The notes beneath the pieces were generated by a model. That model was not told where the DNA came from, searched no databases, and worked only from the letters and a program-made list of their open reading frames with translations. Below, one piece after another: positions 1 to 64,000 of a stretch of DNA of 64,000 bases (positions are counted from its first letter, which is position 1; each line of letters opens with the position of its first letter). The stretch is taken from positions 2,070,640 to 2,134,639 of the forward strand of contig NZ_KQ031391.1 in assembly GCF_000966285.1 (NCBI RefSeq), written 5' to 3'. A program made the translations under genes and the position numbers. The stretch comes from Pseudofrankia sp. DC12. Its GTDB lineage: Bacteria; Actinomycetota; Actinomycetes; Frankiales; Frankiaceae.

Positions 1-157
1 CGCGTTCGCAGCCGGCCGCGACGGCCCTGGCGTTGTCCAGGTCGACATCGGCCAGGACCAGCGGGCCGCCGAGGGTGGCCAGCTCCCGGGCGACGGCCAT
101 GCCGATGCCGCGCCCGGCCCCCGTCACCAGCATCGCGGCCTTCAACGGTTCAGACAT
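1..157 (-). CDS. Short-chain dehydrogenase/reductase, N-terminal part (cut by window edge)
   Basis: Only the first 52 residues are inside the window. They begin MSEPLKAAMLVTGAGRGIG, which carries the TGxGxGIG dinucleotide-binding motif of SDR enzymes on the first Rossmann strand and helix. A second strand follows, ending LVLADVD; an acidic residue at that site usually favours NAD(H). The ATG at 157 follows a GA-rich stretch (gaagagggtg) that can serve as a ribosome site. The gene lies 48 bases downstream of a P450 gene on the same strand, so it looks like the last visible member of a five-gene oxidative operon. Substrate cannot be told from this fragment; the catalytic YxxxK is outside the window. 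Confidence 0.85.
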   Translation of the reverse strand, partial: MSEPLKAAMLVTGAGRGIGMAVARELATLGGPLVLADVDLDNARAVAAGCER

Positions 158-205
158 ACGCACCCTCTTCACCTGGCCGGGGCGGGACCGCTGGCCCGGG
201 CACGC

Positions 206-1450
206 CTACGCCCACCGCACCGGGAACGAGGCGAGCCCGCGGGTCAGGAACGACGGGATCCACTCGAGCGCGTCGACGTCCGCTTCCAGCCTGGGCGCCT
301 CGGCCAGGTGGGCGAAGGCAATGGTGGCCTCGAGGCGGGCGAGGCTCTGCCCGAGGCACAGATGGATTCCGCCGCCGAAGGCCACCTGGCGCGGGCCCGC
401 ACGCCGGATGTTGAACGTGTGCGGGTCGTCGAACGCCGCCGGATCCCGGTTCGCGGCCGCGAGGATCGCGTAGACGGACTCGCCCGCCTGGATCGGCAGC
501 CCGCCGAGCCCGGTGTCCTCGGGCGCGGTCCGGCGCAGGCTGTTGCGCGCGGGGCCCTCGCACCGCAGCATCTCCTCGACCGCCGACGGGATGACGCCCG
601 GGTCGGACCGCAGCTCGGCGTAGGACGCGGGGTTCCGCAGCAGCAGGTACATGCCGTTGGAGATCAGGTTCCTGGTGGTGCTGAACCCCGCGGAATGCAG
701 CAGCATGCAGTTCGCGATGATCTCCTCGTCCGTCAGGAACCGCCCTTCCTCGTCCCTGGCCGCCAGCAGCTGCGAGATGATGTCGGACCCGCCGGGACGC
801 GCCCGGCGCTCCCGGATGAGCTCGGTGAAGAACGCGAAGCACTCCCGTGCGGTCGTCTCCCGCCGGGCGGCCACCTCCGCGGCCTGCGGCAGCGGCTCCA
901 GCGACCCGATCAACGCGTCGCCCCAGGCGATGAACTCGCTTTCCAGGCTCAGCGGGACACCGACGAGCCGGCAGATCAGCCGCAGCGGGACCAGGTACGA
1001 GAAGTCCTGGATGAAGTCGAAGTGGTCCCGCCCGCGCAGCTCGGCCAGCAGGCCCCGCACGATGTCGCGGACGTCCGCCCGGCTCGCCTCCAGTGACTTC
1101 GGGGTGAACAGGCCGGCCAGCAGCCCGCGGAGCACGGTGTGCTTCGGCGGGTCCCGGAAGGCCAGGCTCTCGAGAAAGACGCGCTGGGTGGGGGTGACGC
1201 CCGGCGCGCCGGACATCTCCTCCCGGCTCCACCGCCGGTCCCGGACCAGCCCCTGCGTGGCCTGGTACGACGTGACGAGAACCGGTCCGGACGCGGTCCG
1301 GTAGACCGGCGCGTGCGCGCGCAGGCGGTCGAAGAAGGGGTACGGGTCCCGGGTGATCTCGGCCCGGTCGGGGTGGTCCGCGTTCAGGTACTGGGCCACC
1401 TCCTCGTCGATCGTCCAGTGGTGGTGCCGCAGGTCCACGTCAGCTGTCAT
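206..1450 (-). CDS. Cytochrome P450 (first of two, distal in operon)
   Basis: A 414-residue soluble bacterial P450, a haem monooxygenase. The haem loop FGGGIHLCLGQ puts the thiolate cysteine near residue 365, and the K-helix ExxR is EEMLR near 292-296. The I-helix motif near 254-259 is AGFSTT, where most P450s have AGxDTT or AGxETT; the acidic residue is replaced by Ser while the Thr is kept. I chose the ATG at 1450, giving MTADVDLRHHHW, because it has a ggagg box about 10 bases upstream; the frame is open further upstream only as an overlap with the preceding gene. It lies 16 bases after the alcohol dehydrogenase gene. Redox partners (ferredoxin, ferredoxin reductase) are not seen nearby. 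Confidence 0.93.
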   Translation of the reverse strand: MTADVDLRHHHWTIDEEVAQYLNADHPDRAEITRDPYPFFDRLRAHAPVYRTASGPVLVTSYQATQGLVRDRRWSREEMSGAPGVTPTQRVFLESLAFRDPPKHTVLRGLLAGLFTPKSLEASRADVRDIVRGLLAELRGRDHFDFIQDFSYLVPLRLICRLVGVPLSLESEFIAWGDALIGSLEPLPQAAEVAARRETTARECFAFFTELIRERRARPGGSDIISQLLAARDEEGRFLTDEEIIANCMLLHSAGFSTTRNLISNGMYLLLRNPASYAELRSDPGVIPSAVEEMLRCEGPARNSLRRTAPEDTGLGGLPIQAGESVYAILAAANRDPAAFDDPHTFNIRRAGPRQVAFGGGIHLCLGQSLARLEATIAFAHLAEAPRLEADVDALEWIPSFLTRGLASFPVRWA

Positions 1451-1466
1451 GTGGTTCAAGGCCTCC

Positions 1467-2564
1467 TCAGCCGAAGGTGAGCACCGGCTTGATCGTGCGC
1501 CCGCCGGCCGCGTCGGCCATGGCCGCGTCGATCCGCTCGAACGGGTAGACCTGGACAAGCCGGTCCACGGGGAGCCGGCCCTGCCGGTGCAGCCCGATCA
1601 GCGCGCGCAGGAACGCGGGGCTGCCGTCGCCCATCACGACGCCGCGCAGCCCCATGGCGCCCGAGACGAGCTGGACGAGCGGCAGCGCGAGCTGCTCGGT
1701 GGGCGCCGCCGCCCCCACGAGGCCGACCGTCCCGCCGCGGGCGAGACCGGACAGCGCTGCCCGCAGGACCTGGGTGCTCGCGGTGGTCTCGACGACGAAG
1801 TCGGCGCCGCCACCGGTGAGCTCCCGGATCGCCGCGCCCAGGTCGCCGGCCTCCCGGCCGTTGATCGTGCCGGTCGCGCCCAGCTCGCGGGCGAGTTCCA
1901 GCCGGGACGGGACCAGGTCCACGGCGACGATCCGGGTCGCGGCGGTGACGGCCGCGGCCATGACCGCGGACAGCCCGACGGCGCCGGCCCCGAGCACGAC
2001 GACGCTGGAGCCGGGCCCCGGCCGCAGCACCCGCAGCACCGCTCCGGCGCCGGTCACGACCCCGCAGCCGAACGGGGCGAGGGTCGTGTCGGCCACGTCC
2101 CGCGGTGCCCGCAGGACCGTCCGCTCCTCGACCAGGGCGTGCGAGCAGAACGACGACTGGCCGAGGAAGCGCGCGGCCAGCGGCGCGCCGTCGAGGGCCA
2201 GGACGGGCGTGCCGTCGAGCCGCCGGCCGGACCAGCGCAGCGCGGACACCTCGCACAGCGACGGGTGGCCGGTGCCGCACGGCCCGCAGACCCCGCACGA
2301 CGGCGGGACGAGCAGGACCTTGTCTCCTGGCTCGACGGTCCGCACAGCCCGTCCGGCCGCCTCGACGACACCCGCGCCCTCGTGACCGGCCACGGCTGGC
2401 AGCGGGAACGGAATGATCCCATCCCGTACTGACAGGTCGGTGTGGCAGATACCGGTGGCGGTCATCCGGACCAGGACCTCCGAGTCGCGTGGCTCGGCCA
2501 CCTCGACCTCGTGGAACGCGACCGGGGCCCCCGTCGCCGGAAACACCGCGGCGGTAGCTTTCAT
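1467..2564 (-). CDS. Zinc-dependent alcohol dehydrogenase (MDR family)
   Basis: A 365-residue medium-chain dehydrogenase that should interconvert an alcohol and an aldehyde with NAD(H). The catalytic zinc ligands are visible in GICHTD (Cys), GHEGAGVVE (His-Glu) and FGCGVVTG (Cys). The structural zinc lobe is CGVCGPCGTGHPSLC, with four cysteines. The Rossmann fold is marked by VLGAGAVGLSAV. The ATG at 2564 sits 11 bases after aggag; a GTG at 2573 in the same frame is almost on top of that box and is less likely. It lies between two P450 genes and downstream of an aldehyde dehydrogenase, so it probably oxidises an alcohol made by one of the P450s. The pattern resembles aryl- or alkyl-alcohol dehydrogenases, but the substrate is not determinable. 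Confidence 0.92.
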   Translation of the reverse strand: MKATAAVFPATGAPVAFHEVEVAEPRDSEVLVRMTATGICHTDLSVRDGIIPFPLPAVAGHEGAGVVEAAGRAVRTVEPGDKVLLVPPSCGVCGPCGTGHPSLCEVSALRWSGRRLDGTPVLALDGAPLAARFLGQSSFCSHALVEERTVLRAPRDVADTTLAPFGCGVVTGAGAVLRVLRPGPGSSVVVLGAGAVGLSAVMAAAVTAATRIVAVDLVPSRLELARELGATGTINGREAGDLGAAIRELTGGGADFVVETTASTQVLRAALSGLARGGTVGLVGAAAPTEQLALPLVQLVSGAMGLRGVVMGDGSPAFLRALIGLHRQGRLPVDRLVQVYPFERIDAAMADAAGGRTIKPVLTFG

Positions 2565-2663
2565 GCTGTTCACTGCTCCTTGCTGCGCGCGGCGCCTGGG
2601 CCAGATCTTCGGGGAGGCGGCCGGCCGCGCCGGCGCGGCCGTCGTGCCGATCTCCGGCGGCGG

Positions 2664-3866
2664 TCAGCGCGCGAGGACGCGGGGCCCCGGCGTGAACCGG
2701 ACCGGGATGGCCTTGGTGCCCCGGCTGATCGGGATGTTCGCGCCCCGTGTGAGCGGACCGGCGAGCGTGACGTCGGGCATCCGCGCCAGCACCTGCTCGG
2801 CCGCGATCGTCATCTCGGCGCGTGCCACGTGCTCGCCGACGCAGCGGTGGATCCCGTACCCGAAGGCCACGTGCGGGTTGGCCCCGCGGTCGAGCCGGAA
2901 CCGCCCGGGCTGGTCGAACTTCGCCGGGTCGAGGTTCGCCGCGCCCAGGCCGAGCCCGACCTTCTCGCCGGCCCGCACCGGACAGCCCTCGACATCCGTG
3001 TCGACCGCGGCGGTGCGGCCCATCATCTGCACCGGCGACTCCAGCCGCAGCGCCTCCTCGACGGCGACCGGGACCAGCGCCGGCTCGTCGAGGAGCCGCT
3101 CCTTGAGGCCTGGCACCGTCACGAGCAGGCCGAGCAGGTTCGCGATGCCGTTGACGGTGGTCTCCTGACCGGCGATGACGAAGGTCATCGCCGTCGCCAG
3201 CGCGGCGGTGTGCCCGATCGGCGCGCCGTCGATGACCGCGTTCGCGACCAGCCCGAGCAGGTCGGTGCGATCGGTGCCCTCGGCCGCGGTGACGACCTTC
3301 TCCAGGTAGGCCATCAGGTCCCGGTTCGCGGCCGCGCGGGCTTCGGCGTCGCCCTGGCCGGTGTTCTCGTTCAGCCGCCCGGTGATGTCGACCATGACCA
3401 GCGCGTCGTCCGGGACCCCGAGGATCACAGCGATCACGGCCGGCGGAACGTACTGGGCGACGTCGACGAGATCCCCGGCACCGGCCTCGATGAACTGGTC
3501 CAGCGCGTGGTCCACCGCGGCGCGGATGGTTCCCGACCAGTTGTCGACCCGGTCCGGGCGAAGCTCGGGCACCAGCAGGCGGCGGTATTTCATGTGGTCC
3601 GGCGGGTCGACCTCGACCGGGATCGGCGGGATCGCCGTCTTCAGCGGCGGAATGGTCGAGCCCTGCGCGGAGATGAGGTTCGTGGCATCGCCGGCCGCCC
3701 GCCGGACGGCCTGGTAGCCGATCGCCGCCAGGTAGTCGTAGCCGCCGAGCTTCTCGCCGCGGGCGACGACGGCGCCACCGGCGTGCAGCTGTTCGTAGCA
3801 CGCGCTGAGGTCGTCCGACCTCGTCACCTCGACGAGGTCCAGGAGGGGGATCTGCGTCCTTGACAT
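2664..3866 (-). CDS. Cytochrome P450 (second, proximal in operon)
   Basis: A 400-residue bacterial P450 with all canonical motifs. The I-helix is AGQETT (about 232-237), with the acid/Thr pair used in dioxygen activation. The ExxR is in VEEALRLESP. The haem loop is FGYGIHRCVGE, with the cysteine near residue 342. The ATG at 3866 follows a gggagga box by about 11 bases. It starts 21 bases after the aldehyde dehydrogenase stop on the same strand, so co-transcription is likely. It is clearly a different subfamily from the other P450 here: its I-helix is normal and the sequences differ throughout, so this is not a tandem duplicate. The substrate is unknown; context suggests stepwise oxidation of a hydrophobic carbon source. 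Confidence 0.94.
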   Translation of the reverse strand: MSRTQIPLLDLVEVTRSDDLSACYEQLHAGGAVVARGEKLGGYDYLAAIGYQAVRRAAGDATNLISAQGSTIPPLKTAIPPIPVEVDPPDHMKYRRLLVPELRPDRVDNWSGTIRAAVDHALDQFIEAGAGDLVDVAQYVPPAVIAVILGVPDDALVMVDITGRLNENTGQGDAEARAAANRDLMAYLEKVVTAAEGTDRTDLLGLVANAVIDGAPIGHTAALATAMTFVIAGQETTVNGIANLLGLLVTVPGLKERLLDEPALVPVAVEEALRLESPVQMMGRTAAVDTDVEGCPVRAGEKVGLGLGAANLDPAKFDQPGRFRLDRGANPHVAFGYGIHRCVGEHVARAEMTIAAEQVLARMPDVTLAGPLTRGANIPISRGTKAIPVRFTPGPRVLAR

Positions 3867-3887
3867 GAGTGCCTCGTTCCTCCCGGG

Positions 3888-5318
3888 TCAGGCGGCCGAG
3901 CCGGGCCAGGTGATGGCGTGCGGCTCGGTGAAGCCCTCCAGACCGGCGCGGTTCGCGCCGCCCCGGCCGACCCCGCTGAGCTTGACGCCGCCCCAGGGCG
4001 CGCGGCCGTCGATCGCCGCGCCCGCGTGCATGTTGATCCAGGTCATCCCGGCCTCCAGCGCGCCCGCCACCTGAGCGGCGGCCTCCTGGTCGGCGGACCA
4101 CACCGAGCTGGCGAGCCCGAACTCGGAGTCGTTGGCCATGGCCACCGCCTCGTCGACCGAGTCGTAGGCGACCACCGGCAGCGCCGGACCGAACTGCTCC
4201 TCGCGCACCAGCGGCGCCGTGTTGTCCAGGCCGGACACGACCACCGGCAGGAGGAAGTTCCCCTTCGCCGGGTCGCCGGCCAGCTTGCCGAACTCGTGGA
4301 CGTCACCACCGGAACGCTGGACGAGCCCGCGCACCCGCGCGCGTCCCCGCGCGGTGTGCAGCGGGCCGAGCGTCGTGGCGGGGTCGAGGCCGTCCCCGAC
4401 CACGGTCGACGACAGGACCGACCCCAGCCCGTCGACCACCTCGGCGACCCTCGACCGGGGGACATAAAGCCGTTTCAACGCGACACACGCCTGCCCGCCG
4501 AAGCCGAAGGCAGAGGCGGCCAGCCGCTGGTAGAGCGCGCCGTCATCGAACGCGTCGTCGAGGACGATGGCCGGGTCGTTGCCACCGAGCTCGAGGGTGA
4601 CCGTCGCCATCGTGCCAGCGGCCTCCCTGGCCACCAGCGCACCGACCGCGGTGCTGCCCGTGAAGTGGACGTTGCGCACCAGCGGGTGCTCGACCAGTGC
4701 CTGGGCGATCGTGGGGTCCGGCGCGCAGATCAGCGACAGGACGCCGGGCGGCAGCGCCCCGGCCAGCTGGCCGAAGACCCGCAGGACCGTGAGCGGACAG
4801 GTCGGCGGGATATGGGCGACGACCGCGTTCCCAGCGAGCAGCGCCGGGGCGATGGTCACGACGCTCATGCCGATCGGGACGTTCCACGGCGTCAGGATGC
4901 CGACGACCCCGAAGGGCCGGCGCAGGACGCGGGTCCGGTGCCGGCCCGAGTCGCCGAGGTCGTCGCCGTCGGCGAGCCAGTCGAGGTGCTCGGCCAGGAA
5001 CCTCACCGGGAAGTCCAGATAGCCCAGCTCGCGGGTGGAGTCAGCGAGGACCTTGCCGTTCTCCCGGGTCAGCAGTACGTCGGCGCCGGTGACGTCGGCC
5101 CCGGCCAGCGCCGCGGCAAGCAGGTCGTAGCGCGCGCGTGGCGTCCTCGCGCCCCAGCCCTTCTGCGCGCGGTCGGCGGCCCGCACCACCCGGGCGACGT
5201 CCGCGGCGGTCAGCTCTGGGATCGTACCGACCACGTCGTCGTGATCAGCTGGGTTGCGCACGTCGAGCCGGCCGCGGACTGGTAACCCAATGCCGGCGAC
5301 AAAGTAATAGTCCGTCAT
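3888..5318 (-). CDS. NAD(P)-dependent aldehyde dehydrogenase
   Basis: A 476-residue member of the aldehyde dehydrogenase superfamily, oxidising an aldehyde to an acid. The general-base Glu is in TLELGGNDP and the nucleophile is the Cys of GFGGQACVALK near residue 278. TPWNVPIG is the usual cofactor-proximal loop. The ATG at 5318 (MTDYYFVAGIGL) follows a ggga element; an ORF extension to 5390 exists but has no family-like sequence. It is the first gene of the minus-strand group ALDH, P450, alcohol dehydrogenase, P450, SDR, so its promoter should lie in the roughly 790-base non-coding stretch upstream, which holds two operator-like repeats. Confidence 0.95.
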   Translation of the reverse strand: MTDYYFVAGIGLPVRGRLDVRNPADHDDVVGTIPELTAADVARVVRAADRAQKGWGARTPRARYDLLAAALAGADVTGADVLLTRENGKVLADSTRELGYLDFPVRFLAEHLDWLADGDDLGDSGRHRTRVLRRPFGVVGILTPWNVPIGMSVVTIAPALLAGNAVVAHIPPTCPLTVLRVFGQLAGALPPGVLSLICAPDPTIAQALVEHPLVRNVHFTGSTAVGALVAREAAGTMATVTLELGGNDPAIVLDDAFDDGALYQRLAASAFGFGGQACVALKRLYVPRSRVAEVVDGLGSVLSSTVVGDGLDPATTLGPLHTARGRARVRGLVQRSGGDVHEFGKLAGDPAKGNFLLPVVVSGLDNTAPLVREEQFGPALPVVAYDSVDEAVAMANDSEFGLASSVWSADQEAAAQVAGALEAGMTWINMHAGAAIDGRAPWGGVKLSGVGRGGANRAGLEGFTEPHAITWPGSAA

Positions 5319-5600
5319 AACGAGATTCCCGTTCTGGTGGTCCGCGACAGCTGCCACGAACACTCCTCGCGCGCCTGTCGCGAGGGCCATCCGCTGATGG
5401 CCGTCAAGCGAGTGCGCACCTCAGCCCCAGCGATCTCCCTCGCGGCTCCGCCGACGGCCTCGATCCGGTCACGGGCACCTGAAGGACACCAGCCCGTAGT
5501 GATCAACGGCGTTGCCGGCAACATCGGCGCTGCCCATCGGCGACGGACTGGACGCCCACCGCGACCCAGATCGCTCAAGTACGCCATACCGCGAGACGAT

Positions 5601-5612
5601 ACGATATTTCGT
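5601..5612. promoter_or_regulatory. Operator-like inverted repeat, copy 1
   Basis: The 12-mer ACGATATTTCGT is an inverted repeat (ACGA-TATT-TCGT), flanked by gat and cat. The identical 12-mer recurs at 5816-5827. Such a palindrome in a GC-rich intergenic region is typical of a TetR-type dimer site. It is about 285 bases upstream of the aldehyde dehydrogenase start. Confidence 0.45.
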
Positions 5613-5813
5613 CATTGCCGTCAACCGCCGCAGCGCCGGCCGTCCCTGGCCGCCCACGCGAGGACCCGCCGACGACAGGCAGAGACGCGATCCGGGGCTG
5701 TCTACCTGCCCCAACCATCGCCCAGGCGCGAGGACTCGGCTCCGGCCCTGGAGCCAGAAGCCCGCCCCCGCCTGGCCACGCCGCGGCACCAAGTGCCGTC
5801 CCATCGATACGAC

Positions 5814-5829
5814 TTACGATATTTCGTAA
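5814..5829. promoter_or_regulatory. Operator-like inverted repeat, copy 2 (perfect arms)
   Basis: TTACGATATTTCGTAA has perfect 6-base arms (TTACGA/TCGTAA) around TATT. With one mismatch the arms extend to 8 bases. It shares a 12-base core with copy 1, 215 bases away. I infer a regulator dimer site, possibly for the minus-strand P450 operon or for a lost divergent regulator. Confidence 0.5.
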
Positions 5830-6051
5830 CTAATGGCTGCGCCATTGACGGCAGTTGCGGCCCGCCGGGTGACGGGGGCGGCTGGCGTCGCTTCCCCTCG
5901 TTCCCGGCCGCGGCGTGACGAGCTTCGAGCGGTCCGCGGGGCTGCGCAAGATCTGGATTGACGTGAGGCCCGTGACGTCCGCCTGTCAGACCGACCAGCT
6001 GGGCACCCCCCGGGCGGAGCGCGTGCCGGACTTCTCACTTGCCCGTGGAGC

Positions 6052-6070
6052 TGAGGTTTACCTAAGCTTT
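6052..6070. promoter_or_regulatory. DtxR/IdeR-like metal box upstream of the ZIP gene
   Basis: TGAGGTTTACCTAAGCTTT matches 14 of 19 positions of the IdeR consensus TWAGGTWAGSCTWACCTWA by my count. It ends 36 bases before the GTG of the ZIP transporter gene, where a repressor would block transcription or initiation. Iron- or manganese-responsive control of a metal uptake gene would make sense; this is inferred from the motif only. Confidence 0.35.
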
Positions 6071-6105
6071 GCCCACGTCGGGGATCGGATGACATAGGGG
6101 CTGAT

Positions 6106-6990
6106 GTGAGCGAGACGCGGACACTGATCCTGGGGTTCATCGCGGGCGCGACGATCCTGCTTGGACTTCCGCTGGGCCGGCTACGCCGTCCCAGGCCGGG
6201 CGTGAGCCAGTTCCTCAACGCGACCGCGGTCGGCATCCTGATCTTCCTCGTGTGGGACGTGCTCGCTCACGCCTGGGAGCCCCTCGACACCGCGCTGGGC
6301 AAGGTCCACGACCACAGCGGCGGACTCGGCCCGGTGGTCGGCTACGGCGCGTTGTTCCTCGGCGGCCTTTCCCTCGGGCTGCTGGGCCTGCTCGGCTACG
6401 AACGCGCGCTCGCGCACCGCTCCGGGCGGCCGCGACCCGCCAGCCCGGGCGGGCAGCCGCGCCGCTTCGGGCCGGGCGCCATGGCCGCCGAGGAGCTCAC
6501 CGCCCTCAACCCACCCGTCCAACCGGGCCCTTCTCCGGCACGACGGCTGGCGTTGACCATCGCCGTGGGTATCGGCCTGCACAACTTCGGCGAGGGACTG
6601 GCCATCGGCGGCAGCGCCGGCCGCGGTGAGATCGGTCTCGCCACCATCCTCGTGATCGGCTTTGCACTACACAACGCGACCGAAGGATTCGGGATCGTCG
6701 CACCGCTCGCCTCCGAAGACGACCGGCCCAGCTGGGGATTCCTCCTGCTGGCCGGGCTCATCGGTGGCGGCCCCACCGTCGTGGGCACCGCCATCGGCCG
6801 GCAGTTCACCAGCGAGCCACTGAGCGTGATATTCCTGTCGCTGGCCGCGGGTTCCATCCTCTACGTCGTCGTCCAGCTCATCGCGGTGGCTACACGAGCG
6901 GGGCGCCGTGATCTGCTCTACGTCGGGCTTCTCGCCGGCCTCACCGCCGGATTCCTCACCGACGCCGTCGTCACCGCGGGCGGCGCCTGA
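6106..6990 (+). CDS. ZIP-family divalent metal transporter
   Basis: A 294-residue integral membrane protein with about eight hydrophobic segments. The two metal-site helices of ZIP transporters are plain: HNFGEGLAIG near residue 160 and HNATEGFGI near 188. A long cytoplasmic loop (about residues 100-145) separates the third and fourth segments, as usual in ZIPs, though it has little histidine. It should carry a divalent metal (Zn, Fe or Mn) into the cytoplasm. The GTG at 6106 follows an aggggctgat ribosome site. A DtxR/IdeR-like box precedes it. It is alone on the plus strand, divergent from the P450 operon. Confidence 0.9.
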   Translation: MSETRTLILGFIAGATILLGLPLGRLRRPRPGVSQFLNATAVGILIFLVWDVLAHAWEPLDTALGKVHDHSGGLGPVVGYGALFLGGLSLGLLGLLGYERALAHRSGRPRPASPGGQPRRFGPGAMAAEELTALNPPVQPGPSPARRLALTIAVGIGLHNFGEGLAIGGSAGRGEIGLATILVIGFALHNATEGFGIVAPLASEDDRPSWGFLLLAGLIGGGPTVVGTAIGRQFTSEPLSVIFLSLAAGSILYVVVQLIAVATRAGRRDLLYVGLLAGLTAGFLTDAVVTAGGA

Positions 6991-7204
6991 CCACCAGCTC
7001 ACAGGTCCCAGCAGTAACCGCGATCAGGCCATCCATCGAGATCTCCAGAGCGTAGGTCGTCGGTATAGTGACGCAGCGATACGTCAGGTCGAGCGTCATC
7101 CTGTCGGGTTCGCGTCACTGGCCGGAAACCCTCCGAGCGGCGCGCCGGGCGTCGATCTCGCACCCACGCACCCATCTGCTCAATGATCGTGGTGTGTCGG
7201 TCGG

Positions 7205-7327
7205 GTGCGGTTCCGGGCGATCGACTCGGATGGGTGGCGGAAGTTGTTGCGGATCGTCGGGCGCTCGGCGGGGTCGGTGGTGTCCTGGCGACGGGCGCAG
7301 CTGGTCCTGCTGGCGGCGCAGGGCTGG
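7205..7327 (+). mobile_element. IS630-type transposase N-terminal remnant
   Basis: Reading from the GTG at 7205 gives VRFRAIDSDGWRKLLRIVG and then SVVSWRRAQLVLLAAQGW. This is the N-terminal helix-turn-helix pattern I know from IS630-family transposases of actinomycetes (RAID...LLRIV...VSWRRAQLVLLAAQG). The similarity stops at about 7327 and is followed, still in frame, by a DoxD-like membrane domain. The rest of the transposase, including the DDE catalytic residues, is absent. Terminal inverted repeats were not identified. Confidence 0.6.
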
Positions 7328-8371
7328 AGAGCCCGGTTGACCGAGCCGGGCTGGCTGTTTCTGCCGTTGCGGCTGTTTCTGGGCGTCACGTTCGCCTTTG
7401 CCGGGTTGCAGAAACTCGCCGACCCGGCTTTCCTCGACCCTGCCGCACCGACCTCGATCGGGCACCAACTTGCGGCCTTCGAGCACACCAGCCCGATCGG
7501 GGCGTTGCTCGGCCCGCTGCGGTCCCACGCGGGTGCCGTCGGCGTGCTGATCGCCCTGGGTGAGGTCGCGGTGGGAGCCGGAACCCTGCTCGGGCTGTGG
7601 GCACGGCTCGCCGCAGTCGGCGGCCTGTTGCTGTCCCTGGCCTTCCTGCTCATCGTGAGCTGGCAGACCAGGCCGTACTACTACGGCTCCGACGTCGTCT
7701 TCACCGTCATGTGGCTGCCGTTCACAGCGGTGGGCTCTGCCGGAGTGCTGTCCCTGGACGCCTGGCTGGGGCAGGCCCGCGGACCCGGTGCAGCCTTCCA
7801 ACCCCATGGACCCCGCCCGTCCCACGACCTTGATGCGGGTCGCCGTGTCTGGCTGCGGCGCACGGTCACGACCGGGTGCGCCGCTGTCGTGACACTGGGT
7901 ACCGCGGGGCTGGCCGCCTGGATCGGGCGCACGGCCGGTGGTCAACGCGTGCCCGGCGGACCGCCGGTGGGCCGCCAGTCCGGCGCCGGTGCGCGCACGC
8001 ATACTGATGCCCGTACCGACGGCCCGCCGGGATCGTCCGACGACTCCGGCGACATTCCGGTGGCGCGTACCGACGAGATCGACCAGGGATCGGCGAGACG
8101 GTTCACCATCGCCCGTACCGGCGAGCCGGCCTGGCTGATCCACCTCGCGGCCGGCGGGTTCGCCGCCTTCTCAGCCGTGTGTACCCACGCGGGGTGCGCT
8201 GTCGAGTTCAACGCCCCAGACCAGGGGTTCGATTGCCCCTGCCACGGCGCCGTGTACTCCGCGGCTAGCGGAGCCGTCATCAGCGGACCAGCCCCCGCGC
8301 CCCTCACCCGGCTCCCGGTACGCCTGGATGGCGATATCGTCCGGGTCGGCGGACCACGCAGCTTCGGATAG
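7205..8371 (+). CDS. DoxX/DoxD-like membrane domain fused to Rieske [2Fe-2S] domain
   Basis: Residues about 48-180 form a four-helix DoxX/TQO-small-subunit-like membrane domain (LRLFLGVTFAFAGLQKL onward). A fifth hydrophobic segment near 220 is followed by a linker and a C-terminal Rieske domain. The cluster ligands are in CTHAGC and CPCHG, with a Cys and a His in each. Proteins of this build are thought to pass electrons between a sulphur substrate or quinone pool and a partner; the exact reaction is not shown by sequence. The first roughly 41 residues belong to a transposase remnant, so the native start may be the TTG at 7337, which has ggagag 7 bases upstream. Whether the longer fusion is translated is open. 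Confidence 0.8.
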   Translation: MRFRAIDSDGWRKLLRIVGRSAGSVVSWRRAQLVLLAAQGWRARLTEPGWLFLPLRLFLGVTFAFAGLQKLADPAFLDPAAPTSIGHQLAAFEHTSPIGALLGPLRSHAGAVGVLIALGEVAVGAGTLLGLWARLAAVGGLLLSLAFLLIVSWQTRPYYYGSDVVFTVMWLPFTAVGSAGVLSLDAWLGQARGPGAAFQPHGPRPSHDLDAGRRVWLRRTVTTGCAAVVTLGTAGLAAWIGRTAGGQRVPGGPPVGRQSGAGARTHTDARTDGPPGSSDDSGDIPVARTDEIDQGSARRFTIARTGEPAWLIHLAAGGFAAFSAVCTHAGCAVEFNAPDQGFDCPCHGAVYSAASGAVISGPAPAPLTRLPVRLDGDIVRVGGPRSFG

Positions 8372-8458
8372 CCGGCGGGATGTGCCTCACGGTGCTGACC
8401 GCCCCCGGTTCGCCGCGCCGTCAACGGTCTCAAGATCAGCACCAGGACCGCCCCGGCC

Positions 8459-8744
8459 GTGTCCGCGCCGGGGGCGTCTACGTGGGGGACGCTGGCGATC
8501 AAGTGCCGCGCTGCCGAGGATGTGCTGCACCGACAGCACCACCACCGCCCGATCTCCGCCGAAACCCTGGGAGAACGTCTCCACGTTGGCTCCCGCCGGG
8601 CACGCGCGCTGGTCACTCAACTCCGGGCTGGATTCCCGCGCGGCATACACCGCGATGACCGGCCCTCCGTTCCCGGCGGCCTCCGGTCTGAGTGCCCGGC
8701 GTGGCGCCTCCAATGAAAATGGTTTCCGTTACGATCTCGGTTAG
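8459..8744 (+). pseudogene. Possible frameshifted C-terminal fragment of a helix-turn-helix protein
   Basis: One frame reads AAEDVLHRQHHHRPISAETL and then GERLHVGSRRARALVTQLRA (about 8492-8625), which looks like a winged or simple HTH with a recognition helix. Protein-like sequence then seems to continue in another frame as AAYTAMTGPPFPAASGLSA (about 8641-8695), suggesting one frameshift near 8630. No upstream domain or good start is present, so this looks like debris of a replication- or plasmid-transfer-type gene. The assignment is tentative. Confidence 0.3.
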
Positions 8745-9430
8745 CGTGAGTTCGGCAACGTTGCCATGACCTCGGAGCGCCCCTCGTGAAGATCGCTTTT
8801 GTCGAACCAGCGGTTACGGGCGGTGGCGCTGCCACGGGCGAGCGCGAGCGGGAAGCCGCCAGCGACGACCCGGGAGATGTAGTCGGCGCGCGTCGCCGAA
8901 GAGGGCGCACCGGCACGCACGACGGACGTGGCGTCCGCGAACAGATTGTCGAGCAGCCGTTCGTGGACCTGGCCGATCTCCCCCTGGGAGAGCGGGTAGA
9001 CCGGGAGACGGTGGAGGCGCCCCGTGAGCGCCTGGGCGACCGTGGGCAGCGATTCGTGGCGGGCGGAACCGGTCAGGACGAATCTGCCGGGTCTGCTGTC
9101 CCTGTTGAGCTCGGCTTTGATCGCTTCCAGCACGATCGGAGCACGCTGGTACTCGTCGATGAAGGTGGGCCGATCGCCACCGACGAAGAGCCCGGGATCC
9201 CGCCCGACCGCGTCCCGGACGGCGAGGTCGTCCAGATCGATGACCTCGGCGCCCACGGCCGCAGCGAGCTCGCGCAACAGCGTGGACTTACCAACCGCAC
9301 GCGGGCCCTGCAGGAGGATGACCGGCTCGTCGACCATCCTGGCCTCGACAACGCCCGCCAACCGCCGCGCCACCAGATCACGGAACGGGACCGCCGTGAC
9401 CGCGACTTTGCCTCGACTAGAAATTTCCAC
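8741..9430 (-). CDS. Truncated AAA ATPase of the DUF4143 type
   Basis: A 229-residue protein with a P-loop LLQGPRAVGKSTLLREL near residues 40-56, a Walker B-like TFIDEYQRAP, and the sensor-like FVLTGSARH. This order is that of the large AAA/DUF4143 ATPase family, whose members are normally about 400 residues with a nuclease-like C-terminal DUF4143 domain. Here the frame ends soon after GGFPLALARGSATARNRWF, where that second half would begin, so the gene is probably a broken remnant. The GTG at 9430 is the first in-frame start; no clear ribosome site is seen. Similar ATPases are common in horizontally mobile islands. Function in this truncated form is doubtful. Confidence 0.6.
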   Translation of the reverse strand: MEISSRGKVAVTAVPFRDLVARRLAGVVEARMVDEPVILLQGPRAVGKSTLLRELAAAVGAEVIDLDDLAVRDAVGRDPGLFVGGDRPTFIDEYQRAPIVLEAIKAELNRDSRPGRFVLTGSARHESLPTVAQALTGRLHRLPVYPLSQGEIGQVHERLLDNLFADATSVVRAGAPSSATRADYISRVVAGGFPLALARGSATARNRWFDKSDLHEGRSEVMATLPNSR

Positions 9431-9683
9431 AGACGTGATCTAGCTAATCGGACGCCCGTGATCTAGAAATGTCTACAGCCGTGATCTGGCGAATCGCGCG
9501 GTCGGCTACGTGCGTCGAGACCCAGCGCATTGATCGCCCGCACCGACCGACTCTGCCGTACCCGCCGAGGATCACGGGCTCGGCGGCCTTCAGCGCCAGC
9601 GCCGCTCTGACCAATTCGGGCCGGTTCTGGCACGAATCTCGCGATGGCGCCTGGCGGCGACGCACGATCCGCCGAGCGTGGGT

Positions 9684-9944
9684 TCAGCGGCGTCGCCGCT
9701 TTGCCGGGCTGCGTGCTGGTGTCCGCCCTTCCGGGGCAGGACCCGTCTCGCGCCCAGCCGTCGGCCTGGGACCGGTGCGGAGCGCGGTACGGCTGGCTCG
9801 GGCGACGGTGGCGTCCGGGTGGCGGCTGCTGAGCATGCGCAGGACGTCGCGGGAGCCAGGGGATGCCGCTGCGGCGAGGTGCCGCAGCAGCTCCGTCGCG
9901 CCGCCTGGCCAGTCGGCCGCTGCCCGGTCGAACTCGGCAAGGGA
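9684..9944 (-). pseudogene. Unrecognised protein C-terminal fragment
   Basis: The minus strand here reads SLAEFDRAAADWPGGATELL, then RHLAAAASPGSRDVLRMLSS and RHPDATVARASRTALR, before a basic tail and a stop. The helix-turn-helix rhythm (SPGSRDVLRML, HPDATVARASR) is like HEAT-type helical repeats and unlike the neighbouring shadow frames. No start codon with a ribosome site is seen. I cannot name the family. Confidence 0.3.
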
Positions 9945-9971
9945 AGACGTTCGCGGGCAGCGACGAGCCGC

Positions 9972-10009
9972 CGCGCCAGGCAAGGCCGCCCGCGCCAGGC
10001 AAGGCCGCC
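9972..10009. repeat. Perfect 19-base tandem duplication
   Basis: CGCGCCAGGCAAGGCCGCC occurs twice head to tail (9972-9990, 9991-10009) with no mismatch. It lies in the non-coding stretch before herA and is probably a replication-slippage product. Confidence 0.85.
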
Positions 10010-10151
10010 TGCGGGAGACATAGCGTGTCCGCGCCCTGCCGGCGCGGGTCGAGACACGCCGAAGCGAGGCAGATCGGGCGCGTCCTCCCGCGAGCCGGAT
10101 AATTCGACCGGCGTGGCCTGGCGAGCGAGCAGGGGTGGAGGTGCGGTCCCG

Positions 10152-11993
10152 GTGACGGTGACAGAGACCGGCGGTCGGGGCGGCGCCACGCCGAACGGGG
10201 CCGCGCCCGGGGCCGCGGCGGCGGCCGCCCCAGGTGCCGACACGCTGTCGAGCCCTCCGGTCGGCCGGGTGATGGGCACCGAGGAGACCACCCCGCTGCT
10301 GTTCCACGTCGCGCTCGACGGGGACAGCTACCTGCAGCTCGACGACGTGGTCGTCACGGTCCGGCAGGTTCCCGGCATCGGGCCGGTGATGACCGCCGGC
10401 GTCGTCACCCAGGTGGAGGCGCGGCACGAGGGGGCTAGCTTCGACTCGGACGTCTTCCTGATCGCCGAGGGCGTGCTGCCCGCGCAGGTGCAGGAGATCG
10501 CCGAGGTGACGACGACCCGGGTCGAGCCAGAGATCTACGTCCCGCCGCGGCCCGGCGCGCTGGTCCGCCGGGCGACCGGGGACGAGCGGGCGACCGCACT
10601 GTACTTCGACCAGATGGACCGGCGCGTCCCGGTCGGCCTCGGCCGCGACGGCACGCCGATCTACGTCAACCTCGAGTTCCTCGACGGCACCCGCGGCGCG
10701 CACGTCTCGATCAGCGGAATCTCCGGCGTCGCGACGAAGACGAGCTTCGCGCTGTTCCTGCTCTACTCGATCTTCCGGTGCGGGGTGCTCGGCCGGGCCG
10801 CGGTGAACGCGAAGGCGCTGGTCTTCTCGGTCAAGGGCGAGGACCTGCTGTTCCTCGACCACCCGAACAACCGGCTGACCGACGAGATCCGCAACGTCTA
10901 CGACCGGCTCGGCCTGCCGGCCGAGCCGTTCGCGTCCGCCGGCTTCTACGCCCCGCCGATGCCCGCCGACACCACCGGCCGGCCGAACGTGGCGACGCGG
11001 ACCTCCGGGGTGAGCGCGTTCTGGTGGACGCCGCTGGAGTTCTGCCAGGGCGAGCTGCTCCCCTACGTCTTCGCCGACGCGGAGGACGACCGCCAGCAGT
11101 ACACGATGGTCGTCCACCAGGTGACGAACCGGCTGCGGCAGGACGCGGTGCCTTACGGCGACGACGGCGCGGTGAAGCTGGAGGGCGAGGTTCTCAAGAC
11201 GTACGAGAACCTCGTCGACTTCATCATCGAGCGCGTCAACGACGAGGACGCCCGGGTCCGCTGGGCCGGTCAGGCGACCGGAGCCGGGACCGTGAACGCG
11301 TTCGTGCGCCGGCTGCGATCGTCCCTTCGGGCACTGCGGCCGCTGATCCGGGCCGACATCACGGACGCGCCCGGCCGGCGGGTCAGCACGGCCGATCACC
11401 AGGTGACGGTCGTGGACCTGCACAACCTGCCGGAACGGGCCCAGCGTTTCGTCGTCGGCGTCGTGCTGGCGGCGGAGACCCGGCGCAAGGAGGAGGCCGG
11501 GCCCGGCGGCCTGCTGTTCACGATGCTGGACGAGCTCAACAAGTACGCGCCGCGCGACGGGACCAGCCCGATCAAGGAGGTGCTGCTCGACATCGCGGAA
11601 CGCGGCCGGTCGCTGGGCATCATCCTGATCGGGGCGCAGCAGACCGCGAGCGAGGTCGAGCGGCGCATCATCGCCAACAGCGCGATCCGGGTGGTCGGCC
11701 GGCTGGACCCGGCCGAGGCGTCCCGGCCGGAGTACGGCTTCCTGCCACCCGGGCAGCGGGCCAGAGCCACGTTGGCGAAACCCGGAACGATGTTCGTCAC
11801 CCAGCCGGAGATCCCGGTGCCGCTGGCGGTGACCTTCCCGTTCCCCGCCTGGGCGACCCGCCCGTCGGAGAGCGCGGACGGCGGGGCCGCCGGCTCCCCC
11901 ACCGCGACGGGATCGGCGAGCCCGGCGACACCCGCCCGGCCCGACCCGTTCACCCTGCTGCCCGACCCCGACGACGACCCGCCGCCCTTCTGA
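10152..11993 (+). CDS. herA: HerA/FtsK-like DNA translocase ATPase
   Basis: A 613-residue ATPase. Residues about 45-180 form a beta-rich HerA-ATP-synthase-like barrel domain, followed by the RecA-like motor. The P-loop is GISGVATKTS (189-198), unusual because the residue before the lysine is Thr rather than Gly. Walker B is LLFTMLDELN, with acids near 460-461. GAQQTASEVERRIIANSAIR is the HerA C-terminal signature that ends in the arginine-bearing helix. In archaea HerA is a hexameric pump that feeds DNA ends to NurA. The GTG at 10152 is 10 bases after ggagg; the frame runs further upstream without family-like sequence. It is the first gene of the herA-mre11-rad50-nurA operon. A Pro/Asp-rich C-terminal tail follows the motor. 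Confidence 0.88.
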   Translation: MTVTETGGRGGATPNGAAPGAAAAAAPGADTLSSPPVGRVMGTEETTPLLFHVALDGDSYLQLDDVVVTVRQVPGIGPVMTAGVVTQVEARHEGASFDSDVFLIAEGVLPAQVQEIAEVTTTRVEPEIYVPPRPGALVRRATGDERATALYFDQMDRRVPVGLGRDGTPIYVNLEFLDGTRGAHVSISGISGVATKTSFALFLLYSIFRCGVLGRAAVNAKALVFSVKGEDLLFLDHPNNRLTDEIRNVYDRLGLPAEPFASAGFYAPPMPADTTGRPNVATRTSGVSAFWWTPLEFCQGELLPYVFADAEDDRQQYTMVVHQVTNRLRQDAVPYGDDGAVKLEGEVLKTYENLVDFIIERVNDEDARVRWAGQATGAGTVNAFVRRLRSSLRALRPLIRADITDAPGRRVSTADHQVTVVDLHNLPERAQRFVVGVVLAAETRRKEEAGPGGLLFTMLDELNKYAPRDGTSPIKEVLLDIAERGRSLGIILIGAQQTASEVERRIIANSAIRVVGRLDPAEASRPEYGFLPPGQRARATLAKPGTMFVTQPEIPVPLAVTFPFPAWATRPSESADGGAAGSPTATGSASPATPARPDPFTLLPDPDDDPPPF

Positions 11994-12064
11994 CCGGCAC
12001 CGATCTGACCAGCACCGATCTGACCAGCACCGTTCCGACGAGCACCGTTCTGACCCGCGCCACG
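11990..12064 (+). repeat. Five 15-base tandem repeats between herA and sbcD
   Basis: The unit CTGACCAGCACCGAT repeats five times with a few substitutions from the herA stop codon almost to the ribosome site of sbcD. The first TGA is the herA stop itself. It fills nearly the whole spacer, so the length of this leader may vary between strains. Confidence 0.85.
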
Positions 12065-12078
12065 AAGGACCGGTCGCC

Positions 12079-13260
12079 ATGAAGTTCCTGCACACGTCCG
12101 ACTGGCATATCGGCAAGTCCCTCAAGGGCCGCAGCCGGCTCGACGACCAGGAGGCGGTGCTGCGCGAAGTCGTCGGCATCGCCCGGGACCACGAGGTCGA
12201 CGCGGTGCTGGTCGCGGGAGACGTCTACGACTCGGCCGCCCCGTCGGCCGAGGCGCAGCGGCTCGCCGTCCAGACACTGCTCGGTTTCCAGCGCACCGGC
12301 GCCGAGGTCATCGTGATCGCCGGGAACCACGACCACCCGCGCGCGTTCGAGGCCTACCGGCCGCTGATGGGGGCGGCCGGGATCACGATGGTCGGCACGC
12401 CCCGGCGGGCGGACAAGGGCGGCGTGATCGCGTTCAACGCCCGCGGCACCGGCGAGCCGGTCCGGGTCGCGGTGCTCCCGTTCCTCTCGCAGCGCTTCGC
12501 GATCCGGGCCGCCGAGCTGGTCACCCAGACCCCGGCCCAGAACGCGGCCCGCTACGACCAGGTGGTCCGCGACCTGCTCACCGCCCTGCAGTCCGGGTTC
12601 TCCGACGAGGCCGTCAACCTGGTCCTCGCGCACCTGACCGTCACCGGCGGGCAGCTCGGCGGCGGCGAACGGCTGGCCCAGTCGATCTTCGACTACTACG
12701 TGCCGGCGACCGCGTTCCCCGCCGACGCGCACTACGTCGCGCTCGGCCACCTGCACCGCCGCCAGACCCTGCCGGCGCCCTGTCCGGTCGAGTACTGCGG
12801 CTCGCCGCTCGCGGTCGACTTCGGCGAGCAGGACAACACCCCCGTCGTCCGCGTCGTCACCGCCTCGCCGGGCACGCCGGCCAGCGGCGTCGACGTCCCG
12901 GTGACGACGGGCCGGCGGCTGCGGACCGTGCGCGGCACGGTGGCCGAGCTGGCCGACCGGGCCGCCGAGTACGGCGACGCCTACCTGCGGGTCTGGGTGC
13001 GGGAGCCGGCGCGGGCCGGGCTGCGCGAGCAGGTCCAGGAGGTGCTGCCGAACGCGCTCGAGGTCCGGATCGACCCCGAGTTCGCCGCCGAGGTGGCCGC
13101 GGCGGCCGGCGGCCGGCCGAGCCGCCCGTCCACCGGCCAGCGCGGACCGGGCGAGCTGTTCCACGAGTACCTGGGCAGCCAGAACGTGGCCGACGACCGG
13201 GTCGAGCGGCTGTTCGCCCGGCTGCACGACGAAACTGTCGGAGCCGAGCGGGATGGTTAG
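12079..13260 (+). CDS. sbcD: Exonuclease subunit SbcD / Mre11-like phosphoesterase
   Basis: A 393-residue calcineurin-like phosphoesterase, the nuclease half of the Mre11-Rad50 complex. The metal-binding motifs appear in order: DWHIG (residues 8-12), GDVYD near 49, GNHDH near 83, LAHLT near 184 and GHLHRR near 223. A C-terminal capping region follows; it should hold the DNA and contact the SbcC coiled coil. The ATG at 12079 follows ggaccggtcgcc. It is second in the operon, between herA and sbcC. With SbcC it should trim or open double-strand ends, with 3'-5' exonuclease and endonuclease activity. Nothing essential appears to be missing. Confidence 0.95.
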   Translation: MKFLHTSDWHIGKSLKGRSRLDDQEAVLREVVGIARDHEVDAVLVAGDVYDSAAPSAEAQRLAVQTLLGFQRTGAEVIVIAGNHDHPRAFEAYRPLMGAAGITMVGTPRRADKGGVIAFNARGTGEPVRVAVLPFLSQRFAIRAAELVTQTPAQNAARYDQVVRDLLTALQSGFSDEAVNLVLAHLTVTGGQLGGGERLAQSIFDYYVPATAFPADAHYVALGHLHRRQTLPAPCPVEYCGSPLAVDFGEQDNTPVVRVVTASPGTPASGVDVPVTTGRRLRTVRGTVAELADRAAEYGDAYLRVWVREPARAGLREQVQEVLPNALEVRIDPEFAAEVAAAAGGRPSRPSTGQRGPGELFHEYLGSQNVADDRVERLFARLHDETVGAERDG

Positions 13261-13323
13261 CCCGAACACCGCGCCGCTGGTGGCGGCGGCGTGCCGGCCG
13301 GGCTGGGCGGGGGTGGGGCACTG

Positions 13324-16300
13324 ATGCGGCCGGTACTGCTGGAGATAGCCGGGTTCGGCTCGTTCCGGGACGCGGCGGCGGTGGACTTCGCGGACGCGGA
13401 CTACTTCGCGCTGGTCGGGCCGACCGGGTCGGGAAAGTCGACGGTCTTCGACGCGATGACCTTCGCGCTGTTCGGGTCCGTGCCCCGATGGAACCACCGC
13501 GGGCTGGTCTCGCTGGCGCTGGCGCCGACGGTCGCGCGCGGCACCGTGCGCCTGGTGTTCGACGCGGCCGGCGACCGGTATGTCGTCGCGCGGGAGCTAC
13601 GCCGGCTCGGCAACGGCAGCGTGACGGTGCGCAACGCGCGGCTGGAGCGGCTGGCCGACCCCGCCGGCCTGGCCGCTCCCGGCGCGCCGACCGAGGTCGT
13701 GGCGGCGGACTCCGAGGTCAGCCGGGCGGTCGAGACCCTGCTCGGGCTCAGCTTCGAACACTTCTGCGCCTGCGTCGTACTCCCGCAGGGCGAGTTCGCC
13801 GAGTTCCTGCACGCCAAGCCGGCCGACCGCCAGAAGATCCTCACCAGGCTGCTCGGCCTCGGCGTCTACGACGAGATCCGGGCGGCGGCGAACGACCAGG
13901 CCAGGGCCAGCGGGCACGGCGCCAAGGCGCTCGACAAGCAGCTCGCCGGCTACCAGGACGCCACCGAGGACGCGGAGCGGGCCGCCGCCGCCCGGGTGGA
14001 CACGTTGGCCGAGGTGGTGGCCCGCGTCGACACGGCGCTCGGCGAGATTGCCACCCGGGCCGCGACGGCCGAGCTGGCGACGGCCGAGCTGGCCCGGGTC
14101 CAGAACGAGCGGGACCTGCTCGCGGCGGTCCGGATGCCGGCTGACGTGGTCACGCTGACGACCCGGCTAGCCGCTACCGCCGCGACCGCCGCCACGGTGG
14201 CCGCGGCCCGCCTGGCCGCCGAGCGGGTCGACAGCGCGGCCCGGTCGGACCTGGCTGCGGCGCCTGACCGCGCCCCACTGGAGCAGGCCCGCCGCGACCA
14301 CGCCGAGCTGGCCCGCCTCGCGGCCGCCCAGCCCGGGGCACAGGCGACCCACACCGCCGCCCGGACCACCCTCGACCGGCTCACCGCGGCCGTCACCGAG
14401 ACCCGCGCGGCCCGGGACGCGGGTGCCGCCACCCGCGACGAGGCCGCCCGCGCGGCCCAGGCCGTCGCCGACGAGGTCGCGCGGCTGCGCGCCGAGCGCG
14501 ACCGGCTGGCCGCCGTCCGCACGCCGCCGGGCCTCGTCGAGCTGGCCACGCGGCTGCGCGCCGCCCAGCGTGCCGCCGCGGAGTCCGGCGCGCTGCGGCG
14601 AGCGGCGGAGCAGGCCGACACCGACGCGAGAGCCGCCCTCGACGCGGCACCCAACCGGGCGGCCCTGGAACGCGCCCGCGATGGTCACGACGAGCTCACC
14701 CGGCTAGCGCCGGCCCGGGCCGCGGCCGACACGGCGCACGCCGACGCCCGGCGCGGGCTCGGCGCGGCGGTGGCCGCCGTCGAGGCGGCCCGCCACGCCC
14801 GCGCCGCGGCGGCGGCCGCGCTGGAGCAGGCACAGACCGCCGACCTGGCGGCGGCCCTGCGCCCCCACCTCGTCGCGGGTGAGCCGTGCCCGGTGTGTGA
14901 GCAGGCGGTCGCCACGCTGCCCGCGGCCGCCGGCCATCCGGTGGCGCTCGCCGCCGCGCGGTCCGCTCTGGACCGCGCCGCCAAGGACCTCGACGCGCGG
15001 GAGCGCCGGTCCGCGGACGCGGGCCGCGCCGAGTACGAGACCCGGCTGCGGCAGCGGCAGCTGGTGGACCGGGTCGACGAGCTGCGCCGCTCACTCGCGG
15101 CCCAGGACGCCGCCGAGGTGGCCGCGCAGCTCGCCGAGGTCACCCGGTGCAAGCACGAGGCGGCCAGGGCGGCGCGCGAGCTGGCGGCCACCCGGGTCGA
15201 CGCGGACGCCGCCGACCACGCCGCGGCCACGCTGGTGACGGCCGGCTCCCGGGCTCGCGCCCAGCTGGTCGAGGCCCGCGACCCGCTGGTCGGCCTCGGC
15301 GCGCCCGGCCTGGTCGACGGCGACATGGCCGAGGGCGGGGACGGGCTCGGTGTCGACCTGGCCGCGAGCTGGGCACGGCTCGTCGGCTGGGCCGGCGAGC
15401 TCGCCGGGCGACGATCCGCGGAGCTGGGCGCCGCCGCGGCCCGAGACGCCGCCGCCCGCGACGCGCTGAGCGCCACCACCGCCGCCCACGCCCAGGCCGC
15501 GAGCACCGCGGAGCGGGCGGAACGCGACCAGGTCGCGGCCCTGCACGACGAGCGCACCGCCGCGAGCCGGCTGGAGTCGCTGACCACCCGGGTCACCCAG
15601 CTGCGCGAGACCCTCACCGGTCTCCCGTCGGCCGCGGACGTGACGGCGACCCTCACCGAGCTGGACCGGCTCGGGGCGAACGCCAAGGCCGCCGACGAGG
15701 GCCTGCGCGCCGCTCGGGCCGAGGCTGACGCCGCCGACGCAGCGCTGCGCGCCGCCCAGGACGCGCTGCGCGCCGCCCAGTCCGCGCTCGCCAGCACCCG
15801 GGACACCGTGGTCGCGCTCGGCGCACCCGCGCTCGGCGGCCAGGACCTGCTGGCTGACTGGACGGCCCTGACCCGCTGGGCGGCCGCCGAGGCGACCACC
15901 CGGGACGACCACCTTCCCGCGCTCGCGGACGCCGTCACCCGGGCCGGGCAGGCCAGGGACGAGACGGCCCAGGCGCTCGTCGAGCTGCTCACCGCGCAGA
16001 GCATTCCGACAGCCGGCCTCGTCACCGAGTCAGCGGCGCGGGCGGCGTCGGCGGCGCTCGAACGGGCCCGCGCGCAGCGCGACCGGGTCGCCGAGCGGCG
16101 CGCCGAGGCGGCCGGGGTACGCGCCGAGCTCGCGAAGACCCGCGAGGCCGAGCAAATCGCCCACCAGCTCGGCGTGCTGCTGCGCTCGGACCGCTTCCAG
16201 CGCTGGCTGGTCGCCGCCGCGCTCGACCTGCTGGTCGAGGACGCGTCGCGGACCCTGCTGGAGCTGTCCAACGGCCAGTTCGAGCTCACCCACGACGACG

Positions 16301-16671
16301 GGGACTTCATCGTCGTCGACCACGCCGACGCCGACTCCCAGCGCCCGGTGCGGACGCTTTCCGGCGGCGAGACCTTCCAGGCGAGCCTCGCGCTCGCGCT
16401 GGCGCTGTCCGCCCAGCTCACGACGATGGCCGCGGCCGGCGCCGCCCGGCTCGACTCGATCTTCCTGGACGAAGGCTTCGGCACCCTCGACGACGCGACC
16501 CTCGACACCGTCGCGAGCACGCTGGAGAACCTCGCGGGCGGCGCCGGTGTCGGCGGTGGCCGGATGGTCGGGATCGTGACCCACGTCCAGGCGCTGGCCG
16601 AACGGGTCCCCGTCCGGTTCGCCGTGAGCCGCGACGAACGCACCTCCACCGTCATCCGGGAGACAGCATGA
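13324..16671 (+). CDS. sbcC: Exonuclease subunit SbcC / Rad50-like SMC ATPase
   Basis: A 1,115-residue Rad50/SbcC protein. The N-terminal lobe has the P-loop GPTGSGKST and the Q-loop LPQGEFAEFL. Two very long Ala/Arg/Glu-rich coiled-coil arms run from about 200 to 1,000. The zinc hook CPVC sits at residues 522-525, midway, as expected for Rad50 dimer linkage. The C-terminal lobe has the ABC signature LSGGETFQASLALAL (about 1,011) and Walker B IFLDEGFGTLD (about 1,045). The ATG at 13324 begins MRPVLLEIAGFGSF, the conserved first strand. The last four bases overlap the start of the next gene (ATGA), implying translational coupling to the NurA-like protein. Confidence 0.96.
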   Translation: MRPVLLEIAGFGSFRDAAAVDFADADYFALVGPTGSGKSTVFDAMTFALFGSVPRWNHRGLVSLALAPTVARGTVRLVFDAAGDRYVVARELRRLGNGSVTVRNARLERLADPAGLAAPGAPTEVVAADSEVSRAVETLLGLSFEHFCACVVLPQGEFAEFLHAKPADRQKILTRLLGLGVYDEIRAAANDQARASGHGAKALDKQLAGYQDATEDAERAAAARVDTLAEVVARVDTALGEIATRAATAELATAELARVQNERDLLAAVRMPADVVTLTTRLAATAATAATVAAARLAAERVDSAARSDLAAAPDRAPLEQARRDHAELARLAAAQPGAQATHTAARTTLDRLTAAVTETRAARDAGAATRDEAARAAQAVADEVARLRAERDRLAAVRTPPGLVELATRLRAAQRAAAESGALRRAAEQADTDARAALDAAPNRAALERARDGHDELTRLAPARAAADTAHADARRGLGAAVAAVEAARHARAAAAAALEQAQTADLAAALRPHLVAGEPCPVCEQAVATLPAAAGHPVALAAARSALDRAAKDLDARERRSADAGRAEYETRLRQRQLVDRVDELRRSLAAQDAAEVAAQLAEVTRCKHEAARAARELAATRVDADAADHAAATLVTAGSRARAQLVEARDPLVGLGAPGLVDGDMAEGGDGLGVDLAASWARLVGWAGELAGRRSAELGAAAARDAAARDALSATTAAHAQAASTAERAERDQVAALHDERTAASRLESLTTRVTQLRETLTGLPSAADVTATLTELDRLGANAKAADEGLRAARAEADAADAALRAAQDALRAAQSALASTRDTVVALGAPALGGQDLLADWTALTRWAAAEATTRDDHLPALADAVTRAGQARDETAQALVELLTAQSIPTAGLVTESAARAASAALERARAQRDRVAERRAEAAGVRAELAKTREAEQIAHQLGVLLRSDRFQRWLVAAALDLLVEDASRTLLELSNGQFELTHDDGDFIVVDHADADSQRPVRTLSGGETFQASLALALALSAQLTTMAAAGAARLDSIFLDEGFGTLDDATLDTVASTLENLAGGAGVGGGRMVGIVTHVQALAERVPVRFAVSRDERTSTVIRETA

Positions 16672-17894
16672 GCGCCCTCGCGGCGGTCGCCGCCAGGGGT
16701 GGGATGCAGTTCAGCATCGACCCCTGGGACCCGAGCTACGGCACCTCGGTCACGGACGACTTCAAGGAGTCCACGGCGAAGATCGAGGCCGGGGTCGAGG
16801 AGGCTCCGTCCGCCTGGCGGCCGGTGCCGCTGCCGGCGGCCCGGGGCCGCCTCGTCGCGGCGCCCGAGGCGGTGTTGTTCGTCGACGGGGTCCGCCGGGA
16901 GGACGCCCGCGGCTGGATCCATGACCTGGCGCCGGCCGACACCCGGGCGACCTCGGCCGTCCCGGCGGTCTGCGCGTCGTTCGCCAGCGGCGTCGTCTGC
17001 AGCTGCGCGCTCGGCGCCCACCTGCTGACCGCGCGGGTGGAACGCGGCCTGTTCACCCCGGCGCGCCATGCCGGTGACATCGCCACGCAGGGTGGCACCT
17101 ACCGGTTCAGGCCGGTCACCGACGACGGCCCCAACGGCCTGAACCTCGCCATCCAACAGGCCATGACGACCTTGGAGATCTCCACCGCCGCCGGCGCGCG
17201 CCACGGCCACGCCACGGTCCCGGGCGCCGACGGCCGAGTCTGGCCCGGGCCGGACGGCGGCGCCGGACCAGCGCCGGATGACTCCTTCGCCGACGGGCCG
17301 GCGTGGCCTTCCGACACCGAGGCCCAACCGGCATGGGGCGACCCGTTCGCTGCCGGGCCGACCGGGCCGTGGCCCCGGCAGCGGCTCGCCGAGCACCCGA
17401 CGGACCAGCCCGGCGACGCGGCCCCGGATCGGAGCGCCCTGCTTGTCGTCGACGGCCCGTTGCGGGGCAGGACGCACATGCCGCGCACGCTCGGCTTCAT
17501 CAAGACGCACCACTCGCGGTACCTGGAAGCGCCCCAGCATGAGGTGGTTGGCAGGCTCGAACCGGGCGAACGCACACCGGTCTTCATGATGGGCACCAAC
17601 TGGGACCGCTTCACCTGGTACCTGCGCCTGCCGAGCAGGCCCGGGGCGCCCTGGGCCGGCGTCGCCCGGGTCGAGTGCCCGGCGAGCCTGCCCGCGGCCG
17701 ACGCGATCGGGCTGGCCGACCTCAGCCAGGTCGTGCTCCCGCGCTTCGCCTCGCACGAGTTCAAAGACGGCCGAGCCCCGCAGAACCTCTACCCCATCGC
17801 GGGCCTCGAACGAGCGCTGCGCCGCCGCCTGGGCGACCGCCAGCTCATGTACCGCTCGCTGCGCCGCGCCGCCGGGCCAGTGCGCCGAAACTAG
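16668..17894 (+). CDS. nurA: NurA-like nuclease
   Basis: A 408-residue protein that I assign to the NurA family by pattern and place. An acidic first motif sits at the end of a strand, VLFVDGVRRE (Asp 73). A second strand carries LLVVDGPLRG (Asp 262), followed by GFIKTHHSRYL, and the end has LPRFASHEFKDGRAPQNLYP and GLERALRRRLGD. These match the RNase H-like NurA order: Asp strand, second Asp strand, basic strand and C-terminal helix. A Pro/Gly/Asp-rich insert (about 185-250) separates the two halves. NurA resects DNA ends in complex with HerA. The ATG overlaps the sbcC stop by four bases. Family membership is well supported; catalytic details are inferred. Confidence 0.75.
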   Translation: MSALAAVAARGGMQFSIDPWDPSYGTSVTDDFKESTAKIEAGVEEAPSAWRPVPLPAARGRLVAAPEAVLFVDGVRREDARGWIHDLAPADTRATSAVPAVCASFASGVVCSCALGAHLLTARVERGLFTPARHAGDIATQGGTYRFRPVTDDGPNGLNLAIQQAMTTLEISTAAGARHGHATVPGADGRVWPGPDGGAGPAPDDSFADGPAWPSDTEAQPAWGDPFAAGPTGPWPRQRLAEHPTDQPGDAAPDRSALLVVDGPLRGRTHMPRTLGFIKTHHSRYLEAPQHEVVGRLEPGERTPVFMMGTNWDRFTWYLRLPSRPGAPWAGVARVECPASLPAADAIGLADLSQVVLPRFASHEFKDGRAPQNLYPIAGLERALRRRLGDRQLMYRSLRRAAGPVRRN

Positions 17895-17911
17895 GATGTA
17901 ATCTTCCGACC

Positions 17912-18838
17912 GTGATCCGCGACAAATACCCCGTCATCCACGTCACGTCGTGGGATGCCGTCGCGGACGAGCCGGGCGGTCAGGACGAAAAGATCTGGCT
18001 ACGGCACCCTGAAACCGATGACCGTTGGCTTTACAAGCCGCCCACGATCAAGGATGGGCACGTTCATGGGGAGGACTGGGGCGAGAAAGTCGCGAGCCGC
18101 CTGGCAAGGCTCCTGACAGTCCCCTGCGCCGAGGTCGAACTAGCGGTCCGCGATGGCGCGCCGGGTTGCATCTCACGGAACCTTCGTCCGCCCTCCTATG
18201 AGATGCAGGGGGGCGCGGTGCTGCTCTCTGAGCTGCTGCCGGACTACAGGCCAGGTGCGGAGGGGATCAAAGGCCGTCCTGGACACTCACTGACCAACAT
18301 CAAATTGGCGCTCGAGGGGGGCACTTTGCCCACCAGACTCGCCATGCCCGTCCACTTTCACCGCATTTGATGTTTTTGCCGGCTATCTGGTTCTCGATGC
18401 GTGGATCGCCAATCGGGACCGGCACGATGAGAACTGTGAGTTCTCATTCCGACAGCACCGTTTCCCCTGGACGAGCCTCGAAGGCTCTGCGGAGCGTACG
18501 ACCAGGCGGGATGCCTCGGATACAACCTCCAGGACTCTCGCAGGACCACCTACCTACTCCAACCGGGCGGGGTCGAGCGATGGGTCGAGCGCGGCACAGC
18601 CTGGCGATTCGAACACGTACCAGGTCAGCCCCTCACGCTGGTCCAGCTCGCCCAGACGGGGCTACGGATGGTCAGCCCGCAGGTACGGAACCACTGGTTG
18701 GGCAAGCTGTCTGCCGTGACCTCAACCGTCGAGACCACGATCGTCACGGGCGCGGCAAAACTGTCACACCCAGCCGCTACATTCGCGACCAAGGTCCTGC
18801 AGATCAACCGAGGGAGGCCGCTCCGTGATTATCAGTAG
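17912..18838 (+). pseudogene. HipA-like serine/threonine kinase, two compensating frameshifts
   Basis: The GTG at 17912 starts a protein beginning VIRDKYPVIHVTSWDAVADE, with a nucleotide-binding lysine in WLYKPP and a conserved GEDWGEKVASRLARLL. Frame continuity breaks at the G6 run 18316-18321. The next frame reads FTAFDVFAGYLVLDAWIANR followed by DRHDEN, the kinase catalytic loop. A second break near 18434-18440 returns to the first frame, giving RRLCGAYDQAGCLGYNLQDS through to a TAG at 18836. Unshifted, the frame stops at 18370 and again at 18439. The gene is therefore inactive, recently damaged, or the result of two sequencing errors. Its end overlaps the HIRAN gene. HipA kinases phosphorylate protein targets in persistence and toxin-antitoxin systems. 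Confidence 0.7.
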
Positions 18839-19670
18839 TGCGACAGTCGCACGCCGCGATGGGGAAGCCGCGACGCCCTCCACCCGCCGTCTCGCGGTGA
18901 CCTGGCAGCACCCAGGAAGACGCCTGATCCAGCCGATCGGAATCCTGTCGTTCGACGGCCAGCGCTATGGCTTCCACTATCTGGAAGACGTGAAAAACGT
19001 CGATGGATTTCGACCTCTTCTCGGGTTCGCGGACCTTCGCGACACCTACACATCCACACGCCTTTTTCCACTGTTTTCACAACGCGTCATGGATCCCGCC
19101 AGACCTGATTACCAGCGATACGTCACCCGCCTCGGACTCAACGCCGACGCAACCCCATGGGAGCAGATATCCCGGTCGGAAGGGCGCCGCGAGGGCGACA
19201 CGCTACAGCTCTTCCCAGAGCCCATCGTCAATCCATCGGGCCTCATGGAATGCGCTTTTCTTGTTCACGGCGTACGCCACATCATCGGCCGACACCTCTC
19301 GGGGGCAATAGTTCACCGAAATGACCTCAAGCAAGTCCTGGCCGATATCGGATCGGGAAGCTCCCTGCTCCTAGAGGAGGAACCAGACAACCCGGTCAAT
19401 GCTCGAGCTCTGCTCACGACCACGGAGTCCGGCTTCCCGCTGGGGTGGCTGCCAGACCTTCTGGTCGACGACGTGCGCAGCCAGGACTTCAGCCGCGCCA
19501 GGGTGACCGTGGATCGAGTAAACGGCCCAGAGGCACTGTGGCACCTACGCATCCTCGCTAGGCTCGCGGTGCCGGTTCCTCCTGGGCACATCCCCTTCTC
19601 ATCATCGTCCTGGCGACCCTACTCCGGGGGACCTTCCCCGAGGTCTCAGTACGAGAAGACGTCCGGGTAG
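18825..19670 (+). CDS. HipA-N-like/HIRAN domain protein
   Basis: A 281-residue protein. Residues about 25-150 read like the N-terminal half associated with HipA kinases (GILSFDGQRYGFHYL, RPLLGFADL, LFPLFSQRVM, RPDYQRYVTRLGL). Residues about 175-245 resemble a HIRAN domain (EEEPDNPVNARALLTT, GFPLGWLPDLLVDDV), a fold that binds DNA ends in helicases. The GTG at 18825 has gggagg 7 bases upstream and overlaps the upstream kinase by 14 bases, so the two were a translationally coupled pair. Its 3' end overlaps the convergent exonuclease gene by 25 bases. The role as regulator or antitoxin partner of the kinase is an inference. The base composition is visibly less GC-rich than the herA operon, suggesting transfer. 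Confidence 0.65.
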   Translation: MIISSATVARRDGEAATPSTRRLAVTWQHPGRRLIQPIGILSFDGQRYGFHYLEDVKNVDGFRPLLGFADLRDTYTSTRLFPLFSQRVMDPARPDYQRYVTRLGLNADATPWEQISRSEGRREGDTLQLFPEPIVNPSGLMECAFLVHGVRHIIGRHLSGAIVHRNDLKQVLADIGSGSSLLLEEEPDNPVNARALLTTTESGFPLGWLPDLLVDDVRSQDFSRARVTVDRVNGPEALWHLRILARLAVPVPPGHIPFSSSSWRPYSGGPSPRSQYEKTSG

Positions 19671-20272
19671 CCTCCGATCTCAAGAAACACTCTTGAAGGC
19701 AGGAACTCGCAGCAGCGCGCGTAGAGGTCCGCGAGGCCGGCGGTGACAAGCCTCTGCCGAAGTACCCGCAGCAGCGCCGGAAGGTAGATAACGTCCGTTA
19801 CGGCATATTCAAGCTGATCATCACTTAGAGCATTGGCAGTCCAGTCACTCACTCGGATCGCGCCCTTGAGAATATCAACGGAAAAATTCTCCCGCAGCAG
19901 CGCCTGGAGGCTGTGCTGCTCGTTCCCGACGGACGGCTCCAAAATCTTGGAGGCCACTTTCGTACAGGAAATCGATGCGGGACTCACCTTCCATTGCGAG
20001 ATCATAAAGCGGAGGTCGAACGGAGCATGATGAAGGACTTTCTCGACATTCGGGTCAGCCAGCAGACCCATGAGTCGTTCCGGCCGGCGAAGCCCAACCT
20101 GAACCACAGCAGGCGGAAACCCCTCGGCGAATAGCTGGCAGGTGCCAATCCTGTCAGTTTGCCAGGAAAGTCCTGACGTCTCGATGTCCCACGCGACAAG
20201 TCCGGCAGCGCCAAGATCGTTGGCCAATGAGCCGGGTATGTCTTCCTCAAAAGTGGTCACACCGTCATCCAA
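19646..20272 (-). CDS. RNase D-like DEDDy 3'-5' exonuclease
   Basis: A 208-residue single-domain exonuclease. The four acidic metal ligands and the tyrosine are in place: WDIETSGL (Asp and Glu, Exo I), HHAPFDLRF (Asp, Exo II), and YAVTDVIYL (Tyr-x3-Asp, Exo III). It lacks the HRDC domains of true RNase D, and at about 210 residues it is much shorter than that enzyme. It is like stand-alone nucleases that trim RNA or DNA ends. The frame starts at a TTG (20272); a GTG at 20260 is an alternative and neither has a strong ribosome site. It is convergent with the HIRAN gene and overlaps its last 25 bases. It closes the nucleic-acid-processing island. Confidence 0.85.
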   Translation of the reverse strand: MDDGVTTFEEDIPGSLANDLGAAGLVAWDIETSGLSWQTDRIGTCQLFAEGFPPAVVQVGLRRPERLMGLLADPNVEKVLHHAPFDLRFMISQWKVSPASISCTKVASKILEPSVGNEQHSLQALLRENFSVDILKGAIRVSDWTANALSDDQLEYAVTDVIYLPALLRVLRQRLVTAGLADLYARCCEFLPSRVFLEIGGYPDVFSY

Positions 20273-20651
20273 ATCCGCCAGAATACTGTTTCCACGAACC
20301 TATCGCGCCGCCGACCCAGTCCCGACCAGGGCCGCGTTGCGCAGAGGCGTTCCACGCCACCGCGATCTACGCAGGCAGGCGCTGGCGCGGGAACGCCGGG
20401 TGTACAGCCGTTGCCAGACGGCGATCCGTGCGGCGCCAGCGGCCGGTAGAACTGGCGTGCCGCTGGGCCGGCAGTCCTGCTAGGCACGCTCCCAATACCA
20501 GCCGATTGCGCGCATCCTGTGCGGGGCTGGCCGCCGTGGGCCGAGGGGTGCGCAGCGGCCGGCCAGGCGGGCGGAACGGGTCGCGGGCACGCGCGGGGCG
20601 GGTGAGGCTGAGGCGCCCAACCGTTCCAGCCCGCGCCGGAGGGTGCTCAGA
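20273..20651. other. Intergenic stretch, nothing recognised
   Basis: About 380 bases between the divergent exonuclease and Bcr/CflA genes. It must hold both promoters. No gene, repeat or strong hairpin was seen; the open frames are arginine- and proline-rich shadows. Confidence 0.4.
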
Positions 20652-21902
20652 ATGGCCGACCGTACCGTCCCACTGCGCACCCTGGTCATCCTGGGCGCGC
20701 TCACCGCGTTCGGGCCGTTGTCGATGGACCTCTACCTGCCCGCCCTGCCCGCGCTGACCCGGGACCTGGGCATCAGCGCCTCGCTGGGCCAGCTGACGAT
20801 GACGTCCTGCATGGTCGGGCTCGCCGTGGGGCAGCTGGTCGCCGGCCCGGTCAGCGACGCGTTCGGGCGGCGCCGGCCACTGCTGGCCGGCGTGACCTGC
20901 TGGGCCCTGATGTCCGTGGCGTGCGCCCTCGCGCCGGATGTCGGGACGCTGGCGGCGCTGCGGCTGGTGCAGGGACTGGCCGGCGGCGCCGGAGTCGTGG
21001 TGGCCCGGGCCGTCGTGCGCGACCTGTTCGACACCGCGGCAGCGGCCCGGGTGTTCTCGCTGCTGCTACTGGTCATGGCGATGGCGCCGGTGCTCGCGCC
21101 GCTGCTCGGGGCGCAGCTGATGCACGTGACGTCCTGGCGCGGGCTCTTCCTCGCGTTGACGCTCATCGGCTGCGCGCTGCTCGCGGCGGCGGCGCTCGGG
21201 ATCCCGGAGACGCTGCCGCCCGCGCGCCGGGTGCGCGGCGGGGCTCGCGCCACCGCCGGCCAGCTGGTGACCGTGCTGCGCGACCGGCGGGCCGTCGGCT
21301 ACACCGCCGTGCTCGGCCTCGGCGGCGGCATGCTGTTCACCTACATCTCGATGGGCCCGTTCGTGCTGCAGAACGGGCACGGGCTGTCGCCGCAGGCGTT
21401 CTCGTTCGTCTTCGCGGCCAACGCCCTCGGGCTCGCGGCGGCGAGCCGGCTGAACATGCTGCTGGTCAGCCGGCTGGGGCCGGGCCGGATGCTGTCGGTC
21501 GGGCTGGCGGCCGCGGTGGCCGGCACCTGGGCGATGACCCTCGCCGCCTCGTTGCGGCTGCCCCTGGCCGTGCTGCTGGTGCTGCTGGGCATCACCGTCG
21601 CCTCGGTGTCGATGATCATGCCGAGCACCACGGCGCTGGCGATGGAGCGGCACGGCGCCCGGGCCGGCGCGGTGTCCGGCCTGCTCGGCCTGTCCCAGTT
21701 CGGCCTCGGCGGCCTGATCGGCCCGCTGGTCTCGCTGGGCGGCGTGACCACGCTCGTGATGGCCGGGACGATGGCCGTCACCGCCACCACCGCGCTGCTG
21801 GTCCGCCATGCCATCGCCCGCGTCCCGGCCCGTGAGAGCTCGGAGGCCGACGCCACACCGCCGCCGCTGCCCTCGGGCGGGCTCGGCCGCCCGGCCTCCT
21901 GA
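20652..21902 (+). CDS. Bcr/CflA-type MFS drug exporter
   Basis: A 416-residue major facilitator protein with twelve predicted membrane segments. The opening LGALTAFGPLSMDLYLPALP is the hallmark of the Bcr/CflA drug-resistance group (DHA1). The loop 2-3 motif is GPVSDAFGRRRPLL, and the fourth-segment arginine region reads LRLVQGLAGGAGVVVARAVV. It should export hydrophobic drugs by proton antiport; bicyclomycin, chloramphenicol and sulphonamides are known substrates in the family. The ATG at 20652 is 9-10 bases after ggagg, better than the GTG at 20643. It stands alone, with no adjacent regulator. Confidence 0.92.
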   Translation: MADRTVPLRTLVILGALTAFGPLSMDLYLPALPALTRDLGISASLGQLTMTSCMVGLAVGQLVAGPVSDAFGRRRPLLAGVTCWALMSVACALAPDVGTLAALRLVQGLAGGAGVVVARAVVRDLFDTAAAARVFSLLLLVMAMAPVLAPLLGAQLMHVTSWRGLFLALTLIGCALLAAAALGIPETLPPARRVRGGARATAGQLVTVLRDRRAVGYTAVLGLGGGMLFTYISMGPFVLQNGHGLSPQAFSFVFAANALGLAAASRLNMLLVSRLGPGRMLSVGLAAAVAGTWAMTLAASLRLPLAVLLVLLGITVASVSMIMPSTTALAMERHGARAGAVSGLLGLSQFGLGGLIGPLVSLGGVTTLVMAGTMAVTATTALLVRHAIARVPARESSEADATPPPLPSGGLGRPAS

Positions 21903-21950
21903 GCCACGGGCCGGCGCGGCTGCGGTCTGGCTGGAGCGGGCTCAGCGGGC

Positions 21951-22973
21951 TCAGTCCTTCGTGGAGCGGTAGTACCGCAGCGCGCCGTCGGCCAGCGGGA
22001 TCGGGAAGGTGGCGATCGCGCTGCGGCGGTCGAGCGCGTTGGCGACCGGTATCTGCGCGGCGATCTCGGCCCGCGCGTCGAACAGGATGCGGGTGACCTC
22101 CTCGACGAGGCCCGCGTCGGTGTCGGCCCGGGTGACGAGCAGGTCGGGGACGGCGACGGTGGTGGTGTCGGTCGGCGGGCCGGCCAGCCGGTAGGTGTCG
22201 GCCAGGATGGTGCCCGGGCGGTAAGCCGGGTCGGACCGGGAATGGAGCTGCTCGGCCAGCGAGCCGAGCGAGACCAGCCGGATCTGCGTAACGGCGGCCA
22301 GGTCCGTGATGCCCCCGGTCGGCAGCCCGCCCGACCAGAAGAACGCGTCGAGGCCGCCGTTCTCCAGCGCGGCCACCGACTCGTTGAAACCGAGCCGGCT
22401 CACGGCCATCGACTTGTCCGGGATGCCCGCGACGGACAGCATCCGCTCGGCGATCAGCTCCGTGCCGGAGCCGTCCGAGCCGATCGAGACGCGCCGGCCC
22501 CGCAGGTCCGCGAGGGTGTGGATCGGGCCGTCGGCGCGGACGACCAGGTGCATGTAGTCGTCGTAGATCCGGGCCAGCGCCCGGATCGGCTCGGGCCGGT
22601 CGAACGGGGCGCGCCCGGCGACCGCGGCCGAGGCCGCGTCGGCCGCCGTGAACGCGAACACGTTGGGCGAGAGCGCCACCTGCCGGACGTTGTCGACGGA
22701 GGCGGTGGTCGCCATTGCCTCCGCCTCGACACCGTCGAGCCGACGGTTGATCGCGGCGGCGAGCGCGACACCGTACGAGTAGTAGATGCCCTTGGTGGCA
22801 CCGGTCAGGATGACGATGCTCCCGCGCCGATACTGGCGCTGCTGGCCGTTACGGCTCACCGCCACGGACCCGAGGGTGGCGGCGACGACCACGACGAGGG
22901 CCGCGGAAAGTGCGACGAGCAGACGGCGGCGCGACCACCAGCCGCCCGGGCGCGGGCGTCGCAACCGCCGCAT
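21951..22973 (-). CDS. TAXI-family TRAP-type solute receptor, membrane-anchored
   Basis: A 340-residue extracytoplasmic receptor. An arginine-rich start is followed by one membrane segment (about 17-40, LLVALSAALVVVVAATLG), and there is no lipobox cysteine, so it is either anchored or cleaved by signal peptidase I. The TAXI pattern is clear: ILTGATKGIYYSYGVALA, then VFAFTAADAA, RVSIGSDGSGTELIAERML and DAFFWSGGLPTGGI. TAXI proteins bind small carboxylates such as glutamate and usually work with TRAP membrane subunits, none of which is present here. It follows a response regulator and histidine kinase on the same strand, 62 bases after the kinase stop, so it may act as their ligand-binding co-sensor. 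Confidence 0.88.
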   Translation of the reverse strand: MRRLRRPRPGGWWSRRRLLVALSAALVVVVAATLGSVAVSRNGQQRQYRRGSIVILTGATKGIYYSYGVALAAAINRRLDGVEAEAMATTASVDNVRQVALSPNVFAFTAADAASAAVAGRAPFDRPEPIRALARIYDDYMHLVVRADGPIHTLADLRGRRVSIGSDGSGTELIAERMLSVAGIPDKSMAVSRLGFNESVAALENGGLDAFFWSGGLPTGGITDLAAVTQIRLVSLGSLAEQLHSRSDPAYRPGTILADTYRLAGPPTDTTTVAVPDLLVTRADTDAGLVEEVTRILFDARAEIAAQIPVANALDRRSAIATFPIPLADGALRYYRSTKD

Positions 22974-23035
22974 GACCGCCCGACCATACCCGCTGCCCGC
23001 GCCCGGCGGCTGGCCCGGCCGTCCGGGCGACCGGC

Positions 23036-24454
23036 TCAGGAGGCTGGCACCTTCGCCGGCTGCGGTGACGCGGCGAGGTCGTCGGCCGGGCGCCGCGGCA
23101 CGCTCAGCGTCACCGCGAGACCGGTCGGCTCGGCGAGGGCCACCGAGAGGGCGCCGCCGGAGGCGCCCAGCAGCGTGCTGGCGATGCTGAGCCCCAGGCC
23201 GGAGCCGCCGACGTTCACGTTGCGCGGGCTGCGCCAGAACCGGCGGCCGACGACGGAGAGCTCGTCCTCGGCGACGCCGGGGCCCTCGTCGCGCACCACG
23301 ATCCTGATCGCGTCGGCGGCGCGGGTGACCCCGACCTCGACGGTGGACGCGGTCGGCGAGAACTTGATCGCGTTGTCGACGACGGCGTCCAGCGCGCTGC
23401 CGAGAGCCGTGCGGTCGGCGTAGCCCATCGCCTCGGACAGGCCGGTCTGGGCGAGGGAGATCTGCCGGGTCGCCGCGACCAGCCGCCAGGCGGCGAGCCG
23501 GTCCCTGGTCATCGAGACGACGTCGAACACCGCCGGCCGGGCCGCCGCGTGCTCGGCCTGGGCCAGCGCGAGCAACTCGTCCAGCACCTCGGTCAGCCGC
23601 CTGCCCTCGGTCCGCGTCTCCTCCAGCTCGTCGAGCCACTCGGCCGGCAGGCCGAGCCCGATGTTCTCGATCCGCAGCAGCAGCGCGGACAGCGGGTTGC
23701 GCAGCTGATGGGAGGCATCCGCGACGAACGCCCGCTGCTGGGAGATGACCTCCTGGACGTGGTCGGCCATCTCGTTGAACGACGTGGCCAGCCGGCGCAG
23801 CTCAGGTGGTCCGACCCGGTCGGAGACGCGGGTCGACAGCTGGCCCGTGGCGATCGCGTGCGTCACCGCGTCCAGGCTGTTGATCGGCGCCAGCACCCAG
23901 CGGGTCAGCCGCAGCGCGACCGCGACGCAGAGCAGCAGCGCCGCCAGCTCGCCCAGCCCGAGCAGCAGCCAGCGGCGCAGTACCTCACCCCGCAGCCGGT
24001 CGGTCGGCGAGACGGTCAGCGCCGCGCCGATCACGTCGCCACCGGACAGCACGGGCTCGGCGATCACCAGGGGGCGTTGCTGCCAGGGCCAGATCTGCGC
24101 GGGATCCTCGCCGCTGCGCCCGCGCAGCGCCGCGTTCAGCTGCTGGCGCACCCGCGGGTCGGTCGCCAGGACGGTGGGGCGGGACGCGGCCCGGACCGAC
24201 GAGTCACGGCCGTAGACGGCCGCGGTGATGCCGTAGACCTGGTCGTAGCGCACCAGCTCGTCGGTCAGCGTCCGGTTGCCGTCCGGGCCGGGATTCTGCC
24301 CGGCCAGGCCGGCGAACCGGCTGGTGTCGCCGAGCCGGTCGAAGAACATCGTCTGCTGCAGGCCCTCGGCCACGCTGCGCGCGAGGGGGACGCCGAGCAC
24401 GACCAACGCCGTCGCCATCAGCGCCAGGAGGATCACGAGCAGCCGGGCACGCAC
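23036..24454 (-). CDS. Two-component sensor histidine kinase
   Basis: A 472-residue transmembrane kinase. A first membrane segment (about 5-24) and a second (about 165-185) flank an extracytoplasmic domain of about 140 residues. A HAMP linker follows, with LAPINSLDAVTHAIATGQLS. The dimerisation helix has the phospho-acceptor His in FVADASHQLRNPLSALLLRI. The ATP-binding domain has VVDNAIKFSP (N box), DEGPGVAEDEL (G1) and GGSGLGLSIAS (G2). It starts with GTG at 24454, seven bases after the response regulator stop. It should phosphorylate that regulator. The signal may be detected through the downstream TAXI receptor, though this is inferred from gene order. Confidence 0.94.
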   Translation of the reverse strand: MRARLLVILLALMATALVVLGVPLARSVAEGLQQTMFFDRLGDTSRFAGLAGQNPGPDGNRTLTDELVRYDQVYGITAAVYGRDSSVRAASRPTVLATDPRVRQQLNAALRGRSGEDPAQIWPWQQRPLVIAEPVLSGGDVIGAALTVSPTDRLRGEVLRRWLLLGLGELAALLLCVAVALRLTRWVLAPINSLDAVTHAIATGQLSTRVSDRVGPPELRRLATSFNEMADHVQEVISQQRAFVADASHQLRNPLSALLLRIENIGLGLPAEWLDELEETRTEGRRLTEVLDELLALAQAEHAAARPAVFDVVSMTRDRLAAWRLVAATRQISLAQTGLSEAMGYADRTALGSALDAVVDNAIKFSPTASTVEVGVTRAADAIRIVVRDEGPGVAEDELSVVGRRFWRSPRNVNVGGSGLGLSIASTLLGASGGALSVALAEPTGLAVTLSVPRRPADDLAASPQPAKVPAS

Positions 24455-24461
24455 CGGTCGC

Positions 24462-25454
24462 TCAGGCTCGCCGCGGTCGTTTCGCCGCGGTGGCGAGCCC
24501 GGTCACGCTCGCGTCCACGCCGCCGTCATCCACGCCGTGGTCCGCTCCGGCGCCGCCGTCCACGACGCCGGCCGCGGCGCCCGCGTCCCGGACCAGCCGT
24601 TCGACGGGAGCGCCGGGCAGGCCGTAGCCCGCAGTGTCACCCGACTGACGCGCCGCGTCGTCGCCCGTCCTGACGGGCGGCGGCGGGGGAGCTCCCGCCG
24701 CCGACAGCCGGTACCCCACCCCACGCACCGTCTGGACGACGAACGGATCGCCGAGCTTCGCGCGCAGCGAGGCGACGTGAACCTCCAGGGTGCGCGAGGC
24801 CGACTGCACCGACGAGCCCCACACCTCGCTGATCAGCTGCTCGCGCCGGAAAACCACGCCCGGCGCCCGGGCCAGCTCGGCGAGCAGGTCGAACTCCTTG
24901 CGGGTCAGCGCGAGCACCCGCCCGTCGCCGGCGGTCACCTCCCGGCTGTCCAGGTGGATGCGCAGGCCACGGGTCTCGACCACGCGGCCCACAGCCGTGG
25001 CGGCGTTCGGGAGGTCGCCGACGCCGTCCCCCGCGAGCCCGTCCGCCCGGCCGCCGCCGGCCGAACCGGCCTCCCCGTCGGCGGCGGCGAGCGGGTCCGG
25101 CCGGGAGCGGCGGACGACCGCGTGGATGCGGGCGATCAGCTCCCGCAGGTCGTAGGGCTTGACGATGTAGTCGTCGGCACCGAGGTAGAGGCCGTGGATG
25201 CGGGCCGAGAGGTCGGCGCGGGCCGTCACCATGATCACCGGCGTGTTGGACACCTTGCGGATCCGGCCGCACACCTCGAACCCGTCCCGGTCGGGCAGGC
25301 CCAGGTCGAGCAGCACCAGGTCGGGCCGGGTGTGCATCAGGTCCAGCGCGCGGGCGGCGGTCCTGGCTCGCACGATGTCGAAGCCGTGGCGACCGAGCAC
25401 GCCGGACAGGGCCGCGGCGACCCGGTCGTCGTCCTCCACGATCAACAGCCGCAT
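24462..25454 (-). CDS. OmpR-family response regulator
   Basis: A 330-residue regulator. The receiver has the acidic pocket VEDDDR, the phospho-acceptor Asp in LVLLDLGLPD (about 52), Thr in MVTARADLS and Lys in DYIVKPYDL. An unusually long Gly/Ala-rich linker (about 120-155) leads to a winged-helix DNA-binding domain, LTRKEFDLLAELARAPG through LRAKLGDPFVVQTVRGVGYR. A tail of roughly 95 residues, rich in Gly, Ala and Asp, follows the winged helix and is atypical for OmpR proteins. The ATG at 25454 has ggga 6-7 bases upstream; a GTG at 25460 is too close to that box. It is the first gene of the RR-HK-TAXI operon. Confidence 0.93.
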   Translation of the reverse strand: MRLLIVEDDDRVAAALSGVLGRHGFDIVRARTAARALDLMHTRPDLVLLDLGLPDRDGFEVCGRIRKVSNTPVIMVTARADLSARIHGLYLGADDYIVKPYDLRELIARIHAVVRRSRPDPLAAADGEAGSAGGGRADGLAGDGVGDLPNAATAVGRVVETRGLRIHLDSREVTAGDGRVLALTRKEFDLLAELARAPGVVFRREQLISEVWGSSVQSASRTLEVHVASLRAKLGDPFVVQTVRGVGYRLSAAGAPPPPPVRTGDDAARQSGDTAGYGLPGAPVERLVRDAGAAAGVVDGGAGADHGVDDGGVDASVTGLATAAKRPRRA

Positions 25455-25777
25455 GGGCACTCCCGTCCGGCTGCGACGCGCCCTCGTGGCGCGGTCAACC
25501 TCCTGGCATCACCCCACCGGCCGACCCACCGTCGCGCCGCCCGTCTCGCCCGACAAGCTAGCACTCCGGCCCGGTCCGCTCCGGATCGCCCAAATTTCAC
25601 GCACAGTTCCCACGCCCTGAGTGGTCAACCGGCTCCACACTGAGCGACCCGAGTACTACCTGCCCGCCGACCACCTGCGCACACCGGTGCCCCGCACCCG
25701 GCAACGCCCATGCGACCAGCCCACCGAGAGCTGGTGGGCCTGGAATCAGGGCTGGCCCGTGATCCACAAGGTGAACG
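25455..25777. other. Promoter region of the RR-HK-TAXI operon
   Basis: About 320 bases with no credible gene. It presumably carries the promoter of the minus-strand response regulator operon. No repeat resembling an OmpR-type direct repeat was recognised by eye. Confidence 0.35.
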
Positions 25778-25948
25778 TCAGGTGCCGGGGGCAGCCAGGG
25801 GCGCGTCGGCGGCGAACGGGCCTCGGCGGCGAGGGCGCGGGGTGGTGGAGCGGGCGGTGGGGACGGTGGCCGACAGGAAGGCCGCCAGCAGGCACAGGAA
25901 GGCCGCGCCTTACCAGGCCGCGGTGTAGTGGGCGCCCCCGGCTGCTCG
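25778..25948 (-). pseudogene. C-terminal remnant of an MFS transporter
   Basis: Minus-strand reading gives RAAGGAHYTAAW, an in-frame TAA, then GAAFLCLLAAFLSATVPTA and a Pro/Arg-rich hydrophilic tail ending in TGA. This is the loop, last transmembrane helix and cytoplasmic tail typical of major facilitator exporters. It abuts the stop codon of the LLM oxidoreductase gene, as if a deletion had removed the rest of the transporter. Confidence 0.45.
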
Positions 25949-25950
25949 CC

Positions 25951-26823
25951 TTAGAGGTCGGTTATCTGTGGGATCACCTGCGAGCCGATGATCTCCAGCG
26001 GCCGGATCTTCGAGACGTCGACCACCCGGCCGATGACCTCCTGGATCCCGAGGGAGGCGAGCCGCTCCAGCTCGGCGAGGATCGCGCCGACGTTCTGGCC
26101 GTCCTCGCCCGGGTCGAACTCGAAGTACGACGTCTTGGTGATCTCGTCGTAGTCCCGGCCCTCGCGCTCGCAGTGCGCGCGCAGCACGTCGAGCTTGTGG
26201 GCGAGGTCCGGGCCGGCGAAGAGGTTGCAGGCCTGGGCGTACTTGGCCACCAGCCGCAGCGTCTTCTTCTCACCGCCACCACCGATCATGATCGGCGGGT
26301 GCGGGCGGGTGAGGTTCTGCGGGGAGTTCAACGGGCGGCCGAGCTGGTAGTGCGTGCCGGTGTAGGGGCTGTCGTCGTCGGACCACATCTTCAGGCAGAT
26401 CTGGAGGGTCTCCTCCAGCCGCTCGAACCGCTCGGAGACCGGTGGGAACGGGATGCCGAGGGCCGTGGACTCCTCGTCGTTCCAGGCCGCGCCGACGCCG
26501 AGCCAGGCCCGGCCGCCGGACAGCACGTCCAGCGTCGTGATCGTCTTCGCCAGCACGCCGGGATGGCGGTAGACGGCGCCGGTCACCAGGGTGAGCAGCT
26601 TGACCCGCTCGGTGACCGCGGCCAGGTAGCCCAGCGTGGTGTACGCCTCGAGCATGTCGTTCTCGGATGGTCCGACGAACGCGATCTGGAAGAAGTGATC
26701 CATCACGGCGAGCTTGTCGAAGCCGGCCGCGTCGGCCGTCCTGGCAATCTCAGTGAGGTCGGCGCCGAGGCGCGCCGGGCCGCCGGCCCAGGTGAAGTCG
26801 GGAATCTGGAGTCCAATTCGCAC
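25951..26823 (-). CDS. LLM-class (luciferase-like) F420-dependent oxidoreductase
   Basis: A 290-residue TIM-barrel enzyme beginning VRIGLQIPDFTWAGGPARLG. Family features include FDKLAVMDHFFQ, the VTGAVYRHPGVLAKTITTLD strand, LDVLSGGRAWLGVGAAWN, and HPPIMIGGGGEKKTLRLVA. This subgroup of actinobacterial proteins is usually annotated as F420-dependent; FMN cannot be excluded from sequence. I chose the GTG at 26823 because the conserved N-terminal strand starts there and gggaaggg lies about 9 bases upstream; the upstream extension to 26877 has no family similarity. The substrate is unknown. The 3' neighbour is the remnant of a transporter gene. Confidence 0.93.
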   Translation of the reverse strand: MRIGLQIPDFTWAGGPARLGADLTEIARTADAAGFDKLAVMDHFFQIAFVGPSENDMLEAYTTLGYLAAVTERVKLLTLVTGAVYRHPGVLAKTITTLDVLSGGRAWLGVGAAWNDEESTALGIPFPPVSERFERLEETLQICLKMWSDDDSPYTGTHYQLGRPLNSPQNLTRPHPPIMIGGGGEKKTLRLVAKYAQACNLFAGPDLAHKLDVLRAHCEREGRDYDEITKTSYFEFDPGEDGQNVGAILAELERLASLGIQEVIGRVVDVSKIRPLEIIGSQVIPQITDL

Positions 26824-27560
26824 CGCGCGTGGCCCTTCCCATCGGTTGCGACCTAAGTCGCTGGTTGAGTAACGCACCTCACCGAGTACGCACGAGCAAT
26901 ACGAAATCGGTCACTCGGGGTACTCGGCAAAGAACACCGTGAACAACTCGCGGAATTACCACGGGCCGCGGCCGGCGGTGCGCACGGCCCACACCGCGCT
27001 GTGTCGTGACCAGAGGCCGCAACGGGAGGTCGAGTCGCGGTGCGGCGGGCGCCCTGCGCAGGCAGGCGCCTTGGTGGGCCGAGAGTCGTGGTGAGGCGGG
27101 TGTCGGGGTGAGGCGGGTGTCGGGGTGAGGCGGGTGTCGGGGTGAGGCGAGTGTCGGGGTGAGATGGGTGTCGCGACGAGGTCGTGTCGCGACGGGACGA
27201 TCCGGCCGCGTTACGTGGTCCCTGCTCCCAACCTATGCCGCGGCGGGCGCCGATGGGACGCCGCGGCCCCGCCGGTGCGGCCGCGTGAACGGCGCGTGGT
27301 TCAGTCCAAGAAGACCGATCCCAACACCGGCACAGACCGGTGTCGCCAGAGAACACCGGCGGCTTGGAACGAATCTGAATGGGCGACAATTAGGGCATGT
27401 CGAACCCGGTCCGCCAGCAGGTCCAGCGCCACGTCACGGGCGCCGGCGCAAGGACCGGTGCTCGCGGGCCAGGCCGACGTCCTGGCCCGCTCACGCCACG
27501 CCGTCCACTGGGCGCCGGCTGGCGGCGCGACCGGAACGCGGGCGACGGCGAGCACCCCGC
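26824..27560. other. Long intergenic stretch with tandem repeats
   Basis: About 740 bases between the divergent LLM and GGDEF-EAL genes. Apart from a 17-base tandem array (27091-27175), nothing was recognised. A frame open from 27159 into the GGDEF-EAL gene has arginine/proline-rich shadow composition before 27561 and is not taken as coding. Confidence 0.45.
27091..27175. repeat. Five 17-base tandem repeats
   Basis: GTGAGGCGGGTGTCGGG is repeated head to tail: three perfect copies, one with one change (27142-27158) and one with several (27159-27175). It is intergenic, about 390 bases upstream of the GGDEF-EAL start. There are no spacers, so it is not a CRISPR array; it is a minisatellite-like array likely to vary in copy number. 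Confidence 0.9.
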
Positions 27561-29852
27561 ATGATCCCCGTCGGGCCCCCGTCGCGCAGGTACCGGCTGA
27601 TCCGGGTCGCCCAGCTGCTCATGGTCCTGACGGCCGGGCTGCTGGCCGTCGCCTCCTTCGCCGGGTGGTCGGCCCTGAAGACGGTCGCCTGGCCACTGCG
27701 CGACACCTTCACCCTGGCCGCTTCCGGGTTCTGTGTGGCCCGCGCGGTACTGGTCCGCGGCGACCGGCTGCCCTGGGCGATCCTCGGCGGCGGCCTCGCC
27801 TGTTACGGCGCCGCCACGCTGGCCTTCAGCCTCACCCAGCACCTGCACGACGGCCAGCAGCTGACGATGGCCCCCTCGGTCGCGGACATCGGCTGGCTCG
27901 CCTTCTACCCCGCCTGCTACGCCTCGGTCGTACTCCTGCTGCGCCACCGGGTGCTGCGGCTGCCGCTGAGCATGCTGCTCGACAGCCTGGTCGGGCTGCT
28001 CGGGTTCGCCGCGCTCACCGGCGCGCTCAAGGAGGCGGTGGAGCACCACGACCCGGCGCTCAGCTCGGGCCAGGTCGTGGTCGCGCTGATCTACCCGCTC
28101 GCCGACCTGCTGCTGGTGCTGCTGGTGGTGAGCGTCTTCGGCGTCCTGGGCCGGCGGGCTGGGCGGGTGTGGTGGCTGCTCGGCTGCGGCCTGCTGTGCT
28201 TCGCCGCCGCCGACTCGACGATGGCATCGAAGGCGACAGTCTCCGGCGGCTTCTCCCCCGGCGGGCCGCCGGACACCTTCTGGGCGCTGTCCGCGCTGAT
28301 GCTGACCTTCGCGGCCTGGCAACGCCAGCCGCGGGCGCCCAGGGTGCGGGCCACCGGCTGGGCCATCATGATCGTCCCGTCGGTGCTCACGCTCACCGCG
28401 ATCGGCATCCTGGTGGCCGGGGCGACCGAACAGCTGCCGCTGTATGCGGTGGTTCTCGCCGCGGCGACGCTCGTCACCGGCCTCGGCCGCGCGGCGTTCA
28501 GCCTGCGCGAGGTCCAGCGGCTGGCCGAGTCGAAGGAGCAGGCCCACACAGACCACCTGACCCAGCAGCTCAACCGGCGCGGCCTGGACGAGCGGCTGCG
28601 CGCGGCGATCGCCGGGGCGGACACCAGCGGCCGCCCGCTCGCCCTGCTGCTGCTCGACCTCGATCGGTTCAAGCTGGTCAACGACTCGCTCGGCCACCGC
28701 GTCGGCGACCAGCTGCTCGCCGAGGTCAGCGCCCGGATCGCCCTGGCGCTGCGCCCCGGGGACACGCTCGCCCGGCTCGGCGGGGACGAGTTCGCCGTGC
28801 TGCTGGAGCGGACCGACAGCGTCGGCGCCCAGCTGGTCGCGGACCGGGTGCGCGCGGCGCTGGCCGACGTCTTCCGGGTCGACGTGCTGACGGTGGCGGT
28901 CACGGCCAGCATCGGCACCGCCATCTACCCGGAACAGGCGGCGAACGCCGACGAGCTGCTCGCCCGGGCCGACATCGCGATGTACACGGCCAAGCGGCAT
29001 CACACCGGCGTCGAGCACTTCGACCCCAGGGAGGCGCTCGACCCGCTGCTCGAGTTCACGATGACCGAGTCGCTGCGGGTCGGCATCGGGGAGCATCAGA
29101 TCGAGGCCCACTACCAGCCGAAGGTGGAGATCGCCACCGGCCGCGTCCGTTCGGTGGAGGCCCTGGCGCGCTGGCGCCACCCGGAGCGCGGCCTGCTCAC
29201 CCCGGCGTCGTTCGTGCCGTTGGCCGAGCACGCGGGGCTGATGAGCTCGCTGACCAACGCCGTCCTGGAACGGGCCTGCACCCAGCTGGCGTACTGGCGG
29301 GAGATCGGCCTGGACGTCACGGCGGCGGTCAACATCTCCGCCACCGACCTGCTCGACGCCGCGTTCCCCGATCACGTCGAGGGCCTGCTCGCCCGCCACG
29401 GCCTGGCCGCCGACGCCCTGGAGCTGGAGCTGACCGAGACGACGCTGATGCTCGACCGGACCCGCGCCGCCGCCGTCCTGCGCCAGCTGCACGACCAGGG
29501 TGTCCGCATCGCGCTCGACGACTACGGCACCGGCTACTCGACGCTCGGCTACCTGGGCGGCGACTTCCCCGTCGACGTGCTCAAGCTGGACCGGTCGTTC
29601 GTCAGCCGGCTGGAGTGCGACGACGTGGCCCGCAAGATCGTCAGCTCGACCATCGACCTCGCGCATCAGCTCGGGCTGCGGGTGGTCGCCGAAGGCGTCG
29701 AGACAGGGCGGGCGCTCGACCTGTTGCGCGAGTTCGGCTGCGACCTCGCGCAGGGCTTCCTGATCGGCGAGCCGAGCCCGGCCGTCGACATCACGGCGCT
29801 GCTCTCGGCCGTCCCGGGCCGGGCCGGCGAACCGCCGGCCGCGCACCGGTGA
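27561..29852 (+). CDS. Membrane GGDEF-EAL protein (c-di-GMP turnover)
   Basis: A 763-residue protein. Residues 1-300 hold about eight hydrophobic segments, a membrane sensor with no named domain. The GGDEF domain follows, with HTDHLTQQLNRRGL, LLLLDLDRFKLVNDSLGH and an intact active site LARLGGDEFAVLLE; no RxxD inhibitory site is obvious just before it. The EAL domain has VRSVEALARWRHPERG, VNISATDLLD, LELELTETTLM, DDYGTGYS and KLDRSFV, so the catalytic residues look complete. It could both make and break cyclic di-GMP. The ATG at 27561 lacks a strong ribosome site but begins a good hydrophobic N-terminus. Its stop overlaps the start of aat by four bases. Confidence 0.92.
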   Translation: MIPVGPPSRRYRLIRVAQLLMVLTAGLLAVASFAGWSALKTVAWPLRDTFTLAASGFCVARAVLVRGDRLPWAILGGGLACYGAATLAFSLTQHLHDGQQLTMAPSVADIGWLAFYPACYASVVLLLRHRVLRLPLSMLLDSLVGLLGFAALTGALKEAVEHHDPALSSGQVVVALIYPLADLLLVLLVVSVFGVLGRRAGRVWWLLGCGLLCFAAADSTMASKATVSGGFSPGGPPDTFWALSALMLTFAAWQRQPRAPRVRATGWAIMIVPSVLTLTAIGILVAGATEQLPLYAVVLAAATLVTGLGRAAFSLREVQRLAESKEQAHTDHLTQQLNRRGLDERLRAAIAGADTSGRPLALLLLDLDRFKLVNDSLGHRVGDQLLAEVSARIALALRPGDTLARLGGDEFAVLLERTDSVGAQLVADRVRAALADVFRVDVLTVAVTASIGTAIYPEQAANADELLARADIAMYTAKRHHTGVEHFDPREALDPLLEFTMTESLRVGIGEHQIEAHYQPKVEIATGRVRSVEALARWRHPERGLLTPASFVPLAEHAGLMSSLTNAVLERACTQLAYWREIGLDVTAAVNISATDLLDAAFPDHVEGLLARHGLAADALELELTETTLMLDRTRAAAVLRQLHDQGVRIALDDYGTGYSTLGYLGGDFPVDVLKLDRSFVSRLECDDVARKIVSSTIDLAHQLGLRVVAEGVETGRALDLLREFGCDLAQGFLIGEPSPAVDITALLSAVPGRAGEPPAAHR

Positions 29853-30631
29853 CGCTGACCGCGCGGCCCAGCCCGCCTGGCCCGAGCTGGTGGGACACGT
29901 TGCCTCTGACGACGGGCCCGTCGGACGGCCCGGTCGTCATCGGCGGCGGTGCCACCCCGGCGGCGCTGATCGGTGCGTACCGGGCCGGCGTCTTCCCGTG
30001 GCCGCTCCCGCCGCCGAGCGAGGACCTACCGCCCGGAGTGCCGCCGCGGCTCACGCAGCTGCTGCGCCGGCGGCACCGGATGCCCGAGCTGCCGTGGTGG
30101 TGCCCCGACCCGCGAGCCGTGATCCCCGCCGGGACGGTACGGGCGAGCCGCTCGCTGCGCCGCCGGGCCCGGTCGTGTGGCTGGACGACGACGCTCGACC
30201 GCCGGTTCGACGAGGTGGTGGAACGCTGCCGGCGGACCGGGGCCGAGGTCTGGATCACCGACGAGCTGCGCGCCGGCTACGCGCGGCTGCACGCGCTCGG
30301 CTGGGCGCACAGCCTGGAGGTCTGGGACGGCGACGAGCTCGTCGGCGGGGTGTTCGGCATCCTCGTCGGCGGGGTCTGCGTCGGCGAGTCGATGTTCCAC
30401 GCCCGCACCGACGCGTCCAAGGTCGCCCTGCTCGACCTGGACGCCCGGTTCGCCGCCGCCGGTGGGCGGCTGCACGACGTCCAGCTGGCCACCGACCACC
30501 TGCGCACCCTCGGCGCCGTCGAGATCGCCCGGGCCGACTACCTCGCGGCCCTGCGCACCGTCCGCGACGACGACATCCGCCTGGTCAGTGACCGGCTCCC
30601 CGTCAGCCGGCTGGCCGCCGCCGACGGCTGA
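29849..30631 (+). CDS. aat: Leucyl/phenylalanyl-tRNA-protein transferase
   Basis: A 260-residue Aat enzyme, which adds Leu or Phe to proteins with N-terminal Arg or Lys and so feeds them to the Clp N-end-rule pathway. Diagnostic stretches are YRAGVFPWPLPP, LPWWCPDPRAVIP, WITDELRAGYARLHALGWAH, SLEVWDGDELVGGVFGI and CVGESMFHARTDASKVAL. It starts with GTG at 29849 in a GTGA overlap with the stop of the GGDEF-EAL gene, so the two are translated together. Length fits the family. The coupling with cyclic di-GMP turnover is unusual and functionally unexplained. Confidence 0.95.
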   Translation: MTLTARPSPPGPSWWDTLPLTTGPSDGPVVIGGGATPAALIGAYRAGVFPWPLPPPSEDLPPGVPPRLTQLLRRRHRMPELPWWCPDPRAVIPAGTVRASRSLRRRARSCGWTTTLDRRFDEVVERCRRTGAEVWITDELRAGYARLHALGWAHSLEVWDGDELVGGVFGILVGGVCVGESMFHARTDASKVALLDLDARFAAAGGRLHDVQLATDHLRTLGAVEIARADYLAALRTVRDDDIRLVSDRLPVSRLAAADG

Positions 30632-30726
30632 CGCCCTCCCGCGAGGCGACCACGGAAACGATCATGTCGGCGGCGCGAGGCAGCCGGCCACGAACCGGGC
30701 ACAGAAGCGGTGTTATCGTCGCCCGC

Positions 30727-31575
30727 ATGCCTGAGACGGTGCCCGTTGCATGGTCCGGCGCGGCTTCGGCCGCCCCGGTCGAGGAGGCCGGCGCCGCCGC
30801 CGAGCTGAAGACCCAGGTAGCGCCGGAGGACCCGCCGGTCGTCGCGCTGCCATACCCCGGCTGGGGCCTGCAGCGCTCGGCCAAGCTCCTGTTGGCCCAC
30901 CGCAAGGAGCCGGTGGACCCGGCCGGCTTCTACTCCCTGATCGCGGCCGACTCGGTCCGCCAGCTGGAGCGGTACACGTCGATCGCCGGCAAGCTCGTCC
31001 TCGACGTCGGCGGCGGCCCTGGCTACTTCCGGTCGGCCTTCATGGCCGCCGGTGCCCGCTACTACTGGGTCGAGCCCGACGTGTCCGAGATGGGCGCGGC
31101 CGGCATCGAGGTCCCGGGGCGGGTCCGCGGCAGCGCGCTGGAGATGCCGTTCCGCACCGGCTCGATCGACCTGACCTACACGTCCAACGTGCTCGAGCAC
31201 GTCCCGGACCCGTGGAAGATGTGCGGCGAGCTGGTCCGGATCACCAAGCCGGGCGGGCTGATCTTCCTGAGCTACACCTCGTGGCTGTCGCCCTGGGGTG
31301 GGCACGAGACCGCGCCCTGGCACTACCTCGGCGGCCACCGCGCCGCGGCCCGGTTCGAGCGCCTGCGCGGCCACCCGCCGAAGAACGTCTACGGCAGCAG
31401 CCTGTTCCCGGTCTACGTCACCGACGCCCTCGCGTGGGCGAAGACCCGGATGGATGTCGAGATCGTCGACGCGATGCCGCGCTACCTGCCCGACTGGGGC
31501 CGGGCGATCCTGCGCATCCCGGGCCTGCGCGAGATCGTCACCTGGAACCTGGCGATGATCCTCCGCAAGAAGTAA
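30727..31575 (+). CDS. Class I SAM-dependent methyltransferase, Rv0224c-like
   Basis: A 282-residue methyltransferase. Motif I is KLVLDVGGGPGYFRSAF, the acidic strand-2 residue is in YWVEPDVSEM, and motif IV is YTSNVLEHVPDPWKM. Further on, PWGGHETAPWHYLGGHRAA and KNVYGSSLFPV match what I remember of Mycobacterium tuberculosis Rv0224c, which lies in the same chromosomal neighbourhood as aftD in that species. The substrate is unknown; a cell-envelope glycan or lipid is plausible from the aftD context. The ATG at 30727 is used; the upstream frame to 30664 is less likely. It is convergent with the lipoprotein gene, with a terminator hairpin between. Confidence 0.88.
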   Translation: MPETVPVAWSGAASAAPVEEAGAAAELKTQVAPEDPPVVALPYPGWGLQRSAKLLLAHRKEPVDPAGFYSLIAADSVRQLERYTSIAGKLVLDVGGGPGYFRSAFMAAGARYYWVEPDVSEMGAAGIEVPGRVRGSALEMPFRTGSIDLTYTSNVLEHVPDPWKMCGELVRITKPGGLIFLSYTSWLSPWGGHETAPWHYLGGHRAAARFERLRGHPPKNVYGSSLFPVYVTDALAWAKTRMDVEIVDAMPRYLPDWGRAILRIPGLREIVTWNLAMILRKK

Positions 31576-31579
31576 GGCA

Positions 31580-31613
31580 GGCGCTTCGCGCCAGCCTTCG
31601 GGCGCGAAGCGCC
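31580..31613. terminator. Hairpin terminator between convergent genes
   Basis: Perfect 13-base arms GGCGCTTCGCGCC and GGCGCGAAGCGCC enclose an 8-base loop, five bases after the methyltransferase stop. No T-run follows, as is common in high-GC actinomycetes. It may serve the plus-strand gene and, read backwards, the convergent lipoprotein gene. Confidence 0.75.
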
Positions 31614-31714
31614 CTCAAACGCCTGCGGTTGGCCGATGTGGACGCGTGGGGCCACGCCTGCCCGTGGGCAGCACCTGGGTCGCGTTGGCGGTTCGTCGCA
31701 GACTCGCCCCCGGG

Positions 31715-33337
31715 TCAGGAAGCGAGCAGGACTCGCAGGTCGACCCGGGCCAGCCACTGGTCGAGCCGGAACGGCTTGTACGGCCATTTGAGGCCGTCGA
31801 GCACCAGCTGGTTGACCGGCAGCCAGAGGATCCGGCGGTCGGCGTCGACGGCGCCGCGGCGCACCCCGACGTACCACTTCGACGACTCGCGCAGCTTGGC
31901 GAGGCCCAGGTCGACCGAGGCCGCGATCGTGAAGGTCATCTGGTCGCCCGAGCCGGCCGGGCGCACCGCCTGGAGCAATCCGCCAACCGCGACGGCGAGG
32001 ACGACGCCGGTCGCCGGGTCGATGGTCAGGCTGCGCACCAGCCCCCCACGATCCGTCCCGGACACCAGGTAGTCGGGGGCGCACTCGACGCCGAAGGTCT
32101 GGGTCCAGTCACCGACGGCGGGCGCCCGGCGTACCAGACCACGCTCGCTGCCCAGCTTGGGATAGACGGCCATCGTGGCGGCGCTCAGCCCGTCGGCCTT
32201 CGTCCGCGCCACGTACAGGTTCCCGGCGTCGTCGAAGCAGGCGGTCTCCATCCGGGAGCCGTCCTGCACGGCGCGCACCGCCCCGCTGCGCGGGACGATC
32301 TGCCCGGCCGAGGCCGAGTACGAGAACTCCTGGATCGGGAACGGCTGAGTCTTGTGGTCACCGTCCCGGCAGTCGCTGATGAGCACGAACCGCTCGTCGT
32401 CGAGCTCGCTGGTCGGGTCGGCCGCGACCTCGCGGGGGTTCACCACCACCGGCACGCCCAGCGGCTGCGTCGGCGGGTACTGCCACCAGGCTTTGAGCCG
32501 GCCGTCCAGATCGAGCACAGCCAGCGCACCGGAGTCGGTCCCGCCGCGGGGGTCGCCGAAGTACTGGGCCACCACGACGTGCCCGGAGCGGGGCAGCCGG
32601 GCGAGCGAGACCGGGCCTCGGGGCGTCCGCGGCGCCGGGCTGACCTGGGGGTAGGCCTGGGTGGCGGTCCACGGCTCGGCGCGGCCGGCAAGCTCGTCGG
32701 CGGTCCAGGACAGCGTTCGTTCGTACCGCCACCCTTCGGTGCCCAGCACCAGCTGCCCGACGGACGGGTACTGGCCCGACGTCCGGGTGTCCCAGCCGTG
32801 GAACGGCAGCGCGGAGACGAAGAGCACGCGCGGTGTGCCCCCGGGGTCGGACACGACGAGCACGTCGCTGACGTCGGCGCCGCCGATCCCCCGGAAGTTG
32901 CGGTCGGTGCTCGCCGTCGTGGTCTGGCCCGTGGTCGTCGGGATGACCATCCGGGTGAACTGCCGCGCGGACGGGGTGAAGACACCGATCTCCATGTCGT
33001 TGCTGGTCGGCCGCGCCTGGTCGTCGCTGAACGGGGTCGTGCCGACGAACACCGAGCCGTCGCCGGCGACGGTCGACATGAAGGCCGCCTGCCCGGCCCC
33101 GAAGCGCAGCTCGGGCACCTCGACCAGGGTCGTCGACGGATAGCCCTTCAGGCCGTCGAGTGACCCCGGGGCGCCGAAGACGGTCGTCAGCGGTGGCCCC
33201 CCGCTCGGCGCCGGGGCCGGCGGGCCGCCCGGCTCGTCGCAGGCCACCGCGGCACCGACGGACGCGACAGTGAGGCCGGCGGCACCGATGAGCTGCCGGC
33301 GGGTCAGGCCCCGGCGCCCCGTGGTCCGTTGGATCAC
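31715..33337 (-). CDS. Tat-exported lipoprotein, unknown function, coupled to aftD
   Basis: A 540-residue exported protein. The N-terminus has a twin-arginine motif in RRGLTRRQLIG, a hydrophobic stretch GAAGLTVASVGAAVA and a lipobox ending at Cys 33 (AVAC), so it should be Tat-translocated and lipidated. The mature part is beta-rich with repeated Gly/Asp-containing strand turns (AVLDLDGRLKAWWQYPPT, CFDDAGNLYVARTKADG), suggestive of a beta-propeller, but I do not recognise the family. It starts with GTG at 33337 in a four-base GTGA overlap with the aftD stop, so it is translated with aftD and probably acts in the same envelope glycan process. Confidence 0.8.
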   Translation of the reverse strand: MIQRTTGRRGLTRRQLIGAAGLTVASVGAAVACDEPGGPPAPAPSGGPPLTTVFGAPGSLDGLKGYPSTTLVEVPELRFGAGQAAFMSTVAGDGSVFVGTTPFSDDQARPTSNDMEIGVFTPSARQFTRMVIPTTTGQTTTASTDRNFRGIGGADVSDVLVVSDPGGTPRVLFVSALPFHGWDTRTSGQYPSVGQLVLGTEGWRYERTLSWTADELAGRAEPWTATQAYPQVSPAPRTPRGPVSLARLPRSGHVVVAQYFGDPRGGTDSGALAVLDLDGRLKAWWQYPPTQPLGVPVVVNPREVAADPTSELDDERFVLISDCRDGDHKTQPFPIQEFSYSASAGQIVPRSGAVRAVQDGSRMETACFDDAGNLYVARTKADGLSAATMAVYPKLGSERGLVRRAPAVGDWTQTFGVECAPDYLVSGTDRGGLVRSLTIDPATGVVLAVAVGGLLQAVRPAGSGDQMTFTIAASVDLGLAKLRESSKWYVGVRRGAVDADRRILWLPVNQLVLDGLKWPYKPFRLDQWLARVDLRVLLAS

Positions 33338-36300
33338 GTACGCCGCCGAATCCAGTGCGTGTCCGTCGTCTCCGCCGGGTTGCCGACCGCGGGGGCGACC
33401 ACCGGCGGCGGCGCCGCGGTCGGTGGAGACGGATCCGCGGGCTCGCCTGGCGGGGCCGGCTCGGCCAGCTCGGCTTGCGGGGCACTGCCGCGCAGCGCGA
33501 GCGCGGCCACGACGGCCGCCAGGGCGATCGCCCCACAGGTCTGGACGAACGGGCCGAACGCACCTGCATGGGAGGTGGGAACGGCGTCCGGCCGCACCGC
33601 GACGCCCACGCCCGAGGCAATCATGAACAGCAGGGTGGTCCACCCGAGTGCCGGTGGGTAGCGCCGCCCGACCAGGACCAGGACCGGCACGGCGAGCGCG
33701 ACCGGTCCGGCGACGAGGAACACGGCGATCGTGCCGAGCAGGCCGCCGGCAAGCCAGCCGGGCACCCGCGCGAGGCGACCTACCACGGGCATCGTCCACG
33801 GGTTCAGGAACCGCGGGTAGTCGTCGGGCTCCACCGAGCGCCGCAGCCGCCACCGGCCGGGCAGCAGCGCCAGCGCGATGAGGAGCAGTGCCAGGAGACC
33901 ACCGACGAACAGCCGGGTCCGGTAGGAGTAGCCCGGCAGGTTCTCGATCACGATCGTGCCGCCGGAGCCGGCCGGCACGATCCACCCCTGCTGCCAGCCG
34001 TCCAGCCGCAGCGGGGTGAGCCGCTGCCCGCCCAGCGTCGCGGTCCACGACGCGTTGGCGTTCTCGTGGACCGCCAGCAGCGCCCTCGTGCCGGACCCGA
34101 TCTGGACCGTCCGGCGCTCGGACCCCCAGCTGGTGACCGTCGTCGAGCGCGCCTTGTCGGTGCTGATCTGGCCACCCGCGCCAACCAGGGTCAGCGACGA
34201 CATGAGCAGGCCCGTGCCGGCCTCGTCAATCTGAAGGTCGTGCTGCCCGGCCGACAGCGGGATCGTCCCGTCCGGGGTGCAGACCCCGATCCCCAGCGGT
34301 TTCGCGGCGGCGATGTCGGACTGCTGGCCCTCGACCCGCAGCTCGTAGCGGGTCCCGTCGACGATCACCGCCGGGCCCTTCCCGCAGGGCAGCTCGAACG
34401 CGGGCGCCGGGACGGCCGAACCGACCGTCAGCGACGGAACGCCCGTCGTGGTCCCCAGGACGGCGAAGGTCATCGGCCGCGGCACGTCGAACCGGCGGTG
34501 CAGGCTGAGCTCCTCCGAGCCGCCGAACGGCTCCGTGACGTCCACCGCCTCGCGGTCGAACGTGTACGCGACCTGCCCGACACCAGCCGTGAACAGGCCC
34601 GCGGTGTCCGACGGGGTCTGGACGTAGCGCTGGATGGCCACCCCGGGCAGCTTGAGCTCGCGGATGCCGGCGCCGTAGGTCGAGCCGGACTTCTGGGTGA
34701 CCTTCTCGAACGTGACCCGGAACGACGTGCTCGCCCCGGCGGGGACGGCCAATCGCTGCGTCGTCTCGTCCGAGCGCACCGTGGTGACGACCGAACCCGT
34801 ACTCGTCGTCACCCGCAGGGCCTGGACCGCCGGGCGCCAGGACCCCTCTTCCAGCAGCTGCACGTCGATGTACGGCACGGAGGTCGCCTTGGGGACGTCC
34901 ACCTCGATCCAGCCGCCGACGGAGCCCTTGGACGGGTCGGCGACGACGGACCAGGAGGTGAACGGCAGGCCGTCGACGGCCGCCGCGGGTGAGACGTCGG
35001 GTCTGGCGACCAGCTTCGACCCGTACGAGGAGGCCCTGACCTGCACCCCGTTCTCGTAGGCGGCGACGGTCTGGTGGCCGTCGGCCGGCTCGTCCAGCCA
35101 CTGGTGCGGCGGCCCGGTCTCCCCGGCCGCGTTCTCGTCCGGGCCGAGCAGGTAGGACGTCGCGTTGTGGATGACGCCGAAGTCGGTCTCGCGGCGGGTC
35201 AGGGTATCGGTCGTGACCATCGCCGTGGTGGGCCCGATGATGTCGCTGGCCGGTACGGGCGGGACCAGGCCGCCGGACGGCGTCGTGGCGTCGTCGGGTG
35301 CGCCCGGCAGGCCGGAGAGGTCGTTCGCGAGCACCACGGCGCGATCGGTGCCGAGGACCCCGTGCGCGGCCATCTGCACCGTGGCCTCGGAGCCGCCTGA
35401 CACCACCATGGTGGTGTCAGCCGGGTAGGCGGTGACCTGGGTGGCGCCGTTCGGAACGACCCAGACATCCAGCGCCGGGACCTTCTGGGTGGGCTTCGCC
35501 TTCCCCGCGATCAGCCGATCCCGGGCGCTCGGCCTGGCCGTCTTCATCGGCCCGAACGTGGCGGCGCGACGCAGGCCCGAGTTGGCCAGCGCACGGTAGA
35601 TCTCGCTCGTCGACGGCGGGTTGTCCCAGTCCTCGTCGGAGATGTCGTTGCGGATTAGCACCTGGCCGACGCCCGCGCGGGCGAGCGCGTCCGCGAGGCC
35701 GGAGGCCGACCCGAGCGCCAGCTCCTGCTCGATGCCGTCCATCCATCTGGTCATCCCGGCGTTCCCCAGCGGGATCAGCGAGCGGGCCGCCCAGGGGGTG
35801 CTGGCCAGAAAGGCCATCGGCTCGTCGAGCGGGCGCCCCCAGTCGTATTCCGCGAACGGCTTGGCGGGCAGGACCAGCGTGGTGCCACCGGCCGGGTTGC
35901 TCGCGAGCCAGTCCGCCGCCTGGTGCCAGTAGCCGGGCACCTCCTTGAACGTGCCGGCCTGGAACATCTGGCCTTCGAAGGCCGGCATGACGCCCGTTCC
36001 CACGGCGGCGAGGACGAGAACACCGGCGATGGCCGAGCGCGGGCGCAGCCGCGGCAACGAGTGCTCGAGCCTGGCCGGGCGGCGCAGCCGGCCGAGGGCC
36101 GCGGCCAGGCGGCGGCGCCAGGCTGGGACTTCGCCCGCCGCGTCGGCAGACCTCGCCTGGCCGTGTGTACCGCTGACGACGTGCAGGGCATGGGCGATCC
36201 CCAGCGCCAGCGGTACGTGGGCGACCGACTCGAACTTGTAGACGTTGCGCAGGAAGCCGAGCTGCCCCGAGAGCAGGTGGCGGACGCCGTCGGCCAGCGG

Positions 36301-37464
36301 GCTGCCCGGCTGGCCGGGGTAGGCGGCCGACACGGCGACGATGCCGGCGGCGAGGCTCACGATGAGGAAGCGGCGCGCGGGCAGGTCCCGGCGGGCCAGC
36401 CCCCAAAGTCCGATGGCGGTGGCCACGGCCGAGCCGACCACGGCGACCGGGTTCGTCACGTCCACCGAGGCGGCCGGCAGCCAGGGCGCCGGCACGCGCA
36501 GGTAGGCCAGCCAGTCCGTGGTACCGCGCAGCGCCTCCGCGACCGACGTCGGGGAGGTCGTGGTCGCCGCGGTCTCGGTGAACGGCAGGAAGTTCAGCCC
36601 GTAACGGCTCTGCGTCATCAGCGCGAGCAGCCACCAGGCGGTCGCCAGGAACACGGCGAGCACCCACCACGCCCGCAGTGCCCAGGCGCGCCGCGACCCG
36701 CCGGCGAACACGAGCAGCACCGCCGGGCAGACCAGGACGCACAGCGTGACGGACGCGTTGACACCGCCGGTGCACACGATCGCCAGACCCGACAGCGCCG
36801 CCGCCCGGCGCGGTGACAGCCGGCGGGCCGCGGCGGCCGAAGCGTCCGGGCCGGTTCCGGCCGCTGTACCGGTGTCGATGCCGCCGGCGCCGTCCGGGCG
36901 CAACGCGAGCACGAGCGGCAGCGTGATCCAGGGCAGCATCGCCGCGCCGGTCAACGCGACCGACGAGGCGCCGATCTTCCCGATGAACATGGGCGAGAGG
37001 CCGTACCCGACGCCCGCGACCACCCTGGTCCACGGCCGCCCGATCCGCAGCGCGTCGGCGAGCCGGACCAGGCCCCAGGCCGCCACCGTGAGGATCAGCG
37101 CCATCCACAGCCGCTGGGTGATCCAGGCGGGGACGCCCATGACCTTCCCGAGCAGGAAGAACGGCCCCATCGGGAACAGGTAGCCGATGTACTGGTTCGG
37201 CAGGAAGCCGAAGTCGGCCGACGAGTTCCACAGGTGGGTCGCCCACTCCATGAACCGCAGCGGGTCCAGTGGCACGTTCATCTTGGTGTCGGCCACCAGG
37301 CGCCCCGGCGCCTGCAGCAGGAACAGCGTGACCATGCCTGCCGCGATGACCGCGAGTGGCCACCGCGGCGTCCTCGCGGCTGGCGGTCCGCCGTCGGCGC
37401 CCTCGGGCGAGGCGATCGCCGGCTGCGCGGTCATCGGTACGTCTCTCGGGACCCGTTCGACCAT
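33334..37464 (-). CDS. aftD: AftD-type alpha-(1->3)-arabinofuranosyltransferase
   Basis: A very large (about 1,376 residues) membrane glycosyltransferase. The first membrane helix LAVIAAGMVTLFLLQAPG is followed by the GT-C acidic site LVADTKMNVPLDPLRFM, and ten or so further helices run to about residue 480. A long extracytoplasmic region of beta-rich carbohydrate-binding modules follows, with SWSVVADPSKGSVGGWIEVD and related sequence, and two or three more helices lie near the C-terminus. Length and layout match mycobacterial AftD (about 1,400 residues), which branches arabinan with decaprenyl-phosphoarabinose. The start is uncertain: ATG 37464 is given; TTG 37620 (gagg 8 bases upstream) and ATG 37434 are alternatives. 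The downstream lipoprotein overlaps by four bases. Confidence 0.88.
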   Translation of the reverse strand: MVERVPRDVPMTAQPAIASPEGADGGPPAARTPRWPLAVIAAGMVTLFLLQAPGRLVADTKMNVPLDPLRFMEWATHLWNSSADFGFLPNQYIGYLFPMGPFFLLGKVMGVPAWITQRLWMALILTVAAWGLVRLADALRIGRPWTRVVAGVGYGLSPMFIGKIGASSVALTGAAMLPWITLPLVLALRPDGAGGIDTGTAAGTGPDASAAAARRLSPRRAAALSGLAIVCTGGVNASVTLCVLVCPAVLLVFAGGSRRAWALRAWWVLAVFLATAWWLLALMTQSRYGLNFLPFTETAATTTSPTSVAEALRGTTDWLAYLRVPAPWLPAASVDVTNPVAVVGSAVATAIGLWGLARRDLPARRFLIVSLAAGIVAVSAAYPGQPGSPLADGVRHLLSGQLGFLRNVYKFESVAHVPLALGIAHALHVVSGTHGQARSADAAGEVPAWRRRLAAALGRLRRPARLEHSLPRLRPRSAIAGVLVLAAVGTGVMPAFEGQMFQAGTFKEVPGYWHQAADWLASNPAGGTTLVLPAKPFAEYDWGRPLDEPMAFLASTPWAARSLIPLGNAGMTRWMDGIEQELALGSASGLADALARAGVGQVLIRNDISDEDWDNPPSTSEIYRALANSGLRRAATFGPMKTARPSARDRLIAGKAKPTQKVPALDVWVVPNGATQVTAYPADTTMVVSGGSEATVQMAAHGVLGTDRAVVLANDLSGLPGAPDDATTPSGGLVPPVPASDIIGPTTAMVTTDTLTRRETDFGVIHNATSYLLGPDENAAGETGPPHQWLDEPADGHQTVAAYENGVQVRASSYGSKLVARPDVSPAAAVDGLPFTSWSVVADPSKGSVGGWIEVDVPKATSVPYIDVQLLEEGSWRPAVQALRVTTSTGSVVTTVRSDETTQRLAVPAGASTSFRVTFEKVTQKSGSTYGAGIRELKLPGVAIQRYVQTPSDTAGLFTAGVGQVAYTFDREAVDVTEPFGGSEELSLHRRFDVPRPMTFAVLGTTTGVPSLTVGSAVPAPAFELPCGKGPAVIVDGTRYELRVEGQQSDIAAAKPLGIGVCTPDGTIPLSAGQHDLQIDEAGTGLLMSSLTLVGAGGQISTDKARSTTVTSWGSERRTVQIGSGTRALLAVHENANASWTATLGGQRLTPLRLDGWQQGWIVPAGSGGTIVIENLPGYSYRTRLFVGGLLALLLIALALLPGRWRLRRSVEPDDYPRFLNPWTMPVVGRLARVPGWLAGGLLGTIAVFLVAGPVALAVPVLVLVGRRYPPALGWTTLLFMIASGVGVAVRPDAVPTSHAGAFGPFVQTCGAIALAAVVAALALRGSAPQAELAEPAPPGEPADPSPPTAAPPPVVAPAVGNPAETTDTHWIRRRT

Positions 37465-37743
37465 GACGTCGCCGGCGGGGAGGTCGTCCTGCCCGGCCAG
37501 AGACGGTGCGGCGCTCGACGGTTCGGTCGGTCGGTTCAGGATCGCAGCACTCCGTAGATCTCGTTCGCCCTTCCGGGCGTTCCGGGGGCTCTTTGGGGGG
37601 ATGCGCCCTGGTGTCGCCAACCTTCATACCTCGCGCGCCCAGCACTGGACCGATCGGGGAGGCCGGCGCGGGCGCTCGTGGGGAGCGGGTTGAGCCAACC
37701 CACCCGCAGCCGTGCCGTTCCCCTCGCCGTGCGTCCGCCGAGG

Positions 37744-41367
<3,624 letters not shown>

Positions 41368-41647
41368 GCGCGCCACGCCTCCCGAACCGCGCTGGCCCTA
41401 CGGCGGCGCCATCGCCACCCGGGCGGCGCTCATTCTCCCGCCTCCTCGATCAGCCGGCGGCGGCGCCCCCGGCCCGGGCCACCTCCGGACGACACCACCC
41501 GGCTGGCTGCGCCCACGCCGGCCACGGCCGGCCCAAGCCGTCCCTCCGGGGGCACGCCGGACGGCCGCCCAGCCAGCCGAGCCCGGGCAGCCGGCGGGCA
41601 CGACGGCGACGTGGAGGATGATTCGGGGATCCAGGCGGGAGGGGTGG

Positions 41648-44600
41648 ATGGAGACGGCGGCGGCGCAGCGGGAACGTTTCGCGATGCTTACCAACCGGTG
41701 TCACCGGATGGTGCGATTCCTGCACGAGGTGGCGCTCTCCCAGGCCGACCAGGTGACGCGGGTCGAGGACAACCCGCTGGCGCTGTGGCTGGCCGAGCTG
41801 CCCGGCGGCCTGTCGCTGTTCGAGCACGCGACCGCCGGCGAGGTCGTGCTGGAGGCTCCGGCCGCGGCCGTGCTGCCCTCGCCGCCTCCGCTGCCGGACG
41901 CGCTGGCCGGCTGGGTCGTGCTGCCCGAGCCGGGCGACCTCCCGTCGGACTCGCCGCCGCTGCGCGAGACCAGCCTGCGGGCCCCTGACCAGCTTCGTTG
42001 GTCCGGCGGGGAGCCCGGCGGCTGGCCGGACGGGGTCTGGCCCGACGCCATCCCGCTGCGCCCGGGCGGCCAGCCGGTCACGGACGGGTTCGCCGAGCCG
42101 GTCCGCCTGGTCGACCGCCCGGAGGTGCCGGCGGCCTACCAGGACTGGCTGCCGACCTGGCAGATCTGGGCCAGCCGGGCCCGGGCCGACGCGGACCGGC
42201 GCACCCTGCACGGCACGCTGCACAGCGTCGCCGGCCGGCTCGCCCAGGAGGGCGACGGGCTGGAGCTGGTGCTCGCCACCGGGCTGCTGTCCTGGCGGGC
42301 CCCCGATGGCCGGACGCTGCGGCGCCACCTGCTGACCACCCGGCTGGCCGTCGAGATCGACCCGGTGAGCTCGGCGATCCGGCTGCGGGTCCCAGCCGGG
42401 GTCGCGACGAGGCTGGAGGACGGCCCGCTGCTCGACGGCCTCGCCGTCTTCCACGAGGAGCGCACAAACGCGCTGCACGAGCGGCTGCGGGCCCGCCCGG
42501 CGGCGCCGCTCGGCGCGGACGACGAACGGCTGCTGCGGGACTGGCTGGCGGTCGCGCTCGACGTCGGCCACGACGGCTATCACCCGTCGTGGCAGCCGTC
42601 CGGCCCGCCGACCGACCGGCCCCGCATCGACCTCGCCCCGGCGATCGTGCTCCGTGCCCGCGGCCAGGCGGCGCTGCTGACGTACTACGAGCAGATGCTC
42701 GACGCGCTGCGCGGCGACGGCCGCCCGCCGCTGGGCCTCGTCCAGCTGGTGGAGACGCTGGAGGCCGACGAGCGGCTGGCGTGGCTGGCCGCCGAGGGCG
42801 CCGCCAGCCCGGGCCGGCTGTCGGACGACCCGTTGTTCCCGCTGCCGGCGAACCCCGAGCAGGCGCACGTCGTGGCCCGGCTGCGGCACGACAGCGGCGT
42901 CGTCGTCGAGGGGCCGCCGGGCACCGGGAAGACCCACACCATCGCCAACCTGGTCTCGGCGCTGCTCGCCGAGGGCCAGCGCGTCCTGGTGACCAGCCAG
43001 AAGGCGCAGGCGCTGCGCGTGCTGCGCGACAAGCTGCCCGAGTCGCTGCGGCGCCTGTGCGTGTCGCTCACCGACGCCGAGGGGCTCGGCACGGACGAGC
43101 TCACGGTCAGCGTCAGCGCGCTGGCGGCCGAGAAGGCGGCCTACGACCCCGCCGGCCAGGCCCGCCGCATCGACACCGCCCGGGCCCGCCGGGACGCCGC
43201 CGTGGCCCGCCGCGACGAGCTTGCCGCGGCCATCCAGCTGCAGCGGGCCGCCGAGGCCATCGGCCATCCCGCGAGCGAGGTCGCCCCCGGCTGGTCGGGC
43301 ACCCGCGGCGCGATCGCCGCCAGGGTCCGCCGCGAGCAGGACGACCACGGCTGGCTTCCGAGCCCCGTTCCCCGTGGGGACGCGCGGCTGCGGGCAGGCG
43401 GCGCCCCGGGCGAGGCTCGGCCGAACGGCCGGGACGCCGGCGCCGGGGAGGTCCCGCCGGACGCCCCGCCCGCGCCGCCGCTGAGCGCGGCCGAGGCCAC
43501 CGAGCTGTGGACGCTGCTGCGGACCGCCGACAGCTCCTTCCCCGATCCCGGTACCACGCCCGAGCCCGGTGATCTGACCGGCGACGACCTCGGCCTCGGC
43601 CCGATGTCCCTGCCCTCCGTCGAGGCGATCGAACGGCTGGTGGACAGGGAGCGGGCCACGGCGGCGGAGGCCGCCGCGGCCACCCGTTCCGCCACCGGGT
43701 CGGCGGTCCGCGCGGTCGCCGCCGCGCTCGGCGTCCTCGACACGGCGGGCCTGGACCGGCTCACCGCCGCGGTCGGCACCGTCACCCGCACGCTGGAGGG
43801 AGCGCGACGGACCGCCCGGCACGCCCCCTGGCTGCCGCGCGCGCTCGACGCGGCCCTCGTCGGCCGCGACGCCGCCGTCTGGACGAAGGTCACGTCGGCC
43901 GGGTCAGCCCTCGACGCGGCGACCGAGGCGCTCGCCACGCTCGGGCTGCGGGCCGTCAGCCTGCCGGCCGACGTGACCGCCGCCGCGGCCGCCGGGGTGG
44001 TTCCCGCCGACCCCACCGCCACGCCCGCCGCGAGGCTGCTCGCCACCGGCGAGGCCCTGCGGGGCCATCTGGACGAGGGCGGCAACCTGCGCCGGATGTT
44101 CCGGTCCCGGGCACAGAAGGACGCGGCGGACCTGCTCGAGGGAACGACGGTCGACGGCCTCGCACCGACCACAGCCGAGCTGCTCGACCTGGTGCTCGCC
44201 AGGCTGCGGGCCGAGGTCGCGATCGACGCCGCGGCCAGGGCCTGGGCGCTTGCCGGTGTCATGGTCGGCTTCGAGCCGAGGGGCGCAGTCGACGAGCCGG
44301 CCGGGGACGCCGCGGCGCCCGAGGCCCGGCTGGCGCGGCTCATCGAGGCGCAGGACGCGCTCGGCGCGATCGTCGCCGTGGTCACGGCGCGCGATCGGGC
44401 CCGTTCCCTGCTCGCGGCGCTGGAGGCCGAGACGACCCCCAGCTCGGCCCGATCTGAGGCCGACAGGCTCGCGGTCGGCTCCGGCCTGGTCGACCTCAGC
44501 TCGACGGACGCGCTGCACGATCTGGTCGACGCGGCCGCGATCGCCCGGCTGCGCCTCGCCGCCGCCCAGGCTCAGGCTGACCTCGACCAGCTGCGCGCAG

Positions 44601-46717
44601 AGGTGCTGAGTGCCGCCGAGCGGCCCGGCTTCCCGGCCGAGCTGCGCCAGGTCGCGGCCAGCCTCGCGACCCGCGACCCGGCCGCCTACGGCGCCGCGCG
44701 CCACCGGCTGCTCGACGCGGCCGCCGCCCGCCGGGCCTCCACGCGGCGGGCGGACCTGCTGAGCCGCCTGACGGCCGCGCACCCGGCGCTCGCGGAGCTG
44801 CTGGTCGCCGAGGCCGGCGGTCCCGACCCGGCGACGTCCGCGAGCGATGCCGACTGGCGGCGCCGGCTCGCGCGTTTCGAGGCGGCCTGGTCGTGGGGCC
44901 TGGCCGCCGGCTGGCTCGCCGACGCGGGCGCCGCCGGGCCCGGCCGTACCGGTGACGCACCCGATTTCGACGCCCAGCTCGACGCCGCCGAGGACGCCGT
45001 GGCCGCCGCGACGGCCCAGCTCGCCGGCGCCAAGGCGTGGCAGCACTGCCTGGAACGCATGGGCACCCGGGAGTCGGCCGCGCTGCGCGCCTACGCCGAC
45101 GCCGTCGGGGCCGGCAGCCGGTCCGGGCGGCACGCCGAGCGCTACCGCCAGGCCGCACGGGAGGCCATGGCCGTCGCCCAGACGGCCGTGCCCGCCTGGG
45201 TGATGCCGATCGGCGCGGTCCTGTCCACCATCCCCGCGGTGCGCGACAGCTTCGACGTCGTGATCGTCGACGAGGGCAGCCAGGCCGGACTGGACAGCCT
45301 GTTCCTGCTGTGGCTCGCCCCACGGGTGATCATCGTGGGTGATGACCGGCAGTGCACCCCGCCGGTCACCCTGGGCCGCGGGGCAGTCGTCGCGGATTCG
45401 AGCGGCAGCGGTCCCGAGCGGACAGCCGAGGCCGGCGCGCTGGCCGCGCCGGACGCCTGGGCACCCGACGACGCCGACGAGCTGGACCCGGTCTTCCGCC
45501 GGCTGGACGCACTGCTGCCCGACCTGCCCGCCTGGCTACGGGTCTCGTTCACCCCGCGCTCCAGCCTGTTCAGCCTGCTGCGGACCCGGTTCGGCGAGGT
45601 CATCCGGCTGCGCGAGCACTTCCGCTGCATGCCGGAGATCATCGAGTGGTCGTCGGCGATGTTCTACCGGGACGCGCCACTGGTGCCGCTGCGCCAGTTC
45701 GGCGCCGACCGCCTGCCGCCGCTGCGGTCCCGGCACGTCCCGCACGGCTACACCACGGGTGCGGGCGCCGGGCTGCGCAACCCGGCGGAGGCCGAGGCGC
45801 TGGTCGCGCACCTGCTGGAGTGCGCGGCCGACCCGCGCTACGACGGCGCCTCCTTCGGCGTCGTCGTCCTGCAGGGCACCGGCCAGGCCGAGCTGGTCCG
45901 CGCCCTGTTGGCGGCCCGGCTGCCGGCCGCCGAGCAGCTGCGCCGCAGGCTCCGGGTCGGCACCCCGCCGGACTTCCAGGGCGACGAGCGGGACGTCGTG
46001 TTCCTGTCGATGGTCGTCGCGCCGGGCGCGCCGGCCATCGCGCTGACCCGCCAGGAGTACCAGCGGCGGTTCAACGTCGCCGCCTCGCGCGCCCGCGACC
46101 AGGTCTGGCTGTTCCATTCCGCCGGCCTCGAGGACCTGGACCCCGGCGACCTGCGGCACAGCTACCTGTCCTACGTACTGGCGCACAGCCACGCTGACGA
46201 GAACGAGGCAGAGGAGCCGCCGCGGCTCGACCAGGTCGCCCCGGACATCCCGCATCCCCGGTTCGACTCGCTGTTCGAGCAGCGGGTGTTCCGGGAGCTC
46301 ACGAGCGCCGGCTACCGGGTGGCCCCGCAGGTCGAGGTCAACGGCCGGCGGATCGACCTGGTGGTCGCCGGCGGCCGCGCCCGGCTGGCCGTCGAGTGCG
46401 ACGGGGACGCGGTCGAGACGACGGCGCGGGTCGCGCACGACTTCGCCCGGGAACGCCAGCTGCGCCGGGCCGGCTGGCCGTTCTGGCGGGTCCGCCAGTC
46501 CGACTTCGAGACCGACCCAGCCGCCGCCCTGGCCAGCCTGTGGCCCCGCCTCGCCGCCGCCGGCATCACACCGGTGGACAAGTCCGCGCCGGCCCGCGAG
46601 GACGGCACGACCGCCGCCGGCTCGGGCGCGAGCAGCCCGGTCGCCACCGCCCCGACGGCCGGCTGGCGGCCCATCGCGCTGTCCGACCAGGACGGGCTCG
46701 ACGACGACCTCGACTAG
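41648..46717 (+). CDS. Giant SF1 helicase with C-terminal PD-(D/E)XK-type nuclease
   Basis: A 1,689-residue protein. The first 400 residues have no domain I can name. Motif I is EGPPGTGKTHTIANLV near 421. About 700 residues of Ala/Arg-rich, partly coiled-coil sequence are inserted before motif II, VIVDEGSQAGL (about 1,204; DEGS rather than the usual DEAS). Then come IVGDDRQCTPP (III), REHFRCMPEII (IV) and FNVAASRARDQVWLF (VI). The last 150 residues read FDSLFEQRVFRELTSAGYRV, RRIDLVVAGG and RLAVECDGD, the E...D...ExD layout of the MTES_1575/Vsr-like endonucleases. The ATG at 41648 follows gggagg. Such helicase-nuclease fusions are often anti-phage or anti-plasmid factors; that role is inferred here. 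Confidence 0.85.
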   Translation: METAAAQRERFAMLTNRCHRMVRFLHEVALSQADQVTRVEDNPLALWLAELPGGLSLFEHATAGEVVLEAPAAAVLPSPPPLPDALAGWVVLPEPGDLPSDSPPLRETSLRAPDQLRWSGGEPGGWPDGVWPDAIPLRPGGQPVTDGFAEPVRLVDRPEVPAAYQDWLPTWQIWASRARADADRRTLHGTLHSVAGRLAQEGDGLELVLATGLLSWRAPDGRTLRRHLLTTRLAVEIDPVSSAIRLRVPAGVATRLEDGPLLDGLAVFHEERTNALHERLRARPAAPLGADDERLLRDWLAVALDVGHDGYHPSWQPSGPPTDRPRIDLAPAIVLRARGQAALLTYYEQMLDALRGDGRPPLGLVQLVETLEADERLAWLAAEGAASPGRLSDDPLFPLPANPEQAHVVARLRHDSGVVVEGPPGTGKTHTIANLVSALLAEGQRVLVTSQKAQALRVLRDKLPESLRRLCVSLTDAEGLGTDELTVSVSALAAEKAAYDPAGQARRIDTARARRDAAVARRDELAAAIQLQRAAEAIGHPASEVAPGWSGTRGAIAARVRREQDDHGWLPSPVPRGDARLRAGGAPGEARPNGRDAGAGEVPPDAPPAPPLSAAEATELWTLLRTADSSFPDPGTTPEPGDLTGDDLGLGPMSLPSVEAIERLVDRERATAAEAAAATRSATGSAVRAVAAALGVLDTAGLDRLTAAVGTVTRTLEGARRTARHAPWLPRALDAALVGRDAAVWTKVTSAGSALDAATEALATLGLRAVSLPADVTAAAAAGVVPADPTATPAARLLATGEALRGHLDEGGNLRRMFRSRAQKDAADLLEGTTVDGLAPTTAELLDLVLARLRAEVAIDAAARAWALAGVMVGFEPRGAVDEPAGDAAAPEARLARLIEAQDALGAIVAVVTARDRARSLLAALEAETTPSSARSEADRLAVGSGLVDLSSTDALHDLVDAAAIARLRLAAAQAQADLDQLRAEVLSAAERPGFPAELRQVAASLATRDPAAYGAARHRLLDAAAARRASTRRADLLSRLTAAHPALAELLVAEAGGPDPATSASDADWRRRLARFEAAWSWGLAAGWLADAGAAGPGRTGDAPDFDAQLDAAEDAVAAATAQLAGAKAWQHCLERMGTRESAALRAYADAVGAGSRSGRHAERYRQAAREAMAVAQTAVPAWVMPIGAVLSTIPAVRDSFDVVIVDEGSQAGLDSLFLLWLAPRVIIVGDDRQCTPPVTLGRGAVVADSSGSGPERTAEAGALAAPDAWAPDDADELDPVFRRLDALLPDLPAWLRVSFTPRSSLFSLLRTRFGEVIRLREHFRCMPEIIEWSSAMFYRDAPLVPLRQFGADRLPPLRSRHVPHGYTTGAGAGLRNPAEAEALVAHLLECAADPRYDGASFGVVVLQGTGQAELVRALLAARLPAAEQLRRRLRVGTPPDFQGDERDVVFLSMVVAPGAPAIALTRQEYQRRFNVAASRARDQVWLFHSAGLEDLDPGDLRHSYLSYVLAHSHADENEAEEPPRLDQVAPDIPHPRFDSLFEQRVFRELTSAGYRVAPQVEVNGRRIDLVVAGGRARLAVECDGDAVETTARVAHDFARERQLRRAGWPFWRVRQSDFETDPAAALASLWPRLAAAGITPVDKSAPAREDGTTAAGSGASSPVATAPTAGWRPIALSDQDGLDDDLD

Positions 46718-48384
46718 CCCGTCGACGGTGGGGTCGGCGTCTCGCTGCGGCGCAGTGGCCGGCGCGACGAGCTCGAGGTGACCTGCCGAGGCAGCGAGCC
46801 GGGAACCTGATCGGCGGCCCGCGGCGCCGGAGCGGCCGGTCCGCCGTCCGTCCCGGCGGGGTCTCGCTCCGCCTCATCCTGCCCATCTCGCTCGTCGGCG
46901 CCGGCGCCGGCGGGCGGCGGCGGGTCGTTGACCTTCTTCCGGCGGACGGCGGCCCGCGGGAGGCCGACACGCTCGTCCTCGCGTGGGGCATCGCCGTCAT
47001 CCTGGGTGCGCGCCGCGCCGTCGAGCGCCTCGCCGTCCGCGTCGTAGCCGCCGCCGTCGCGGCTGGCGCCATCCAGGCCGTCATAACCGGCACCGTCATG
47101 GCTCGCACCGTCATGGCTCGCACCGTCATAACCGGCACGGTCATGGCTCGCACCGTCGTAGCCGGCACCGTCGTCGTTGCCGACCAGCCGGCCGAGCGCG
47201 GCGCGTGGCAGCCGCGGCCGGGGCGGCGGTGGCTCGGTGAAGTCCGACCGCCGGATCCGGCAGTAGGCGGTCTGCACGCCGTTGACAACCTGGCTCATCC
47301 CGAAGTCGGCCGCGGCCGTCAGGTAGGCCAGCGCCGAGGCCCGGTCCAGGCCGAGCCGGCTGGAGAGGAACAGCACCGCCGAGCGGGCCGCCCGCCGGAT
47401 CGCCTCGGTGGGGTCGACATCCAGGCCCAGTGTGAGCCAGGACAACTCGGTCTCGACGAACGGCTCCCGCAGCGATCCGAGTGCCGCCCTCGCCGCCGGC
47501 TCCCGCAGTGCGGACAGCCGGAACGTGGCCCGCAGCGGGCCCTCCAACGCGGTCAGCCCGATCTTGCCGGCGCCGGCCGCGTAGTGCGGGTCGCCGACCG
47601 CGAACAGCGCGCCGGACACCTGGACCGGCAGGTAGAGGCGGGCGCCGAGGCCGAGGTCGCCGCAGTCCAGGGCGCCGCCGTGCAGCCCGACGGAGGTGGA
47701 CGGGACAGTGGCGGCACCGGCCTCCGGGTCGGCGCCGTCGCTGCCCGGCTCTCCGCCGAGATCGACGGCGACCGCCATGATCCCGACGAACGGGTTGAGC
47801 GGGAAGCGGACCCGGGCGCCGCCGGCCGTCGCGTCGAGCACGCCGAACAGCTTGCCCCGCCGGCGCTCTACCGCGCAGAAGCTGCCGACGGTGCGGAAGC
47901 CCTGCCAGTGGCGGGCGTCGGCGTCCTGGTCCGGCATCGGGCCCTCGGGGAACTCGCCGGCGAGCAGGCCCTGCCCGTGCCGGTTGGAGATCAGCCCGTA
48001 CCGGGCCCGCGGCAGCAGCGAGAGGATCTCGACGCGCAGTACGTCGCCAGGCTCGGCGCCGCGCACGTGTACGGGCCCGGTCACGACGTGCGGGCCGTCG
48101 ACCCCGAAGCGGTGCGGGATACCGGACGCGGCGATGGCCCGCGCGTCCTCGAGCACCTCGGAGGCGGTGACGCCGTGCCGGGCGAAGAACGTGTCCGGGT
48201 CACGGCCCTGGTCCTCCAGGATTCCCTCCTGGCTGACCGTGTCGATGGTGACCGTCGCCCCGTTGTCGACGGTGAGGACGGGGCGGGTGCGGGCAGTCGG
48301 CAACTCCCCCCACCGGACCGTCTCCGGGGTCGAAGGCAGGTAGTGCTTGCCGTCGACCTTTCCCTTCCCTGGCTGCAGCGCCAC
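46714..48384 (-). CDS. Acetamidase/formamidase family protein with repeat tail
   Basis: About 556 residues. The first 400 match the FmdA/AmdA fold: HYLPSTPETVRWGELP, VTIDTVSQEG, GPHVVTGPVHVRGAEPGDVL, RFPLNPFVGIMAVA, GLHGGALDCGDLGLGARLYL and GDPHYAAGAG. These enzymes hydrolyse short amides to ammonia and an acid. The C-terminal 150 residues are atypical: a run of GASHD/GAGYD-like pentapeptides, then a highly charged Pro-rich tail. I chose GTG 48384 because family similarity begins there; the frame is open to ATG 48522 but reads as Arg/Pro-rich. Its stop codon overlaps the convergent helicase stop (CTAG), so the two genes share four bases. Confidence 0.82.
   Translation of the reverse strand: MALQPGKGKVDGKHYLPSTPETVRWGELPTARTRPVLTVDNGATVTIDTVSQEGILEDQGRDPDTFFARHGVTASEVLEDARAIAASGIPHRFGVDGPHVVTGPVHVRGAEPGDVLRVEILSLLPRARYGLISNRHGQGLLAGEFPEGPMPDQDADARHWQGFRTVGSFCAVERRRGKLFGVLDATAGGARVRFPLNPFVGIMAVAVDLGGEPGSDGADPEAGAATVPSTSVGLHGGALDCGDLGLGARLYLPVQVSGALFAVGDPHYAAGAGKIGLTALEGPLRATFRLSALREPAARAALGSLREPFVETELSWLTLGLDVDPTEAIRRAARSAVLFLSSRLGLDRASALAYLTAAADFGMSQVVNGVQTAYCRIRRSDFTEPPPPRPRLPRAALGRLVGNDDGAGYDGASHDRAGYDGASHDGASHDGAGYDGLDGASRDGGGYDADGEALDGAARTQDDGDAPREDERVGLPRAAVRRKKVNDPPPPAGAGADERDGQDEAERDPAGTDGGPAAPAPRAADQVPGSLPRQVTSSSSRRPLRRSETPTPPSTG
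47041..47180 (-). repeat. 15-base coding repeat, pentapeptide GASHD/GAGYD
   Basis: Inside the amidase homologue the minus strand codes for units such as GAGYD, GASHD, RAGYD and GASRD, around ten copies with some irregular ones. At DNA level 15-base blocks like CTCGCACCGTCATGG recur. The array lies beyond the catalytic domain, so copy number could vary without harming the enzyme. Confidence 0.75.
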
Positions 48385-49246
48385 CGGCGCCCTACCGTCG
48401 CCTGCGCCCGGGCCGCCGGCGGGCCGCCGGCGCGGCCCGCGCAACCACCCCCGAGGGGGCCGGCGGGGTCCGGCCGCGCGGGCTGGGCCGCGAGGCGTCC
48501 ACGACCGGCGCCGCCGGGTCATTCGGGCGGCAGAGGGAGTCGAGCGGCACGGGCGTCAGAGTCCCAGCGCGATATGACGGTCAGATGTCAGCGATGTTGC
48601 CATCGCCGGCATTCCGTCAAGACCCGGCCGATGAACGCCGAACCTGCCGCTGGAACGGAACAGTTGACGCCAGCCAGGTCCTTGTGCCTGCCGCGTCGTC
48701 TGGCACCATTGTGGGCCAGGACGCGCCCGGGCGGACGGCCCGCCGGTGGTCAGGTCAGCCTGGGCGACGGAGACCGCAATCGCGCCGACCCTAACGCGGC
48801 GGAACAGTCAGCGTGCGTCCGGGGCATAGTGACGATCGACGCCCCGGCTATTTCGGCCCGCGATTCCGGCGCCGCACCGGGAGATTTCTCCAGCCGCGCC
48901 GGTCGCGCCGACAGAAATTCCCGAGAGGCTCAACTGAATCGCGCCAGGACCGGCCCCGCGCCGCTGGTCGTCATTTGACCGCATACGGTCGGTCCCGCCG
49001 GGGTCACTGGGCAATTCATCCCAAACCGCCTGCCCTCATTCCGCGCCGGCCGGTGGACACCCGCCGGCCGGCCATTCCGCGCGCCGTCCGCCGCTGGCCG
49101 GCCGGCCAGCCAGCCGGGAACGGCACGCGGGCGGCCGGCGACGTTAGAGTTCCGACGTGCGCCCGCCCGGCTTCGCCCCCGTCGCCCGATGACCGCGCGA
49201 CCCGACGACCGTGACCCGACGACCGTGACCCGACGACCGTGACCCG
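48385..49246. other. Long intergenic stretch upstream of thiL
   Basis: About 860 bases between the divergent amidase and thiL genes. A short frame of 133 codons (48813-49214) has no protein-like composition. The only structure seen is the 14-base tandem array directly before thiL. The area around 48840-48960 is slightly richer in A+T and may hold promoters. Confidence 0.4.
49201..49242. repeat. Three perfect 14-base tandem repeats before thiL
   Basis: CCCGACGACCGTGA occurs three times head to tail (49201-49214, 49215-49228, 49229-49242). Degenerate copies flank it: CCCGATGACCGCGC before and CCCGATGACCGG after, the last of which contains the thiL start codon. Each unit carries a GTG, so the array occupies the translation-initiation region. 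Confidence 0.85.
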
Positions 49247-50197
49247 ATGACCGGAGTCCTTGCCGATCTTGGGGAGTTTGGCCTGATCAGGGCGATCACC
49301 GCCAGGTTCCCACCGCACGACGGGCTGCTGATCGGGCCCGGCGACGACGCGGCCCTGCTCGCCGCACCCGACGGCCGGGTCGTGGCGACGACCGACCTGC
49401 TCCTCGAGGGCCGGCACTTCCGCCGCGACTACTCGACCGGTTACGACGTCGGCCGCAAGGCGGCGGCCCAGAACCTCAGCGACGTGGTGGCCATGGGCGC
49501 CCGGCCCACGGGTCTGCTCGTCGGCCTCGCCGCCCCCGGTGACCTGCCGGTCTCCTGGGCGCTGCGGCTCGCCGACGGACTGCGCGACGAGTGCGCGGAG
49601 ATCGGGGCGTTCGTGGCCGGCGGCGACGTGAGCTCCGCCGACCGGGTCCTGCTGGCGATCACCGCGCTGGGCGACCTGGGCGGGGCGGGCGCCGTCCGCC
49701 GCTCGGGGGCGCGCCCCGGGGACCAGGTCGCCGTGGCCGGCCGGCTCGGCTGGGCCCAGGCCGGCCTGGAGCTGCTCGGCTCCGGCGCGGCCGGCCCGCG
49801 CGAGCTGCTCGACGCGCACCGGCGCCCGCAGCCGCCCTACGCGGACGGGCTGGCACTGGCCGCGGCCGGCGCGACGGCGATGTGCGACGTCAGCGACGGG
49901 CTGCTCGCCGACGTCGGCCACCTGGCGTCCGCCTCGGGGGTCCAGGTGCAGCTGTGGGCCAGAGCCTTCGAGGTCGCGGAGCCGCTGCGGGCCGCCGCGG
50001 CGGCGCTCGACGCGGACCCACTGCGGTGGGTCCTCACCGGCGGTGACGACAACGCCTTCGTCGCCTGCCTCCCGCCGGACACCGCGTTGCCAACCGGTGC
50101 CCGCCTCGTCGGCCACGTCACCGAGGGCTCCGGCGTCCTGGTGGACGGTGCGCCCTTCGCGGGTCCACAGGGCTGGGACCACTACCGCCAGCCCTGA
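49247..50197 (+). CDS. thiL: Thiamine-monophosphate kinase
   Basis: A 316-residue ThiL, which phosphorylates thiamine monophosphate to the diphosphate cofactor used, for example, by the Kgd enzyme encoded further on. Diagnostic segments are LIGPGDDAALL (metal-ATP site), VATTDLLLEGRHFRRD, GRKAAAQNLSDVVAMGARP, FVAGGDVSSADRVLL, MCDVSDGLLADVGHLA and VLTGGDDNAFVA. It begins LGEFGLIRAI a few residues in, as ThiL proteins do. The ATG at 49247 is embedded in the last unit of a 14-base repeat and has no clear ribosome site; repeats upstream contain GTG codons in the same and other frames. Confidence 0.94.
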   Translation: MTGVLADLGEFGLIRAITARFPPHDGLLIGPGDDAALLAAPDGRVVATTDLLLEGRHFRRDYSTGYDVGRKAAAQNLSDVVAMGARPTGLLVGLAAPGDLPVSWALRLADGLRDECAEIGAFVAGGDVSSADRVLLAITALGDLGGAGAVRRSGARPGDQVAVAGRLGWAQAGLELLGSGAAGPRELLDAHRRPQPPYADGLALAAAGATAMCDVSDGLLADVGHLASASGVQVQLWARAFEVAEPLRAAAAALDADPLRWVLTGGDDNAFVACLPPDTALPTGARLVGHVTEGSGVLVDGAPFAGPQGWDHYRQP

Positions 50198-50392
50198 GCT
50201 ACCAGCCGCTCTGAGCTACCAGCCGACCCTGCTGGCCAATTCGGGAGAGCCTCGGTGATCTAGAAGAGGCGCCCAGACATACGCCGCATAGCGGACGCCG
50301 GAGCGACCGCTCGCCCCCTGATCGGCGGCCAGTCCCGGCCGAATCGTAGCTGCGTGTAATTGGCCAGCAGGATCCCAGCCGCCCGAAAAACA

Positions 50393-50427
50393 AAGATCGC
50401 GCCTCCTCTGGGAGAAGACGCGATCTT
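50393..50427 (-). terminator. Intrinsic terminator reading toward low coordinates
   Basis: On the minus strand, AAGATCGCG and CGCGATCTT arms enclose a smaller CTCC/GGAG stem and are followed by TTTGTTTTT. This is a classical rho-independent terminator, rare in such GC-rich DNA. It lies about 175 bases beyond the stop of the hydantoinase gene and is probably its terminator, or that of a short transcript in between. Confidence 0.75.
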
Positions 50428-50469
50428 CGATCGTTGACACCGGCCCGCCAGGTCGCCTCACGGGGCAAG

Positions 50470-50491
50470 GTCGCTCGTAGCGACAGTTTTT
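50470..50491 (+). terminator. Intrinsic terminator reading toward high coordinates
   Basis: GTCGCT-CGT-AGCGAC followed by AGTTTTT on the plus strand. It is about 270 bases after the thiL stop and would end that transcript before the convergent hydantoinase gene. The minus-strand terminator lies on its thiL side, so the two transcripts would overlap at their ends. Confidence 0.65.
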
Positions 50492-50602
50492 AGGTCCGGG
50501 GGCCATGATGCGGACCGGCTTGCCCATCGTAACGGCGCAGGCTGGCGCACTGTTCCCGGCGACAACCGACGGGGCGAAAGTCCCGACTATGCCCAATTCC
50601 GG

Positions 50603-52906
50603 TCACCCATCGTCACGGCCGTGCTGGAGGACGAGGCTGCCGACGGCGTCGACCCGCGCCGTCCAGCCGGGGCGGACAAGCGTGGTCGCCTCGTCGAACT
50701 CGACGACGGCCGGGCCGGGCAGCTCGTCGCCCGGCCCGAGCGCCGCCCGGGCGACGACGTCGACCTCCTGCCAGCCGGCGCCGAGCCAGACCTTGCGACG
50801 TGAGCGGCTGGCCGCCGCGTCGGCGGGCTCGGCGGTGAGCGCCGGTCGAACCCCTGGCAAGGTCGCGACCAGCCGGACGGCGACGGCCTCGACGTCCCGC
50901 TCCGGCGCGAGATGGCCGTACCGGCGGGCATGCTCGGCCTCGAAGGCGGCCCGCACGCCCGTCACCAGCGCCCGGTTCGCGGCCTCGGCCGGCGCCGCGT
51001 CTCCCCCACCGGCGGGCCGCGCCGGACCGGCGGAGACCGTCAGCTCGTGCGCCTGGCCGACATAACGGCAGTCCACCAGCCGCTCCAGCAGAAGGCCACC
51101 GTCCGGCCCGCCGGCCGCTGCGCTGCCCGCCGACCGGCCGTCCGCGGGCTCGCGGGGCCGTTCCGGCGGACCGGTGGGTTCGGCGGCCTGGAGCGCCGCC
51201 ACGGTGAGCCGGTCGAACGCGCCGGCCAGGTCGACCTCGCCGAGCCGGCCGCGCAGCGGGGCGGCGTGGTCGCGGCGGACGTCACCGAGCGCCAGGCCCA
51301 GGGCCGAGAGCACCCCGGCGGCCCGCGGGACCAGCACGGTCGTCATCCCGAGCGCCTCGGCCAGGGCGCAGGCATGGGTCCCGCCGGCACCGCCGAAGGC
51401 GACCAGCGCGAGCGCGCGCGGGTCCAGTCCGCGCTCGACCGACACGACCCGCAGCGCCCGCGTCATCTCCGCGTCCGCGACGGCGACCACCCCGGCAGCG
51501 GCGGCCAGCGCGGACAGGCCCAGGCGGGCGCCGAGGCGCTCCACCGCGGCGGTGGCGGCGGCCAGCGACAGAGTGACCTCGGGGTCGTCCTGGTCGCCTC
51601 GTTCCCAGGCCGGCTCCGCCGTTCCGGGCGCGGCCTCGGCGCCGATCGCGCGCCGACCCCGGCCGAGGCTCGCGCCGTCGCCGAGATAGCCGAGCACGAG
51701 GTCCGCGTCGGTGACCGTCGCCTCGCGCCCGCCACGCTGGTAGCAGGCAGGTCCCGGGTCCGCGCCGGCCGACGCCGGCCCGACCCGCAGGGCGCCCCCG
51801 GAGTCGGCCCAGGCGATCGATCCACCACCGGCGCTGACGGAGTGCACGTCCACCGTCGGGAGCATGATCGGGACGCCGGCCAGGACGGACTCGGACGTGG
51901 TCAGCGCCTGGCCGTCGAGCACCGGCGCGACGTCGGTCGAGGTGCCGCCCATGTCGAACGTCAACAGGTCGCGGACCCCGGACAGCCCGGCCACGTAGGC
52001 CGCTCCCACCACACCGCCGGCCGGGCCGGACAGCACGCAGGTGGCGGCGTGCGCGGCCGCGTCGGCGAGCGCCGCGACCCCGCCCGACGACTGCATGACC
52101 AGCGGTTCGCCGATCCCCGCCCGCGCCAGCCGGCCGCGTAGCCGGGTCAGGTAGGAGGACAGCTTCGGCGTGAGGTAGGCGTCGGCGGTGGCGGTCGCGA
52201 ACCGCTCGTACTCGCGGAACGCCGGCAGCACCTCGCTGGACGCCACGACCGTCACCCCTGGCAGCCGGGCCCGCAGGGCGTCGGCGAGCGCCCGTTCGTG
52301 CCCCGGCCAGGCGAACGAGAACAACAGGCAGACGGCCACCGCCGCGAGCCCCTCGACGCCCGCCACCCGACCGGCCACCCGGTCGATCTCGGCGGCGGTG
52401 AGGGGCTCCAACACGCCGTCGGGCCCGCACCGCTCGCGAACGGTGAACCGCAGCTCGCGCGGGACCAGGCTCGCCGGCCGGTCCCTGGTCAGGTCGTAGA
52501 GCGACGGCCGGTTCTGCCGGCCGATCTCGACGACGTCCCGGAAGCCGTGTGTGGTGACGAGCGCGGTTCGCGCGCCGGCCCGTTCGAGCAGCGCGTTGGT
52601 GGCGACCGTGGTGCCGTGCGCGAATCGCTCGATCCAGCCGCCCTGAGCCGCCGCTGTCCCGGTCTGCCCGGTGGTCCGGGATCGCTGCTCGAAGGCCACG
52701 GACAACGCCGCGAGGACCGCGAGCGAGGGATCCGCGGGGACGGATGGCACCTTCGCGTACAGCGTGTGCCCGTCCGGCCCGACGGCCGCGAGGTCGGTGA
52801 ACGTTCCGCCGACGTCGATACCCACCCGGTAGCCGCCCGGGGCCGGCCCGGTCGCGGGCCGCGCGGGGCCCAGCTCCTCCGTCGTCGCCTGCCCGTCTCC
52901 CGCCAT
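50603..52906 (-). CDS. Hydantoinase/oxoprolinase subunit A (HyuA-like), orphan
   Basis: A 767-residue HyuA/oxoprolinase-A protein of the ASKHA ATPase fold. The N-terminal phosphate loop is RVGIDVGGTFTDLAAVGPDG, and RFAHGTTVATNALLER is the family marker. The second half has LLTFDMGGTSTDVAPVLDG, GGGSIAWADSGGALRVGPAS, GADPGPACYQRGG and LVAFGGAGGTHACALAEALG. These proteins use ATP to open hydantoins or 5-oxoproline, normally with subunit B encoded next door. No HyuB gene is adjacent on either side: thiL is convergent and kgd is divergent. The ATG at 52906 sits at the centre of an 18-base perfect palindrome. The product may partner a distant B subunit. Confidence 0.92.
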   Translation of the reverse strand: MAGDGQATTEELGPARPATGPAPGGYRVGIDVGGTFTDLAAVGPDGHTLYAKVPSVPADPSLAVLAALSVAFEQRSRTTGQTGTAAAQGGWIERFAHGTTVATNALLERAGARTALVTTHGFRDVVEIGRQNRPSLYDLTRDRPASLVPRELRFTVRERCGPDGVLEPLTAAEIDRVAGRVAGVEGLAAVAVCLLFSFAWPGHERALADALRARLPGVTVVASSEVLPAFREYERFATATADAYLTPKLSSYLTRLRGRLARAGIGEPLVMQSSGGVAALADAAAHAATCVLSGPAGGVVGAAYVAGLSGVRDLLTFDMGGTSTDVAPVLDGQALTTSESVLAGVPIMLPTVDVHSVSAGGGSIAWADSGGALRVGPASAGADPGPACYQRGGREATVTDADLVLGYLGDGASLGRGRRAIGAEAAPGTAEPAWERGDQDDPEVTLSLAAATAAVERLGARLGLSALAAAAGVVAVADAEMTRALRVVSVERGLDPRALALVAFGGAGGTHACALAEALGMTTVLVPRAAGVLSALGLALGDVRRDHAAPLRGRLGEVDLAGAFDRLTVAALQAAEPTGPPERPREPADGRSAGSAAAGGPDGGLLLERLVDCRYVGQAHELTVSAGPARPAGGGDAAPAEAANRALVTGVRAAFEAEHARRYGHLAPERDVEAVAVRLVATLPGVRPALTAEPADAAASRSRRKVWLGAGWQEVDVVARAALGPGDELPGPAVVEFDEATTLVRPGWTARVDAVGSLVLQHGRDDG

Positions 52907-52914
52907 GGCGGGAG
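52897..52914. promoter_or_regulatory. 18-base palindrome over the hyuA-like start codon
   Basis: CTCCCGCCATGGCGGGAG is perfectly self-complementary and has the ATG start (minus strand) at its centre. In mRNA it would pair the start codon region with the only candidate ribosome site (GGGAG). It could act as an operator or as an initiation-blocking hairpin; chance cannot be excluded. Confidence 0.35.
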
Positions 52915-53386
52915 CGTCGCATACGGCCGCCTTCGTCCGCCGGCGCGGCGGCCATTGGCGGGTCTGTCAACACGCCACGGCGTCGGCCGCGGTTGCTGCC
53001 GCCGCGGCGATGCCGGGAAACTCACATCGCGCGGCATCGGCAAGCCGCGGGTAGCCGCGTCACCACGAGCGGCGACGACACGGCCCGGCGAGGAGACGAG
53101 GAGACGAGCGGGCCGGGACACGCAGGGACACCCGGCCCTCGACGCCACAAGGGAGTCACGCGACCACGTCTGGCCACCGCGAGCCCCGAATGGCGGCTCC
53201 GGGGGCTTGACCGCCGGCCGGATACTCATATGCCGCAATGGGCCGCGTGGGGGCGTTCGACCCTGGCGAGTAGCCTGACAGACGGTAGCGGAAGGGCCTT
53301 TCGAAGGTTGCCTTTCCGCAAGAGGTCGCAATTTCGATCTTGCAAAAGCTAGTGAAGTCAGACCGTGGATAGAGGCGATTGGCCCC
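52907..53386. other. Promoter region between hyuA-like gene and kgd
   Basis: About 480 bases between divergent genes. No protein-like frame is seen. The last 150 bases before kgd are richer in A+T than the surroundings (tttccgcaagaggtcgcaat and following), a likely site for the kgd promoter. No operator was recognised. Confidence 0.4.
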
Positions 53387-56300
53387 GTGACAGCACCGGC
53401 GGTACCCGTGTCAGGACCGGACTTCGGAACCAACGAGTGGCTTGTCTTCGAGATCTACCAGCAGTACCTGGCGGATCCGGAGAGTGTGTCCCCCGAATGG
53501 CGTGAGTTCCTCTCCGATTACCACCCGGGCGCGCCCACCGCGACCGACCACACGGACCCGGAAAGCGCCCGCGCGGCCGTCGGGACGCTGCCCCCGACCC
53601 CAGCCGAGGCCGCGGCCAGCGCCGCGCCGGCCGAGGCCGCGCCAGCGCCCGCCGCCGCCACTGTCGCCCCCGCGGCCGCGCCGGCCGCGAAGCCGGCGGC
53701 TGCCGCCGTGCCCGCCGGGACGGCGACGACCACGCTGCGCGGCGCCTCCGCCCGGGTCGTCACCAACATGGAGACGTCGCTGCACGTGCCGACGGCGACC
53801 TCGGTGCGCGCCGTCCCGGCCAAGCTGATGATCGACAACCGGATCGTCGTCAACCGGCACCTGGCCCGCTCCCGCGGCGGCAAGATCTCCTTCACGCACC
53901 TCATCGGGTACGCGATGGTGAAGGCCCTCGAGGCCTTCCCGGAGATGAACAACTCGTTCGCGACCGTCGACGGCAAGCCGGCGCTGGTCCAGCCGGAGCA
54001 CGTCAACCTGGGCCTCGCGATCGACCTGGTCACCGCGAAGGGCCGCCAGCTCGTCGTCGCCGCGCTCAAGGCGGCGGAGGCGATGGACTTCGCCCAGTTC
54101 TGGGGCACCTACGAGGACATCGTGCGCCGGGCCCGGACGGGCAAGCTCACCACCGACGACTTCACCGGCGTCACGATCAGCCTGACCAACCCGGGCGGCA
54201 TCGGCACCGTGCACTCCGTGCCGCGGCTGATGGAGGGCCAGGGCACGATCATCGGCGTCGGCGCGATGGAGTACCCGGCCGAGTTCGCCGGCGCGTCCAC
54301 CGAGACGCTGGCCCGGATGGCGATCTCCAAGGTCACCACGCTGACCAGCACTTACGACCACCGGATCATCCAGGGCGCCCAGTCAGGCGAGTACCTGCGC
54401 CGGATCCACCAGCTGCTGCTCGGCGAGGACGAGTTCTACGACGAGATCTTCCGCTCGCTGCGGGTCCCGTACGAGCCGGTCCGCTGGATCACCGACATCC
54501 CGACCAGCCACGAGGGCGACCTCGACCACAGCGCTCGGGTGCAGGAGCTGATCCATGCGTTCCGCGTCCGCGGCCACCTGATGGCGGACACGAACCCGCT
54601 CGAGTTCACCATCCGCAGCCACCCCGACCTGGACATCCGCAGCCACGGCCTGACGCTGTGGGACCTCGACCGGGAGTTCCCGGTCGCCGGGTTCGCCGCG
54701 CACCGGATGATGAGCCTGCGCGACGTCATGGGCGTGCTGCGCGACTCGTACTGCCGACGCGTCGGCATCGAGTACATGCACATCCAGGAGCCGGACGAGC
54801 GCAAGTGGATCCAGGCCCGCGTCGAGCGCTCCGCCGAGCGGCCCGACCCGGCCGAGCAGCTGCACGTGCTGGAGCGCCTGGGCGCCGCCGAGGCGTTCGA
54901 GTCCTTCCTGCAGACCAAGTACGTCGGCCAGCGGCGGTTCTCCCTGGAGGGCGCCGAGTCGGCCATCCCGCTGCTGGACGAGGTGCTCTCCCGGGCCTCG
55001 GGCGCGGGCATGGACGAGGTCGTCATCGGCATGGCGCACCGCGGCCGGCTCAATGTGCTGGCGAACATCGTCGGCAAGTCCTACCGGCAGATCTTCGCCG
55101 AGTTCGAGGGCCACCTCGACCCGCAGACCGCGCACGGCTCGGGCGACGTGAAGTACCACCTGGGCGCCGAGGGCCACTACCAGTGCCGGGAGGGCAAGCG
55201 GATCCCGGTCTCGGTCGTCGCGAACCCCTCGCACCTGGAGGCGGTCGACCCGGTCCTGGAAGGCGCCGTGCGCGCCAAGCAGGACATCCTGAACAAGGGC
55301 ATCGAGGGCTTCACCGTCCTGCCGGTCCTCGTCCACGGTGACGCGGCGTTCGCCGGCCAGGGCGTGGTCGCCGAGACCCTGAACCTCTCGCAGCTGCGGG
55401 GCTACCGCACCGGCGGCACCGTCCACCTGGTGATCAACAACCAGGTCGGCTTCACCACGTCGCCCACCGAGAGCCGCTCGTCGGTCTATGCGACCGACGT
55501 CGCCCGGATGGTCCAGGCGCCGATCTTCCACGTCAACGGCGACGACCCCGAGGCGTGCGTCCGGGTGGCGGCGCTGGCGTTCGACTACCGCGAGGCGTTC
55601 CACAAGGACGTCGTGATCGACATGATCTGCTACCGGCGCCGCGGCCACAACGAGATGGACGAGCCGTCGTTCACCCAGCCGCTCATGTACGACGAGATCG
55701 CGGCCAAGCGCTCGGTGCGCAAGCTCTACACGGAGGCCCTCATCGGCCGCGGGGACATCACCCGCGACCAGGCCGAGGAGGCGATGAAGACCTACCGCCT
55801 GGAGCTGGAGAAGGCGTTCGCCGAGACCCGTGACACGACCGGCGACAAGGCCACCCCCCAGCCGCGGATCGTCATCACCGCCGAGGACGCGGCTGCCGCC
55901 GCCGCCGTTTCCACGGCGGTGCCGCTGGAGGTCGTCAAGCAGGTCATCGACACCCAGGTGAACCTGCCGGCCGACTTCACCGTCCACCCGCGCCTGCGCC
56001 CCCAGCTGGAGCGGCGGGCCCAGATGATCGAGAACGGCTCGATCGACTGGGCCTGCGCGGAGACGATCGCGCTCGGTTCCCTGCTGCTCGACGGCCGCTC
56101 GGTCCGGCTGACCGGCCAGGACAGCCGGCGCGGCACCTTCGGCCAGCGCCACGCCGTCCTCGTCGACCGCTACACCGGCCAGGACCACGCCCCGCTGCGC
56201 ACCCTGCGCCGGGCCGACGGCGGCCAGGTCGGCACGTTCTACGCGTACGACTCGCTGCTGTCCGAGTACGCGGCGATGGGCTTCGAATACGGCTACTCGG

Positions 56301-57085
56301 TCGCCCGCCTCGACATGCTGGTCCTCTGGGAGGCCCAGTTCGGCGACTTCGCGAACGGCGCCCAGTCGATCATCGACGAGTTCCTCTCGGCCGGTGAGGC
56401 CAAGTGGGGCCAGCGCACCGCGCTGACGCTGCTGCTGCCACACGGTTACGAGGGCCAGGGCCCGGACCACTCCTCCGCCCGGATGGAGCGCTTCCTGACC
56501 CTCTGCGCGGACGACAACATGACGGTGTCGGCCCCCTCCTCGCCGGCCAGCTACTTCCACCTGCTGCGCCGCCAGACGCTCTCGCCGGTCCGCCGCCCGC
56601 TGGTGGTGTTCACGCCGAAGTCGATGCTGCGGCTGAAGGCCGCGACGGCAACTGTTCAGGAGCTGACGGCCGGAAGCTGGCAGCCGGTCATCGACGACGC
56701 GACGGTCACCGACCCGGCGGCCGTCCGCCGGGTGCTGCTGTCCGCCGGCAAGGTCCACTGGGACCTGGCCGACGCGCGGTCCCGCCGCGACGACAGGAAC
56801 CAGTTCGCGCTGCTGCGGGTCGAGCAGCTCTACCCGAGCCCGGGTGCCGAGGTCGCCGAGGCGCTGCGCCGCTACCCGAACGTGACCGACGTGGTCTGGG
56901 TGCAGGAGGAGCCGGCGAACCAGGGCGCCTACCCGCACGTCGCCCTGCACCTGCCCGAGCACCTCCCGGCCGGGCTCCGGCTGCGCCGCGTCTCCCGCAA
57001 GGCGTCCGCGGCCCCGGCCTCGGGTTCGTCCAAGGTCCACGAGAAGGAGCAGAAGGCCCTCGTCGAGGCCGCCTTCGCGGCTTAG
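53387..57085 (+). CDS. kgd: Multifunctional 2-oxoglutarate dehydrogenase E1/decarboxylase
   Basis: A 1,232-residue Kgd/SucA-type enzyme of the TCA cycle that decarboxylates 2-oxoglutarate with thiamine diphosphate. The first 45 residues ([20 protein letters not shown]) are the E1 N-terminal segment. An Ala/Pro linker leads to an E2-like acyltransferase domain (about 120-345), with the catalytic His in [15 protein letters not shown]. The E1 body follows: [63 protein letters not shown] and [17 protein letters not shown]. This fused E2-E1 layout is typical of actinobacteria. The GTG at 53387 is 11 bases after agagg. A strong terminator hairpin follows. Confidence 0.97.
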
Positions 57086-57090
57086 GCGGT

Positions 57091-57123
57091 CGGCCGGAAC
57101 GGACGCTCCGCCCGTTCCGGCCG
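57091..57123 (+). terminator. Hairpin terminator after kgd
   Basis: Perfect 12-base arms CGGCCGGAACGG and CCGTTCCGGCCG with a 9-base loop begin six bases after the kgd stop. There is no T-run, as usual in this DNA. Confidence 0.75.
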
Positions 57124-57276
57124 GTCAGGCTCGCCTTCCGTAGCTGCCGCGCCAGTTGCCCACTCCGCGGGACTGATCACTATGACACTGCACAAGGCGA
57201 CACTGTCTGGTCAGAACCAGAGTGCGCACGAGCCAAACCTGCGGATCTTGCTGTCAGTCGCTGCTAGCATGCCGGC

Positions 57277-57537
57277 ATGGCTCGTACGATCACACTTCGG
57301 CTGTCAGATGAGGTGTACGAGGCCGTCAAGCGGTACGCCGAGGCCGAACAGACCTCGATGAACGCCTGGGTCGAGGGTGTGCTGAGCACCGAGGACATGC
57401 GGCGCCGGTGCGCCGCGCACGGAGCCTGGATGCGGGCCAAGCCAGGAGTCGCCGCTGCGGCTCTCGCCTTCGGCGCCGCGAACCAGGCGGCGCTGGCCGA
57501 AGCTGGGCTTCCCAGCCTCAGCCCAACGGCGCTGTGA
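57277..57537 (+). CDS. Ribbon-helix-helix antitoxin
   Basis: An 86-residue protein. The N-terminal 40 residues, ARTITLRLSDEVYEAVKRYA and the following helix, form a ribbon-helix-helix DNA-binding fold: strand TITLRL, helix DEVYEAVKRYAEAE, helix SMNAWVEGVL. The alanine-rich C-terminal half should wrap the toxin. It overlaps the next gene by four bases (GTGA), the usual layout for antitoxin and toxin. It should neutralise the downstream MazF-like protein and repress its own promoter. The pair sits just after the kgd terminator. Confidence 0.85.
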   Translation: MARTITLRLSDEVYEAVKRYAEAEQTSMNAWVEGVLSTEDMRRRCAAHGAWMRAKPGVAAAALAFGAANQAALAEAGLPSLSPTAL

Positions 57538-57845
57538 CGGCACCTCGACGCGGCGAGATCTGGACGGCCGGCAGCGGCTTGACCGCACAGGCCGTGCTGA
57601 TTATCAGTTCCACGGTCTACAACGAGATCGCGGACGAGCCGACGGTTCTCGTCGCGTTGGTCGTGACCGATGCGACCGACGATGGTTTCTGTGTCGCGCT
57701 GGGGGATGGCCAGTGGGCCGTTCTGGGACTGGTGACCTTCGTAGCCAAGGCTAGCCTGAGCGCCCGGCATCGCACTGTCGACATCCAGACCTTGACTGAC
57801 GTCAACAACATGCTCTTCAAGATTCTCGCTACCCCCGAGCGCTGA
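57534..57845 (+). CDS. MazF/PemK-like toxin
   Basis: A 103-residue protein starting GTG in a four-base overlap with the antitoxin gene. It opens APRRGEIWTAGSGLTAQAVLI, the RGEIW motif and first strands of the MazF/PemK/CcdB barrel, and continues ALVVTDATDDGFCVALGDGQ and KASLSARHRTVDIQTLTDV. MazF toxins are mRNA interferases. The usual PGRPVLVVS-type strand is divergent here, so RNA cleavage is probable but not certain. The two genes form a type II toxin-antitoxin module. Confidence 0.75.
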   Translation: MTAPRRGEIWTAGSGLTAQAVLIISSTVYNEIADEPTVLVALVVTDATDDGFCVALGDGQWAVLGLVTFVAKASLSARHRTVDIQTLTDVNNMLFKILATPER

Positions 57846-57888
57846 TCGGGTCCAGCCGGAAACCGCCGGGCGAGAAGAACGGAATCGT

Positions 57889-58068
57889 ATGTACTTCACG
57901 GACCGGGGCATCGAAGAACTTGCTGCCCGGCGCGGCGAGGAGACCGTCACCCTCGAATGGCTCGCCGACTCACTGCGCACCTTCGTCGACCTGCACCCCG
58001 AACACGAGTCCGCCGTCGAGTCCCTGGCGACCTGGCTCGCCCGCCCCGACGACGACCCCGATCTCTGA
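57889..58068 (+). CDS. DUF6104-like small conserved protein
   Basis: A 59-residue protein, MYFTDRGIEELAARRGEETV, then TLEWLADSLRTFVDLHPEHE and a short acidic end after SLATWLARPDDD. This closely follows the actinobacterial DUF6104 pattern I remember (YFTDRGIEEL, VTLEWLAERLRDFVDL, ATWLARLDD), a gene usually found immediately downstream of kgd/sucA. No function is known; a role with the 2-oxoglutarate dehydrogenase complex has only gene order behind it. Here the toxin-antitoxin pair separates it from kgd. The ATG at 57889 follows a purine-rich gagaagaacggaa stretch. It is too short to appear in many automatic gene lists. Confidence 0.85.
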   Translation: MYFTDRGIEELAARRGEETVTLEWLADSLRTFVDLHPEHESAVESLATWLARPDDDPDL

Positions 58069-58252
58069 CCCCGCGCCCCACGGGCTGGCCTCGTTTCCCG
58101 TACCTGGGCGCCTCGCCGCGGGCCAGCGCGGCGCCCGCTCCGGTGCGGCGGCCGGCCCCGGCCGCCGCTGCCCACCGCGGATCTGGAACTCCCGTGACCG
58201 ACGCGATATCGTCAGCACCGAATGCCATTGACGGTTTCATGCCCTACAAGAC

Positions 58253-58277
58253 TCATGAGTACGAAATTCATGAGTAC
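58253..58277. promoter_or_regulatory. Direct repeat TCATGAGTAC x2 upstream of the DapB-like gene
   Basis: TCATGAGTAC occurs at 58253-58262 and 58268-58277, 15 bases apart. The first copy is part of the palindrome ACTCATGAGT. A third, partial CTCATGCCGTAC follows at about 58282. It lies about 100 bases before the DapB-like start in a roughly 300-base non-coding stretch (58069-58370) and may be an operator. Confidence 0.35.
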
Positions 58278-58370
58278 AGCGCTCATGCCGTACAGGGCTT
58301 TCGTGCGAGATCGGGCTCGTTCGATACACCGTTCGTGCCTCAAGCGTTTTTACGTCGTTCAGGAGGATCG

Positions 58371-59417
58371 ATGCCTCAGGACCGCTACCGCGTCATTCAA
58401 TGGACGACTGGCCGCGTCGGAAGTGTTGCGGTCCGACACTTCGCGGATAACTCCGCCTTCGATCTCGTCGGCGTGCTCGTCACCGACCCGGCCAAGGTCG
58501 GCAAGGATGCCGGCGACATCGTCGGTGCCGCCCCGACGGGCGTTCTCGCGACCGACGACGTGGCGGCGACGATCGCGCTCCAGGCCGACTGCGTCTTCTA
58601 CACACCGGCGCGCGCCGACATCGACGTGATTTGCCGTCTCCTGCGCTCCGGCAAGAACGTCGTCGCGACCAGCAGCTACTTCTACCCGACCGAGAGCAAT
58701 CGGCCGGGCGTCGAGAAGATCGAGGCCGCCTGTCGAGACGGCGGGACGTCCTTCCATGCCGCCGGCATTCATCCTGGCTACGCGGGCGACCTCCTCCCAC
58801 TCACCCTGGCCCGGATCACGAGCAAGATCAGAAAAATCGAGATCTACGAGATCGTCGACGTCCTCACCGACGCCTCGGACCATGTCGACATCATGGGGTT
58901 CGGCCACACCCCGGATGAATTCCTCTCGGTGCCGAACATGTTAGGCCAGGCCGTCCCCGTCTTCGCCCAGTCCATGGCCATGATCGTGGAAGGGCTCGGG
59001 AAGACGGTCGAGAAGGTGACGTCCGAGCTGGAGATCGCCACTGCCACGAAGGACATCCCGCACGAGACGGGCGTCGTCCGGGCCGGCACGGTCGCCGCTC
59101 AGCACCACGAATGGTCGGCGTGGACGGATGGCGTGCCGCTGGTGGTGTTCCACGCGTTCTACGCACTCAGCGACGACATCGAACCCAGCTGGAACTGCGG
59201 CAAGACCCGTTACCGGATCCTCATCGAAGGCGACCCGTCGACGGAGCTCACTCTTGAAGGCATGCCCGGCCCGAACGGAGCCTGTGCCCACCCGGGCTAC
59301 ACCTGGACCGCGATGGCCGCCATCAACTCGATCCCGGACGTCTGCGACGCCGAGCCGGGCCTCGTCACGCACTTCGACCTGGGCCTCGTGCGGCCGCTCG
59401 GCCTCGTGCGGCCGTAG
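58371..59417 (+). CDS. Dihydrodipicolinate-reductase-like NAD(P)-dependent oxidoreductase
   Basis: A 348-residue Rossmann enzyme of the DapB-N-like group that also includes 2,4-diaminopentanoate dehydrogenase. The cofactor loop is VIQWTTGRVGSVAVRHFADN near residue 8. CVFYTPARADIDVICRLL, GKNVVATSSYFYP and FHAAGIHPGYAGDLLPL are typical of these amine-dehydrogenase-like proteins. The true DapB catalytic His-His pair is not obvious, so lysine biosynthesis is unlikely. The substrate is unknown. The ATG at 58371 has aggagg five bases upstream. The very C-terminus ends with LGLVRP duplicated, from an 18-base imperfect tandem repeat, probably a harmless slippage. Confidence 0.85.
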   Translation: MPQDRYRVIQWTTGRVGSVAVRHFADNSAFDLVGVLVTDPAKVGKDAGDIVGAAPTGVLATDDVAATIALQADCVFYTPARADIDVICRLLRSGKNVVATSSYFYPTESNRPGVEKIEAACRDGGTSFHAAGIHPGYAGDLLPLTLARITSKIRKIEIYEIVDVLTDASDHVDIMGFGHTPDEFLSVPNMLGQAVPVFAQSMAMIVEGLGKTVEKVTSELEIATATKDIPHETGVVRAGTVAAQHHEWSAWTDGVPLVVFHAFYALSDDIEPSWNCGKTRYRILIEGDPSTELTLEGMPGPNGACAHPGYTWTAMAAINSIPDVCDAEPGLVTHFDLGLVRPLGLVRP

Positions 59418-59488
59418 TCGACGACGGGAGGAGCACCGGCGCTGCTGTCGGCGGGTCAGCACCTTCCCGGCGCCGGTCGGCACCGAAC

Positions 59489-59599
59489 TGGTCCGAGCGA
59501 GTCGCGGGCGCAAGCCCGGTAGTGATCACGACCAGCGACCCCGACGATCTCAGTGCCCTCGCCGCGGGCGACGCACGCATCCGCGTGGCGCCCGTCTGA
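59489..59599 (+). pseudogene. C-terminal remnant of a PIN-domain (VapC) toxin
   Basis: The frame ending at the TGA 59597-59599 reads SPVVITTSDPDDLSALAAGD and then ARIRVAPV. The TSDPDDL element followed by a short final strand is the C-terminal end of VapC/PIN ribonucleases, where the first Asp is a metal ligand. The rest of the toxin and any antitoxin gene are missing. Only about 37 codons are left. Confidence 0.5.
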
Positions 59600-59641
59600 C
59601 CACCGGTTCCGAGAGCCGGCCGTGGCGGCCGGGCTTCTCGG

Positions 59642-60616
59642 TCAGACGGTCAGCACGAGCTTGCCGTAGAGCTCGCCCTGAGCCATGCGTTCGAAGGAGG
59701 CCCGAGCATCGGACAACGGGCGGACGTCGTCGATCAGCGGGCGAACACCGGTGCGGTCGAGGAAGGCGACCAAGGCGGCCAGCTCGTCGCGGGTGCCCAT
59801 CGTCGAGCCCAGGACGTTGAGCTGCAGGAAGAAGATCCGGGTCAGGTCGGCGGGCGGATTCGGGCCGCTGGTCGCCCCGGAGCAGACCACCGTCCCGCCA
59901 GGGCGCAGTGACTTCAGCGAGTGCCCCCAGGTGGCGGCGCCGACCGTCTCGATGACGGCGTCCACCCGCGCCGGCACCCGCGCTCCGGTCTCCAGCGCGG
60001 CGTCGGCGCCCAGGTCGAGCGCCCGCTTGCGCTTCGTCTCGTCACGGGACGTGACGAAGACGGTATGGCCGGCGGCCTTGGCCAGCAGGATGGCGGCGGT
60101 GGCGACGCCGCCGCCGGCGCCCTGGATGAGCAGCCTGCCGCCACCGTCGGCGGGCAGGCCAGCCTTCGTGAAGACCATCCGGTAGGCGGTCAGCCATGCC
60201 GTCGGTAGGCAGGCCGCCTCCTCCCACGACAGCGACGCGGGTTTCGGCACCAGGTTGCGGGCCGGGACGGCGACCTGCTCGGCCAGCGTGCCGGGGTGCA
60301 GCTCGGAGAGCAGCGAGCGCTTCGGGTCGAGCGTCTCGTCCCCGCCGCCGGCGGCCGGGTCGCCGATCACCGCGTGGATCACGACCTCGGTCCCGTCCGC
60401 GGTGACACCGGCTGCGTCGCAGCCGAGGATCATCGGCAGCCGCTCGGCCGGCAGGCCCACCCCGCGCAGGCTGAACAGGTCGTGGTGGTTGAGCGCCGCG
60501 GCGCGGACCGAGACCGTCGTCCAGCCGTCCGGGGCGGCCGGTTCCGGCTGCTCCCCCACGGCCAGGCCAGCCAGTGGGTCGTCGGGGTTGATGGACACTG
60601 CAGCGGCGGCAAGCAC
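59642..60616 (-). CDS. Zinc-independent MDR oxidoreductase (quinone-oxidoreductase-like)
   Basis: A 324-residue medium-chain reductase without structural or catalytic zinc cysteines. It has VSVRAAALNHHDLFSLRGVG, ILGCDAAGVTADGTEVVIHA, CLPTAWLTAYRMVFTKAGLP, LLIQGAGGGVATAAILLAKA (the Rossmann loop) and VCSGATSGPNPP. NADPH-dependent quinone or enone reduction is the likely activity; the substrate is unknown. The start is unclear: GTG 60616 is used, TTG 60622 and GTG 60595 are alternatives. It is convergent with the DapB-like gene and divergent from the small zinc-ribbon gene. Confidence 0.9.
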   Translation of the reverse strand: MLAAAAVSINPDDPLAGLAVGEQPEPAAPDGWTTVSVRAAALNHHDLFSLRGVGLPAERLPMILGCDAAGVTADGTEVVIHAVIGDPAAGGGDETLDPKRSLLSELHPGTLAEQVAVPARNLVPKPASLSWEEAACLPTAWLTAYRMVFTKAGLPADGGGRLLIQGAGGGVATAAILLAKAAGHTVFVTSRDETKRKRALDLGADAALETGARVPARVDAVIETVGAATWGHSLKSLRPGGTVVCSGATSGPNPPADLTRIFFLQLNVLGSTMGTRDELAALVAFLDRTGVRPLIDDVRPLSDARASFERMAQGELYGKLVLTV

Positions 60617-60822
60617 GGACAAAACCTACGGCCGGCGCCCTACAGGTGCCACCTCAGCACTCACGGCCAAGACGCGCCACGTTCGGGCGGACGCCAGGAG
60701 GTCAGGCCGTCCTGGACCAACGTCCGCGGCGGACGGCCACGGCGCGCCCACGCCGCGGCCACAGCGGCCCGTGACTTCTCGGGGGGTGCCGGTCGCGGCC
60801 CGGCGCCGGATGTGCTGGACTC

Positions 60823-61146
60823 GTGACCGTGGTGGCTCCTGAACCGACGTCGCCCCCGACCGGACCAGCCGCCGCCAGGGCGGTGCCGCCCGTGACCGGC
60901 CCCGCCACGGTGCCCTCTGCGCCCCCGGCGCCGGCGGGCCGGCGCGCGCGCGGCCCGCGTTGGCGGCGCCGGGAGCCCGCCGACGAGCCGTCGCCAGAGC
61001 CGCGGCTCTACTCAGACGACGGCCTGCCCGTGTTCGTCGTCCCGCACGGCGACTTCGTCGCCTGCTCCTACACCGGCTGCGGCGCGCTGCGCCTGGTCGA
61101 GGACGTAGCCGCGAAGGCCCCCTGCACCGCCTGCGGCCGAGTCTGA
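60823..61146 (+). CDS. Small zinc-ribbon protein, unknown function
   Basis: A 107-residue protein. The first 65 residues are a Pro/Ala/Arg-rich low-complexity region. The last 45 begin LYSDDGLPVFVVPHGDFVAC and carry four cysteines in a C-x4-C ... C-x2-C arrangement (CSYTGCGALRL, APCTACGRV), a probable zinc ribbon. The GTG at 60823 gives the whole frame; no strong ribosome site is seen. I do not recognise the family. It ends 19 bases before a strong hairpin and is not in an obvious operon. Confidence 0.65.
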   Translation: MTVVAPEPTSPPTGPAAARAVPPVTGPATVPSAPPAPAGRRARGPRWRRREPADEPSPEPRLYSDDGLPVFVVPHGDFVACSYTGCGALRLVEDVAAKAPCTACGRV

Positions 61147-61165
61147 CGTCCACCCAACGAAGAAC

Positions 61166-61205
61166 GCCGGGTGCCCGGCTCCTCTGAAGGAGCCGGGCAC
61201 CCGGC
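61166..61205 (+). terminator. Very strong hairpin after the zinc-ribbon gene
   Basis: Perfect 18-base arms (GCCGGGTGCCCGGCTCCT and its complement) enclose a 4-base loop CTGA. It lies 20 bases after the zinc-ribbon stop and would end that transcript; no T-run follows. Confidence 0.85.
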
Positions 61206-61314
61206 GATCAACTCACCCCGCACCCTGCCAAGGTCCTGACCCTGGACAAGGTCCCACCCCGGCACTCCGCCCCGCCCCCGAACCACGCTGGGGAGGGCGC
61301 TCAGCGCCCGAGCC

Positions 61315-61360
61315 GGCGAAGAGGCCAGAGGCGCGAAGCGCCGTTTCTGGCCTCTTCGCC
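61315..61360 (-). terminator. Compound hairpin abutting the malic enzyme stop
   Basis: Perfect 15-base arms GGCGAAGAGGCCAGA and TCTGGCCTCTTCGCC enclose a smaller GGCGC-GAA-GCGCC stem. It touches the minus-strand stop codon of the malic enzyme gene at 61361 and is its likely terminator. The inner motif GGCGCGAAGCGCC also forms one arm of the hairpin at 31580-31613. Confidence 0.8.
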
Positions 61361-62599
61361 TTATCGCCGCGCGACTCCCTCGGCCTTCGCGGCGGCGGCG
61401 ACCGCGGCGGCGACCGCCGGAGCGACCCGCCGGTCGAACGGGCTCGGGATGATGTGGTCCACGGCCAGCTCGTCCGCGATCACGTCGGCGAGCGCCCGGG
61501 CCGCGGCGAGCTTCATGCCCTCGGTGACCCGGCTCGCCCGCACGTCGAGCGCCCCGCGGAAGACACCGGGGAAGGCGAGCACGTTGTTGATCTGGTTCGG
61601 GAAGTCGCTGCGCCCGGTGGCGACGATGGCGGCGTACCGGCGGGCGACCTCGGGGTGAACCTCCGGGTCGGGGTTGGCCATCGCGAAGATGATCGAGTTG
61701 GGCGCCATGGTCGCGACGGCCTCCTCGGCCACCGTGCCCGAGGACAGCCCGATGAAGACGTCGGCCCCGGCCAGCGCCGCCTCGATCGAGCCGGACAGCC
61801 CCGCCTTGTTGGTCAGCGCGGCGAGCTCGGCCTTGACCGGGGTCAGGTCGGCCCGGCCGGTGTGGATCATGCCCTTGCGGTCGCCGACGGCGATGTCGCC
61901 GATGCCCGCCGCGAGAATGATCTTGGTCACGGCCATCCCGGAGGCGCCCGCGCCGGAGACGACCACCCGAAGGTCCTCAAGGCCCCGCCCTGTCAGCCGG
62001 GCCGCGTTCTCCAGGGCGGCGAGCGCGACGATCGCGGTGCCGTGCTGGTCGTCGTGGAAGACCGGGATGTCCAGGCGCTCCTGCAGCCGGCGCTCGATCT
62101 CGAAGCAGCGCGGCGCGGAGATGTCCTCCAGGTTGATCCCGCCGAAGCTCGGGGCGATCGCGGCGACCGTGTTGATGATCTCCTCGACGTCCTTGGTGTC
62201 CAGGCAGATCGGCACCGAGTCGACACCGGCGAAGTGCTTGAACAGCGCGGCCTTGCCCTCCATGACGGGCATGGCCGCGGCCGGGCCGATGTCGCCGAGC
62301 CCGAGCACGGCGGTGCCGTCCGTGACGACGGCGACCAGGTTGCCGCGCCAGGTGTAGTCCTCCGCCAGCGCCGGCGTCTCCTCGATCGCCAGGCACACCC
62401 GGGCGACCCCGGGGGTGTAGGCCATCGAGAGGTCGTCGGCGTTCTCCAGCGGGGAGGTCACCTCAAGAGCGATCTTGCCGCCACGGTGCAGCGTGAAGAC
62501 CGGGTCGTCGTCGGACACCCGCGGGCTGACGGCGACGGAGGCGCCGGCGACGGAGGAGGAGATCTGGTCGAAGGTCTGGTGGTCTGCGGTCGCTGTCAC
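61361..62599 (-). CDS. Malic enzyme, oxaloacetate-decarboxylating
   Basis: A 412-residue short-form bacterial malic enzyme, converting malate to pyruvate and CO2 with reduction of NAD(P). Key segments are SMAYTPGVARVCLAI (catalytic Tyr), MEGKAALFKHFAGVDSVPI (catalytic Lys), GGINLEDISAPRCFEIERRL, IPVFHDDQHGTAIVALAAL (metal ligands), VVVSGAGASGMAVTKIILAA (dinucleotide loop), AMANPDPEV and FPNQINNVLAFPGVFRGALD. There is no phosphotransacetylase-like C-terminal extension. The GTG at 62599 follows aggag by 8 bases. NAD versus NADP preference is not decided by the sequence. It is monocistronic with its own terminator. Confidence 0.95.
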   Translation of the reverse strand: MTATADHQTFDQISSSVAGASVAVSPRVSDDDPVFTLHRGGKIALEVTSPLENADDLSMAYTPGVARVCLAIEETPALAEDYTWRGNLVAVVTDGTAVLGLGDIGPAAAMPVMEGKAALFKHFAGVDSVPICLDTKDVEEIINTVAAIAPSFGGINLEDISAPRCFEIERRLQERLDIPVFHDDQHGTAIVALAALENAARLTGRGLEDLRVVVSGAGASGMAVTKIILAAGIGDIAVGDRKGMIHTGRADLTPVKAELAALTNKAGLSGSIEAALAGADVFIGLSSGTVAEEAVATMAPNSIIFAMANPDPEVHPEVARRYAAIVATGRSDFPNQINNVLAFPGVFRGALDVRASRVTEGMKLAAARALADVIADELAVDHIIPSPFDRRVAPAVAAAVAAAAKAEGVARR

Positions 62600-63318
62600 G
62601 GAAGTGCTCCTGTTTGCGGGCGCCCTGTCGCCTGGCGTGGTAGCTGTGCTTGGCGCGGCTTCGGGGCTAATGCTGGTGGAGGTCCAGGAAGTGCTGAGCT
62701 CGCCCGTCGACTGACAAGGCGGGTGCTCGTGCGGTCATTCCGGGGGTCGCCCAGCGTGGTCGGGCGGGCCCGACTCCGGGGTTCCGGTGGCATCCCTCCG
62801 GATGGACATCGCGGCTTCCGGGGAGCAGACCGATGGTCGGCGAGCAGCGGGAGCCGCCGCCTCCGGCGTGAGGAGGCGGGGGTGGAACCGGGGGTCGCCC
62901 GGGGCACCGTTCAAATATTGCACGTCGTGGGCGTTCCTTGGCGACCGGCCCGGCAGGTGCGATCGCCCGACCGCGGCCGACGCTTACATGAACGACATGC
63001 AAGAGAAATGTCTTGAAACATGAACGAAGCATCCCTGTAGCACCACTGACACGCCACCAGGCTTGGGTGATTGCCCAGGACGTGCGCCGCCGCTGTCGCC
63101 TGCCCGCCCCCAGAAACGGCCTGGCAGGACCGCGCAGCGCGGCCCGCGCGCCGTGACGGGGAGGGAGCAGCCGAGCGCCTGCCGAGCCAGCGAACGACCA
63201 CCGGCGGCCGGCCGGGGACCTGACGGTCCGCGAGCCGCACCGCCACGGGCGGCCCGTCTGGACCGGCGCGGCGGAGCCGTCCGGATCGGGTATCGGTTGG
63301 AATCTGGAGAGGATCGGC
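62600..63318. other. Long intergenic stretch before the binding-protein gene
   Basis: About 720 bases between divergent genes. No credible protein frame. A less GC-rich patch at about 62985-63030 holds ACATGAACGA twice (62986-62995, 63018-63027) and the inverted pair GACAT...ATGTC between them, possibly a regulator site for the downstream transporter gene, some 290 bases before its start. Confidence 0.4.
62986..63027. promoter_or_regulatory. Repeat cluster ACATGAACGA, possible operator
   Basis: ACATGAACGA is repeated exactly, 32 bases apart (three helical turns). Between the copies lies GACATGCAAGAGAAATGTC, with 5-base inverted arms. The patch is A+T-rich against its surroundings and lies upstream of the binding-protein gene. 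Confidence 0.3.
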
Positions 63319-64000
63319 ATGCGCAGTCGAGAACACCGGAGCCTGGACGGCGGGCTGGCCGTCGGCCGTCACGCCGTGCGCAGGACGCTCGCCGCCACCG
63401 CGGTGGTCAGCCTCGCGGCGGCGCTGGCCGCCTGTGGCGGCAGCGGCAGCAGCTCCTCGGCCGACACCACGCCGAGCGCGGCCAGCTCGGCCGTGGCGAC
63501 GCTGCCGGCCGCCCTCGCCGGAAAGACGCTCACGGCCGCCGCGGACGCCTCGTACGCGCCGAACGAGTTCTTCGACACCGATGGCAAGACCGTCATCGGC
63601 ATGGACGCGGACCTGATCAAGGCGCTCGGCACCGCGCTGGGCACCAAGGTCGACGTCAGGAACGTCGGCTTCGACGACATCATCCCGGCGCTGGACGCCG
63701 GCAAGTACAACATCGGCATCTCGTCGTTCACGGACACCAAGGAGCGGGAGGCCAAGGTCGACTTCGTCACCTACTTCTCGGCCGGCACCTCGTTCTTCAC
63801 CAGCGCCGACAAGCCGGCCGCCGTGAAGACCCTCGACGACCTGTGCGGCCTGACCGTCGCCGTGGAGAAGGGCACCACCCAGGCCGACGACGCCACCGCG
63901 CAGGACGGCACCTGCAAGACCGCCGGCAAGCCGGGCGTGACCGTCAGCCAGTTCCCCGACCAGAACGGCGCGAACCTCGCGGTGACCTCCGGCCGCGCAC
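63319..64000 (+). CDS. ABC transporter substrate-binding lipoprotein, amino-acid type (cut by window edge)
   Basis: The first 227 residues of a family-3 (polar amino acid) solute-binding protein. A signal peptide with a hydrophobic core (LAATAVVSLAAALAAC) ends in a lipobox with Cys 39, so it is anchored to the outer face of the membrane. The mature part has LTAAADASYAPNEFFDTDGK, VIGMDADLIKALGTALG, FDDIIPALDAGKYNIGISSF, TDTKEREAKVDFVTYFSAGT and LCGLTVAVEKGTTQ, the order of SBP_bac_3 proteins. The ATG at 63319 follows ggagaggatc. The permease and ATPase genes are probably beyond the window. The ligand is not determinable. Confidence 0.92.
   Translation, partial: MRSREHRSLDGGLAVGRHAVRRTLAATAVVSLAAALAACGGSGSSSSADTTPSAASSAVATLPAALAGKTLTAAADASYAPNEFFDTDGKTVIGMDADLIKALGTALGTKVDVRNVGFDDIIPALDAGKYNIGISSFTDTKEREAKVDFVTYFSAGTSFFTSADKPAAVKTLDDLCGLTVAVEKGTTQADDATAQDGTCKTAGKPGVTVSQFPDQNGANLAVTSGRA

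Follow-up and report, generated by a model that had tools for sequence, protein, structure and literature searches.

In the archaea Sulfolobus and Pyrococcus, an operon of herA, mre11, rad50 and nurA encodes a motor-nuclease (HerA-NurA) and its Mre11-Rad50 partner. A cluster of genes for the same four activities was identified in the soil actinomycete Pseudofrankia sp. DC12, whose genome is a single contig of 6.88 Mb, and it raises the question of whether such a set is archaeal in descent and what it does in a bacterium. The cluster lies within the stretch of 64,000 nucleotides that was analysed (the window). Its genes and a neighbouring exonuclease gene are as follows.

herA, 10152..11993, forward strand, 613 aa: predicted DNA translocase of the hexameric type
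sbcD, 12079..13260, forward strand, 393 aa: Mre11-type nuclease of the module type
sbcC, 13291..16671, forward strand, 1126 aa: Rad50-type ATPase
nurA, 16668..17894, forward strand, 408 aa: predicted RNase H-like nuclease
3'-5' exonuclease gene, 19646..20272: assigned from a PF01612 match

All four open frames are present on the forward strand, in the co-directional arrangement of the original prediction, and the ATGA overlap by which nurA had been proposed to be coupled to sbcC was found at the junction of these genes. The gap between herA and sbcD is 85 nt, and that between sbcD and sbcC is 30 nt, or 63 nt if counted from an in-frame ATG at 13324, which is an alternative start of sbcC. Most of the space between herA and sbcD is taken up by repeats of about 15 nt (11990-12055, judged by eye).

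The first gene encodes a protein with no Pfam match at E<=1 and weak PADLOC matches (mad8, 6e-9; HerA, 5e-5). The profile of its family matches PDB 7f6d_B over the full length (E 7e-197), and Foldseek aligned the window protein with 7wrw, also over the full length (E 7e-65, 46% identity). The architecture consists of a HAS barrel and a RecA-like core with Walker A and B motifs and the ASCE acid. Walker A K196 and T197, the ASCE acidic residue D231, and Walker B D460 and E461 are invariant in all 30 aligned rows. The Pfam profiles HAS-barrel and DUF87 match three (best E 0.0021) and two (best E 0.085) of the 30 family members, respectively, and neither matches the window protein. Residues K175 and D487/E488 of Deinococcus radiodurans HerA, mutation of which impaired activity according to the available text of PMC9960219, align with K196 and D460/E461. 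By profile and predicted fold the protein is a Deinococcus-type translocase, which would form a hexamer and bind a NurA dimer. A second HerA (30% identity) was observed beside a second SbcD in another genome that also has the cassette (G146:C15:13773-16306), and these neighbours possibly represent another type of HerA-SbcD cluster.

The fourth protein has no match in Pfam, NCBIfam or PADLOC at E<=1, and none in Pfam even at E<=10. As the family libraries missed this protein and caught HerA only weakly, identification of both needed profiles of relatives and predicted folds. Both the relatives' profiles and a predicted RNase H-like fold returned NurA, the identity for which profile and structure searches had been proposed as a check, and Deinococcus NurA and Thermotoga 1zup were closest. 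Residues D73, E170, D262, K279 and R369 are invariant in 42 of 42 aligned rows, and E170 and D262 are those which we take to be catalytic acids. PF09376 matches 24 of the 42 members (best E 9e-6) and misses 18; the window protein and its own genome are without a match. Residues 186-253 (about 68 residues) form an insert of low confidence in the predicted structure. Residues D53, K201 and R309 of D. radiodurans NurA, whose mutation impaired activity (PMC9960219, available text), align with D73, K279 and R369. The fourth protein is therefore given here as a predicted NurA nuclease.

The products of sbcD and sbcC retain the metallophosphatase motifs of SbcD and the Walker motifs, signature and zinc hook of SbcC. 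SbcD matches PF00149 and TIGR00619 (184 bits, cut-off 77.65). SbcC matches PF13476, PF13558 and TIGR00618 (E 4.5e-71, under its curated cut-off) and carries one CPVC motif at the zinc hook; a CPxC motif is present in 49 of the 50 module SbcC frames longer than 600 aa. The predicted identities HerA, SbcD/Mre11, SbcC/Rad50 and NurA were thus all borne out. The description of the operon as archaeal-style fits the gene set, in which all four genes are linked, but not the descent of the proteins. By structure alignment, the identity of the window HerA is 46% to Deinococcus HerA and 14% to Sulfolobus 4d2i. In NCBIfam the window SbcD reaches 184 bits with the SbcD model and 56 bits with that of Sulfolobus Mre11, so that SbcCD is bacterial in type, and NurA is nearest to the Deinococcus and Thermotoga proteins.

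The Pseudofrankia genome also differs from the archaeal case in having an extra sbcD-sbcC pair near 5.55 Mb; the 14 kb examined around this pair gave no match to herA or nurA. In a tree of 107 SbcD sequences, 38 of the 39 stand-alone rows cluster together (SH-aLRT 100) with the module SbcD outside this cluster; the remaining row labelled as stand-alone (L216, from genome G305 of g200) falls among module rows with long branches. A single clade for all module SbcD was rejected in this tree (p-AU 0.022), which includes L121, a 41-bit match that is probably no SbcD. Within the scope of the 38 grouped rows, the module SbcD appears as a lineage distinct from the ordinary stand-alone SbcD of actinomycetes, and the cassette would bring an SbcCD that differs from the stand-alone one of the genome. 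A second SbcD over the TIGR00619 cut-off was found in 12 of 46 chosen carriers, whereas 33 have one SbcD and one (G587) has none.

The distribution of the set was examined in 35 genomes of the order, in a class sample of 393 genomes and in a phylum sample of 296 genomes. NurA was found in 14 of the 35 order genomes, namely in all eight of the own genus, five of six in g204 (Parafrankia) and the single g201 genome, one of the five Parafrankia carriers (G312) being a remnant; none was found in g200 (0/13), g205 (0/5), g202 (0/1) or g203 (0/1). The class sample, which includes these 14, gave 22 carriers. In the phylum sample NurA is present in 68 genomes and HerA (E<=1e-20) in 85, and 67 of the 68 NurA genomes contain both. 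Fifteen of the 18 genomes with HerA only belong to one family, f19, in which HerA is diverged and NurA may have been missed by the search. This family (e.g., G130, G141 and G184) comprises 18 genomes with diverged HerA, and 11 f19 genomes among those listed lack any PDDEXK_1 match at E<=1e-6, which may point to another kind of machinery for end resection.

Sixty loci were taken from 87 other NurA-positive genomes of the three samples. The complete set is present in 52, in the order herA-sbcD-sbcC-nurA in 33 and nurA-herA-sbcD-sbcC in 19. Of the eight incomplete loci, L062 is part of a set whose other half (L296) lies on a second contig, L088, L090, L091 and L096 come from genomes in which HerA is encoded at another place or on a different contig, L120 and L121 belong to the diverged family, and L081 has only nurA and the C-terminal part of sbcC. 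The conservation of gene order that had been proposed as a check was therefore observed, in two orders, and the four-gene set is more than a chance association, since it recurs in both. A scan of named genomes with one peptide pattern gave 550 relatives, of which 80 were kept, including Micromonospora, Nonomuraea, Pseudonocardia and Kineosporia and metagenome-assembled genomes (MAGs) named Gemmatimonadetes and Gammaproteobacteria. These 80 loci, seen over at most 9 kb per side, many ended by contig ends and at least eight overlapping the 60-locus set, contain all four genes in the herA-first order (57), SbcD-SbcC-NurA (11), SbcC-NurA (10) or NurA alone (2). The distances of HerA, SbcD and NurA among 92 loci correlate with rho 0.87-0.94, uncorrected for shared species history.

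The cassette has been lost in places and may also have moved. Its patchy occurrence in the class and its absence from all 13 genomes of the sister genus g200 indicate that it is dispensable. In Parafrankia G312 only a nurA tail with stops is left, and neither HerA nor the module SbcD is present. In G310 a module-like SbcD (58% identity) is located where contigs end, and HerA and NurA gave no match; this genome has either a remnant of the converse type or an assembly in fragments. The modules of the Gemmatimonadetes- and Gammaproteobacteria-named MAGs group together among actinobacterial module SbcD in the tree, and their HerA, SbcD and NurA are mutual nearest neighbours, a pattern that transfer of the cassette as one unit would produce. 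A phage origin was rejected, as no NurA match was found in 50,697 phage records; HerA finds three phage records at about 26% identity, and none of the 47 viral-contig stretches that fit a search pattern is a relative. NurA matches four plasmid records, one of which (11.85 Mb) looks like a chromosome. On the Streptomyces linear plasmid NZ_CP134205.1 (402000-446000, L300), the complete cassette adjoins a full JetA-D set (type II Wadjet) and other defence genes; the stretch also holds a pPIWI-RE gene and a helicase resembling type IIG. Adjoining nurA-like and herA-like matches were seen on the plasmid NZ_CP091916.1 of the cyanobacterium Nostoc sp. UHCC 0870 (L299).

The genes next to the cassette had been named as a HipA/HIRAN pair and an exonuclease and taken as a clue to function. 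The exonuclease is confirmed by its PF01612 match. The presence of HipA-like DNA is supported by two Mycolicibacterium plasmids with a HipA annotation, which match over 12% of the query at 72% identity; no Pfam match to HIRAN or HipA was found in the three open reading frames (ORFs) scanned. Both the HipA-like remains and the exonuclease gene lie in a strain-specific insert of lower GC (17895-20566, about 2.7 kb), so they say little about the function of the cassette. The close relatives G324 and G328 are without the insert: no more than 0.3 kb after nurA they continue with the DNA that the window has from about 20.57 kb onward, shortly ahead of an MFS gene. Four more genus mates have, at most 0.1 kb beyond nurA, DNA that matches the window from 21.95 kb onward, and four Parafrankia loci match the window over the cassette only.

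The cassette is probably a self-contained bacterial machine for DNA-end resection, in which SbcCD would start and HerA-NurA would extend. SbcCD, of the Mre11-Rad50 type, would bind a double-strand end and clip hairpins or blocks, after which a HerA hexamer would thread onto the duplex and push it by ATP hydrolysis into the NurA dimer. The pin of NurA would part the strands and NurA would digest mainly the 5' strand, so that a 3' single strand would remain for RecA. We infer the complex, the step order, the strand polarity and the service on the cell's own breaks; for the order of action we follow studies on archaea and the Deinococcus model. This reading is supported by the identities, the retained active-site residues, the conserved co-occurring set, the separate SbcD lineage and the loss of HerA and the module SbcD in G312, with a nurA tail left. 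The available text of PMC9960219 describes end resection in vitro by the NurA-HerA complex of D. radiodurans. It also describes about tenfold more resistance to high doses of UV and mitomycin in a nurA-herA deletion, which is unlike a simple repair factor and counts against resection for repair. Further points against are the patchiness in the class, the SbcD of G310 without HerA or NurA, and the absence of damage motifs upstream, as none of the SOS or RecA-NDp patterns tried was found in the 400 nt preceding herA at 17 loci. Replacement of AddAB/AdnAB-type enzymes by the cassette was rejected, since 275 of the 296 phylum genomes match PDDEXK_1, PF12705 being an imperfect proxy because the E. 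coli control genome gives no match. Coexistence with such enzymes is therefore common, and the four PDDEXK_1 matches in the own genome are consistent with other resection enzymes there, a further point against the main reading.

The same enzymes could instead form a mobile defence module that attacks the ends of incoming phage or plasmid DNA and has no part in chromosome repair. The flanks make this somewhat unlikely, as they are varied and the right-flank DNA is kept in six genus mates. Among GC3-filtered ORFs within 4 kb of the 52 complete loci there is no shared fifth gene and no flanking family in more than five loci. When 123 flanking ORFs of 32 loci (157 picked) were compared with PADLOC, no family had more than two matches at E<=1e-10, these being raw counts and not enrichment. 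Five of 10 larger flanking ORFs (in four loci) have PADLOC matches, several of them to helicases, kinases and methyltransferases of wide use. Among the 123 ORFs, two have a match to the Ku end-joining domain. A mobile four-protein machine with a special SbcCD committed to HerA-NurA beside the housekeeping SbcCD, whose plasmid or island copies are used as immunity against foreign ends, is conceivable if doubtful.

It is unlikely that two machines merely share an operon, HerA-NurA acting alone and the second SbcCD being a general paralogue. In favour of this reading, the NurA-HerA of Deinococcus works with presumably unlinked sbcCD. The Deinococcus nurA-herA genes are handled as an operon of two in the available text of PMC9960219. 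Furthermore, a distance of 0.7-4.6 kb separates herA from sbcD in 10 of the 49 loci in which both were seen. In the many carriers with one SbcD over the cut-off, the module SbcCD may be the sole SbcCD and may do general SbcCD work. However, the linkage persists in two gene orders, the module SbcD stands apart from the 38-row stand-alone group, and the unit was lost in G312. The missing Pfam match and the low-confidence insert would also fit a catalytically dead or repurposed NurA relative, but the five key residues kept in every aligned row make this very improbable.

Among known systems, Deinococcus presumably has sbcCD unlinked to nurA-herA. The D. radiodurans NurA-HerA proteins (7f6d, 7wrw; PMC9960219) are the closest solved relatives of the window HerA and, with Thermotoga 1zup, the closest of its NurA, and share their key residues; the window set differs in having four genes. 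In Oceanithermus profundus, nurA-hepA is followed downstream by sbcD and sbcC, according to the available text of PMC5448004. This bacterial cluster contains all four genes, apparently in the nurA-herA-sbcD-sbcC order of the 19 loci above, whereas nurA is last in the window; it belongs to another phylum and is presented there as a single-species case in which SbcD and SbcC were recruited. HerA in bacteria had been described as usually paired, in defence loci, with another effector; HerA-NurA is not confined to defence there, as Deinococcus has HerA-NurA and Oceanithermus all four genes (PMC9960219 and PMC5448004, as far as available). Related HerA defence systems are TdpAB, HerA-DUF4297 and SIR2-HerA; a scan of window ORFs in the vicinity of the cassette found no SIR2 or DUF4297 effector. 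An interaction of Mre11 with HerA in Sulfolobus (PMC2288612) and the occurrence of NurA and HerA homologues in Actinobacteria (a review, PMC8708640) are reported. No title or abstract found in the literature search describes the four-gene cassette in actinomycetes, and an earlier mention in full texts is possible. The searched literature appears to hold no precedent for the broad occurrence of the cassette in actinobacteria, for a module SbcD lineage alongside the ordinary SbcD or for the plasmid-borne copy next to Wadjet.

The system is easily overlooked, since the cassette NurA on the annotated plasmid NZ_CP134205.1 is labelled as a hypothetical protein and Pfam misses 18 of the 42 family members. 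Work on HerA-NurA with Mre11-Rad50 has so far been mostly on heat-loving archaea and Deinococcus, as far as the sources available go. The mesophiles Micromonospora, Nonomuraea and Pseudonocardia carry the set, so the handover from Mre11-Rad50 to HerA-NurA would be open to ordinary genetics, and in the carriers with two SbcD the commitment of one SbcCD to HerA-NurA could be tested directly.
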